A stretch of 41,196 nt of DNA. Origin: Bacteroidota bacterium (GTDB lineage: Bacteria; Bacteroidota; Bacteroidia; Bacteroidales; JAIFNL01). The translations under genes and the position numbers were made by a program. Where the stretch lies: positions 1-41,196 of the forward strand of contig JAIFNL010000032.1 in assembly GCA_020047755.1 (NCBI GenBank), given 5' to 3'. This document shows positions 1 to 41,196 of the stretch, piece by piece. Positions within the stretch are counted from its first letter, which is position 1. Each line of letters starts with the position of its first letter. The notes under the pieces were generated by a model. It saw nothing but the letters and a program-made list of their open reading frames with translations. It was not told the DNA's origin and searched no databases.

Positions 1-190
1 CAAAAACACGAAAGTAGCCTACAAATCGAATGTTTGTACCCAGCAAAAACACGAAAGTAGCCTACAAATCGAATGTTTGTACCCAGCAAAAACACGTAAG
101 TAGCCTACAAATCGAATGTCCTGTACTTCCAAAAACACGAAAGTAGCCTACAAATTGAATGTTTGTACTTCCAAAAATACGAAAGTAGCG
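1..190. repeat. 43-bp direct tandem repeat, about 4.5 copies
   Basis: Units start at 1, 44, 87, 130 and 172. Each carries CAAAAACACGAAAGTAG, then CCTACAAATCGAATG and a TGTAC tail. Copies 1-3 are nearly identical; copies 4 and 5 change the tail to ACTTCC. There are no unique spacers, so this is a minisatellite rather than a CRISPR array. The array enters from outside the window on the left. Period 43 is not a multiple of three, so it is not coding. Confidence 0.95.
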
Positions 191-200
191 ATAAATGGTA

Positions 201-233
201 ATTGATACGATGACTTAAAGTCATCGTATCAAT
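201..233. repeat. Palindromic repeat family A, copy 1
   Basis: A perfect inverted repeat with 16-nt arms (ATTGATACGATGACTT and its complement) around one central base. The same dyad recurs at 1037-1069, 35460-35492 and 40588-40621, with degenerate copies at 296-332 and 40772-40805. It behaves like a dispersed REP-type element rather than a terminator of one gene. Confidence 0.95.
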
Positions 234-246
234 ACCGCTTGGTGTC

Positions 247-279
247 AGCCCTTCAAGGGTTTTAAACCCTTGAAGGGCT
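247..279. repeat. Palindromic repeat family B, copy 1
   Basis: An inverted repeat with 15-nt arms AGCCCTTCAAGGGTT / AACCCTTGAAGGGCT and a 3-nt loop. Related copies lie at 2592-2624, 28739-28766 and 33549-33581. It sits between two family A elements. Confidence 0.93.
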
Positions 280-295
280 AAGCCGATAATGCTCT

Positions 296-332
296 ATTGA
301 TACGATGACACTCCAAAGCCACCTGTATCAAT
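296..332. repeat. Palindromic repeat family A, degenerate copy
   Basis: Starts ATTGATACGATGAC and ends TGTATCAAT. The inner arm has diverged (CACCTGTATCAAT instead of GTCATCGTATCAAT). It lies just downstream of the brnA stop. Confidence 0.75.
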
Positions 333-341
333 TAGCTAACA

Positions 342-608
342 TTAAACATTCATCGTTAATTGTTTGGTGCTGATAAGGTAAGAGCGCAGTAAATTGTTAA
401 TGGCTTCATTTGATTTTGAGCCAAATTCTTTTACCCATTTTGCAATATCCTCATCTACTTGTAGCCTTAATTCTACCTTCTTGTGGGGTAAAATTAAATC
501 GGCATTGTTCCAAAAATTATCTTCACTTTGAGGAATATCAGAATAATCAATATCGGTATCCGACATCGATTTGAGTTTGTCCCAATTTGTATTAGTTGAT
601 GGCTTCAT
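342..608 (-). CDS. brnA: BrnA-family antitoxin
   Basis: A small DNA-binding antitoxin that would neutralise the BrnT RNase encoded just upstream and repress the shared operon. From the ATG at 608 it has 88 residues. An upstream TTG at 638 in the same frame would lie deeper inside the toxin gene and is less likely. The N-terminal half is polar and flexible, with the DIPQSEDNFW element typical of BrnA. The C-terminal half holds the ribbon-helix-helix part: VELRLQVDEDIAKWVK followed by a helix ending NLLRSYL. The ATG overlaps the last 17 nt of brnT, so translation is probably coupled. The toxin-first order is normal for brnTA. The family assignment is by pattern recognition and is fairly secure. 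Confidence 0.82.
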   Translation of the reverse strand: MKPSTNTNWDKLKSMSDTDIDYSDIPQSEDNFWNNADLILPHKKVELRLQVDEDIAKWVKEFGSKSNEAINNLLRSYLISTKQLTMNV

Positions 609-873
609 AATATGCTTGTTTTTCTTTTTTATTAGCAAGTCGTACAGATATTAAACGAATTTTTTCGTTGCGTAGTGTATAAACAGCAACGACCTGAAAA
701 TCTTTTAACAGACCCATAGCAATCCAGCGTTTTTCCCCATAATCCACTCTGTTGTCTTCTTTTACCAACAATGGGGTTTTGAATATCTCTACAGCATCGT
801 TAAAATCAATTCCATGTTTTTCAATATTTTGGTCATTTTTAACCTCGTCCCATTCAAATTTTGTTTCTTCCAT
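592..873 (-). CDS. brnT: BrnT-family toxin (RelE-fold RNase)
   Basis: The toxin half of a type II toxin-antitoxin pair; BrnT proteins are RelE-like ribonucleases that stop translation under stress. The 93-residue product has the family start FEWDEVKNDQNIEKHGIDF, then the central DRVDYGEKRW and VAVYTLRNEKIRLISVR segments, and the terminal ANKKEKQAYYEA helix. Length matches the family (about 90). It lies first in the operon and overlaps brnA. Palindromic repeats of family A flank the pair on both sides (201-332 and 1037-1069), which hints that the module was acquired or moved as a unit. No promoter was clearly recognised in the AT-rich leader above 873. Confidence 0.87.
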   Translation of the reverse strand: MEETKFEWDEVKNDQNIEKHGIDFNDAVEIFKTPLLVKEDNRVDYGEKRWIAMGLLKDFQVVAVYTLRNEKIRLISVRLANKKEKQAYYEAIN

Positions 874-975
874 TCTTCCATTACTTCAAAATAATAAAAC
901 ACAAAGATAAAAAATAATTGATAATTGACAATTGATAATTGATAATTTGTTGGTTGATATAGCCACCCTACACCC

Positions 976-1004
976 GTAGAGACGCGCCGCGTGCGCGTCT
1001 CTAC
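976..1004. repeat. GTAGAGACGCG palindromic hairpin
   Basis: 12-nt arms GTAGAGACGCGC / GCGCGTCTCTAC with a 5-nt loop, unusually GC-rich for this region. Similar GTAGAGACG palindromes are common dispersed repeats in Bacteroidota and Cyanobacteria genomes. It lies in the 874-1114 gap, which holds no gene. Confidence 0.85.
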
Positions 1005-1036
1005 ATTATACGGGCACGTTATGCACACCAAGCGTT

Positions 1037-1069
1037 ATTGATACGATGACTTGGAGTCATCGTATCAAT
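1037..1069. repeat. Palindromic repeat family A, copy 2
   Basis: Arms ATTGATACGATGACT / AGTCATCGTATCAAT around a 3-nt centre (TGG). Same sequence as 201-233 except the centre. It lies on the far side of brnTA from copies at 201 and 296. Confidence 0.93.
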
Positions 1070-1114
1070 TGGTTAGCCTTATCAATCAATGTTTTAATTC
1101 TATTGTTTTATAAT

Positions 1115-1720
1115 TTAAAAGACAAAAAAGTTAGCGTAGCCAATACCTACATCAAATCGACCATCAGAGATTGCAATTGGATAATTATCCATTAATACTT
1201 GAAACTCAAAGCGTCCAGACAGGATTACCTGCCTATGTTCGCCATCTACAAATAAATCTTGCACACGTTTAAAATGGATATAGCCGTTTATTACTTGACA
1301 AGGTTCTGATTTTCCATCTATTTCAATCGTTATACTGCAATTGGGTGTTTTTAAATCTAAAATAGAATCGTTCAAAACTAACAAATCAGTATATTGGGTT
1401 GGTAGATAATTATCAAAATTGAAAGTAACAATCATATCTTTACCTCCGTTAGCACCTTTCTGACCATGAAAAATAAAAGAGGATTTACCATTATTAACAA
1501 ACAGTTTTACAGGCACTTCCACGTTGTTTGAAATAAAAACCTCTCTATCGTAATAAGCACCAAAAGTATTGTATCCCCATTCCGAATATTGAGGTAAGCC
1601 TTTGTATTCAACATCTTCGATATAAACAGATTCTCTTAAATCGTATTCTTGTTGTTTTTCGCAACTCCATGTTAGTTGTACTAATACAATCAATAGATAA
1701 TAAAACTTATTCTTTTTCAT
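1115..1720 (-). CDS. Hypothetical lipoprotein
   Basis: A 201-residue secreted lipoprotein of unknown function. The N-terminus is a lipoprotein signal: two lysines, a hydrophobic run and a lipobox-like LTWSC, with the lipidated cysteine at residue 20. The rest is rich in beta-strand-like segments and has no motif I recognise; one further region carries two cysteines (near LKTPNCSITIEIDGKSEPC) that could pair. It starts 8 nt after the stop of the outer-membrane barrel gene upstream, so the two form an operon and may work together at the outer membrane. Domain-of-unknown-function lipoproteins of Bacteroidota are the likely relatives. Confidence 0.75.
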   Translation of the reverse strand: MKKNKFYYLLIVLVQLTWSCEKQQEYDLRESVYIEDVEYKGLPQYSEWGYNTFGAYYDREVFISNNVEVPVKLFVNNGKSSFIFHGQKGANGGKDMIVTFNFDNYLPTQYTDLLVLNDSILDLKTPNCSITIEIDGKSEPCQVINGYIHFKRVQDLFVDGEHRQVILSGRFEFQVLMDNYPIAISDGRFDVGIGYANFFVF

Positions 1721-1728
1721 TTCTTAAA

Positions 1729-2502
1729 CTATTTGATAGGAATTATAAAATTTAATTGAAATCCAACTCCCAAGTTGGGTGTCATTAGCGACGAAACCTC
1801 TTTTGAGGCAACAAAAATAGGCAAGTTCATTTGAAAACCTAAGCTAGGTTTGCTACCTCGTCCAAGTTCTATCCCAATTGCGGGATTTATTAATAAACAC
1901 GAAGACTTTGGATTAATTAATTGATTGGCAAGTTCTTCTTTGCGCGAGTCCATCGACGAATCATAAAAACTAACATCAAGTTTGTTTTGCAATTTTAATG
2001 AATACTCTAAACCCATATTAATATAAGGTCTAAACCTCGACCTAAAATTAGGAAAGTACTTAAAATCAATAGGTACACTCACATAGCTGATTGCTTGGTT
2101 CAATTCATTTACTCTAAGGTATTCGGTTGTAGTTCCTTCGTCATTGATTAAAAAATAAAAAAAACTTGACGATGATGCCGAGCCTTCTTTAGTAGAACTC
2201 AACATGTAGGAATAGTGAAGCCCTAGCGACAAAGCAAATTGATTATTTGAGCTTCGTAGTTCAAATTTAAGCCCTGCATAAGCTGTATTTAAAAGGCTTT
2301 CTAAACTATTTGCTTGGGAATCGAAATAAGAAATATTTGCCCTAATCTTATCAAGGTTCTCTGTTTCGCCAGTAAAAGAATTAAACCCAAACTGAACGCC
2401 CACTATCTTAATTCTTTCACGCAGGCTATCAGTCTGACTATATGAATAGATAAAAAAGAATAGTGAAAAACTAAATGTAAAAAAAACGGTTTTAAAACTC
2501 AT
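1729..2502 (-). CDS. Outer-membrane beta-barrel protein, PorT/OMP_b-brl type
   Basis: A 257-residue exported protein. It begins with a signal peptide (hydrophobic to about residue 20, ending SYS|Q). Alternating amphipathic strands follow: LKFELRSSNNQFALSLGLHY, VSVPIDFKYFP, RPYINMGLEYSL, and a final strand LGVGFQLNFIIPIK. The segment YVSVPIDFKYFP resembles the conserved strand of PorT-like barrel proteins, which often read LEIPLLLKY. The size suits a small 8-stranded barrel. It is first in a two-gene operon with the lipoprotein at 1115-1720. Its role is unknown; the fold call is from strand pattern, not from a catalytic motif. Confidence 0.72.
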   Translation of the reverse strand: MSFKTVFFTFSFSLFFFIYSYSQTDSLRERIKIVGVQFGFNSFTGETENLDKIRANISYFDSQANSLESLLNTAYAGLKFELRSSNNQFALSLGLHYSYMLSSTKEGSASSSSFFYFLINDEGTTTEYLRVNELNQAISYVSVPIDFKYFPNFRSRFRPYINMGLEYSLKLQNKLDVSFYDSSMDSRKEELANQLINPKSSCLLINPAIGIELGRGSKPSLGFQMNLPIFVASKEVSSLMTPNLGVGFQLNFIIPIK

Positions 2503-2591
2503 AAATTAATAATTAAAATTAAACATTATCTAACATTTTACTATTGGTATAACAAACCTAATGTAGCCCAAGCTAAGAATATTTGTAAAAC

Positions 2592-2624
2592 AGCCCGTCA
2601 AGGGTTTTTAACCCTTGACGGGCT
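2592..2624. repeat. Palindromic repeat family B, copy 2
   Basis: Arms AGCCCGTCAAGGGTT / AACCCTTGACGGGCT, with compensating changes (CGTC/GACG) relative to the other copies. The right flank TTAACTCTAGCGTCATCGATT resembles the flank of the copy at 33549. Confidence 0.9.
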
Positions 2625-3022
2625 TAACTCTAGCGTCATCGATTGTAAATCTGAAATTACTGCCTTTTCTAATTTTGTATTCTAACTCTAGGTAAGTTCT
2701 TTCTGATTTTATAGGATACAGAAGCAAAAGTACAACAAAAAAGCTTGCACACAAAATTTATTTTGCTACTATTTTTTTTGGTAGGTTGATAATTTATTGA
2801 TTGATGTAACCAACGTTGAAACTGTTCAACAAACACGTTTTAGTTGCTTTATTTGCGTACAAGATAACAGATGAAAAGTTTTATTCAATTCTCAGAGCCT
2901 TTAAATACGCTAGAATAAGACATAACTAGTTAATTGTTAATTATTTTCACTTTACTAAATTTAATGCTATTTATTTTGAAATAAGTAAAAGATTGAAATT
3001 AGTTTATATTAATCAATTACTA

Positions 3023-3066
3023 ATCTGTGTATCTGTGGCACTATTTTTCGCCACAGATACACAGAT
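3023..3066. repeat. Long perfect stem-loop
   Basis: 17-nt arms ATCTGTGTATCTGTGGC / GCCACAGATACACAGAT around a 10-nt loop. Not adjacent to a gene end (nearest gene starts 430 nt away). It is probably another dispersed palindrome; CACAGATACACAGAT-like repeats are common between genes in this phylum. Confidence 0.9.
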
Positions 3067-3077
3067 GTTTTATTATG

Positions 3078-3234
3078 TAGTGTCTGAAAGAAAACTACGC
3101 AAAATCGGTTCGATCGGCTTGTCCGGTCTGTCCGATGATTTGCTAACAGCGTAACCGACAGACCGACAAGTCGGTCGAACGGTTTTTGTTTTTTTTAAAT
3201 TTTCAAAAAATGATGCGTTTTCTTTCAAACACTA
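3078..3234. mobile_element. 157-bp element with terminal inverted repeats (MITE-like)
   Basis: The outer ends TAGTGTCTGAAAGAAAAC and, complementary, GTTTTCTTTCAAACACTA form about 20-nt terminal inverted repeats with one mismatch. Inside, a second imperfect inverted repeat built from GGTTCGATCGGCTTGTCCGG and CCGACAAGTCGGTCGAAC is GC-rich. It has no coding capacity. The structure fits a non-autonomous transposable element or a folded repeat; no target-site duplication is obvious. Confidence 0.6.
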
Positions 3235-3496
3235 ATTAGAATCACAAAGAACACAAAGCTAAAGTATAACCTAATTAATGAGACTTACTTACCTATTTAA
3301 CTGATACATTAATAGAACAATCGATCAATTAAAGAATAAAACCTTAGAACCCTAGACGCTACATTATTTTATTTTTTTTTAAAGAAGAGAAAAAATAAGT
3401 AAATTTTTATATATTTGTTTTGTTAAATTAAAATGCGAAAATTATGTTTCGTTACATTGTTTTTGTGATATTGTTATTATTAAATATAAATTTGAA

Positions 3497-6088
3497 ATGA
3501 AGAAGCTACTCAAAAAATTCAATTTACAAACAGCTATATTACTAAAAACAATGCTTTTATTGCTTTTAGTAACTATTTTGTCGTGCAATTCGACCAAATA
3601 TGTAAATGAAGGCGAATATCTTTTGAATAGTTATGAAGTTCTACTCGACAATCCCAAGCAAGTAAACATAGATGAGCTAGATTTGTTCATAAAGCAAAAG
3701 CCCAATAAGAAGATAGTTAATTATCCGTTTTATTTGAATGTTTTTTACAATTCCATCGACCCCGTAAAAGAAGCCAAAAGAGAGGAAAAGCGCAAAAAGG
3801 AAGAAGATGCCATGAACCACAAACGCGAACTCAAAGGCAAGGCTCCGCGCGAAAAATTTTATGTAACCCGTTGGATTAGACATATTGGCGAAGCTCCTGT
3901 TATTTTCGACAAAAGCATGACGCTTGCCACCGATAAGGAATTTAGCAAATATTTGATTAATAGAGGGTTTTACTTTTTCAACATTTCCGATACTGCCACG
4001 TTCAAAGACAAAAAGGTAAATGTAAAATACATTATCGAAACCGGTAAACCTTATGTAATAGAATCAGTTACCTACGACCTAAAAAACCGCGACATAACAA
4101 ACATTATTCAAAGCAAAACAAGCGATTTGCCCTTGAAAGCAGGTTTGTTTTTCGATACCGACTCCATGCAATCGCAACGCATGAAAATGACCGACATTTT
4201 GAAAGACAAAGGTTATTTTTTGTTTCAAAAGGAATACTTTGTGTATGAAGCCGATACCACACTTGGCGACAAGAAAGTAGCCATAACTATAAAAATGCAA
4301 CAACAATTGAAAAAAGATGAAAAAGGCAACATAATAAAAGTAGAACACGAGAAGTTCGACATTGGCGAAATAAAAATGTTTACCGATTTCGACCCCAAAA
4401 TAGCCATTTTTGATTCGTCGGCTTATTATAGTAATTTAACTGCAAATGATTTTAACAACATAACATTTTATCACAAAAGCCAACGCAAGCTTTTTCACCC
4501 TAGCGTGTTGGTGCGTGGGCTCAAAATCTACGAAGACAGTACTTTCAATCTAAACCACACCAAAACTAGCCGACAGTATTTGTCGTCGCTTGGTGTTTTT
4601 AAAACGGTAAACTTGAATTTTATTCCTTCGGAAGAAGTAAATGCCAAGGGAAACAAGGTTTTGAATTGCAAAATACAACTAACTCCCACGGTACCACAAT
4701 CGTACAAGCTCGAACTCGAAGGTAGTATTTCGGGAGGCTGGCGTACAGAGGCTAGTGTTAATTACGAGCATCGCAACTTGTTCAAAAGTGCTACTTCGCT
4801 CAATCTAACGCTTAGCACAGCTTTGGAGCGCATCAACAGCATACCGGTAGAGGACAACAGAATTTTCAACAACGAGAAGTATGGCGCCGAGCTTAGCATT
4901 ACTATTCCCAAGTTTTTAAGTCCTTTCAGGCTTACTAGCTTCAATCAGAAATATTTGCCCAAAACCAACTTAGCCGCAAAGATAGATTATCAACGCCGCT
5001 ACGATTATACCCGCACGGTAATCAATGCAAACTATGGTTATTTCTGGAAATCATCTACTTATGTTACGCACAACATAAAGCTTGCCGACCTTTATGCCAC
5101 CAAGATACCTCAACTCGACACCTCGTATCTAGCATACTTGGTGGAAACCAACAACTTCGACCGCTTTTTCGACCACTTTATATTAGGCTCGGCGTACACC
5201 TATTTGTACACCAACAAACGACAAACTAGGCGCATCAATTTCAATTTCTTTAAATTCGACATCGAATGGGCTGGAAACCTGCTGTATGCAAGTCATCAGT
5301 TAGCTAAAGCCGAAAAAACCAAAGGAAGCGAAATATTTGCTTCGATAATAAATCCCTACGCCGAAATATTGCAAAAAGACCCCGAGTACGCATCAAGTAC
5401 TCTCGATGAAATTAAAAGTCAGTTAGTTACTACGCTCGACCAAGACAATTCGGCTTATACTATTTTTGGGCTAGATTACAAGCAATACATAAAAAGTAAT
5501 GTGGACTTTCACCAAACATTTTTCATGCAAGGCAAAATGAGCTGGGCTTACAGAGTTGCGGCAGGTGCAATAATTCCTTACGGAAACTCGCAAACAGCAC
5601 CGGTAATAAAACAGTTTTATGTAGGAGGTGCCAATAGCATAAGAGCTTGGGCACCAAGGGAAATAGGTCCGGGCTCGCGCGAAGCGGTATTTGATGCCAA
5701 TGGCGACATTATTTTCTACGAAAGCTACGGCGACATTTTCATAGAAGCAAATGCCGAATACCGTTTTAATATTTGGTGGATGTTCGATGGAGCTATCTTT
5801 GCCGATGCCGGAAACGTATGGATGCTCGACAACCAAAACATTCAACAAGATGCAGAAGTTTCGGAAAACGACAAACGTATGTACTTCAATGTAAATAGAT
5901 TTTACAAAGAATTTGCACTTAACACAGGCTTTGGCTTGCGTATGGATATGGATTTTTTGATTGTTCGCTTCGATATAGGTGTGCCACTCTTTGACCCTAG
6001 AATAGAGCAAAGTAATTGGGTATGGGGGCAAGGCAAAGCCTATTTCAAACGCCCACAATTAACCTTTGGTATCGGTTTGCCTTTTTAA
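3497..6088 (+). CDS. tamL: TamL, lipoprotein TamA-like outer-membrane assembly factor
   Basis: An outer-membrane Omp85-family protein that, with TamB, helps deliver or fold outer-membrane proteins; in Bacteroidota the TamA role is filled by a lipoprotein. The 863-residue product starts with a signal ending LLVTILSC, with the lipidated cysteine at about residue 30, followed by the family start NSTKYVNEGEYLL. POTRA-like domains occupy roughly residues 60-400. The C-terminal half is a 16-strand barrel with the loop-6 motif VGGANSIRAW (BamA has VRGF there) and ends in the beta-signal phenylalanine (FGIGLPF). Its ATG overlaps the TGA of an 18-codon hydrophobic reading frame beginning at 3444. No tamB is visible in the window. 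Confidence 0.9.
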   Translation: MKKLLKKFNLQTAILLKTMLLLLLVTILSCNSTKYVNEGEYLLNSYEVLLDNPKQVNIDELDLFIKQKPNKKIVNYPFYLNVFYNSIDPVKEAKREEKRKKEEDAMNHKRELKGKAPREKFYVTRWIRHIGEAPVIFDKSMTLATDKEFSKYLINRGFYFFNISDTATFKDKKVNVKYIIETGKPYVIESVTYDLKNRDITNIIQSKTSDLPLKAGLFFDTDSMQSQRMKMTDILKDKGYFLFQKEYFVYEADTTLGDKKVAITIKMQQQLKKDEKGNIIKVEHEKFDIGEIKMFTDFDPKIAIFDSSAYYSNLTANDFNNITFYHKSQRKLFHPSVLVRGLKIYEDSTFNLNHTKTSRQYLSSLGVFKTVNLNFIPSEEVNAKGNKVLNCKIQLTPTVPQSYKLELEGSISGGWRTEASVNYEHRNLFKSATSLNLTLSTALERINSIPVEDNRIFNNEKYGAELSITIPKFLSPFRLTSFNQKYLPKTNLAAKIDYQRRYDYTRTVINANYGYFWKSSTYVTHNIKLADLYATKIPQLDTSYLAYLVETNNFDRFFDHFILGSAYTYLYTNKRQTRRINFNFFKFDIEWAGNLLYASHQLAKAEKTKGSEIFASIINPYAEILQKDPEYASSTLDEIKSQLVTTLDQDNSAYTIFGLDYKQYIKSNVDFHQTFFMQGKMSWAYRVAAGAIIPYGNSQTAPVIKQFYVGGANSIRAWAPREIGPGSREAVFDANGDIIFYESYGDIFIEANAEYRFNIWWMFDGAIFADAGNVWMLDNQNIQQDAEVSENDKRMYFNVNRFYKEFALNTGFGLRMDMDFLIVRFDIGVPLFDPRIEQSNWVWGQGKAYFKRPQLTFGIGLPF

Positions 6089-6102
6089 TTAAAAAGCATC
6101 GT

Positions 6103-6759
6103 ATGGAACTTAATAAAATACAATTATATAGAATGACTCATATTCAAAATATTCCTCATATTTTGCAATATGGCATTACTCACAAAAATTCACCCAATCG
6201 TAACTCTGAATATAAAGATATTGGAGACGGTAGCTTGATTAATAACAGAAATACAAAAAAAAAACAAGTGAATAACGGAAACTACAACAACAAAGACTGC
6301 GCAACCATTGTGCTTGGCGATTTTATTCCGTTCTACTTTGATGTTAAAATGCCAATGTTGTTCGTAATACAAAAAGGTGGGAATTTTGTAAAAAATCAAA
6401 CCCAACCTAATGAAATCATCTATTTAGTTTGTTCATTAGAGAAAATTGTGCAATCGGATTTTTTATTTTATTTTTCAGATGCCCATGCCAATGATAATTT
6501 TAGCTCTTTATATGATAAAACTCAAATAGACAAAATTAATGATATTTTAGATTGGAAAGCTATCAAAGCACCAGATTGGGGCGGCGATGGTAATATGGAT
6601 ACAAAACATAAAAAACAAGCTGAATTTTTATTAAAAAACGACCTGCCACCCGAATACATTAGTAAATATGGGTGCTTTAATGAATTGACAAAAAAACAAT
6701 TAATTGAAATGGGAATACCTGCCGCACAGGTAAAAGTAAATCAAAACGCTTATTTTTGA
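6103..6759 (+). CDS. darT: DarT, DNA ADP-ribosyltransferase toxin
   Basis: The toxin of the DarTG system. DarT uses NAD+ to ADP-ribosylate thymidine bases in single-stranded DNA, blocking replication, and acts as abortive phage defence. From the ATG at 6103 it has 218 residues, the normal size; an earlier start would overlap tamL. Hallmarks are the start LYRMTHIQNIPHILQYGI, a candidate catalytic arginine in INNRN (about residue 49), DFIPFYFDVKMPMLFVI, and the KQAEFLL motif with the catalytic glutamate at about residue 174. It lies 14 nt after tamL and 12 nt before darG, on the same strand, so toxin and antitoxin are co-transcribed. Confidence 0.93.
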   Translation: MELNKIQLYRMTHIQNIPHILQYGITHKNSPNRNSEYKDIGDGSLINNRNTKKKQVNNGNYNNKDCATIVLGDFIPFYFDVKMPMLFVIQKGGNFVKNQTQPNEIIYLVCSLEKIVQSDFLFYFSDAHANDNFSSLYDKTQIDKINDILDWKAIKAPDWGGDGNMDTKHKKQAEFLLKNDLPPEYISKYGCFNELTKKQLIEMGIPAAQVKVNQNAYF

Positions 6760-6771
6760 TAAAAAGAAAAT

Positions 6772-7839
6772 ATGATACAATATACAACAGGCAATATATT
6801 AGACAGTAATGCTCAGGCACTTGTAAATACAGTAAATACCCTAGGTGTTATGGGCAAAGGTATTGCATTGCAATTTAAAAAAGCATTTATTGGCAACTAT
6901 AAGGCATATACGGCTGCTTGCAATGAAAATAAAGTGGAAATAGGAAAAATGTTTGTAACTATTGATAAAAATTTGAATACAGAGAAAGTAATTATAAATT
7001 TTCCTACCAAAGGCGATTGGCGAAAACCCTCTGAATATGAATATATTGAAAAAGGGCTCAACGATTTGATTCAGGTTATTAAAACACACAACATTACAAG
7101 TATAGCTATTCCGCCGCTTGGTGCCGGAAATGGTGGTTTGGATTGGCAAAAAGTAAAGCAAATGATTGTTGATAAGTTGAGCGATTTACTTATTGATGTT
7201 TTTATCTACGAACCCACAACACAAATAACAGAATATTTGAAAAACGAACGGGTAAAATTAACTCAAGCAAGAGCTTTGCTTTTATATATGCTATACGAAT
7301 TGGTTAAAAGCGGTGAATTTGTTTCAGAGTTTTCGAGTGAAAAGTTATGTTATTTCCTACAACGCTTTGGTGCTAAAAAATATTTCAATCTTCAATTTGC
7401 ACCAAACTTTTACGGACCTTATTCAGGTAAAGTGCGGTTTGTCTTAAATGCGCTTAATGGTAGCTATATTATGGGCTTTAGCGATATGAACAAAAAACCT
7501 TTTGAACCTCTTACACTTGTTGCCGATGGGTATGAATATGTTAAAAATATGGTAGAAACGAACAATGAGCTATATCCTATTGCACAAAAAACGTCCAATT
7601 TCTTAAACGGATACTATTCCGATTTTGCGTTAGAACTCTTATCGTCTGTTGATTATATTGCTTCAAATGATAAAACTTTTGATAAAAACCATATTACACA
7701 AAAATTAATGAATTGGAACAATCGTAAGCGTATCATGTTTTCTAATCCTAAATATATCGACATATCAATAAATCATTTGCAAACGAATTATGAATCTTTC
7801 GGAATTACGAATGAAATTGATAAAAAAATAACAATTTAA
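6772..7839 (+). CDS. darG: DarG, macrodomain antitoxin (DNA ADP-ribosylglycohydrolase)
   Basis: The antitoxin of DarTG. The N-terminal macrodomain (about residues 1-150) strips ADP-ribose from thymidine, and the C-terminal region binds and blocks DarT. The 355-residue product shows NTVNTLGVMGKGIALQFKK (ADP-ribose pocket), the NFPTKGDWR element with lysine at residue 80, which corresponds to the catalytic lysine of characterised DarG, and the PPLGAGNGGLDW loop. The last 200 residues contain YMLYELVKSG and a helical segment typical of the DarT-binding part. Length matches the family, and both functional halves look intact. Confidence 0.93.
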   Translation: MIQYTTGNILDSNAQALVNTVNTLGVMGKGIALQFKKAFIGNYKAYTAACNENKVEIGKMFVTIDKNLNTEKVIINFPTKGDWRKPSEYEYIEKGLNDLIQVIKTHNITSIAIPPLGAGNGGLDWQKVKQMIVDKLSDLLIDVFIYEPTTQITEYLKNERVKLTQARALLLYMLYELVKSGEFVSEFSSEKLCYFLQRFGAKKYFNLQFAPNFYGPYSGKVRFVLNALNGSYIMGFSDMNKKPFEPLTLVADGYEYVKNMVETNNELYPIAQKTSNFLNGYYSDFALELLSSVDYIASNDKTFDKNHITQKLMNWNNRKRIMFSNPKYIDISINHLQTNYESFGITNEIDKKITI

Positions 7840-7880
7840 CAATTTAACAATTTAACAATTTAACAATATAACAATATAAC
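7830..7880. repeat. 8-bp tandem repeat AACAATTT
   Basis: Four copies of AACAATTT followed by two of AACAATAT. The array overlaps the end of darG and stops just before the next ATG at 7882, so it covers the translation initiation region. The complement of the same motif is repeated upstream of the GNAT gene (about 34700-34732). Confidence 0.9.
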
Positions 7881-7881
7881 C

Positions 7882-8541
7882 ATGAAAATAGGCGATTCAG
7901 TAAAAATAAAAGAAAATGTTTTCGACGAAGACATAAATATACCCATAAGCGGTTGGCAAGGTAGAATTTTAAATATAGTAAGCGAGTTTGAAGACGGAAG
8001 CTCGTTGGTACATATTGAATTTGATAGCTTTACATTGAAAAAAATGCCAGCTAAGTACATCATAAATTGCGAACGTGAAGGCTACGATTGGACTAGTTAC
8101 AACATTGGCAGCCTAGAAATAGAACCCGCAAGCGAGCGCGACACGCCCAACGATGTGAAGGAAACCCTCCAGCAACTTCAAGACAAATATGCTTATGCTC
8201 ACTTAGAAGAAGGCGAGCGTATAATGAAGGTTCTCAACGGTTTATCACCCGACGATTATGAAGCCGCTTACAAACGTTGGTTCGATTATTTGAACGATAC
8301 GTTAAAGTTGCCAGAAAAGATGGAAATCTTTGAGTATCAAGAAAACTCGGAGTTTCATATCAACGACAAGATTTTCGTGAAACAACTAAAAGAAATAAAC
8401 CCCCACTATGGAATCATCATAAATGGTGTTTGGAACTTACAACCTGTTGATTTTCAATTATCCGATTTAGAAGTTATCGATAAAAAATCGAAAAACTACC
8501 AACCGGTTATGGATTACTGTGTTTGGTTTGGCAATAGATAA
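7882..8541 (+). CDS. Cytosolic protein, possibly CcbP-like
   Basis: A 219-residue protein without signal peptide or membrane segments. Residues 1-65 read like a small SH3-type barrel (GDSVKIKEN, SGWQGRILNIV, VHIEFDSFTLKKMP). The C-terminal half, from AYKRWFDYLNDTLKLP onward, recalls the calcium-binding CcbP-like domain, in which a short helix with a proline precedes a beta barrel. This match is by eye only and weak. The function is unknown. The gene follows darG after the AACAATTT repeat. A long hairpin at 8567-8603 separates it from gldH. Confidence 0.6.
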   Translation: MKIGDSVKIKENVFDEDINIPISGWQGRILNIVSEFEDGSSLVHIEFDSFTLKKMPAKYIINCEREGYDWTSYNIGSLEIEPASERDTPNDVKETLQQLQDKYAYAHLEEGERIMKVLNGLSPDDYEAAYKRWFDYLNDTLKLPEKMEIFEYQENSEFHINDKIFVKQLKEINPHYGIIINGVWNLQPVDFQLSDLEVIDKKSKNYQPVMDYCVWFGNR

Positions 8542-8566
8542 GCATCTGTGCTATTTTATTTTTAGA

Positions 8567-8603
8567 CTTAGCTACTTGCTTATTTTTTAAGCAAGTAGCT
8601 AAG
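8567..8603. terminator. Strong hairpin between the CcbP-like gene and gldH
   Basis: Perfect 16-bp stem (CTTAGCTACTTGCTTA / TAAGCAAGTAGCTAAG) with a TTTTT loop, 26 nt after the upstream stop and 42 nt before the gldH ATG. There is no U-tract after the stem, so it may serve as an mRNA-end stabiliser or a regulatory fold rather than a classical terminator. Confidence 0.6.
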
Positions 8604-8644
8604 CAAATATAGAATTAATTTGGTTCATTACTTAAACAAAAGGT

Positions 8645-9130
8645 ATGAAAAAACATAAAATAGTGCTTCTACTGTTTTTAAGTGTTTGGTTATTAACGTC
8701 GTGCGATGGAAACAAGATTTACGAAAGCAACGTGGAGATTCCCAAAGGAAGCTGGGACATAGAACACGTAGCACAATTCAAATTTGCCATAGAAGACACC
8801 AAAATACCGTACAACCTTAAAGTAAATGTAAGGAATACTGAATTTTACATGTCGCAAAATTTATGGGTTTTCATCAAAACCACTTCGCCTAGCAGCAAAG
8901 TGCAATACGATACGCTCAATTGTCTATTAGCCAACGATAAAGGCGAATGGCTTGGCGAAGGCATGGGCGATATTTGGGATTTGTCGGTTCCTTACAAGCA
9001 AAGCATCGGTTTTCCCGAAAAAGGGCAATATACTGTTGAAATAAAGCACGGTATGCGAATGCAAAAAGTACCTATGATTATGGAAATAGGTTTGCGAGTT
9101 GAAAAAGCAGAAATAGAAGAAAAGGACTAA
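8645..9130 (+). CDS. gldH: GldH, gliding-motility / type IX secretion lipoprotein
   Basis: A periplasmic-side lipoprotein required for gliding in Flavobacterium and widely kept in Bacteroidota with type IX secretion. The 161-residue product has a lipoprotein signal ending LLTSC with cysteine 20. Conserved GldH blocks follow: FKFAIEDTKIPYNLKVNVRN, LWVFIKTTSPS, YDTLNCLLANDKGEWLGEG, the FPEKGQYTVEIKHGMRM segment and the final MEIGLRVEKA. Length and motif order are those of the family. It stands alone, with an upstream hairpin and a downstream defence-like module. With porX 3 kb away it shows that the host encodes at least part of the type IX secretion/gliding apparatus. Confidence 0.9.
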   Translation: MKKHKIVLLLFLSVWLLTSCDGNKIYESNVEIPKGSWDIEHVAQFKFAIEDTKIPYNLKVNVRNTEFYMSQNLWVFIKTTSPSSKVQYDTLNCLLANDKGEWLGEGMGDIWDLSVPYKQSIGFPEKGQYTVEIKHGMRMQKVPMIMEIGLRVEKAEIEEKD

Positions 9131-9148
9131 AAATTAAGTTATTCAAAT

Positions 9149-9163
9149 AAAAACAAACACGTT
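9149..9163. repeat. Left flanking direct repeat of the ATPase/DUF4276 module
   Basis: AAAAACAAACACGTT, repeated with a one-base indel as AAAAACAAAACGTT at 11177-11190. The two copies bracket the two-gene module and could mark insertion boundaries. Confidence 0.6.
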
Positions 9164-9293
9164 GGCGTAAGGCAATAATCAAAATTTTGCAAAATTTATG
9201 ATATTTGCCAAAATTGTAATAATATTGCAGCAGTTTATGAACCCAAACGAAATAGGCAAATCGTAATAATAAGAATGATTTATATATCAGTTT

Positions 9294-10496
9294 ATGATAA
9301 AATCAATAAAAATAACTAATTTTTTCAGCTTTATAGGTAATGTGGTTTTTCCTCATAAAACAGAAACTATACTTGTTGGAATAAATGGTTCAGGAAAATC
9401 TAATTTTTTTAAAGCAATAAAACTTTTGAAGGAAGGCGTTTCTGGCTTAGGTTTCAAGAGATTAATCTACGAAATTTGGGGCGGTTACGATTCTATCTCT
9501 AATTTTAACTTGGCAAATAATTCCGATTCAATTAGTATTGAATACGAACTCGATTGTCAGGTATTGAAAAATTATGGATTTCAATTTACCGAAAATGTTT
9601 TTTATAAAATTACAATTAAACGCATTCATAATACAGCCAACTATTTTATTGATGAATTAATTTACTTACCACACCCTAATAGAAAACCTTCTATTTACTT
9701 AGAATTTTCGAATGGGAAAGGTGTAATACTCGAAGGCAAAACAGATGAAAGTGAATTAAAAACCAAATTAGTAAACTACCATTTAGATAGTCAAGAATCT
9801 GCATTGCGCTCAGTATCAGACCCAGATAGGTATTTTGCTTTGAGTACTATTAAAAACTCAATTGATGATTGGATAATCTACGACTATTTTGATACTTCAC
9901 CACAAAGCAAAATACGCCAACCAATGCTTCCTACTTCAGAGAAACGTTTATTGCCCGATGGAAGCAATTTGCCACAAATTTTAAATACTATAAAAATAAA
10001 CGATAAAAGTAGCTTTAATAAAATAAAGGAACTTTTAAACCACATAAATCCTCAATATTCGGGTTTTGATTTCAACAATGTTGGAGTTAATATCGAACTA
10101 ATGCTGGAAGAATCGCACTTAAATAAATCGGTTCACGTTACGCATATTTCAGATGGGACTTTAAGGTTTTTATGTTTATTAGCCATTTGCTACAACTCAA
10201 AACGTGGAAATTTAATTTGCATTGATGAGCCTGAGCTTGGCTTGCACCCAGATATGATTAGCACAATTACCGACGCAATAAAGTACGCTTCGCAGTCAAG
10301 TCAAATAGTCATAGCAACTCATTCAGAGCACATTCTAAATGCTTTTGATATAGAAAATGTTAGAGTTTTTGAAAAAAATGATTCAAACAATACGGTTGTT
10401 AATTCTTTTACTTCCCTACAATTTGAAGGCTGGTATGATAATTTTGTTGTTGGGAAAATGTGGAGACAAAATGATTTAGGAGGCAACAGATGGTAA
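9294..10496 (+). CDS. AAA family ATPase of a two-gene defence-like module
   Basis: An SMC/RecF-like ABC-type ATPase of 400 residues. Walker A is GINGSGKS at residues 29-36 after the strand IKSIKITNFFSF. The signature-like HISDGTLRFL lies near residue 283, followed by Walker B LICIDEPELGLHP and the switch histidine in IATHSEHIL. The layout matches AAA_21/AAA_15 proteins that pair with nucleases, TOPRIM or DUF4276 partners. It overlaps the next gene by 7 nt, so the two are translated together. Paired ATPase + TOPRIM-like systems (OLD, PARIS, Gabija) are phage-defence systems; assigning this pair to one of them is inference. The gene and partner are lower in GC than trmB and gldH. Confidence 0.85.
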   Translation: MIKSIKITNFFSFIGNVVFPHKTETILVGINGSGKSNFFKAIKLLKEGVSGLGFKRLIYEIWGGYDSISNFNLANNSDSISIEYELDCQVLKNYGFQFTENVFYKITIKRIHNTANYFIDELIYLPHPNRKPSIYLEFSNGKGVILEGKTDESELKTKLVNYHLDSQESALRSVSDPDRYFALSTIKNSIDDWIIYDYFDTSPQSKIRQPMLPTSEKRLLPDGSNLPQILNTIKINDKSSFNKIKELLNHINPQYSGFDFNNVGVNIELMLEESHLNKSVHVTHISDGTLRFLCLLAICYNSKRGNLICIDEPELGLHPDMISTITDAIKYASQSSQIVIATHSEHILNAFDIENVRVFEKNDSNNTVVNSFTSLQFEGWYDNFVVGKMWRQNDLGGNRW

Positions 10497-11056
10497 AAAA
10501 AGTATTATTTATTGAAGGAACCACCGATGATACAAACGGTGATTTGAGAAAAGGATTCAGAATTCTTCTCGAAAAAAAATTCAAAAATAGTAACATGCCC
10601 GAAATTAAACTTGGAAATGATAAAGAATCGACAATTCGTAAATTTAAAAATTCCAATCATGAAATATCTCTCGCAATGATAGATTTAGATGGAAAAGATA
10701 ATTTAGAAAAGAACGAAATACTAAAACTCAAAAATGAAAATTTAAGTGAATTAGGTGTTTTTGATAAAAAAGAATATGTTTTTTTTATGGTACAAGAAAT
10801 GGAGGCTTGGTTTTTATCTCAACCTGACGTTTTGGAGGAATATTACAATGATAAAAAAATAAAAGTAAAAATTCCAAAAAAGAACAGTGAATTAATACCA
10901 AACCCAAGTGATTTTTTACAAAAAATAACAAAAGAAACAAAAAAAGGCAAATACCATAAAGTAAAAGATGCAGTAGGTTTGCTTTGCAAACTAGATATCG
11001 AAAAGCTAATAATTGATTTTGAAGATATTAAAAAACTTATTGACAAATTGAAATAA
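10490..11056 (+). CDS. DUF4276-like (TOPRIM-related) effector
   Basis: A 188-residue partner of the upstream ATPase. The N-terminus VKKVLFIEGTTDDTNGDL carries the acidic EGxTD start of TOPRIM/DUF4276 proteins. LAMIDLDGKD gives a second acidic motif, and FMVQEMEAWFLSQPDVLEEYY is the EMEAWF block that I associate with DUF4276. TOPRIM-type acids usually bind metal for nuclease activity, so a nucleic-acid-cutting role is likely but unproven. The product is lysine-rich. Its stop codon lies at the left edge of an attC-like inverted repeat (11056-11176). An RloB-like identity is the main alternative. Confidence 0.72.
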   Translation: MVKKVLFIEGTTDDTNGDLRKGFRILLEKKFKNSNMPEIKLGNDKESTIRKFKNSNHEISLAMIDLDGKDNLEKNEILKLKNENLSELGVFDKKEYVFFMVQEMEAWFLSQPDVLEEYYNDKKIKVKIPKKNSELIPNPSDFLQKITKETKKGKYHKVKDAVGLLCKLDIEKLIIDFEDIKKLIDKLK

Positions 11057-11176
11057 CGCTAAACATAGCATATAGCAATCAGTCGGGCGAACTGCAAACA
11101 AGGTGTTTTTATACTCAAATTGTTTAAAACCAATAGAATCCGTGGTCTGCTCGCTGTATATACGCTTGTGGAACGT
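11056..11176. repeat. attC-like imperfect inverted repeat
   Basis: Left arm 11056-11084 (ACGCTAAACATAGC, ATATAGC, CAGTC) pairs imperfectly with right arm 11145-11176 (GTCTGCTCGCTGTATATACG, then CTTGTGGAACGT). The spacer is about 60 nt. Size (about 120 nt), bulged pairing and placement directly on the stop codon resemble the recombination sites of integron gene cassettes. The strict RYYYAAC / GTTRRRY ends are not met by the arm tips, although GTTAAAC occurs at 11189-11195. Treat as a candidate only. Confidence 0.45.
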
Positions 11177-11190
11177 AAAAACAAAACGTT
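11177..11190. repeat. Right flanking direct repeat of the ATPase/DUF4276 module
   Basis: AAAAACAAAACGTT, matching 9149-9163 apart from a one-base indel. It immediately follows the attC-like fold and ends 16 nt before the trmB ATG. Confidence 0.6.
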
Positions 11191-11205
11191 AAACTTTAAC
11201 TAACA

Positions 11206-11922
11206 ATGGGCAAGAATAAATTACAGCATTTTGCTGAAATGAAAGAGTTTAAGCATACTTTTGAAGGCTTTTCGATAAACTTACTTAACGACGATTTTCA
11301 TTTGAAAGGCAAATGGAACGCCGATTTTTTTAAAAACAACAATCCTATTGTGTTAGAATTGGGCTGTGGAAAAGGCGAATACACAGTGGGTTTGGCTGAA
11401 AAATATCCCAACAAAAATTTTATTGGTGTAGATATAAAAGGAGCACGCATTTGGTTTGGTGCAAAAAAAGCCCTCGAAGCCAACTTAAACAATGTCGCTT
11501 TTTATCGTGGAGTCATCGAATTTATTAACAAAGTGTTTGCTAAAAGCGAAATTTCCGAAATTTGGATTACTTTTCCCGACCCACAACGCAAAAAAATGCG
11601 AAAACGACTTACTTCTGCTCGTTTTTTAGAATTGTACAAAGAAATTTGCATTCCTAATGCTCAAATTCATTTAAAAACAGATAGCAAACTATTATATTAT
11701 TTCACTAACGAACTAATAAAATACAATAATTTGGAACTCGAAGCCAGCACCAACGATTTGTATAGCCAACAGTTAGAAAGTGAAGAACTCTCAATACGAA
11801 CATTTTACGAGAAAATGTTCCTGCGAATGAACGACACAATAACTTACACGCGCTTCAAACTAAACGACAAGCCAATAGAAAACCCAGATACACGCGAAGG
11901 CGAAAAACAATTTGATAAATAA
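11206..11922 (+). CDS. trmB: tRNA (guanine-N7)-methyltransferase TrmB
   Basis: Methylates guanosine 46 at N7 in the variable loop of tRNAs, using S-adenosylmethionine, in the cytosol. The 238-residue product contains the SAM motif VLELGCGKGEYT (about residues 49-60), the acidic FIGVDIKGARIW strand, the family hallmark ITFPDPQRKKMRKRL and the later YTRFKLNDKPI segment. Length fits the family (220-240). The ATG at 11206 is preceded by the right-hand repeat of the defence module, so the module appears to have landed directly in front of trmB and may have replaced its native promoter. The gene is complete. Confidence 0.95.
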   Translation: MGKNKLQHFAEMKEFKHTFEGFSINLLNDDFHLKGKWNADFFKNNNPIVLELGCGKGEYTVGLAEKYPNKNFIGVDIKGARIWFGAKKALEANLNNVAFYRGVIEFINKVFAKSEISEIWITFPDPQRKKMRKRLTSARFLELYKEICIPNAQIHLKTDSKLLYYFTNELIKYNNLELEASTNDLYSQQLESEELSIRTFYEKMFLRMNDTITYTRFKLNDKPIENPDTREGEKQFDK

Positions 11923-12065
11923 AAAAAATACAATCCATTGAGCCCAAACTTTAAAGTTGTTCTTTTTAAAAAAATGGTACGAAATTAGTATATGAACAAA
12001 TGGATAGTGTAAATAAGCTCTGGTGCTTATCAATACCAAAAAATAAAACTTATACGATACAAGAA

Positions 12066-13619
12066 ATGAAGAAAATTAAAATATTATGGGCTGATGATGA
12101 GATAGATATGCTAAAAATACACATTCTCTTTCTCAAAGAAAAAGGGTATGAAGTAATTACAGCAACCAGCGGCTACGATGCCATTGAAATTGCCAAAGAA
12201 GAGGCTTTGGATATTGTTTTTCTTGACGAAAACATGCCCGGCATTTCAGGCATTGAAACCTTACAAGAACTAAAAAAAATAATTCCGGCTATTCCTGTGG
12301 TAATGATTACCAAAAGCGAAGAAGAACAAATAATGGAAGATGCCATTGGTGCACAAATAGCTGATTATTTAATTAAACCAGTAAACCCAAACCAGATTTT
12401 GCTCTCACTAAAAAAGAATTTAGAGAAAAAAAATCTAGTATCTAAAACAACCACTTCGGCTTACCAAACTGAATTTAGAAAATTAGGAATAGAAATAAGT
12501 AACTGCGTAAACTTTGAGGATTTTGTAAAATTATACAAAAGTTTAGTATTTTGGGAGTTAGAACTCGACAAGCTATCCGATGCGGGCATGTACGAAGTCT
12601 TTCAACTGCAAAAAAACGAAGCAAATAGTGCGTTTTCTAAATTCATCAAAAAAAATTACTTATCGTGGTTTGATGATAAAAACGCCAAAAAGCCGTTGCT
12701 GTCGCCCAATTTGTTTCGGCAAAAAGTATTTCCGCTTTTAAATGAAGGCAAAAAGGTTTTTGTAATTCTCATCGACAACTTTAGATACGACCAATGGAAA
12801 ATAGTAGAACCTATTATAAATGAGTATTTTAAAACCGACGACGAAACTCTTTATTCCAGCATTTTGCCCACCACAACGCAGTATGCTCGCAATTCGATTT
12901 TTGCCGGATTGATGCCTTCTGCCATTGCCAAAATCTACCCCGATATTTGGAGCAGCGACGAAGAAGAAGGCGGAAAAAACCTATACGAGCCTGAATTGCT
13001 TGAATCGCAAATGAATAGAAATGGGATTCAATCTAAATTCAATTATGAGAAAATAATAAACATGCGCGACGGGAAAAAAGTACTTGATAAATTTTCTAAC
13101 CTTCTCGGGTTTCAGCTCAATATATTGGTTTACAACTTTATAGATATGCTTTCCCACGCACGTACCGAGATGGATATGATTAAGGAACTTGCTAACGACG
13201 AGGCTGCTTATCGCTCATTAACAATTAGTTGGTTTCAACATTCCGATTTATTAAAACTACTCAAAGAGTTACATACTTTAGACGTAAAAGTGGTACTAAC
13301 CACCGACCATGGTTCGATAAAAGTGAACGAAGCAGTAAAAGTAATCGGCGATAAAAAAACAAGCTCAAACTTACGCTACAAGCTAGGTAGAAATCTGAAT
13401 TACAACGAAAAACAAGTTTTTTCGATAGCAAAACCCGAACTTGCCTATTTGCCAAGTTCAAACATTAGCTCTAAATATATTTTTGCGCTCAATTCCGATT
13501 TTTTTGTTTATCCCAACAATTACAATCATTTTGCCAATTATTATAAAAATACATTTCAGCACGGCGGCATTTCGCTCGAAGAAATGGTTATTCCAGTTAT
13601 TACGCTTTCGCCCAAATAG
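12066..13619 (+). CDS. porX: PorX, response regulator with PglZ-type phosphatase domain
   Basis: The response regulator of the PorX-PorY system that controls type IX secretion genes and gliding in Bacteroidota. I chose the ATG at 12066 (517 residues, the family length) over an upstream in-frame start at 12000. The receiver domain spans residues 1-120 with acidic D10/D11, phospho-acceptor D54 (VFLDENMPG), T82 and K104. After a helical linker the PglZ domain follows, an alkaline-phosphatase-fold zinc phosphodiesterase. Its motifs are LIDNFRYDQW, the nucleophile-type PTTTQYARNS, LTTDHGS, and the final QHGGISLEEMVIPV. All expected metal-binding positions appear present. It stands alone on the plus strand downstream of trmB. 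Confidence 0.95.
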   Translation: MKKIKILWADDEIDMLKIHILFLKEKGYEVITATSGYDAIEIAKEEALDIVFLDENMPGISGIETLQELKKIIPAIPVVMITKSEEEQIMEDAIGAQIADYLIKPVNPNQILLSLKKNLEKKNLVSKTTTSAYQTEFRKLGIEISNCVNFEDFVKLYKSLVFWELELDKLSDAGMYEVFQLQKNEANSAFSKFIKKNYLSWFDDKNAKKPLLSPNLFRQKVFPLLNEGKKVFVILIDNFRYDQWKIVEPIINEYFKTDDETLYSSILPTTTQYARNSIFAGLMPSAIAKIYPDIWSSDEEEGGKNLYEPELLESQMNRNGIQSKFNYEKIINMRDGKKVLDKFSNLLGFQLNILVYNFIDMLSHARTEMDMIKELANDEAAYRSLTISWFQHSDLLKLLKELHTLDVKVVLTTDHGSIKVNEAVKVIGDKKTSSNLRYKLGRNLNYNEKQVFSIAKPELAYLPSSNISSKYIFALNSDFFVYPNNYNHFANYYKNTFQHGGISLEEMVIPVITLSPK

Positions 13620-13677
13620 TTGGAACTATTTTTAACAACCCGTTTATACTCAATTTAAGAAAATAAACCATCAGGAA

Positions 13678-14358
13678 ATGAATATTAAATTAGCAAATAA
13701 AACATCAACCTTACTAAAAATATATCTTTTAGTATCAATTTTAAATGTATCGTTTGTAGCTCAAGCGCAAACAATTTTACAACCAAACTTTGGACAAAAA
13801 ACACACGAAACTCTTGATATAGAATCTATTGAAACAACAAATCAATACACTATTATCAATCTTTCGATAGTAAATAAAATAAATGGTGGTACTTTTTGCG
13901 CCGACAAAAATATATACATCAAGAATTCGAGCGGATACGAAATGTACCAAATTATAAAAAGCGAAGGGATTCCACAATGTCCTAAAGCGCATCAATTCAA
14001 GAGTATAGATGAAAAACTTTCGTTTAAATTGTATTTTCCAAAAATTTCGGAAAAAATAATGTATCTCGATTTAATCGAAAACTGCGACAATGCTTGTTTT
14101 AGTATGAAAGGAATTATTTTGTCGAACAGCTTAAACGACAACATAAACGAAGCGTACCGTTTGTACGCAGTAAACGAAAAAAAACGTGCTGCCGAAAGTT
14201 TAGAAAATTTAATTTACCAAACCAAAGATTATCCTTATGCTTTCTTGTATTTTGCTGCCATTAAAATATGGCAAGAATTAGGCGAAAGTAACAAATTTAC
14301 AGAGCTTAGAGACAATTTATTTAGGTCAAACAAAATAGATAAAAATTTATTGCATTAA
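13678..14358 (+). CDS. Hypothetical exported protein with helical C-terminus
   Basis: A 226-residue protein with an N-terminal signal (hydrophobic LLKIYLLVSILNVSFVAQAQ, cleavage probably after AQA). Residues 35-150 form a beta-rich domain with four cysteines (GTFCAD, IPQCPK, and the pair in ENCDNACF) that could form two disulfides. The last 75 residues (INEAYRLYAVNEKKRAAESL and onward) look like one or two TPR-type helix pairs. I do not recognise the family. It lies 58 nt after porX on the same strand and converges on the carbonic anhydrase gene across a shared hairpin. Confidence 0.7.
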   Translation: MNIKLANKTSTLLKIYLLVSILNVSFVAQAQTILQPNFGQKTHETLDIESIETTNQYTIINLSIVNKINGGTFCADKNIYIKNSSGYEMYQIIKSEGIPQCPKAHQFKSIDEKLSFKLYFPKISEKIMYLDLIENCDNACFSMKGIILSNSLNDNINEAYRLYAVNEKKRAAESLENLIYQTKDYPYAFLYFAAIKIWQELGESNKFTELRDNLFRSNKIDKNLLH

Positions 14359-14363
14359 GCACA

Positions 14364-14401
14364 ATTTAGCTTCTAACAAGATAATATTTTAGAAGCTAAA
14401 T
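14364..14401. terminator. Bidirectional terminator between convergent genes
   Basis: 13-bp stem ATTTAGCTTCTAA / TTAGAAGCTAAAT with a 12-nt loop, placed 6 nt after the upstream stop and 9 nt before the stop of the minus-strand gene. It is AT-rich and symmetric, so it can end transcripts from both sides. Confidence 0.75.
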
Positions 14402-14410
14402 TACAATACT

Positions 14411-14923
14411 CTATTTGTACCAAGTAGAATACATTAAATAGCTTTCGGCTATTCTATTAATCTCACCTTCAAGCAATTCGGGGCTAATTTCTTTAATTTT
14501 TTTCGCTGGTGCGCCTGCATAAACGCTGCCCGATTCCACGTGTGTGCCTTTGGTAACTACCGCGCCTGCTGCAATAATTGAGTTGCTTTCAATTACTACA
14601 TCGTCCAAAACCACAGCTCCCATGCCTATCAGTACATTGTCTTTTATGGTGCAACCATGTACCACTGCATTGTGAGCAATAGACACGTTGTTGCCTATGT
14701 TAGTTGGTGATTTCTTGTAAGTTGCGTGAATTGTGGCATTGTCTTGCACATTAACTCTGTTTCCCATTCTAATGTAATGCACATCGCCTCTAAGCACCGC
14801 GCCGTACCAAATGCTGCAATCGTTTCCCATTTCTACATCGCCAATAATTGCTGCCGTTTCGGCAAAAAAGCAATTCTCTCCATACATTGGAGTTTTTCCG
14901 TTCAACTTTCTAATTAATGCCAT
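14411..14923 (-). CDS. Gamma-carbonic anhydrase family protein
   Basis: A left-handed beta-helix hexapeptide-repeat protein of the gamma-carbonic anhydrase / YrdA / PaaY group, 170 residues and cytosolic. The hexapeptide pattern runs from ENCFFAETAAIIGDVEMGND to about residue 140. Candidate zinc histidines are in NATIHATY, VSIAHNAVVHGC. The conserved SIWYGAVLRGDV and NVQDNATIH blocks are intact, as is AGAPAKKIKEI at the C-terminal side. Members trimerise; many are proven or likely carbonic anhydrases, others have no known activity. The gene appears monocistronic and ends at the hairpin shared with the convergent gene. Confidence 0.9.
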   Translation of the reverse strand: MALIRKLNGKTPMYGENCFFAETAAIIGDVEMGNDCSIWYGAVLRGDVHYIRMGNRVNVQDNATIHATYKKSPTNIGNNVSIAHNAVVHGCTIKDNVLIGMGAVVLDDVVIESNSIIAAGAVVTKGTHVESGSVYAGAPAKKIKEISPELLEGEINRIAESYLMYSTWYK

Positions 14924-14973
14924 TTGTTTTTTATATTTATCGTTCGATTTATTTCAACGTAAGCAAAGGTGCT

Positions 14974-16071
14974 TTAATCCAACTTCACAATAGAATAAGC
15001 CGCTTGATGCGCTTTTTTTATTTGTTTATTTTTGTTGAAAATCAACGTTTCACGCTTGTCGTCGTCATGTATAATAAAAAGCGTTTTACTATCTACAATA
15101 GCAAGTCCTTCAGCCTTATGCGAGAATTTTATAGTTTCGCCTTGTTTTGTTTTAAGCAAATTGAGTGGTTTCTTTTTGTGAAAATCCTCTAACGAAATAT
15201 ACCACAAATAAGCACCTACACCATTGTCCGAATCATCTAATTCAAAAGTAGTTAGCGCATACAAACGTTCATTTTCAACATCGTATTCTAAACTCGAAAG
15301 AGCGCAAGGCTCGCTAATATTTGCAGATTTAACATCCATTTTATAAACCAGTTCAAAATCATTTTTTAAAATCATTTCTCCTTCTTCAAAGAAATAACTT
15401 ACCGAAATAATTTCCACAATATATTCAAAATCAGTGTATGAAGCACCTTTTTCTCTTACTCCAAACAATAACTTATTGTTGGGAATTGCGCAAATTCCTT
15501 CTATTTTGAAATAAGGAGTTCCTTCCGGAAATTTAACACTGCTAAGTGTTTTTTGAAAATAAGGACGCAAACGCACAGAGCTTACAACTCCTTTGTTATC
15601 TACTTTAGCCAATACTTGAACATTTTGCGGCTTATTTTTATCCCAATACAATACACAATTGTATCTGTCCCAAGAGTTTGTATCCTTTTTTATTCTATCA
15701 AATCCGGTAGAAAGCAAAATAGTTTTGTTGTCGGGCAAAATAGAAAAATCTTCGTATTTAATAGCCGTTTCAAGTTCGTAGTTACGATAATGCTTTATTG
15801 TATTCAAATCCAATTCGTTATCAAATTGATACGAAAATACCGAAGAAGTCCCTGGAATTGGTTTGTCGCTAGCAAAAAATAACTTTCCATCTACAAATAA
15901 AGCAGCAGAAGCTTCGCAAGAAGTTTTAGACGAGTCGGCATCGAGCGTATTTTCAGCAAAGCAATCCAAACAATCTTCGCTAACAATTTGAGCTGTTGGT
16001 TGTTTATCAAATTGGCACGAATAATTAAATAGAACTAAAAAAATAAATATTCCGTATTTTTTTTGTTTCAT
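14974..16071 (-). CDS. Lipoprotein, probable beta-propeller
   Basis: A 365-residue lipoprotein with signal ending FNYSC (cysteine 19). The body has repeated strand segments such as EASAALFVDGKLFFAS, FSILPDNKTILLSTGFDR, YFKIEGICAIPNNKLLFGVR, LSSLEYDVENERLYALTTF and KAEGLAIVDSKTLFIIHDDD. The recurring pattern (EGI/EGL, a hydrophobic strand, then xLxFGVR or LFIIHD) resembles phytase-like or SdiA-regulated-type propellers, whose function here is unknown. Extra cysteines (EDCLDC, KTSC) lie just after the lipid anchor. It starts upstream of the carbonic anhydrase gene on the same strand, separated by 50 nt. Confidence 0.7.
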   Translation of the reverse strand: MKQKKYGIFIFLVLFNYSCQFDKQPTAQIVSEDCLDCFAENTLDADSSKTSCEASAALFVDGKLFFASDKPIPGTSSVFSYQFDNELDLNTIKHYRNYELETAIKYEDFSILPDNKTILLSTGFDRIKKDTNSWDRYNCVLYWDKNKPQNVQVLAKVDNKGVVSSVRLRPYFQKTLSSVKFPEGTPYFKIEGICAIPNNKLLFGVREKGASYTDFEYIVEIISVSYFFEEGEMILKNDFELVYKMDVKSANISEPCALSSLEYDVENERLYALTTFELDDSDNGVGAYLWYISLEDFHKKKPLNLLKTKQGETIKFSHKAEGLAIVDSKTLFIIHDDDKRETLIFNKNKQIKKAHQAAYSIVKLD

Positions 16072-16391
16072 AGTGCAAAAAGTATTTAATAGAATTTAAA
16101 ATTCCGAAAAAAAATAAATTAATGTTTAGCACAATAGCAAAAGTATTTTCTTTTAAAGCTACTAAAACAAATTAAGGTCTGTTTTTTTTAATTGCAAAAT
16201 ACTAAAAATGAATATTTTAAGAGCAAAAAAAGCAATAATATTATTTTTGGTTTGAAAGATGTGCTAAATGAAATTAAATAATTGGCAAATATATTAAAAA
16301 AAATAAAATTTAGTTGTATTTAGCAATAGAATATAAAATTTAAAGCAAAAAAAAACAGTATATTTTTTTTAGAATATACTGTTTTCATATT
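16072..16391. other. AT-rich intergenic region
   Basis: About 320 nt with no credible gene. It holds the rng terminator at its right end (16352-16385) and presumably the promoter of the minus-strand lipoprotein gene at its left end. I saw no clear TTTG / TAnnTTTG pair. Confidence 0.6.
16352..16385 (-). terminator. Terminator of rng
   Basis: 13-bp stem AAAACAGTATATT / AATATACTGTTTT with an 8-nt loop, 6 nt past the rng stop. Read on the minus strand it is followed by a run of T, the classical form. Confidence 0.85.
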
Positions 16392-17942
16392 TTAAGTAAT
16401 AAGTTTTTCACCAGATTTGTCGAAAAAGCTATACTCTAATAAACCGTAAGCGTAATCGCTTTTTAGTTTTAGTTTTCTATTGACGTTAAATTTCCACTTA
16501 TAATACATCGAATAGATGCCTTTTTTTATAAAAGCTTCAACGTAAGGGTGAACTTTCAAAGTCAACTCAGCTTTTTCATGTTTTTCAGACAAATATCTAA
16601 GCTTTGTACTAATTTCATCTGTTAGTAATACACTAGGCATAACTTCGCCGGTTCCGGCGCAAGTAGGGCAAGTTTCTATTGTTTTGATGTTCATCTCGGG
16701 ACGCACTCTTTGTCTCGTTATTTGCATCAATCCAAATTTACTCAAAGGCAATATGTTGTGTCTGGCTCTATCGTTTGCCATAAATTCTTTCATTTTGACA
16801 TAAACCGTTTTTCGGTTTTCAAAATCGTGCATATCGATAAAATCAATCACAATAATTCCGCCCATATCTCTAAGCCTCAATTGTCGGGCAATTTCTTCAG
16901 CAGCAAGCAGATTTACTTCAAGAGCATTCGCTTCTTGGTTATTTCCTTTGCGAGAGCGGTTTCCGCTATTTACATCTATAACATGAAGCGCTTCCGTGTG
17001 TTCTATAATTAAATAAGCTCCACTTTTAATTGTAACTGTTTTGCCAAAAAGACTTTTTATCTGTTTTTCAATACCGAATTGTTCAAAAATAGGTAATTTG
17101 CTATTAAAAAGCTTTACTATTTTTAACCTTTCGGGCGAATAAGTCGATACAATATTCTGAATTTCTTTGTAAAGAGGTAAATCGTTGATATAGATATTGT
17201 TAAAACTAGAATTTAGAATATCTCTTAATATGGCAGAGGTTCTATTTAGTTCGCCAATAATTAATGCGGGAGGCTCAATATTAACAATATCTTTTAATGA
17301 ATTTTCCCATTTATTTATCAAATCATTTAATTCATTGTGTAAAGTTTCTGCTGTTTTTCCTTCTGCCACAGTACGAACTATTATTCCGTAATTGTTGGGC
17401 TTAATACTTAAAAGAAGCCTTTTTAAACGCTTTTTTTCTTCCGATGATTTAATTTTTTGAGAAACAGAAACTTTATCTGAAAAAGGAATTAAAACAATGT
17501 ATCGCCCTGGTATTGAAACTTCAGAAGTTATACGAGGTCCTTTTGTCGAAATAGGTTCTTTAGCAACTTGTACAAGAACGTTTTGCCCGGTGGTTAGAAC
17601 TTCTGTTATTTTCCCGTTTTTGTTAATATCGGGCAAACATTTGAAATCGTGAACCGGAGGTAATTTTGTGTTGGGTTTGTATGCTAACTGCATATAATGG
17701 CTCAACGAAAGGAACTGTGGACCTAAATCCAAGTAATGCAAAAACGCATCTCTTTCGTAGCCAATGTCAACAAAGGCGGCATTTAAGCCTGCCATTATTT
17801 TTTTTACTTTGCCTAAATATATATCACCAACAGTGAATTGTTTGTTGCTCTTTTCTTTACTTAATTCTACAAGTACTTTGTCTTCAAGTAAAGCAATTGA
17901 TATTTCTGAATTCTTTACATCAATTACGAGTTCGTTATTCAC
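16392..17942 (-). CDS. rng: Ribonuclease G/E family endoribonuclease
   Basis: A metal-dependent endoribonuclease for rRNA processing and mRNA decay, 516 residues (usual for the RNase G form). The S1 RNA-binding domain lies near residues 37-130 (VGDIYLGKVKKIMAGLNAAFVDIG). The catalytic DNase I-like part has the magnesium aspartates in VIDVNSGN (D323) and IVIDFIDMHD (about D367). The zinc-link cysteines are in TCPTCAGTG (C425, C428), and the small C-terminal domain is present. The E. coli RNase E scaffold tail is absent. It lies downstream of the 29-residue basic protein gene and HU, an order also seen in other Bacteroidota. Confidence 0.95.
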   Translation of the reverse strand: MNNELVIDVKNSEISIALLEDKVLVELSKEKSNKQFTVGDIYLGKVKKIMAGLNAAFVDIGYERDAFLHYLDLGPQFLSLSHYMQLAYKPNTKLPPVHDFKCLPDINKNGKITEVLTTGQNVLVQVAKEPISTKGPRITSEVSIPGRYIVLIPFSDKVSVSQKIKSSEEKKRLKRLLLSIKPNNYGIIVRTVAEGKTAETLHNELNDLINKWENSLKDIVNIEPPALIIGELNRTSAILRDILNSSFNNIYINDLPLYKEIQNIVSTYSPERLKIVKLFNSKLPIFEQFGIEKQIKSLFGKTVTIKSGAYLIIEHTEALHVIDVNSGNRSRKGNNQEANALEVNLLAAEEIARQLRLRDMGGIIVIDFIDMHDFENRKTVYVKMKEFMANDRARHNILPLSKFGLMQITRQRVRPEMNIKTIETCPTCAGTGEVMPSVLLTDEISTKLRYLSEKHEKAELTLKVHPYVEAFIKKGIYSMYYKWKFNVNRKLKLKSDYAYGLLEYSFFDKSGEKLIT

Positions 17943-18159
17943 TGATTTTTTTTGGTTGTTATATGATTATTTTCTACTTTATAAAAAAGTAAAACTACAC
18001 TAAAAACGAAATTTAGTTTCCTTCGATGATTCGTTTTTTTTTAAGAAGTGGAGCAATTTAAGCTTTTACAACTTGGCTAGCATTTACTAAAAACAACTAC
18101 CAAACAACTAAACAAAATTTGCTTTTGCCATTTTAGCTATCGTTATCTATAAACTTTAA

Positions 18160-18188
18160 AAAACGTAGAGATGTGCTCTCTACGTTTT
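18160..18188 (-). terminator. Terminator of the 29-residue protein gene
   Basis: 12-bp stem AAAACGTAGAGA / TCTCTACGTTTT with a 5-nt loop. On the minus strand it is followed by a T run. It lies 41 nt past the stop of the small gene and separates it from rng. Confidence 0.8.
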
Positions 18189-18229
18189 TATTCCTGTAAA
18201 AGCATTGGGCTTAAAAAACAGCAAGAAAA

Positions 18230-18319
18230 CTATTTTTTCTTATGTCTGTTTTTTCTTAAACGTTTCTTACGTTTATGCGTAGCCATTTTATGTCTTTTCC
18301 TTTTTTTTCCGCTTGGCAT
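18230..18319 (-). CDS. AURKAIP1/COX24-domain small basic protein, likely ribosome-associated
   Basis: A 29-residue, extremely basic protein (starts MPSGKKRKRHKMATHKRKK, ends HKKK) made almost only of Lys, Arg and His. It belongs to the AURKAIP1/COX24 family; the mitochondrial member is the small-subunit ribosomal protein mS38, and this bacterial form is kept nearly unchanged across Bacteroidota. A structural role on the 30S subunit is therefore inferred. The ATG at 18319 and TAG at 18230 give 30 codons. It lies between HU and rng, as in many relatives, with its own downstream terminator. It is easily missed because of its length. Confidence 0.87.
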   Translation of the reverse strand: MPSGKKRKRHKMATHKRKKRLRKNRHKKK

Positions 18320-18357
18320 AATTAATTAATTTCGATTGTTTTAACTAGTCTTATTCC

Positions 18358-18645
18358 TTATTCAGAAACGTTACTTTTTACTTGAATAACAAAAGTTTTG
18401 GCTGGTTTAAAAGCCGGAATAAAATGCTCAGGAATAATTATAGTCGTATTTTTAGAAATGTTTCTAGCTGTTTTTTCAGCTCTTTTCTTAACTATAAAGC
18501 TTCCAAATCCGCGTAAATACACGTTATTTCCTTTTTGTAATGATTCTTTAACTGAATCCATTAACGCTTCAACTGTTCTTTGAACAGTTATTTTTTCAAT
18601 CCCTGTTGTTTTTGAGATTTCGTTTACAATATCTGCTTTGGTCAT
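18358..18645 (-). CDS. hup: HU-family DNA-binding protein
   Basis: A dimeric histone-like protein that bends DNA and helps compact the nucleoid, 95 residues. The HU start MTKADIVNEISKTTGI, the dimer core VQRTVEALMDSVKESLQKG, and the DNA-arm signature GFGSFIVKKRAEKTARNISK followed by IPEHFIPAFKPAKTF are all present. IHF-type subunits would look similar, but the overall form fits Bacteroidota HU. A -7 box TATATTTG lies about 50 nt upstream (18695-18702, minus strand). It is followed by the 29-residue protein gene. Confidence 0.93.
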   Translation of the reverse strand: MTKADIVNEISKTTGIEKITVQRTVEALMDSVKESLQKGNNVYLRGFGSFIVKKRAEKTARNISKNTTIIIPEHFIPAFKPAKTFVIQVKSNVSE

Positions 18646-18694
18646 TTTTTATAAAATATTTAATTTTCAATAAATTACGTTTTCAAACGGTTGG

Positions 18695-18725
18695 CAAATA
18701 TAAGACTTAAAATTAATTTACGAAA
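18695..18725 (-). promoter_or_regulatory. Probable promoter of HU gene
   Basis: On the minus strand TATATTTG at 18695-18702 fits the TAnnTTTG -7 box of the Bacteroidota primary sigma factor. TTTCG at 18721-18725 is a near match to the TTTG -33 box, 18 nt upstream. Confidence 0.5.
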
Positions 18726-18943
18726 TATAAACTAATTATTTTTCTTTTTTTATTTGCCTTTTTAAAATTTTATAGCAAATATTTTCAATTTAACTTTTTG
18801 AAATTTAGAGTTTTAACTATGATAAAATAGTTTTCAAAAAAATTAAAAAAAAATATTTTTTATTCATTTTTGATTCAAAAAATTGATTTTCTTCTCAAAA
18901 AAATACACTATTTATGAGTTTTTTTTCCACTACTTTTCATTTT

Positions 18944-18972
18944 ACACTTCAAAAAAATGATTTTTGAAGTGT
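18944..18972. terminator. Stem-loop downstream of the amidase gene
   Basis: ACACTTCAAAAA / TTTTTGAAGTGT, 12-bp stem, 5-nt loop, 53 nt past the amidase stop. Weak as a terminator because no T run follows on the minus strand. Confidence 0.5.
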
Positions 18973-19025
18973 ATTTTTCAAGTAGTTAATTTTCTTTTTT
19001 AAGAAGCAGGATTTAATAAGTTTGT

Positions 19026-20081
19026 TTAAGCTAAATTAACGTATTTAGCTGCAACCCAACCTTTTACTTGCGTTTCTATTTGCATCCACCCTTCATCTTG
19101 CTTTATTATGTTTACTTTCTGACCGCGAGTGAGGGGATTTGCTATTTTTTCGCCATTTGGCTCTGCTCTAATGTTCAACACATCGGCATCTACAAAGCCA
19201 TCGTAGTTTTCGTCGGTATTGTCTTGGCTTATGTATTCTTTTGCTACCCAACCTGTTATATCTTGAAGCACTTCATACCATTCGCCCGATTTTTTCAAAA
19301 TAAGCACTTTTTCGTCTTTTTCAACAGCTTCGGCTACTTTATCGTAATCAGCCCCTGGACCTGAGCGGAAATTGATTTTTCCGGTGGCAACTCCTACCGT
19401 TCCTAAAGCCACTTTTTCTACTACTGGCGGTGCAACACTTGCAGCTATTGCAGCAGTTCCCGGAATCCAAACGCCCATTTGCTTGCGCAATTCGTCGAGC
19501 GGAAAAGCTGGACCTGGATCGGTTTTTCTACCCGGAGCTATCTCTTCGTGCCCCAAAATGTATTTTACACTCGGATATTCTTTTATAATAGCAGCACAAA
19601 CATCAAAAACCGCTTTTATTTGAACATCGGTATAAGAATGCCAATATTGCGATTTTGTTACAGGATTGCGATGTTTTCCAAAAAATGCAAATTCAGCCGC
19701 AATCTCCTTGTTGTAGGCATTAAAATACTTGTCCTCTACTTTTTTCAAATAACCATCGTTGGCTATTTCTATTCCGATAGAATGTTTGTTGAAAGTAGTG
19801 CGTTTTTTGTCGGGGAAAGTATATTCGCTTACTCCGGCATGCCATGTAATTACATTCAAATCAGCTAATTGAACTACTTTTCCTTCTCTACTTACCACCA
19901 TGTGCGCCGAAGCTTGAACTTTGGGGTTTTTTAAAGTTTTTACTGCAACATCGGCGTTATTGCCTGCGGTGTAGTGTACTATTATTGTATCAAGGTCGCC
20001 TTTGGCATGTTGCCCCGAAACCTTGGTTGTTGGGTCAAAACTTACGTTGTCGCCCACTAATTTGTGATTTTTAACCTCCAT
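19026..20081 (-). CDS. N-acetylmuramoyl-L-alanine amidase with two SH3 domains
   Basis: A zinc amidase that cleaves the bond between MurNAc and the peptide stem, 351 residues. The Amidase_2 domain covers about residues 25-205: the zinc histidine in TIIVHYTAG, ASAHMVVSREGKVVQ, the VITWHAG block, SIGIEIAN, and the final ILGHEEIAPGRKTDPGPAF. Two bacterial SH3 domains follow, INFRSGPGADYDKV... and LNIRAEPNGEKI..., both ending GWVA(A)K(E/Y)Y. These would bind the wall. There is no N-terminal signal peptide: the start MEVKNHKLVGDN is polar. Such leaderless amidases are typical of phage endolysins or of proteins delivered by other routes. No phage genes are next to it. Confidence 0.9.
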   Translation of the reverse strand: MEVKNHKLVGDNVSFDPTTKVSGQHAKGDLDTIIVHYTAGNNADVAVKTLKNPKVQASAHMVVSREGKVVQLADLNVITWHAGVSEYTFPDKKRTTFNKHSIGIEIANDGYLKKVEDKYFNAYNKEIAAEFAFFGKHRNPVTKSQYWHSYTDVQIKAVFDVCAAIIKEYPSVKYILGHEEIAPGRKTDPGPAFPLDELRKQMGVWIPGTAAIAASVAPPVVEKVALGTVGVATGKINFRSGPGADYDKVAEAVEKDEKVLILKKSGEWYEVLQDITGWVAKEYISQDNTDENYDGFVDADVLNIRAEPNGEKIANPLTRGQKVNIIKQDEGWMQIETQVKGWVAAKYVNLA

Positions 20082-21084
20082 AATTTTTTACTGTATAAAA
20101 ATTTATTAAAATTATTATTTGTTCTTTGTTCTAAACGAAAAAAATAGTAACCATTTCTTTTTTTAATTAAACACTTATACTGTTTAAGGTAATAATTTGC
20201 GTTTTTATTCAGAATTTAATCATTATAAATTAACTTAAACCGCCTAGCATCACATTAATTGAGCAACGAATTAAGTATAAATGGTAATTTTTAAAGAATC
20301 ATGCAAAATGAAATGCACTTTCAAAAATAAACTACAGCATTCAAATTTTCTAATTCTTTTTAAATTTATGCTTCAAAAATAAATATAATAATAACAAATT
20401 TATATTTAAAATCCGTCAAAACCATAAGTTGTTTATTGTTAGATAAATATAAAATATTTTTTATGTAAAAGCAAGTATAAATTAATATTTTTTTTGTAAA
20501 CTTAAATAAAAAAGAACGTAAAAAAGTTAGATACTTTGTTTATTTAAAGTTTACTAAAATAGGTAAATAAAAAACGTTTTCAAAATATTTTCAATAATTT
20601 TTATTTTTATTTTTGATAATTGCTAATAAAATACCAAATTGAAAATGAATTTTAGTCCAGTTTTATTTTTATATTTGTTCTATTTCATTTGTCTTTTGAA
20701 AAAAAATAAAGTATTTAATTATAATCAGATTTAGCAAAATTTTTATAAAATTATTGTTGGGCTTAGGCTGCTATTTTAATTGAATTTTTAAGAAAAGAGA
20801 AATTGCACAATGTCGCATAATTTTCAAAAAAATTGCAACTATAAATCGCTAGATTAATGTAATTTGCAAACAAAAAAGAGTAGCAAAAGAGCGTTAAAAT
20901 TTTGCTGTTCCTATTTTTTTATAGTATTTTAAAAAAAATAAATTATATTTGCAGAATAATTTTTCATTGGAATCAATATGGTTTTAATCAGCTAGCATTG
21001 AGAAAGATAAATAAAATATCTGCGTTGGTTAACAAAGATAAAAAAGAACAAAAACAAGTAAAAAAAATTTTTATGGTAGTGTAA
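20082..21084. other. 1-kb very AT-rich region without a convincing gene
   Basis: Runs of A and T fill this interval between the divergent amidase and speA genes. TATATTTG boxes at 20670-20677 and 20944-20951 could be -7 elements, the second about 135 nt before the speA ATG. Neither has a well-placed TTTG box. A 60-codon open frame (20902-21084) ending directly at the speA ATG has no recognisable protein features and may simply be leader. No RNA gene was recognised. Confidence 0.6.
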
Positions 21085-22494
21085 ATGAAAAATACATATT
21101 TTAATTTGATAGAACAGAGTTATTACTTTCCTCAGGAAGGTTTTGACTTAAGAGACAAATACTTAACCTTTCATGGTGTGTCGCTGAAGTATTTAATCGA
21201 AAAGCATGGAACGCCTTTTAGGTTTATTTATCTTCCCAAAATAAGCGACCAAATAAAAAAAGCTCGTAATTTATTTAATCGCGCTATCAAAAATAATAAT
21301 TACAACGGACAGTATCATTTTTGTTATTGTACCAAATGCAATCACTTCTATCATGTTATTTCAGAGGCATTAAAGCAAGAAGTAAACCTCGAAACCTCAT
21401 CGGCTTTCGACATTGATTTGATTTTACACCTTTACAAAGAAAAAAAAATAGACAAAGAGCGCATTATCGTTCACAATGGTTATAAAACCGACGAATATTT
21501 AGAAAAAATACTATTTCTTCAAGAAAAAGGCTTTGTTAATTCCATTATCATTTTCGATACGGTAAACGAAATAACACGCCTTCAGAAATTGAATCCAAAG
21601 CACAAAGTTAAAATTGGCTTGCGCATGGCGGTAAACGAAGAAGCTCAATCGGCTTATTACACTTCCCGTCTTGGAATTAGACATACGCAAATGCTCGAAT
21701 TTTTCAACAAAAACATTAAAGACAATCCCGGATTTGAACTTAAAATGTTACATTTTTTTGTCGATTCGGGCATAAAAGATACACTTTATTATTGGGGTGA
21801 ATTTCAAAAAGCTTTAAAACTTTACATCGACCTTAAAAAAGAATGTGAATCGCTCGACTCGTTCAATTTGGGAGGCGGTTTTCCTATTCGCAACCATTTG
21901 GGTTTTGAATACAACTACGAATACATGATTAACGAAATCATTTCGAGCATCAAAGACGCTTGCATCAAAGACAATGTGAAAGAACCCGATATTTTTACCG
22001 AGTTCGGAAAATATACTGTTGGCGAGGCTGGTGCTATCATTTTCAAGGTGTTGGAACAAAAGCAACAAAACGACACCGAAACATGGTATATCATTAACAA
22101 TAGCTTAATGAACACAATTCCAGATGCTTGGAGCATTCACGAAAAATTCATTCTTCTGCCCATCAACAAGTGGGAAAATGAATATCAGCGTGTAAACATT
22201 GGCGGCATAAGTTGCGACCACTCAGACTATTACAACTCCGAAGATTTGAACCAAGAAGTACTTCTTCCAAAATATTCCGACGACGATGAAGAGCCCTTGT
22301 ATTTGGGATTTTTCCACACAGGAGCTTATCAAGATGCAATTAGCGGCTACGGCGGCATCAAGCATTGCCTGATTCCTTCGCCAAAGCACGTAATCATTGA
22401 CCGCGACGAAAAAGGAAACATTGTGGATTATATTTACCGAGAAGAACAATCGGCGCAACAAATGTTCCGTATTTTGGGTTACGACAAGCTGTAA
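21085..22494 (+). CDS. speA: Arginine decarboxylase, fold-type III PLP enzyme
   Basis: Converts arginine to agmatine and CO2, the first step of the agmatine route to polyamines. The 469-residue product has an alanine-racemase-like barrel and a C-terminal beta domain. The PLP lysine is in FCYCTKCNHF (K84). Other marks are LETSSAFDIDL, KIGLRMAV, the phosphate-binding FNLGGGFPI, EFGKYTVGEAG (EPGR-loop position), the catalytic-cysteine block GGISCDHSDYY and FFHTGAYQDAISG. The short form (about 470 residues) is typical of Bacteroidota. The partners agmatinase and a DHS-like enzyme are downstream, which supports the arginine substrate over diaminopimelate or ornithine. Confidence 0.88.
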   Translation: MKNTYFNLIEQSYYFPQEGFDLRDKYLTFHGVSLKYLIEKHGTPFRFIYLPKISDQIKKARNLFNRAIKNNNYNGQYHFCYCTKCNHFYHVISEALKQEVNLETSSAFDIDLILHLYKEKKIDKERIIVHNGYKTDEYLEKILFLQEKGFVNSIIIFDTVNEITRLQKLNPKHKVKIGLRMAVNEEAQSAYYTSRLGIRHTQMLEFFNKNIKDNPGFELKMLHFFVDSGIKDTLYYWGEFQKALKLYIDLKKECESLDSFNLGGGFPIRNHLGFEYNYEYMINEIISSIKDACIKDNVKEPDIFTEFGKYTVGEAGAIIFKVLEQKQQNDTETWYIINNSLMNTIPDAWSIHEKFILLPINKWENEYQRVNIGGISCDHSDYYNSEDLNQEVLLPKYSDDDEEPLYLGFFHTGAYQDAISGYGGIKHCLIPSPKHVIIDRDEKGNIVDYIYREEQSAQQMFRILGYDKL

Positions 22495-22502
22495 GTGGCT
22501 GA

Positions 22503-22540
22503 TTAATAATCAATCGAATATAAGTTCGGTTGATTATTAA
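22503..22540 (+). terminator. Hairpin after speA
   Basis: 16-bp stem TTAATAATCAATCGAA / TTCGGTTGATTATTAA (one mismatch) with a 6-nt loop, 8 nt past the speA stop. It would separate speA from the nuclease-like gene that begins at 22559. Confidence 0.7.
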
Positions 22541-22558
22541 ATTGTTTTAAAGAAAAAA

Positions 22559-23071
22559 ATGAGAGTAAAACAAAATTTCAAACAGTACGAAGCTTATAAC
22601 AAGCAGACGCACAATCATATATACTTCAATCACGAAACGGGAGGCTACATTGTTGTAAACAAAAGGCATGGGCATATTGAGGTGCAACAAAACTTAATAA
22701 TTGCCAAAATTCTTGCCGATTTGGGCGAAGAGGTTGAGCTTTTGGAAGATATTCCAAACCTAAAAACCCCAGATGCCAAACGAAATAGCGATTTTTGGGA
22801 ATTTAAAACCATCAGCAAAGCCAAAAATGTAAGTCGTGCAATAGAAACTGCAATTAGAAATGCAAAAAAACAGGCTCACAATATCTTGCTTTTTATAAAT
22901 CAAAAGCATAGAATAGCCGATGTGCGCTATGGAATTTTTTTAGCCTTAGAAAATAAAAAACTAGGAAATATAAAAAAAATTGATGTTATGTTTGCCAATA
23001 AAACAATAATTAACTTAAAAAGAAATGAGCTAACTGATTATAAGTTAGCTCAAAAGTTTAAAGGAAGTTAG
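22559..23071 (+). CDS. CdiA-C / BECR-type nuclease-like protein
   Basis: A 170-residue basic protein that resembles the tRNase domain at the C-terminus of contact-dependent inhibition toxins (CdiA_C) and standalone homologues. Recognisable pieces are the opening IYFNHETGGYIVVNK, LADLGEEVELLEDIPN, the PDAKRNSDFWEFKT stretch with the acidic/basic active-site residues, and AIRNAKKQAHNILLFINQ. There is no secretion signal, no fused delivery domain and no immunity gene of plausible size next to it. It interrupts the speA-speB order and is bounded by hairpins at 22503-22540 and 23060-23096. The family call is by motif pattern; catalytic activity is inferred. Confidence 0.68.
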   Translation: MRVKQNFKQYEAYNKQTHNHIYFNHETGGYIVVNKRHGHIEVQQNLIIAKILADLGEEVELLEDIPNLKTPDAKRNSDFWEFKTISKAKNVSRAIETAIRNAKKQAHNILLFINQKHRIADVRYGIFLALENKKLGNIKKIDVMFANKTIINLKRNELTDYKLAQKFKGS

Positions 23072-23096
23072 ATAACAAGTACCCAGAGCTTCCTTT
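23060..23096 (+). terminator. Stem-loop at the end of the nuclease-like gene
   Basis: 8-bp stem AAAGGAAG / CTTCCTTT enclosing the stop codon, with a 21-nt loop. A modest terminator candidate without a T run. Confidence 0.4.
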
Positions 23097-23237
23097 ATGT
23101 TGCTGCCATCCGCAGACGACGAAATCATATTAAATGATATAAAAAATATTTTTTATGACTACAAAAGTACGTATCTTTTTTTAGTTTTCAAAATTTAGAA
23201 TAGATTTTTTTTAGAAAAAAAATAAAAATATAAAATT

Positions 23238-24083
23238 ATGAGAGTTTATGCAGGTGTAGAAGAACAATACAGCCAATACGAAAATGCTGCAATTCTTTTA
23301 CAATCAATTCCTTACGATGGAACAAGCACTTGGGGAAAAGGTGCCGACAATGGTTTCGATGCTTTTCTTGAAGCCAGCGATAACATGGAAATTTACGACA
23401 TCGAAACCGATTCGGAAGTATATAAAAAAGGCGTGCATATTTTGCCAGCCATCAACGAAAATGAGTCTTCAACTGCCATGTTTGAAGCGGTGTATGCAAA
23501 AACCAAAGAACTTTTGAAAACCGGAAAGTATTTGACCTTTTTTGGTGGCGAACATTCCGTTAGCATTGGTGTAATCAAAGCTTTTTACGAGAAGTACGAA
23601 AACTTAACCGTTTTGCACCTCGATGCGCATGCCGATTTGCGGGCAAGTTACATGGGTTCGCCCTACAACCATGCTTGCGCTTTGCACGATGCCAGCCAAA
23701 ATACCAACTTAATTCAGGTAGGAATCCGCAGCATGGATGCTTGCGAAAAACAATACCTCAATAAAGACAAATGTTTCTTTACGCACGAAATTTACGGAAG
23801 CACCGATTGGCACGAAAAGGCAATTAGCTTAATGACTGACAATGTGTATCTTACCATCGACCTCGATGCTTTCGACCCTTCCATAATGCCCGCAACAGGC
23901 ACGCCCGAGCCGGGTGGTTTGGATTGGAACTCAACGCTTCGTTTCCTTCGCAAAGTGTTTGAGCAAAAGAACGTTATCGGTTTCGACATTGTGGAGCTAG
24001 CTCCCATGAAAGACAACAAAGCTCCTACTTTTTTAGTAGCCAAACTGTATTATAAGCTACTTTCTTATAAGTTTTGTTTGTAG
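23238..24083 (+). CDS. speB: Agmatinase
   Basis: Hydrolyses agmatine to putrescine and urea, with two manganese ions. The 281-residue product has all ureohydrolase motifs: GGEHSVSIG (H106), the LDAHADLR block (D129, H131, D133), SPYNHACAL, LTIDLDAFDPS (D208, D210), and the substrate-loop TGTPEPGGL. Length matches the Bacteroidota form (about 280). It is separated from speA only by the nuclease-like gene, and in relatives these enzymes sit side by side, so the intervening gene looks like an insertion. It precedes the TPR-ATPase gene by 45 nt. Confidence 0.93.
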   Translation: MRVYAGVEEQYSQYENAAILLQSIPYDGTSTWGKGADNGFDAFLEASDNMEIYDIETDSEVYKKGVHILPAINENESSTAMFEAVYAKTKELLKTGKYLTFFGGEHSVSIGVIKAFYEKYENLTVLHLDAHADLRASYMGSPYNHACALHDASQNTNLIQVGIRSMDACEKQYLNKDKCFFTHEIYGSTDWHEKAISLMTDNVYLTIDLDAFDPSIMPATGTPEPGGLDWNSTLRFLRKVFEQKNVIGFDIVELAPMKDNKAPTFLVAKLYYKLLSYKFCL

Positions 24084-24128
24084 AAAAAACATTTTTTTTG
24101 CTTATTTATTTCTTAAAAATAGAAAACT

Positions 24129-27038
24129 ATGACGGATTTGACAAAAGAACAAGAGCTTCAAAAAATAGCAGAATTACCCGAAACCGAAGAAAAATACAAT
24201 CTTCTGAAAGCGTATATCAACGAATATGAGGATTTTACAGCATATATTTTTTTAGGATATACTTGTGTAAATATAGAAAAATATGACGAAGCTCGCTTGT
24301 ATTATGAATTATTTATTGAAAAAAATCCAACTAATAAAGAATTACTTGCTATAGCTTATAATAATTTAGCTAATCTTTTGCAAAATGTTTATACTGAATA
24401 TAAATTAGCTCAGCAATATTATGAAAAAGCTATCGAACTAAATCCTGAATTTGCTGATGCTTATAATAATTTAGCAGGTTTATATCAATTAAACTCTATA
24501 AAAAAATTTGATTTAGCAAAGATTAATCTCGAAAAAGCAATTAAAATAAACAACAATTATCGTTATTACAGTAATTTAGCTTTTTTATTATCAAATGATT
24601 ATTTCAAAGAATTTGCTTTAGCTCGAAAATATTTTGAAAAATCGATTAGGTTAAATTCTAATTATTCAGAGGCATATTTTAATTTTGCTCTTCTTTTAGA
24701 AAATGATTATTTTAAAGAATATGATTTAGCAAAAAAGTATTATGAGAAAGCTATTGAATTGAATCCAGACTATTTAAGTGCTAATAATAATTTAGCCAAC
24801 CTGTTACAGAAAGATTATTTTAAAGAATATGAATCATCTAAAAAAATTTATGAAAAATCATTAGAAATACACCCTAACGATGTTATAACTTGTTATAATT
24901 ATGCTAATTTATTAAAAATAGAATATTTCAAAAAATATGATTCCGCTCGAAAATATTTTGAGAAAGCTATTGAGCTAAATCCTGAATTTACAGATGCTTA
25001 TAATAATTTAGCAAATCTTTTAGCTAATGATAATTTTAAAGAGTACGATTTAGCTCGAAAATACTATGAAAAAGCAATTGATTTAAATCCTGATTATGCA
25101 GATGCTTATCTTAATTTAGCAATTATTTTGCAAAATGATTATTTCAAAGAATACGATTTAGCACGAAAATATTATGAAAAGGCAATTGAATTAAATCCTG
25201 ACTATGCAGATGCTTATAATAATTTATCAAATCTTTTGAAAAATTATTTTAAAGAATATGATTTGGCAAAATTCTTTTTTAAAGTATATGAAAAAGCTCT
25301 TGATTTTCAAAATCTTCATTTAAAATATTTAATTTTATACAATAACCAATTTTCATTATCCGAAATTTTCAAACTAAATAATGAAGAATTTACAATTCGT
25401 TTGTTTGAAAATATTTTAACTATCCAAAATGAAGATGTTATTGGTTTTGTGAAAAAAAGTGTAGAAACGAACAACAACGGTTTTATAATCAATTTATTCG
25501 GAAAACATGAAAGTCAATTAAAAACATTGAATTTTCTAAGAACTCAAATTGAAACCAGTATCAAAACCAACGAATTCAATTTTGTTTCATTAGAGCAAAA
25601 TAAAGAAAATCAAAAAAACTGCACCCGTTTTTTTTATTACGAAAATAACTTTATTGATTTTGAAAAATTAATAGAAACCAAATTTTTAGCAAAAAATATT
25701 TTTGCAACACCTACCGGAACAGAAATTCCGGTAGAAAATTTGCTCAAATACATAGGTGCCGAAAACGAAAAGCCCGATGTAGAATGGAAAGGTAGCCAAT
25801 TTATTACGCAAATTGAGATTGAGAATTTTAAAATCTTCTCCAAAATAAAAGCAAATTTTGCTCCCGACATCAATATTTTGGTTGGAAGGAACGGATTGGG
25901 TAAAACTTCTTTTTTACAGGCACTTACACTTGGGCTTTTGCCTTCAAATAATGAAGACAAATCCAATGAATTTGATAAATACATACACCTTAATTCGAGC
26001 AAATCGGATATTGTTTTGAAATGGGAAAACGAAAAGAAAACCGTGTATGTTTTTAAAAATGAACTGAGAAATGCAAATTATGTAGCCTTGCCGCAAAAAT
26101 TGCTGCTCGCTTACGGTGTAAACTTAAATACCGAAGAAAAACTTTCGCATTCCGAAATTATTGACCAATTAATTAAAGGAAATGGCTTGCCTTATTCTAC
26201 AAAGTCAATATTTAAAGACTATTCGAAGGATTTTTACGACCCGATTATTTTATTAGAACGTTTGTTTTTAGAAAAAAGAGGAAAACGAAATAAGTTGATT
26301 GATAGTATTATTCGTGTTGTTTTCGATACCTTGAATAGTTATTTGCAACTTTTTTCGCAACCCGAAAATATTCGATTAGAAAGCGATTATGCCGATTTTT
26401 ATTATGTCGATTTCAATAATAATAAACTAAAAACCAACAATTTAAGCGAAGGATACAAAGATTTTATTTTGCAAATTACCGATATAGTTGTTAAAATAAT
26501 TGCCTCGCGAAATGCTTCTTTTGAGCAGGAGGAAATGGAAATTTCGGCTAAACTTTTGAAACAAGTCAAAGGGCTTATTGTGATTGACGAATTTGACAGG
26601 CATCTTCACCCCGAATTGCAAAGAAGGTTTCTGACTCAGTTGAAAGATGATTTTCAAAATATTCAGTTCATTTTAAGCACTCACAATATTTTTTCGGTTC
26701 AGTCAGCCGAAGGAAATACCGCTTTAATTATTCATGCAAGCCAAGGCAAATTGGAAATTACAACCCAAGAAATAAAAAAAGGGCTAAGCATCGAAAGTAT
26801 TTATAATTTATTTTTTGAAGGAAATAGTAGTTTTTTTGGCTACGAAACTGAACTTTTATTAAAAACATTCAAAAATTACATAGATAAACAACGCAAAGAA
26901 GAATTAACAACCAAAGAAGAAAAGGAGTTTAAAAATACAACTAAAAAGCTATTGGAATACAGCCAAGAAATACAAGCGACGGTAACAAGAGAAATACGGC
27001 AATTTGAACGACTAACCGGAAAAACTGTCAAATTATGA
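24129..27038 (+). CDS. TPR-fused Septu-like (PtuA-type) AAA ATPase
   Basis: A 969-residue two-part protein. Residues 40-400 hold about nine 36-residue TPR units with the repeated core YYEKAIELNPDYADAYNNLA, so near-identical that the DNA itself is a 108-bp tandem repeat. The ATPase follows a variable linker: start FITQIEIENFKIFSKI, Walker A GRNGLGKT (586-593), signature NLSEGYK (about 772-776), Walker B VIDEFDRHLHP (D820, E821), and the switch STHNIF. A helical tail follows. It overlaps the HNH gene by 4 nt (ATGA). PtuA-PtuB (Septu) pairs an ATPase with an HNH nuclease for phage defence, and retron Ec78 uses the same pair. The large TPR fusion is unusual and may act as the sensor or oligomer scaffold. 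Confidence 0.85.
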   Translation: MTDLTKEQELQKIAELPETEEKYNLLKAYINEYEDFTAYIFLGYTCVNIEKYDEARLYYELFIEKNPTNKELLAIAYNNLANLLQNVYTEYKLAQQYYEKAIELNPEFADAYNNLAGLYQLNSIKKFDLAKINLEKAIKINNNYRYYSNLAFLLSNDYFKEFALARKYFEKSIRLNSNYSEAYFNFALLLENDYFKEYDLAKKYYEKAIELNPDYLSANNNLANLLQKDYFKEYESSKKIYEKSLEIHPNDVITCYNYANLLKIEYFKKYDSARKYFEKAIELNPEFTDAYNNLANLLANDNFKEYDLARKYYEKAIDLNPDYADAYLNLAIILQNDYFKEYDLARKYYEKAIELNPDYADAYNNLSNLLKNYFKEYDLAKFFFKVYEKALDFQNLHLKYLILYNNQFSLSEIFKLNNEEFTIRLFENILTIQNEDVIGFVKKSVETNNNGFIINLFGKHESQLKTLNFLRTQIETSIKTNEFNFVSLEQNKENQKNCTRFFYYENNFIDFEKLIETKFLAKNIFATPTGTEIPVENLLKYIGAENEKPDVEWKGSQFITQIEIENFKIFSKIKANFAPDINILVGRNGLGKTSFLQALTLGLLPSNNEDKSNEFDKYIHLNSSKSDIVLKWENEKKTVYVFKNELRNANYVALPQKLLLAYGVNLNTEEKLSHSEIIDQLIKGNGLPYSTKSIFKDYSKDFYDPIILLERLFLEKRGKRNKLIDSIIRVVFDTLNSYLQLFSQPENIRLESDYADFYYVDFNNNKLKTNNLSEGYKDFILQITDIVVKIIASRNASFEQEEMEISAKLLKQVKGLIVIDEFDRHLHPELQRRFLTQLKDDFQNIQFILSTHNIFSVQSAEGNTALIIHASQGKLEITTQEIKKGLSIESIYNLFFEGNSSFFGYETELLLKTFKNYIDKQRKEELTTKEEKEFKNTTKKLLEYSQEIQATVTREIRQFERLTGKTVKL

Positions 27039-27652
27039 ATAAAATAGATAGAAATAAGGTTGAAAAACCCGAATGTCTCAAACAAAAATCAGTAGCTTGG
27101 ACAAAAGAATATATTGAAAAACGAAAATCGAAACCAAATTATTGGAATTGGCACGAGTACAACAAGGAAAAGGTAGCGATTATTTTGACCGAAAAATTAT
27201 CATTACTTACAAAATATCACTGTTCATATTGTGGCTTTTATCCTTTGAAAGAAAACCTTGGCAGTAGAAGTATCGACCATTTCAAGCCCAAATCGAAATT
27301 TCCCGATTTGGCTTTTGATTGGGAAAATTTATTTATATCTTGTTCCGATTGCCAAAAAAATAAGGCAAGTGCTTTTCCCGATTGCGGAGCTATAAAACCC
27401 GACGAGCCAGATTATAATTTCGATTATTGGTTTGAAATAGATTGGAGCATTCAAAAAAACTACATTATTCCCAACAAAGACAGAACCCGCACAGAACAAG
27501 AGATTGCTCAAAATACAATCGATTGGTTGGGCTTGAATAAAGGCGAAAGACCACAAGCCCGATTTGAAGAACTCGAAAAATACAAAAGTAATTCGATAAA
27601 AGACCTTTGGCAATGGTCGTATCCGTATTTTTTAGAACGGGGAGAAAATTAA
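27035..27652 (+). CDS. PtuB-like HNH endonuclease
   Basis: A 205-residue HNH nuclease that would be the effector of the TPR-ATPase system. The zinc/HNH core is complete: HCSYCGFYPL (C63, C66), RSIDHFKPKSKFP (D81, H82), WENLFISCSDCQKNK (N98, C103, C106). This arrangement is that of PtuB and of the HNH partner of retron Ec78. The N-terminal KIDRNKVEKPECL is also typical of that family. Translation is coupled to the ATPase by the ATGA overlap. The pair as a whole is AT-richer than the neighbouring speB and DHS-like genes, which fits acquisition. Confidence 0.87.
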   Translation: MNKIDRNKVEKPECLKQKSVAWTKEYIEKRKSKPNYWNWHEYNKEKVAIILTEKLSLLTKYHCSYCGFYPLKENLGSRSIDHFKPKSKFPDLAFDWENLFISCSDCQKNKASAFPDCGAIKPDEPDYNFDYWFEIDWSIQKNYIIPNKDRTRTEQEIAQNTIDWLGLNKGERPQARFEELEKYKSNSIKDLWQWSYPYFLERGEN

Positions 27653-27694
27653 CAAAACATATTTATCTCAAAAATAAAAAAAACATAAAAAAAA

Positions 27695-28672
27695 ATGACA
27701 AACAAAGGACCAATCAGTCAGTTTATACTTGAACATTACAAGCATTTCAATGCGGCAAGCCTTGTAGATGCTGCCCAAGCTTACGAAAAACAACTCGAAA
27801 TGGGCAACAAAATGATGGTTACGCTCGCCGGAGCTATGAGCACCGCCGAACTTGGCAAATCGTTTGCCGAAATGATTCGCCACGACAAAGTGCAAATCAT
27901 CTCGTGCACAGGCGCAAACCTCGAAGAAGATTTGATGAATCTCGTAGCGCACACACATTACAAGCGCGTGCCGCACTACCGCGATTTGTCGCCACAAGAA
28001 GAGTGGGATTTGCTCGAAAAAGGCTTGAATCGTGTAACTGACACGTGCATTCCCGAAGAAGAAGCTTTCCGCCGTTTGCAAAAACATATTTTCAAAATCT
28101 GGAAAGATGCCGAAGACAAAGGCGAACGTTATTTTCCACACGAATTTATGTTCAAACTACTCAATTCGGGCGTTTTAGAACAATATTACGAGATTGACCC
28201 CAAAAATAGTTGGATGTTGGCAGCCGCCAAAAAAAATATGCCAATGGTAGTGCCGGGTTGGGAAGATTCCACCATGGGCAACATCTTTGCATCGTATGTA
28301 ATCAAAGGCGAGTTGAAGGCTTCGACCATGAAATCGGGCATTGAGTACATGGCTTGGCTTGCCGATTGGTACACCGCCAATTCAAAAGATAATGGAATAG
28401 GATTTTTCCAAATTGGCGGCGGAATAGCTGGCGATTTTCCCATTTGCGTAGTGCCCATGTTGTATCAAGATATGGAAAGAACGGATACGCCTTTCTGGAG
28501 TTACTTCTGTCAAATATCTGATTCTACGACTAGTTACGGCTCGTATTCGGGTGCTGTGCCCAATGAAAAAATCACTTGGGGCAAGCTCGACATCACAACT
28601 CCTAAGTTTATTGTTGAGTCCGACGCTACCATCGTTGCGCCGCTTATGTTTGGATACATTTTGGGCTGGTAG
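27695..28672 (+). CDS. Deoxyhypusine-synthase-like enzyme (probable homospermidine synthase)
   Basis: A Rossmann-fold enzyme of the DHS family, 325 residues. Bacterial members lack the eIF5A target of the eukaryotic enzyme and several make homospermidine or spermidine-related products from putrescine. Key parts are VTLAGAMSTAELG, IISCTGANLEEDL, the FFQIGGGIAGDFPI glycine-rich NAD-binding stretch, SGAVPNEKITWGKLD with the catalytic lysine at about residue 297 (equivalent to K329 of the human enzyme), and ESDATIVAPL. In relatives it follows agmatinase; here the TPR-ATPase/HNH pair separates them. The RBS region is an A-rich run before the ATG. Confidence 0.9.
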   Translation: MTNKGPISQFILEHYKHFNAASLVDAAQAYEKQLEMGNKMMVTLAGAMSTAELGKSFAEMIRHDKVQIISCTGANLEEDLMNLVAHTHYKRVPHYRDLSPQEEWDLLEKGLNRVTDTCIPEEEAFRRLQKHIFKIWKDAEDKGERYFPHEFMFKLLNSGVLEQYYEIDPKNSWMLAAAKKNMPMVVPGWEDSTMGNIFASYVIKGELKASTMKSGIEYMAWLADWYTANSKDNGIGFFQIGGGIAGDFPICVVPMLYQDMERTDTPFWSYFCQISDSTTSYGSYSGAVPNEKITWGKLDITTPKFIVESDATIVAPLMFGYILGW

Positions 28673-28738
28673 ATTGTGTGTTTAGAAGTTTAAGCATTTG
28701 AAAATCAATGCAGCATAATTAAATTATCCGCTAAGCAT

Positions 28739-28766
28739 CTCTTCAGGGGTTTAAACCCTTGAAGAG
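28739..28766. repeat. Palindromic repeat family B, copy 3
   Basis: CTCTTCAGGGGTTT / AAACCCTTGAAGAG, 14-nt arms with one G-T mismatch. The right flank (TTAATTTGAGCAGCATTGATT, written here in part) is nearly that of the copy at 33549, so the repeat unit is longer than the palindrome. Confidence 0.85.
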
Positions 28767-28815
28767 GTTAATTTGAGCAGCATTGATTTTTAATTCGTTA
28801 TTCAAAAACTTTGGT

Positions 28816-29958
28816 ATGAAAGTTTTACTAGCTCCCGATTCTTTTAAGGAAAATATCAGTGCTTTAGATATTTGTTCTATATTAAGCCTTGCGATTGGTG
28901 GCGTTTCAACGGATTTTGAGGTTTTTCAAATGCCTTTGTCTGATGGTGGCGATGGCTTTGTTGCGGTTTTGAAACATTATTTGAATTTTGAAACACAAAC
29001 AGTAAAGGCGCACGATGCACTTATGCGTCCTATAAATGCTGAGTTTTTGTTCGATGCACAAAACAAAACGGCTTTTATAGAAAGTGCAGAAGCTATTGGT
29101 TTGCATTTGCTCAAAACGAAAGAGCAAAACCCAATGCACACAACAAGTTACGGCTTGGGCGAGCTTATAAAAGCCGCACTTGACCTGAATGCGAACAATT
29201 TAATCGTTGGCTTAGGCGGAACAGCTACCAATGATGCCGGAATGGGCATGTTGAAGGCGTTGGGTGTTGAGTTTTTTGATGTAAATGGCAACAAACTAGC
29301 ACCTTTTGGAAACCAATTGCAACAAATACACTCCATTGATAGTTCGCAACTTGATAAACGTATTTTCGCGGTACAAATAACTGCCGCTTGCGATGTAGAA
29401 AATCCTTTTTGTGGCAAACAAGGCGCTGCCTTTGTTTTTGCGGCACAAAAAGGGGCTAATGCCCATGAAATTGAATTGCTAGATGCGGGGCTTTTGCATT
29501 TTGCTGTTTTGGCAAAGAAGAAATTTTCATTTGATTTTCAAACACTTAAAGGTGGAGGAGCTGCTGGTGGAGTGGCTGCTTCAATGGCTGCTGTTTTAGG
29601 AGCTAAATTAAATTCGGGTTTTCAGGTACTTTCGCAGATTATAAATTTAGAACAATGGATTGCCAAATCAGATTTAATTGTTTCGGCAGAAGGAAAAATT
29701 GATTCGCAAACCGCTAGTGGCAAAGTTATTGGCAGTTTGTTGGCTACTTGCAACAAACACAACAAAAAACTCATCGTTTTTACTGCAAACATTGGCGACT
29801 CTATCGAAAACCTATACGAAAAAGGACTAACTTCGGTATTTTCTATTCAAAATGCACCTATGTCTAAAGCCGAATCTTACACTAATGCTAAAGAATTGCT
29901 TCTCAAATCGGCTACAAATGTGTTTCGATTGCTTGCACAAACCAATAATTTGCAATAA
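28816..29958 (+). CDS. glxK: Glycerate kinase
   Basis: Phosphorylates D-glycerate, feeding it into glycolysis. The 380-residue product (ATG at 28816 chosen because MKVLLAPDSFKENISA is the family start) has PLSDGGDGF, VGLGGTATNDAGMGML, a TAACDVENPFCGKQGAAFVFA block, the KGGGAAGGVAASMAAVLGA segment and SAEGKIDSQTASGKV. All conserved blocks of the GarK/GlxK family are present and in order, and there is no sign of damage. It follows the family B palindrome that separates it from the DHS-like gene. Confidence 0.93.
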   Translation: MKVLLAPDSFKENISALDICSILSLAIGGVSTDFEVFQMPLSDGGDGFVAVLKHYLNFETQTVKAHDALMRPINAEFLFDAQNKTAFIESAEAIGLHLLKTKEQNPMHTTSYGLGELIKAALDLNANNLIVGLGGTATNDAGMGMLKALGVEFFDVNGNKLAPFGNQLQQIHSIDSSQLDKRIFAVQITAACDVENPFCGKQGAAFVFAAQKGANAHEIELLDAGLLHFAVLAKKKFSFDFQTLKGGGAAGGVAASMAAVLGAKLNSGFQVLSQIINLEQWIAKSDLIVSAEGKIDSQTASGKVIGSLLATCNKHNKKLIVFTANIGDSIENLYEKGLTSVFSIQNAPMSKAESYTNAKELLLKSATNVFRLLAQTNNLQ

Positions 29959-30200
29959 GTCTAATATTTTAATTATCAATCAATTAAAAGAATTATTCAT
30001 TGCCCACTATTTAGAATTAACACTCCCCTTAACCTTAACTTAACAATTTAATAAGAACAACAAAATATAGCTTTGTTTTTATTGTATCTACTTTTGCAAA
30101 AATATAAAATAGTAGTTCTTTGTTAAAATATTATTAAAAAAATCAACACAATTACTCATTTTGTGGGGTTTTTTTATTATAAAACCAGAAATTCTTCGTT

Positions 30201-32350
30201 ATGGAATCTTTTTATTTAATTATTTTAATAATACTTATTGTACTTGCAGTATCCGACCTAGTGGTGGGTGTAAGCAACGATGCGGTAAACTTCTTAAATT
30301 CGGCTTTGGGCTCAAAAGCAGCACCTTATTGGCTGATTATGGTTATAGCTAGTTTAGGTGTTTTTATTGGAGCAACCTTTTCCAATGGTATGATGGAAGT
30401 GGCTCGAAATGGGATTCTCCACCCCAATATGTTTTATTTCAACGAAATAATGATAATCTTTTTAGCGGTAATGCTTGCCGATGTGTTGTTGCTCGATTTG
30501 TTCAACACGCTTGGTTTGCCTACTTCTACTACGGTTTCGATAGTTTTTGAACTTTTGGGAGCGGCTGTGGGCATTGCTATCATCAAAGTGATGGGCGATT
30601 CGAGCGGCGTGGCTGTAATTTCGGACTATATAAACTCCGAAAAAGCATTGGGAATAGTAAGCAGTATTCTTATTTCGGTTGCTATTGCTTTCACTGGGGG
30701 CGTACTGGTACAATTTCTAATACGTTTGCTGTTCACTTTTAATACTGCCAAAACCTATACTTATTTTGGTGCTATTTGGGGAGCTGTGGCGGTGAGCGGA
30801 ATTTTTTATTTTATTGCAATCAAAGGTGCCAAAGACGCATCATTTATGACAAAAGAAAATTACGAATGGATAAAAACCCATTCTATGCTTATTTTAGGAA
30901 GCACTTTTGCTGTTGCCTTTACGCTGTTGCAGTTGTTGGTGTTTTTTTCCAAAATAAATATATTTCGCATCATCATTCTCTTCGGAACGTTTAGTTTGGC
31001 TATGGCGTTTGCAGGCAACGACTTGGTGAACTTTATTGGAGTTCCTCTGGCAGGTTTGTCGTCGTGGGAAGCTTATACGGCAGCCGGAGGAGTTGCGCCC
31101 GATGCTATGACGATGGAAGCACTTTCCGAAAAAGTTTCCACGCCTACGCTCTACTTGCTTATCGCCGGAATTGTAATGGTTCTAACGCTTTGGTTTTCTA
31201 AAAAAGCTAAAACTGTTACCGAAACCGAAATCAACCTCTCGCGACAAGATACTGGTTACGAACGCTTTGGCTCAACTGCCCTTTCGCGTTCTATCGTTCG
31301 TGCTTCGATAAACGGAGGCAAATTATTAGAAGCCATACTTCCGGCGGGCGTGTTGGCTTTTATCAACAAACGCTTTACCGAATTTCCGCGCAACGAAAAT
31401 GAGGCATCGTTTGATATGATACGCGCTTCGGTAAACCTATCGGTTGCCACTATTCTGATAGCCATGGGAACTTCCTTTAAATTACCACTTTCCACAACTT
31501 ACGTTACGTTTATGGTGGCTATGGGTTCGTCGCTCTCCGACGGTGCTTGGGGGCGCGAAAGTGCGTTTCGTTCATCTTAGCAGTATTTATCCATTGGGGA
31601 CAAGCTTGGGCACTTGTGCCAGTGCTACTTATGGCAGGTTTCGGGTATGTACAATCCAATATTTTGCACAAAAAACGCGAAGACAACAAACCCAAAGAAG
31701 TTATCGAACAACAAGATGTTTATACCGGAATTAAAATAGACGTGCTCGAATCTTTGCAGAAAACACGAGCTTTGTTAAACCAAACGGTATCAAATCTAAC
31801 AATAGAATCGTTATCGGGCTTAAAATCTAATTTACACACAGCTTATACATTAAACGAGCAAACATCGAACTTAAAAGCAAATATTCCTCTTACAATAAGC
31901 AAGTTAAGAGACGATGAATTTGAATCGGGACATTATTACGTACAAATTATTGATTACTTACGCGAAATGGCTAAATGTAGTATTTTTGTAACCAAAGAAA
32001 GCTACAATTACGTTAATAACAATCACCCCAAACTTATCGAAAAGCAAATAGAAGAATTGCAACTATTGCAAAAAGATGCAAGCGATTTGGTTCAAAACTT
32101 AGCTCATTTGATTGAAACAAAGGATTTAAGTATAGTAAATCGGATTCACGAGTTGCAGAAAAAAGTATTGGATAGCGTAACAATAATTCGCGAAAACCAG
32201 TTGAAACGCATAAAGAAAAAAATAGTGGGCACACGCAACAGCATGATGTATTTGGGAATACTTTCTGAATATAAAAACATGATGCTCTACTCGCTAAACT
32301 TGATGAAAGCTCACAACGAATTTATGTCGTTTAAAACTAAAAAACGATAA
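30201..32350 (+). pseudogene. pitA: PiT-type phosphate permease with PhoU-like tail, broken by a frameshifting deletion
   Basis: An inner-membrane phosphate transporter of the PiT family. The first frame (30201-31580) has the N-terminal PiT repeat (SNDAVNFLNSALGSK), SFVFG-type FELLGAAVG, the second repeat FAGNDLVNFIGVPLAG, and the C-terminal core SFKLPLSTTYVTFMVAMG. It then reads SDGAWGRESAFRSS and stops. The rest continues from about 31562 in another frame (VSFILAVFIHWG..., then a HKKRE segment and a helical PhoU-like tail to 32350). In relatives about 22 residues (YRxTGVxTVIGGWF-type membrane segment) lie between GRESA and the FILA strand, so roughly 65 nt are missing. Either a real inactivating deletion or an assembly error. 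Confidence 0.85.
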
Positions 32351-32387
32351 GTTAGAATAATGTTGTTTTGTTAAAATTGAAAATAAA

Positions 32388-32418
32388 TCCGCTACGCCGC
32401 TTCGAGCGACTTAGCGGA
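32388..32418. terminator. Hairpin downstream of the phosphate permease
   Basis: Outer 7-bp stem TCCGCTA / TAGCGGA with an inner CGCT-TCG-AGCG hairpin, 37 nt past the stop. No T run follows, so it may be a REP-type fold. Confidence 0.5.
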
Positions 32419-32515
32419 TAAACAAATTCATACTATTTTCTTAACTAAACGACATTGGGCATTATTTTGAAATTTTAATTTTTTTGTGATAAAATAACCA
32501 TTTAACTATTTAATT

Positions 32516-32725
32516 ATGAAACGATTTGAATACGCTACTGTTGAATGGCTTTGGGACAGTGGAAATTTGAAAATAAACTACGGAAACAGAATTGAAGAAA
32601 CCGAACAAGGCTCGTACAATGAGTTGTTAAATTTACTCAATCGCAAAGGTCGCGAAGGTTGGGAAGTGGTAAGCTCCTCTGCAAGTGCTAACTGGATTTT
32701 CTGGACTTTAAAACGAGAAATTTAA
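32516..32725 (+). CDS. DUF4177-like small protein
   Basis: A 69-residue protein with the pattern of DUF4177: an opening FEYATVEWLW strand, then ELLNLLNRKGREGWEVVSS and a closing strand FWTLKREI. The GREGWEVVS motif is the conserved part of that family. Function is unknown. It is monocistronic and followed by a strong terminator at 32843-32878. Confidence 0.72.
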   Translation: MKRFEYATVEWLWDSGNLKINYGNRIEETEQGSYNELLNLLNRKGREGWEVVSSSASANWIFWTLKREI

Positions 32726-32842
32726 GTTCGATTAAAGGCACTTATTTATTTTGATTTTTACAAAATATAAGTAATGAACCAAAATTAATTGTATATTTAG
32801 TTTTGCCAAGTACTTAAAAAAAATTAGGTGTGTTTATTAGTT

Positions 32843-32878
32843 AATTCCCAAAACAAAGCGTTTTGGGAATTTTTTTTG
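32843..32878 (+). terminator. Strong intrinsic terminator
   Basis: 12-bp stem AATTCCCAAAAC / GTTTTGGGAATT, 5-nt loop, followed directly by a run of T. It lies 118 nt after the DUF4177-like gene and before argR. Confidence 0.9.
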
Positions 32879-32951
32879 TTCAAATGATTATTTTTATTCT
32901 CATTCAAAAAAAAATATAAGAATATTTAACATTCAAATAATATAAATTCAT

Positions 32952-32981
32952 TTTCGTAAAAGAAATAAATGTATAATTTTG
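32952..32981 (+). promoter_or_regulatory. Probable promoter of argR
   Basis: TAATTTTG at 32974-32981 matches the TAnnTTTG -7 box. A TTTTCG at 32952-32956 stands near the -33 position. A start site near 32988 would leave about 20 nt before the ATG at 33008. GAAT-N7-ATTC just upstream (about 32930-32945) might be an operator half-site pair, but its spacing differs from the classical ARG box. Confidence 0.5.
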
Positions 32982-33007
32982 CACTCAAAATGTATATTTA
33001 TTCATTT

Positions 33008-33490
33008 ATGAGAGCAAAAACGGATAGACTCCTGGTTTTGAAGCAAATAATCGAAACCAATAAAATAACAACGCAAGAAGATTTGCTTACCGAACTTCAA
33101 AAACAAGGTTTTGAATTGACGCAAGCTACGCTTTCGCGCAATTTAAAGCTTCTCAAAGCAATAAAAGTGCCCGACGCTCAATTGGGTTATATTTATTCTA
33201 TTCAAAAAAATACAAACACTTATTCGGCACAAAATCAAATAGATAAAGGTTATCAAACGCTTGGGTTTGTGTCGATGGCAGTTTCGGGAAATAATGTAGT
33301 AATTAGAACAAAATCGGGCTATGCCGACAGGCTTTCGGCTATTATCGACGAATTTAATTTTTACGAAATTCTCGGAACGATTGCAGGCAGCGATACTATT
33401 TTGGCTATTTTGCGAGAAGGAGTTAGTTATCAAGATTTTAAAAATGCACTTGTGATTAATATTCCCGAACTCAAAGAGTTAATTAAATAA
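33008..33490 (+). CDS. argR: Arginine repressor ArgR
   Basis: The arginine-responsive transcription factor. The product has 160 residues from the ATG at 33008 (MRAKTDRLLVLKQII), which fits ArgR length; an earlier in-frame ATG at 32969 would overlap the promoter box. The winged helix-turn-helix covers residues 5-70, with ITTQEDLLTELQKQGFELTQ and the recognition helix ATLSRNLKLLK. The C-terminal hexamerisation and arginine-binding domain shows TLGFVSMAVSGNNVVIRTK, LGTIAGSDTILAILREG. It leads into carA and the remnant of the arginine locus, its expected targets. Confidence 0.93.
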   Translation: MRAKTDRLLVLKQIIETNKITTQEDLLTELQKQGFELTQATLSRNLKLLKAIKVPDAQLGYIYSIQKNTNTYSAQNQIDKGYQTLGFVSMAVSGNNVVIRTKSGYADRLSAIIDEFNFYEILGTIAGSDTILAILREGVSYQDFKNALVINIPELKELIK

Positions 33491-33548
33491 ATAAAAAAAG
33501 AAAAAAACAAAATTCATAGTTCAATGTCGTTAAGTTTATTAGTGAAAT

Positions 33549-33581
33549 AGCCCTTCAAGGGTTTGAAACCCTTGAAGGGCT
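33549..33581. repeat. Palindromic repeat family B, copy 4
   Basis: Arms AGCCCTTCAAGGGTTT / AAACCCTTGAAGGGCT around a single G, 48 nt before the carA ATG, with the right flank TTAATTTTAGCGGCATTGAT shared with the other copies. Confidence 0.93.
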
Positions 33582-33628
33582 TAATTTTAGCGGCATTGAT
33601 TCACAATTCATAATTTAGAACTTAAAAA

Positions 33629-34693
33629 ATGATAAAGCTTATTTTGGAAGATGGCACTGAATTTCAGGGCACATCGTTTGGATATGAAAAATCGGTAGCA
33701 GGCGAAGTGGTATTCAATACAGCCATGACGGGTTATCCCGAAAGCCTTAGCGACCCGTCGTTCAAAGGACAACTTTTGGTTGCAACTTACCCATTGATAG
33801 GTAATTACGGCGTTCCTGAAGAAGTTGAAGAACAAAATATGTTGAAATTCTTCGAATCGAACAAAATTCAGATTTCGGCGTTGATTATTTCCGATTATTC
33901 CACCGAGTATAGCCACTGGAATGCAAAGAAAAGCCTTTCGGATTGGTTGAAAGAACATAAAATTCCGGCTATTTCGGGTGTAGATACTCGCAAACTGACC
34001 AAAATAATACGCGAAAAAGGCGCAATGCTCGGAAAAATAGTAGTAGATGACCAACAAATTGATTTTTATGACCCAAATCAAAACAATTTGGTTGCCGAAG
34101 TAAGCACAAAAGAGAAAATTGTGTATGGAAATGGAAAATATCGCATTTTATTGATTGATTGTGGTGTAAAAAACAACATTATTCGTCATTTATTGAAGCG
34201 CGACACCACCGTAATTCGTGTTCCGTGGGATTACGATTATTCGGGCGAAGAATACGATGGAATTTTCATATCAAATGGACCTGGAAACCCCGAAATGTGC
34301 GATGTTACCATTAAAAACCTTCAAGTTTCGATGCAAGACGAAAAAGCAATGTTTGGCATTTGTTTGGGCAGTCAACTCATGTCATTAGCTTCTGGTGCAA
34401 GGACTTACAAACTCAAATACGGGCACAGAGGGCACAACCAGCCGGTTTTGAAAGTGGGAACAGACAAAAGCTACATTACTTCGCAAAATCACGGTTACGC
34501 CGTTGATAGTAGCTCAATGTCAAGCGATTGGAAACCTCTTTTTGTAAATCTCAACGACCAAACCAACGAAGGTGTAATTCACACAAGCAAGCCATTTTTT
34601 GCAACTCAATTTCACCCCGAAGCCTCAAGCGGTCCTACCGATACCGAATTTTTATTCGATGATTTTATTGATTTAATTAAACTAAATAGTTAA
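33629..34693 (+). CDS. carA: Carbamoyl-phosphate synthase small subunit
   Basis: Glutamine amidotransferase subunit that supplies ammonia to CarB for carbamoyl phosphate, needed for arginine and pyrimidines. The 354-residue product has the N-terminal CarA domain (LILEDGTEFQGTSFGYEKS, ATYPLIGNYGV, AISGVDTRKLTKIIREKG). The class I amidotransferase domain follows: SNGPGNPE, FGICLGSQ with nucleophile C245, KYGHRGHNQPV and the catalytic FHPEAS (H329, E331). It looks intact. CarB, usually next to carA, is not in the window. It follows argR, and the family B palindrome lies in its leader. Confidence 0.95.
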   Translation: MIKLILEDGTEFQGTSFGYEKSVAGEVVFNTAMTGYPESLSDPSFKGQLLVATYPLIGNYGVPEEVEEQNMLKFFESNKIQISALIISDYSTEYSHWNAKKSLSDWLKEHKIPAISGVDTRKLTKIIREKGAMLGKIVVDDQQIDFYDPNQNNLVAEVSTKEKIVYGNGKYRILLIDCGVKNNIIRHLLKRDTTVIRVPWDYDYSGEEYDGIFISNGPGNPEMCDVTIKNLQVSMQDEKAMFGICLGSQLMSLASGARTYKLKYGHRGHNQPVLKVGTDKSYITSQNHGYAVDSSSMSSDWKPLFVNLNDQTNEGVIHTSKPFFATQFHPEASSGPTDTEFLFDDFIDLIKLNS

Positions 34694-34699
34694 AAATTA

Positions 34700-34732
34700 G
34701 ATTGTTAAATTGTTAAATTGTTAAATTGTTTT
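34700..34732. repeat. Tandem repeat AAATTGTT
   Basis: Three copies of TTAAATTG in the carA-GNAT gap, the complement of the AACAATTT array at 7830-7880. Similar imperfect runs occur near 36860-36895. Confidence 0.85.
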
Positions 34733-34782
34733 TCGTTTTTCATTTTTCATTTCATTTTATATTATTTCATTTTTCACAAATA

Positions 34783-35439
34783 ATGGTAAGCACACAAGAA
34801 AAAGAAGAGAAAGTAGTTGAATTTGATATAGTTGCAGCTACAAATGAGCATCTGAAATATGTTGGGCAAATTGTTCAACTTATCGAAGATGCCTCAAAAG
34901 TAAAAGGAACAGGTATTGCTTTGCGCTCTGCCGAATACATTACTAAGAAAATAGCTGAAGACAAGGCAGTTATTGCCTTGCACAATGGCGAAGCGGCGGG
35001 CTTTTGCTACATCGAAACGTGGGAAAACAAGAAATATGTAGCCAATTCGGGCTTGATTGTTTCCGATAAGTTTCGCAAAGCAGGTTTGGCTTCAAAAATA
35101 AAAGCCAAAGCGTTTGAACTTTCGCGCCAACGCTACCCAAATTCACGCATTTTTGGTCTTACTACTAGTTTGGCGGTTATGAAAATCAATTCGGCTTTGG
35201 GTTACGTGCCAGTTACTTTTTCCGAAATAACCCAAGACGACGAATTTTGGAAAGGCTGCGAAACTTGTAATTATTACGACGTTTTGCAACGCACCGACCG
35301 TGAGAAATGCCTTTGTACAGGTATGCTTTTTACCCCAAATCCTTCTAAAATAAAGGAAAAGCGCATCGAGGACAAAACAAAACGCGAACAAATATTTTAT
35401 CGCTGGGTGAGAATGAAAATAAACAAAGAACTTAAATAA
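34783..35439 (+). CDS. GNAT acetyltransferase of the Bacteroidota arginine locus
   Basis: A 218-residue GNAT protein (ATG at 34783; the earlier frame start is only phenylalanine-rich noise). Motif A is VANSGLIVSDKFRKAGLASKIK, with the acetyl-CoA loop RKAGLASKI. A cysteine cluster CETCNYY...REKCLCTGM follows; it could bind metal. In Bacteroidota this family lies beside argG and is a candidate N-acetylglutamate synthase (ArgA role), which would start arginine synthesis. The location after carA and before argG supports that. No internal loss is visible apart from a rather short C-terminus. Confidence 0.82.
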   Translation: MVSTQEKEEKVVEFDIVAATNEHLKYVGQIVQLIEDASKVKGTGIALRSAEYITKKIAEDKAVIALHNGEAAGFCYIETWENKKYVANSGLIVSDKFRKAGLASKIKAKAFELSRQRYPNSRIFGLTTSLAVMKINSALGYVPVTFSEITQDDEFWKGCETCNYYDVLQRTDREKCLCTGMLFTPNPSKIKEKRIEDKTKREQIFYRWVRMKINKELK

Positions 35440-35459
35440 TGGTTAATGTTTAAGGCTTA

Positions 35460-35492
35460 ATTGATACGATGACTTTAAGTCATCGTATCAAT
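35460..35492. repeat. Palindromic repeat family A, copy 3
   Basis: 16-nt arms ATTGATACGATGACTT / AAGTCATCGTATCAAT around one base, identical to the copy at 201-233 apart from the centre. It lies 41 nt before the argG ATG. Confidence 0.95.
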
Positions 35493-35532
35493 AATGTCTA
35501 GGATATTTAACACATTTTCAAATTATTTACAG

Positions 35533-36619
35533 ATGAAAAAAAAATTAGTTTTGGCATATAGTGGTGGCTTGGATACTTCGTATTGTGTGAAATATTTTAC
35601 CGATGAGGAGAATCTCGAAGTTCATACCATTTTAGTTAATACGGGCGGCTTTTCGGCAGAGCAATTAAAGGCGGTGGAAGAAAAAGCCTACAAATTGGGC
35701 GCAACAACCCACAAAACTATTCTGAAAAACAACACCTATCCGCTTTCGGTAAGCTCTGAGCGAACATTTCAGGCAATAGAAATTGCAAATTATACCAAAG
35801 AATTAAATGCCGACTTTGTGGCACACGGAAGCACCGGTGCAGGCAACGACCAAGTGCGTTTCGATTTGATTTTCAATTTATTAATACCAAATGTACAAAT
35901 CATTACGCCCGTGCGTGATAAAACGCTTTCGCGCCAATCGGAAATTGATTACTTGCAAATGAAAGGCTTTGAGGCTGATTGGACAAAATCGACTTATTCC
36001 ATCAATCAAGGCTTCCTTGCCCGAACATGCTTATTTGAATCAAGTGAGCCAAAAAGAACCTCAAAAGTTAGAAATTGAGTTCAAAAATGGAGAAATTGAA
36101 AGCATAAACGGCGAAAACTATTCAGATAAAATAAAAGCCATTCAAAAACTGAACGAAATAGGTTCAAAATATGCTTTGGGACGTGGAATGCACGTGGGCG
36201 ATACCATTTTAGGTTCAAAAGGTCGTGTGGGATTTGAAGCTCCCGCCGCTATGCTTACTATCGAAGCCCACCGAACGCTCGAAAAATACGTACTTACCAA
36301 GTGGCAAATGCACTGGAAAGAGCAGCTAGCTAATTGGTACGGAATGCTTTTGCACGAAGCTCAATACCTCGACCCCGTAATGCAAAACATCGAGAAATTT
36401 TTGGAAGATACTCAAAAAACCGTTTCGGGCAAAGTATTTATTACTTTGTATCCGTATCATTTCGTAGTGGAAGGCATTGAAAGTAAGTACGATATGCTAA
36501 GTAGCAAGTTCGGAACTTACGGCGAAGAAAACACACTTTGGAGCGGCGACGATGTAAAAGGTTTTACCAAAATACTTTCTAATCAAATAAAGCTTTTCAA
36601 CGCAGTTACAAAAGAATAA
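35533..36619 (+). pseudogene. argG: Argininosuccinate synthase, broken (two internal deletions, one frameshifting)
   Basis: Joins citrulline and aspartate with ATP. The start MKKKLVLAYSGGLDTS carries the PP-loop (S10-S16). Two pieces of the conserved family sequence are absent. First, about 20 residues between THKTI and LKNNTYPLSV (the YYEKSLKYLIFGN-type helix) are missing in frame. Second, between YSINQG and LPEHAYLNQ about 16 residues are gone, including the LWGTSxGGKET block, and the frame shifts: the first part ends after 36078 and the rest continues in another frame from about 36018 to 36619. HGSTGAGNDQVRFD, GRVGFEAPA, and SGKVFITLYPY remain. It could not give an active enzyme as it stands. 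Confidence 0.9.
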
Positions 36620-36627
36620 AAAGCGCA

Positions 36628-36659
36628 TTTGTGTTTTATTTAATTATTTTGTATATTTG
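36628..36659 (+). promoter_or_regulatory. Consensus Bacteroidota promoter
   Basis: TTTG at 36628-36631, 20 nt spacer, TATATTTG at 36652-36659: a full match to the TTTG / TAnnTTTG consensus. The following leader GAAATAAATTTTAA is repeated at the promoter near 37699. It would drive the nucleotidyltransferase remnant and the MNT/HEPN pair. Confidence 0.75.
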
Positions 36660-36744
36660 TAGAAATAAATTTTAACATAAGAGGAAACAAAGTTCTTTTT
36701 TAGATTAAGGCAGCTAGGTTTGAAAAAATTAAAACTTATAGACA

Positions 36745-36795
36745 ATGGATAAAAGAGAAGTATTTGAAATAGCCAAGAATTATTTGGTAGTGTAA
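36745..36795 (+). pseudogene. Remnant of an MNT-type nucleotidyltransferase gene
   Basis: A 16-codon frame (MDKREVFEIAKNYLVV, then TAA) whose opening helix is like the start of MNT-domain antitoxins. It has a consensus promoter and leader 85 nt upstream, but nothing of the catalytic domain follows. Probably a decayed gene, replaced downstream by the intact MNT at 37021. Confidence 0.5.
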
Positions 36796-37020
36796 AAAAA
36801 TAGTGACTTTTTGAAAAAGTTAGCTAAAATTGTAAATTTTCCTATTTTTCATGATAAAACAACAATTGAACAATTTAACAATGTAACAATTTGTTATTAG
36901 AATTTGGGAAAACTTGCGTAATTTTACTTTTCTTAGAATTTCGGTCGCTATCAAGTTACGCTATCAACAAATTAGAATGTTCCTATTTGTTTGATTTTTA
37001 AACTAAAACATAATAAGAAA
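36796..37020. other. AT-rich gap with AACAATTT-type repeats
   Basis: No gene. Imperfect AACAATTT repeats at about 36860-36895. Confidence 0.6.
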
Positions 37021-37392
37021 ATGGAAACAAAAGCCACAAATATACAACCCTTTGTTGGGGATAAAATGGAAGCATTGCATAATCTTTGCCGAAAGTATAA
37101 TGTTTCCACTCTTTATCTTTTTGGCTCTGCAACAAGTAATAAGTTTACCGAAAGCAGCGATTTAGATTTCTTAATCACATTTGGCGATATTCCAATCCTT
37201 GATTATGCCGACTATTTTTTCGATTTCATGCACGATTTAGAAGATTTATTCAATCGGAAAATTGATTTATTAACAGAACAATCATTGACAAATCCGTATT
37301 TAATAAAATCTATCAATCAAAACAAACAACTTATTTATGACCGATGGGAAAAGAAAGAAACTTCCTTAATTTTCAAAATAACAGAATGTTGA
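37021..37392 (+). CDS. mntA: MNT-domain nucleotidyltransferase (antitoxin of HEPN/MNT pair)
   Basis: A 123-residue protein of the MntA type, which adenylylates and so silences its HEPN toxin. The catalytic motif is complete: LFGSATSNKFTESSDLDFLI, i.e. G35-S36-X10-D47-X-D49, with a later acidic NRKIDLL. The ATG at 37021 is chosen over an upstream TTG. The last residues (WEKKETSLIFKITEC) look unlike the family end, and the gene overlaps the toxin by 49 nt, suggesting that a deletion fused the gene tail to the start of the HEPN gene. Confidence 0.88.
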   Translation: METKATNIQPFVGDKMEALHNLCRKYNVSTLYLFGSATSNKFTESSDLDFLITFGDIPILDYADYFFDFMHDLEDLFNRKIDLLTEQSLTNPYLIKSINQNKQLIYDRWEKKETSLIFKITEC

Positions 37393-37628
37393 AAAAAGCA
37401 GTAGAACGTGAATTTGAAATTATTGGCGAAGCAATGAATAGAATCTTAAAGGTAGATAACGAAATTAAAATAACATCTTCACGAAAAATTGTTGATTTAA
37501 GAAATTATCTTTCGCATGGATACGATATGGTTGATTATAATACGCTTTGGGGCATAATATCAAAACATTTGCCCCAATTAGAGATAGAAGTATCTAATTT
37601 ATTAAATGACCGTAATTCTGAAGTCTAA
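37344..37628 (+). CDS. hepT: HEPN-domain toxin (HepT-like), N-terminally shortened
   Basis: A small HEPN ribonuclease, partner of MntA. The 94-residue frame has the family core NRMLKKAVEREFEIIGEAMNRI and the RX4HXY motif RNYLSHGY (R53, H58, Y60), which holds the RNase residues and the tyrosine that MntA modifies. Usual members have about 30-40 more residues at the start (first helix, xxxDIxxxIxxIExF). Here those are missing and the frame instead runs out of the MNT gene. It may be inactive or have altered regulation. Confidence 0.82.
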   Translation: MGKERNFLNFQNNRMLKKAVEREFEIIGEAMNRILKVDNEIKITSSRKIVDLRNYLSHGYDMVDYNTLWGIISKHLPQLEIEVSNLLNDRNSEV

Positions 37629-37698
37629 TATTTATTTTAATGTACTTTTAGGTTTCGAAACTACCTAAAATGCAATTTTAGTTTCGTTTATTTTTGTG

Positions 37699-37706
37699 TA
37701 TATTTG
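37699..37706 (+). promoter_or_regulatory. -7 box before the orphan antitoxin-like gene
   Basis: TATATTTG with the leader GTGAAAATAAATTTTAA, nearly the same as that at 36652-36680. The -33 TTTG is not clearly present. Confidence 0.5.
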
Positions 37707-37732
37707 TGAAAATAAATTTTAATCTGTAAAAC

Positions 37733-38038
37733 ATGCTGCAATTACATTTATCCGATGCAACTGAAAAGAAAATGCAAGAAATCATTTCATTGCACGCAGA
37801 CAAAGATTATTTTTTCAACAAAGTCATTGATTACCAAATTAATCAATTAAAAACAGGTATGTTCAATATCGAAAAAGATTTAAAAGAGTTTGAACTTAAA
37901 TATTCGATGACAACAAATTTGTTTTATGAAAAATTTGAAAAAGGCGAAATAGGTGATGAGCACTATTATTTGATTTGGGCTGGAATTTATGATATGTATT
38001 TAAAAGATAAACAAAAACTTAACGATTTAGAGTGGTAA
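37733..38038 (+). CDS. Orphan antitoxin-like small protein
   Basis: A 101-residue, charged, helical protein. Its second half (MTTNLFYEKFEKGEIGDEHYYLIWAGIYDMYL, here in part) resembles small proteins often found upstream of RelE/TumE-type toxins in Bacteroidota and Cyanobacteria. No toxin gene follows: the next gene, argE, begins 32 nt downstream. It is either an orphan antitoxin or an unrelated small protein. It has its own promoter-like box. The relationship is by recollection of the family, so moderate confidence only. Confidence 0.6.
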   Translation: MLQLHLSDATEKKMQEIISLHADKDYFFNKVIDYQINQLKTGMFNIEKDLKEFELKYSMTTNLFYEKFEKGEIGDEHYYLIWAGIYDMYLKDKQKLNDLEW

Positions 38039-38070
38039 AAAATTATTTTAGAAACAAAAACAACTAAGCA

Positions 38071-39072
38071 TTGATATCAAAAGCCATCGAACTATTAAAA
38101 ACACTAATCCAAACGCCTTCAATAAGTCGCAGCGAAGACAAAACTGCCGATGTATTGGAAGCGTTTTTATGGGTTTTTGGTGAAATAGACCCAGGCAAAA
38201 AGACCGTTTTGCTCAATTCGCATCACGATACCGTAAAGCCGGTTTCGGGCTGGACTCGAAATCCATTCAGCCCCGACGTGGAAGGCGATAAACTTTTTGG
38301 TTTAGGAAGCAACGACGCTGGCGGCTCGCTTGTTTCGTTATTAATTGTTTTTTTATATTTTTGCCAAAACAAAAATGCTGCCTACAATTTAATCTTTGCG
38401 GCAACTGCCGAAGAAGAAGTTTCGGGCGACAAAGGTATTGAGTCGATACTCGATGAGCTTGGGCATTTCGATTTTGCCATTGTAGGCGAACCTACTCAAA
38501 TGCAAGCAGCGATAGCCGAAAAAGGTTTGCTGGTTTTGGATTGCATTGCACACGGAAAGGCTGGGCACGCCGCTCGCAACGACGGCGAAAATGCAATTCT
38601 CACGGCTTTGAACGACATTCAACGGCTTTTGGGATATGAGTTTGAAAAGAAATCGGACTTTTTGGGCGATGTGAAAGTTACTGCCACTCAAATAAACGGC
38701 GGCACGCAGCACAACATCATTCCCGACCAATGTAACTTTGTGCTCGATGTGCGAGTAAACGAAATGTACAGCAATAGCGAGGTGTTTGAAATACTCAAAA
38801 ACATGATGAAATCGGAAATAACAGCACGTTCGTTCAGATTAAATTCATCTTTTATTGATAAAGAGCATGAAATTGTGAAAAAAGCATTAAATTTGCAACT
38901 CAAAACTTACGGTTCGCCCACTTTGTCTGACCAAGCGCATTTAAAATGCCCTTCGCTCAAAATGGGACCCGGAAGCTCCGAACGTTCGCACACTGCCAAC
39001 GAATACATTGGCATTAGCGAAATAGAGTTTGCAATAAAAACATACATTGCGTTATTAATGTTTAACGATTAA
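38071..39072 (+). CDS. argE: M20-family acetylornithine deacetylase, with an apparent internal deletion
   Basis: A zinc amidohydrolase; in Bacteroidota this member of the arginine locus removes the acyl group from N-acyl-ornithine or N-acyl-citrulline. It starts with TTG at 38071 (an in-frame stop lies just upstream), 333 residues. Metal sites are LLNSHHDTVKP, GLGSNDAGG, AATAEEEVSG, IVGEPT, and GSSERSHTANE. Relative to family members, the piece between ADVLEAFL and WVFGEIDPGK lacks about 15 residues, which would hold the loop and strand that precede NNVW. Frame is kept, so a protein is made, but the missing strand belongs to the fold core. Confidence 0.85.
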   Translation: MISKAIELLKTLIQTPSISRSEDKTADVLEAFLWVFGEIDPGKKTVLLNSHHDTVKPVSGWTRNPFSPDVEGDKLFGLGSNDAGGSLVSLLIVFLYFCQNKNAAYNLIFAATAEEEVSGDKGIESILDELGHFDFAIVGEPTQMQAAIAEKGLLVLDCIAHGKAGHAARNDGENAILTALNDIQRLLGYEFEKKSDFLGDVKVTATQINGGTQHNIIPDQCNFVLDVRVNEMYSNSEVFEILKNMMKSEITARSFRLNSSFIDKEHEIVKKALNLQLKTYGSPTLSDQAHLKCPSLKMGPGSSERSHTANEYIGISEIEFAIKTYIALLMFND

Positions 39073-39205
39073 TGGTTAATGGTTAATGGTTAGTTTAAAA
39101 TGAAAAAAAAATATTAATAGTTAATTGTAAAGCATTAACTATCAATAAAAAACATTAATCGTTAAACATTAATCGTTAAACATTAAACATTAATCGTTAA
39201 TTCTT
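39066..39205. repeat. Short tandem repeats between argE and argH
   Basis: Three TTAATGG units (about 39070-39090), then CATTAATCGTTAAA repeated (about 39152-39200). The same motif appears near the brnA stop (about 340-360). Confidence 0.8.
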
Positions 39206-39235
39206 CAACCGAACTACTTAACAATACAATATATT

Positions 39236-40570
39236 ATGAAACTTTGGGATAAAGGAACGAAAGTAAATTCTTCGATAGATAATTTTACCGTTGGTAAAGA
39301 TAGGCAGCTTGATTTATCATTGGCACGCCACGATATTGTTGGCTCTATTGCGCATTGCATTATGCTCGAAAGCATTGGCTTGCTCACTGCCGACGAACTT
39401 GCCGATATAAAACGCGAACTTATTTACATTCATAAGGTTAGCCAGATAGGTATGTTGCTTATTGACGATGGCGTAGAAGACATTCACTCGCAGATAGAAA
39501 TAATGCTTACCAAAAAATTAGGCGATGTAGGCAAGAAAATACACAATGGTCGCTCACGCAACGACCAAGTGCTTTTGGATTTGAAACTCTTTGTGCGCGA
39601 AGAGATTTATACAATTACCAGCTTAACCAACGACCTGTTTAAGATTTTTATCGAAAAGAGCGAAACCTTCAAAAATATCCTTATGCCGGGCTACACGCAC
39701 TTGCAAGTAGCTATGCCTTCGTCGTTTGGTTTGTGGTTTGGTGCTTATGCCGAAAGCCTCACCGACGATATGCAACTCATGTTGGCGGCTTACAAAATAG
39801 CCAATCAAAACCCACTCGGCTCGGCTGCTGGCTACGGTTCGTCTTTCCCTTTGAATAGGCAATTAACCACCGAACTCTTGGGCTTCGACAACCTGAACTA
39901 CAACGTGGTGTATGCTCAAATGGGGCGTGGAAAGCTAGAAAAAACCGTTGCTTTTGCTATGGCTTCTATTGCTGCAACCATTGCCAAGTTTGCTGCCGAT
40001 GCTGCTTTGTACATGAGCCAAAACTTTAACTTTATTGCTTTGCCCGATGAGTTTACAACCGGTTCGAGCATTATGCCGCACAAAAAGAATCCCGATGTAT
40101 TTGAGCTTTTGCGAGGCAAATGCAACAAATTGCAATCGCTTCCTTATGAGTTTCTAATTATTACCAACAACCTCACTTCGGGATATTTCAGAGATTTACA
40201 AACCGTAAAAGAAGGATTTATTCCAGCATTTGAAAGCCTCAAAGAATGTTTGGTGGTACTAAAGCTGGTACTTTCGTCAATAAAGATACGCGAAAATATT
40301 CTCGACGATGAAAAATACAAATATCTTTTTACTGTTGAAGAACTTAACAAGAAGGTTCTCAAAGGAATGCCTTTTAGAGATGCTTACCGTGAAATGGGCA
40401 GAGAAATAGCCGAAGGCAAATTCAAACCCGAAAAAAACGTACATCATACACACGAAGGCAGCATGGGAAACCTCATGAATAAAGAGATTATAAGCAAAAT
40501 GGATAGCATTCTCTACGAGTTTAACTTTGAAAAAGCAGAAGCCGCCATTTCTAAATTATTGAAAATATAA
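39236..40570 (+). CDS. argH: Argininosuccinate lyase
   Basis: Splits argininosuccinate into arginine and fumarate; cytosolic tetramer. The 444-residue product is complete: HSQIE (substrate loop), NGRSRNDQ, PGYTHLQVAMP (H155), the NPLGSAAGYGSSFP stretch, and the superfamily signature GSSIMPHKKNPD (276-287, with catalytic S278). It is the last gene of the locus, 166 nt after argE. The family A palindrome at 40588 lies immediately beyond its stop. It is the only clearly intact late arginine gene; its partner argG is broken. Confidence 0.95.
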   Translation: MKLWDKGTKVNSSIDNFTVGKDRQLDLSLARHDIVGSIAHCIMLESIGLLTADELADIKRELIYIHKVSQIGMLLIDDGVEDIHSQIEIMLTKKLGDVGKKIHNGRSRNDQVLLDLKLFVREEIYTITSLTNDLFKIFIEKSETFKNILMPGYTHLQVAMPSSFGLWFGAYAESLTDDMQLMLAAYKIANQNPLGSAAGYGSSFPLNRQLTTELLGFDNLNYNVVYAQMGRGKLEKTVAFAMASIAATIAKFAADAALYMSQNFNFIALPDEFTTGSSIMPHKKNPDVFELLRGKCNKLQSLPYEFLIITNNLTSGYFRDLQTVKEGFIPAFESLKECLVVLKLVLSSIKIRENILDDEKYKYLFTVEELNKKVLKGMPFRDAYREMGREIAEGKFKPEKNVHHTHEGSMGNLMNKEIISKMDSILYEFNFEKAEAAISKLLKI

Positions 40571-40587
40571 TTGATAATTGCTAAATT

Positions 40588-40621
40588 ATTGATACGATGA
40601 CTCCAAAGTCATCGTATCAAT
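40588..40621. repeat. Palindromic repeat family A, copy 4
   Basis: ATTGATACGATGACT arms around a 4-nt centre, 17 nt past the argH stop. With the copy at 35460 it brackets argG-argH. Confidence 0.93.
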
Positions 40622-40771
40622 AAGGCTAGAGCTGTACTATTATACTTGTTGTAAATTAATAATCAATAAATTAGATAAATTGAGCCATTTAATGAAAAAA
40701 ATTATTCACCACAAAGGCACAAAGAAGTTTACAAAGAACTTTTCGATTTGCAACAAGTCTAATGTTTAATT

Positions 40772-40805
40772 ATTGATACAGGTGGCTTCAAGTAATCGTA
40801 TCAAT
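40772..40805. repeat. Palindromic repeat family A, degenerate copy
   Basis: ATTGATAC...GTATCAAT ends with a diverged middle (AGGTGGCTTCAAGTAATC), similar to the degenerate copy at 296-332 read on the other strand. Confidence 0.75.
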
Positions 40806-40909
40806 ATTGCAAGGTTGAGCAATGCAAAAATAGTACACTACTATCCTTTTTTTCGATTTTTGCAAGTCAAAAGTAGTATAGTACGACCCTATTTACAAAT
40901 TTTGAAATT

Positions 40910-41196
40910 CAAAAAGGGCTTAGGGAAGCTTCCAAATCGATTTTTGCAATGTAAAAAAAGCTTAGGTAAGCTTCCAAATGGGTTTTTGCAATGTAAAAAG
41001 GGCTTAGGTAAGCTTCCTAATCGATTTTTGCAATGTAAAAAGGGCTTAGGGAAGCTTCCAAATGGGTTTTTGCAATGTAAAAAGGGCTTAGGGAAGCTTC
41101 CAAATCGATTTTAGCAATGTAAAAAGGGCTTAGGGAAGCTTCCAAATCGATTTTTGCAATGTAAAAAGGGCTTAGGGAAGCTTCCAAATCGATTTT
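40910..41196. repeat. 42-bp tandem repeat, about seven copies
   Basis: Unit: AAAAAGGGCTTAGGGAAGC, then TTCCAAATCGATTTTTGC and AATGT. The middle alternates between AATCGATTTT and AATGGGTTTT in the first four copies (cga, ggg, cga, ggg) and is cga after that. Each unit contains the GGAAGCTTCC palindrome. As 42 is a multiple of three, a repetitive open frame arises by chance; it is broken by a TAG in one copy. The array continues beyond the window. Confidence 0.95.

What the first reader, a model, noticed from the sequence alone, without database searches (positions are those of the whole stretch)
22559..23071. Standalone CdiA-C/BECR-like nuclease without immunity gene
The protein resembles the tRNase tip of contact-dependent toxins but has no delivery domain and no neighbouring immunity protein. 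It could be a defence effector kept silent until triggered, a remnant of a polymorphic toxin cassette, or an enzyme with a new role.
Basis: partly seen in the sequence, partly recalled or inferred. Interest (0 to 1): 0.5.

Follow-up and report, generated by a model that had tools for sequence, protein, structure and literature searches.

The report
Nuclease toxin with convergent RNA antitoxin
A small bacterial gene encodes what looks like an intact RNA-cutting toxin of a kind that phages carry on their head proteins, and in the place where a protective protein is usually found there is instead a predicted small structured RNA on the opposite strand, which may be the antidote.

Summary
The ORF at 22559-23071 is real: 170 aa, Pfam PF18451 CdiA_C. 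It is not BECR. AlphaFold2 gives a PD-(D/E)XK core, and the only significant solved match is 4g6v_A, the Bp1026b CdiA-CT tRNase. The acid, D, ExK and Q positions are intact. Its best viral match is the C-terminal domain of a phage MuF head protein.

No immunity ORF was found. On the opposite strand, overlapping the stop codon, lies a predicted small RNA with its own Bacteroidota-type promoter. Among dereplicated standalone and MuF-linked CdiA_C genes, 49 of 50 carry this antisense -7 box; of MuF genes without a C-terminal domain, 1 of 17. Compensatory changes and G-U pairs put the RNA on the minus strand. An orphan copy without a toxin exists. MuF toxins with a second, RNase-like domain (LPD3) have differently shaped RNAs there. 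Rhs-type CdiA_C genes and papain-like MuFs have small protein genes beside them instead.

Best explanation: a toxin with an RNA antitoxin, derived from a phage polymorphic toxin. Structure and strand of the RNA are well supported across the family; neutralisation is inferred and untested. The window's own RNA is divergent and is not recognised by the phage RNA model.

The parts
22559..23071 (+). standalone CdiA_C-family nuclease (170 aa), predicted PD-(D/E)XK fold
   Evidence: ORF; PF18451; AlphaFold2 pLDDT 92.5, pTM 0.87, core H42-54 E58-61 E73-75 E78-85 H91-102 E108-113; 4g6v_A Foldseek E 8.8e-5, VIA Z 11.6
22679..22681 (+). codon of E41, the helix acid; in the family an acid sits here or 4 residues later
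   Evidence: acid at W41 or W45 in 42 of 46 rows (2 of the other 4 have gaps there)
22772..22774 (+). codon of D72, predicted catalytic, aligned with the D of the PD motif of 4g6v
   Evidence: D 38, E 7 of 46
22799..22807 (+). codons of E81-F82-K83, the ExK motif
   Evidence: E or D 44 of 46; K 39 of 46
22871..22873 (+). codon of Q105
   Evidence: Q 41 of 46
23162..23191 (-). Bacteroidota-type promoter TTG-N19-TACTTTTG of the antisense RNA (-7 box 23162-23169, -33 TTG 23189-23191)
   Evidence: controls; the consensus itself is recalled
23050..23155 (-). predicted antisense small RNA; 5' end inferred from the promoter, 3' end from hairpin and T-rich stretch
   Evidence: z -3.1; core 23072-23125 identical at 50 of 54 positions in G001, coding part 399 of 500
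23105..23120 (-). hairpin GUCGUC-UGCG-GAUGGC with UGCG tetraloop, same letters in G001
   Evidence: sequence; it is the MFE form of G001. The MFE of the window copy pairs this stretch differently
23059..23097 (-). 3' hairpin over the toxin stop codon; inner stem UGGGUA/UAUCUA, in G001 UGGACA/UGUCUA (U-A to C-G, G-U to A-U)
22503..22540 (+). inverted repeat between nspC and the toxin gene, terminator-like

Best explanation
The ORF is an intact metal-dependent PD-(D/E)XK ribonuclease, most likely a tRNase, that descends from the C-terminal toxin of a phage MuF head protein and now sits alone in the chromosome. Its antidote is a small structured RNA transcribed convergently from its own housekeeping-type promoter just behind the toxin gene, ending across the toxin's stop codon. 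In Bacteroidota and their phages this RNA takes the place of the immunity protein for RNase-type MuF toxins. Most likely mechanism: the hairpin RNA binds the nuclease and blocks it (type III-like toxin-antitoxin, 'RNA immunity'), possibly as a substrate mimic; in addition the 3' overlap could let it pair with the toxin mRNA. Shown by computation: fold, active-site conservation, kinship with phage MuF ends, promoter, and the structure and strand of the RNA in the family and its association with the toxin domain. Inferred: RNase activity, transcription of the RNA, neutralisation, protein binding, and the hosts of the viral contigs.
For: Fold: AlphaFold2 pLDDT 92.5; 4g6v_A is the only PDB match at E <= 0.001, Z 11.6 over 120 residues with the next row at Z 6.0; profile match to 4g6v_A E 3.6e-5. 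Phage kinship: L080 is MuF plus this domain; four of the seven BFVD matches at E <= 0.001 are called minor capsid protein and one a MuF fusion. RNA: an antisense -7 box within 150 nt of the stop in 18 of 18 standalone or MuF-linked members against 31 of 227 other genes in the same loci; strict -33/-7 in 14 of 18 against 6 of 227. Dereplicated wider set: CdiA_C 49 of 50, MuF without C-terminal domain 1 of 17. Fold energy lower on the minus strand in 41 of 47, 1 equal; G-U 159 of 1283 pairs in minus folds, 67 of 1166 in plus folds; z below -2 in 44 of 47. Covariation on a structure-free alignment of 13 selected RNAs: 7 of 8 pairs changed on both sides, score 0.728 against 0.222 shuffled, 0 of 500. 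Orphan RNA copy with promoter-like and terminator-like sequence but no toxin in G204. Swap with protein immunity: four CdiA_C genes of the Rhs type (one seen only as an 84-aa fragment) have no antisense box and each a conserved 77-79 aa ORF starting at -13 to +7 nt.
Against: No experiment or transcript data. The phage RNA model R1 recognises neither the window's RNA nor G001's nor anything in 14 further phage loci, so kinship of the window's RNA with the phage hairpin rests on position, promoter and a shared tetraloop. In the window both strands fold equally well (-24.1 and -24.2). G001 has the -7 box but no strict -33/-7; strict promoters are 34 of 50 in the wide set. One CdiA_C locus (L145) lacks the box, and Peternella_1 (weak CdiA_C, E 2e-4) lacks it. 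Two MuF genes without a C-terminal domain (L154, L165) have a -7 box at 17 nt, just outside the counted range. A convergent RNA overlapping the 3' end would also be expected of a type I antisense RNA.
Confidence: 0.62

Rival explanations
1. Type I antitoxin: the convergent RNA acts only as antisense RNA, pairing with the 3' end of the toxin mRNA and promoting its decay, as RatA/txpA or SR6/yonT in Bacillus prophages. It would not neutralise toxin protein.
For: Convergent position with the last hairpin at or across the stop codon in the RNAs read. SR6 is a 100-nt antisense RNA overlapping the 3' end of a prophage toxin gene (PMC5848175, abstract start in the listing).
Against: The 5' hairpin lies outside the overlap with the ORF and is kept by compensatory changes; an orphan copy has no adjacent target gene; the RNA shape differs by toxin class; MuF genes without a C-terminal domain mostly lack it.
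Confidence: 0.22
2. The element is only a 3'-end processing or termination signal, or an unrelated phage small RNA, and the standalone protein is harmless because it is not expressed or not toxic.
For: Hairpins next to stop codons are common (recalled); no transcript evidence; by eye no strict promoter lies directly upstream of the toxin gene.
Against: A dedicated -33/-7 promoter pointing at the hairpins in 34 of 50 dereplicated CdiA_C flanks; the -7 box is absent from 22 of 23 MuF flanks with no C-terminal domain, an ART, a peptidase-like or an unassigned end (three further unassigned ends do have it). W-G001 conservation of the RNA core exceeds that of the coding sequence.
Confidence: 0.12
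3. A dead remnant of a phage toxin cassette with no present role.
For: No MuF gene of this kind was found in the window's genome by the A5 search; one related locus (G204, L039) is a decayed prophage in which most of the MuF part is gone.
Against: Open frame in two genomes at 79% protein identity with all predicted catalytic residues kept; standalone forms at two further places in G058, one of them a tandem pair.
Confidence: 0.04
4. A defence effector that cooperates with the neighbouring Septu-like genes.
For: PtuA- and PtuB-like genes lie about 1.1 kb downstream, and similar genes follow speB in G001 by eye.
Against: I recognised no Septu genes by eye beside the standalone relatives in G058 (not scanned with profiles); the toxin-RNA pair recurs in phages.
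Confidence: 0.08

Closest known systems
CdiA-CT Bp1026b (PDB 4g6v; cd13442)
   Same: Same predicted fold and aligned catalytic acids; Foldseek E 8.8e-5, Z 11.6, 20% identity. Described as PD-(D/E)XK with tRNA substrate, Mg cofactor and active site E187, D214, D223, K242 (PMC9086364, passages).
   Different: No CdiA/CdiB delivery and no CdiI protein; ExK motif instead of D with a later lysine; convergent RNA.
MuF polymorphic toxins of temperate phages
   Same: The domain is the C-terminus of MuF proteins in phages; cd13442 is reported among MuF toxin domains (PMC5576092, passages).
   Different: Here standalone in the chromosome; [quoted passage not shown]
Type III toxin-antitoxin (ToxIN, CptIN, TenpIN, AvcID)
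   Same: Protein toxin with an RNA antitoxin (PMC8860590 and PMC10511110, abstract starts in the listing; the other names recalled).
   Different: Type III RNAs are usually upstream, co-directional and repetitive (recalled); here convergent, downstream, with its own promoter and another toxin fold.
Type I toxin-antitoxin with 3' overlapping antisense RNA (txpA/RatA, bsrG/SR4, yonT/SR6)
   Same: Convergent small RNA overlapping the 3' end of a prophage toxin gene (PMC5848175, listing; others recalled).
   Different: Those toxins are small membrane peptides (recalled); here a nuclease, with a conserved RNA structure and an orphan RNA copy.

Membership tests
CdiA_C (PF18451), Bp1026b-type PD-(D/E)XK CdiA-CT | Profile match above the curated cut-off | tested here: met
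   40.5 bits against 26.6
[quoted passage not shown]
   4g6v_A
CdiA_C (PF18451), Bp1026b-type PD-(D/E)XK CdiA-CT | catalytic acids and lysine present | tested here: met
   E41, D72, E81, K83 present
CdiA_C (PF18451), Bp1026b-type PD-(D/E)XK CdiA-CT | tRNase activity | not testable with these tools
   needs biochemistry
BECR superfamily | BECR fold of the window protein | tested here: not met
   The model has the PD-(D/E)XK core and a clear best match to a PD-(D/E)XK toxin, Z 11.6 with the next row at 6.0
CDI system | CdiA/CdiB delivery genes and CdiI | tested here: not met
   170-aa ORF alone between nspC and speB
MuF polymorphic toxin | MuF domain fused in front | tested here: not met
   absent in the window protein; present in phage relatives
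Type III toxin-antitoxin | RNA antitoxin that binds and inhibits the toxin protein | not testable with these tools
   RNA predicted only
Type III toxin-antitoxin | RNA gene upstream and co-directional with the toxin (feature recalled) | tested here: not met
   RNA is downstream and convergent
Type I toxin-antitoxin | antisense RNA overlapping the toxin transcript | tested here: inconclusive
   overlap of the stop codon predicted; pairing in vivo unknown

The most novel reading that the evidence does not exclude
RNA immunity for polymorphic toxins: in Bacteroidota phages and their domesticated descendants, RNase-type MuF toxins of two unrelated folds (PD-(D/E)XK CdiA_C, and the possibly BECR-like LPD3) are neutralised by class-specific structured RNAs encoded convergently in the slot where other MuF or Rhs toxins keep an immunity protein. 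When the toxin domain escapes the phage, as in this window, it takes its RNA along and becomes a new kind of RNA-controlled toxin-antitoxin module.
Probability: 0.55. Interest if true: 0.9.

Novelty: new variant of a known kind. Interest (0 to 1): 0.82.

Why it matters
The immunity determinants of polymorphic toxins that I know of are proteins (recalled). An RNA doing this job would explain why tRNase-type MuF toxins in Bacteroidota phages seem to lack an immunity gene, would give a route by which phage weapons become chromosomal toxin-antitoxin modules, and can be tested directly with small plasmids in laboratory E. coli.

Tried and rejected
BECR fold for the window protein: rejected. Rfam: nothing near a gathering score in the window region at E <= 5, and in nine loci only one ordinary tRNA in L039. 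A fixed DNA motif ACAAGT...TTGCTGCCAT as marker of the element: 46 of 295 class genomes matched, but apart from the window, G001 and L039 the matches look unrelated by eye, so I dropped it. A tRNA mimic: one RNA (L127) contains a T-arm-like stretch, but ARAGORN finds no tRNA in 14 loci; left as speculation. R1 on 390 genomes of the phylum: 12 genomes and 16 places matched; of the 13 places I read only the two in G204 look real. The R1 hit in L178 lies inside the next gene: chance. PBECR2 as a further RNA-linked class: L175 has a -7 box without -33, but the similar-looking L220 has none, so not claimed. W's RNA as a small protein gene: a 27-codon frame in W lacks a start in G001. W's RNA elsewhere: 0 exact matches of a 21-base core in viral contigs and only short matches at E 0.1 or weaker in the rows shown for phages and plasmids.

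Caveats on counts. In one search the group 'LPD3/other-nuclease?' (14 of 14) was partly chosen after the RNAs had been seen: nine members have an LPD3 match in Pfam, three of those below the cut-off; L102, a near twin of L100, was not scanned; L175 is PBECR2; L115, L123 and L127 are unassigned. Unassigned ends as a whole are 3 with and 3 without the box (L118, L131, L144). L106 was counted as CdiA_C below Pfam's cut-off. 'Peptidase-like' (L148, L159) and 'papain-like' are my readings; Pfam gave no such match for L148 and L159. Four ORFs cut by the locus end (L126, L143, L146, L156) were left out. Members are related: the 18 form about 11 clusters by my reading. G037's gene is cut by the contig end, so whether it is standalone is unknown. 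A8 holds 13 of the 47 CdiA_C RNAs, chosen because they align without structure. One search counts boxes at 21-150 nt, at 1-150 nt. The top VIA rows of the LPD3 model are RNases, but with Z 5.0 or less and no Foldseek match at E <= 0.001: suggestive only.

Full report
The ORF. The ORF listing gives a 170-aa ORF at 22559-23071 on the + strand. Pfam matches it to PF18451 CdiA_C at 40.5 bits; NCBIfam, PADLOC and a direct PDB sequence search give nothing. It lies between an nspC-like decarboxylase and an agmatinase, and a PtuA/PtuB (Septu-like) pair follows the agmatinase. A second genome of the genus has the same order with a 79% identical protein; its record in the genome collection is named as a Paludibacter-labelled metagenome assembly. 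A third genome of the genus has neither this gene nor nspC in its 82% complete assembly. In G007 nspC and a speB-like gene are neighbours 108 nt apart without it, so the gene looks like an insertion in this lineage.

Fold. [quoted passage not shown] The only PDB match at E <= 0.001 is 4g6v_A, with Z 11.6, rmsd 3.2 over 120 residues and the next row at Z 6.0. The same chain is the best hit of the family profile (E 3.6e-5). The review places 4g6v (Bp1026b) in the PD-(D/E)XK group with a tRNA substrate and treats BECR toxins as another group. The acid, D, ExK and Q positions are largely kept across 46 members; the helix acid sits either at W41 or at W45, one turn apart.

Where it comes from. Of 198 genomes of the order 10, and of 395 of the phylum 9, have PF18451 matches. 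By my reading they fall into standalone genes, C-termini of phage MuF proteins, Rhs/YD-type proteins and a few others. The viral contig L080 carries a 453-aa MuF protein whose end aligns with window residues 9-170, linker included. Of seven BFVD structural matches at E <= 0.001, four are called minor capsid protein, one MuF fusion, one CDI toxin-like and one tRNA nuclease CdiA C-terminal. The simplest reading is that the window gene is a MuF toxin module that lost its head-protein part. G204 shows such a loss: a 136-aa ORF that joins a scrap of MuF to the toxin domain inside what looks like a decayed prophage.

What stands in the immunity place. Reading the 3' flanks I noticed, antisense and 44-147 nt behind the stop, a Bacteroidota -7 box TAnnTTTG (consensus recalled), then hairpins, the last at or across the stop codon. 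The box is present within 150 nt in 18 of 18 standalone or MuF-linked members (genomes of the window's class, and viral contigs whose hosts are inferred) and in 31 of 227 other genes of the same loci. With a TTG 18-22 nt upstream it is 14 of 18 against 6 of 227, and 0 of 67 for control genes followed in tandem after a gap of 60 nt or more. The other eight members examined have no box within 150 nt: four of the Rhs type, G480, G247 and G509 (same phylum, other classes), and viral L081, which has one at 263 nt.

Control with other MuF genes. I fetched 80 viral and 13 genomic MuF loci, read 87 of the 93 by motif (four cut ORFs then left out) and added five of the other six by hand; the sixth, L171, has no box. 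After dereplicating the 3' flanks together with 15 of the 18 members above (three are the same contigs), the box lies at 21-150 nt in 49 of 50 CdiA_C flanks (strict 34), in 1 of 17 MuF genes without a C-terminal domain (two more have it at 17 nt), in 0 of 1 ART, 0 of 2 peptidase-like and 0 of 3 unassigned ones. In a mixed group of LPD3, PBECR2 and three unassigned domains it is 14 of 14, but that group was partly put together after seeing the RNAs. Fisher's test for CdiA_C against MuF without a domain gives p 2.5e-13, without correction for relatedness.

The RNA. The 47 distinct CdiA_C RNAs fold better on the minus than on the plus strand in 41 cases, 1 equal. G-U pairs make up 159 of 1283 pairs in the minus folds and 67 of 1166 in the plus folds, and 44 of 47 have z below -2 against 60 dinucleotide shuffles each. 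A common form is a two-part stem with a small internal loop, often with a UGCG, UUCG or UACG loop, followed by a terminator-like hairpin. On a structure-free MAFFT alignment of 13 of them, 7 of 8 pairs show changes on both sides and 95% of cells pair; the covariation score is 0.728 against 0.222 in shuffles, reached by 0 of 500. The model R1 built from it finds, besides its own 13, L095 weakly (E 0.26), one chance hit in L178, and a second copy in G204 with promoter-like and terminator-like sequence but no toxin gene beside it, like an orphan immunity gene. R1 misses most of the other CdiA_C RNAs.

The window's own RNA. The strict promoter lies at 23162-23191 on the minus strand. The core 23072-23125 is identical to G001 at 50 of 54 positions, against 80% in the coding part and 73-81% in the flanks. 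The inner stem of its 3' hairpin changes from U-A to C-G and from G-U to A-U between the two genomes, and pairs fully only on the minus strand. Against this: R1 does not recognise it, both strands of the window copy fold equally well, and G001 lacks the strict -33. So the window's RNA is a divergent one whose kinship with the phage RNAs rests on position, promoter and a UGCG hairpin that is the predicted form in G001 but not in the window copy.

Swap with proteins. The four Rhs-type CdiA_C genes (L038, L040, L041 and the fragment in L042) are each followed, starting at -13 to +7 nt, by a conserved 77-79 aa ORF on the same strand; L037 has a 152-aa and L044 a 62-aa ORF at +2. MuFs with a papain-like end (my reading) of Bacteroides phage p00 and relatives (the hankyphage group, name recalled) have a convergent 83-99 aa ORF near the place of the RNA. 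The ART MuF L119 and L118 also have short convergent ORFs, which I did not test further. Among 14 further phage records, the two clear CdiA_C ones (MT835523 and Elizabethkingia phage TCUEAP3) and two LPD3-like ones (by eye) have the antisense box and a hairpin RNA. Peternella_1, with a weak CdiA_C end, has no box but two small ORFs behind it. The other nine have no box. R1 matches none of the 14.

LPD3. Its AlphaFold2 model (pLDDT 93.5) has no Foldseek match at E <= 0.001. The top VIA rows are colicin D, BrnT, a CDI toxin complex chain, MqsR or its complex, and RelE, all at Z 5.0 or less. That suggests a BECR-like RNase without proving it. If right, two unrelated RNase folds share the RNA arrangement.

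Literature. My searches for RNA antitoxin with polymorphic toxin and prophage, type III toxin-antitoxin with RNA antitoxin (84), MuF toxin with small RNA (100), RNA immunity terms (101) and contact-dependent inhibition with antisense RNA (140) listed no paper on RNA immunity for MuF or CDI toxins among the titles and abstract starts shown; only open-licence papers are held there. PMC5576092 was read in passages, PMC9086364 in passages, PMC11699363 in outline and abstract.

Conclusion. The protein is an apparently intact, phage-related PD-(D/E)XK nuclease, and the missing immunity gene is plausibly an RNA. The RNA as a structured, strand-specific element tied to the toxin domain is well supported by computation across the family; its action as antitoxin is inferred, and the choice between protein binding and antisense pairing is open.

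Noticed in passing
window 24129-27652: Septu-like pair between speB and a deoxyhypusine synthase-like gene: a 969-aa PtuA-like protein with a long N-terminal TPR array, and PtuB HNH. In G001 a 585-aa ATPase-like ORF, a PtuB-like ORF and a separate 660-aa TPR ORF follow speB.
   Followed up: no
L039 7870-7970: Orphan copy of the antisense RNA with promoter-like and terminator-like sequence but no toxin gene, about 2.5 kb from the toxin-linked copy in G204.
   Followed up: partly
L178 3' of 2523; L223; L224; L176: LPD3-type MuF toxins have RNAs with a similar inner hairpin around GGATT-RYA-GTTCC; L178 has two units in tandem.
   Followed up: partly
L222 3860-4159; L229 3860-4111; L228 3450-3734; L225 3376-3639: Convergent small ORFs behind papain-like MuF ends of Bacteroides phage p00 and relatives, possible protein immunity.
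   Followed up: partly
L038, L040, L041, L042 just 3' of the Rhs-type CdiA_C gene: Conserved 77-79 aa cysteine-rich ORF, probable immunity protein of Rhs-type CdiA_C toxins.
   Followed up: no
L127 4649-4780: Antisense RNA behind a MuF gene with an unassigned end contains a tRNA T-arm-like stretch; the next gene looks like a serine recombinase by eye.
   Followed up: partly
L029 3533-3997 and 4303-4779: Tandem pair of standalone CdiA_C genes with identical C-terminal parts and differing N-terminal parts, each with its own antisense box.
   Followed up: no
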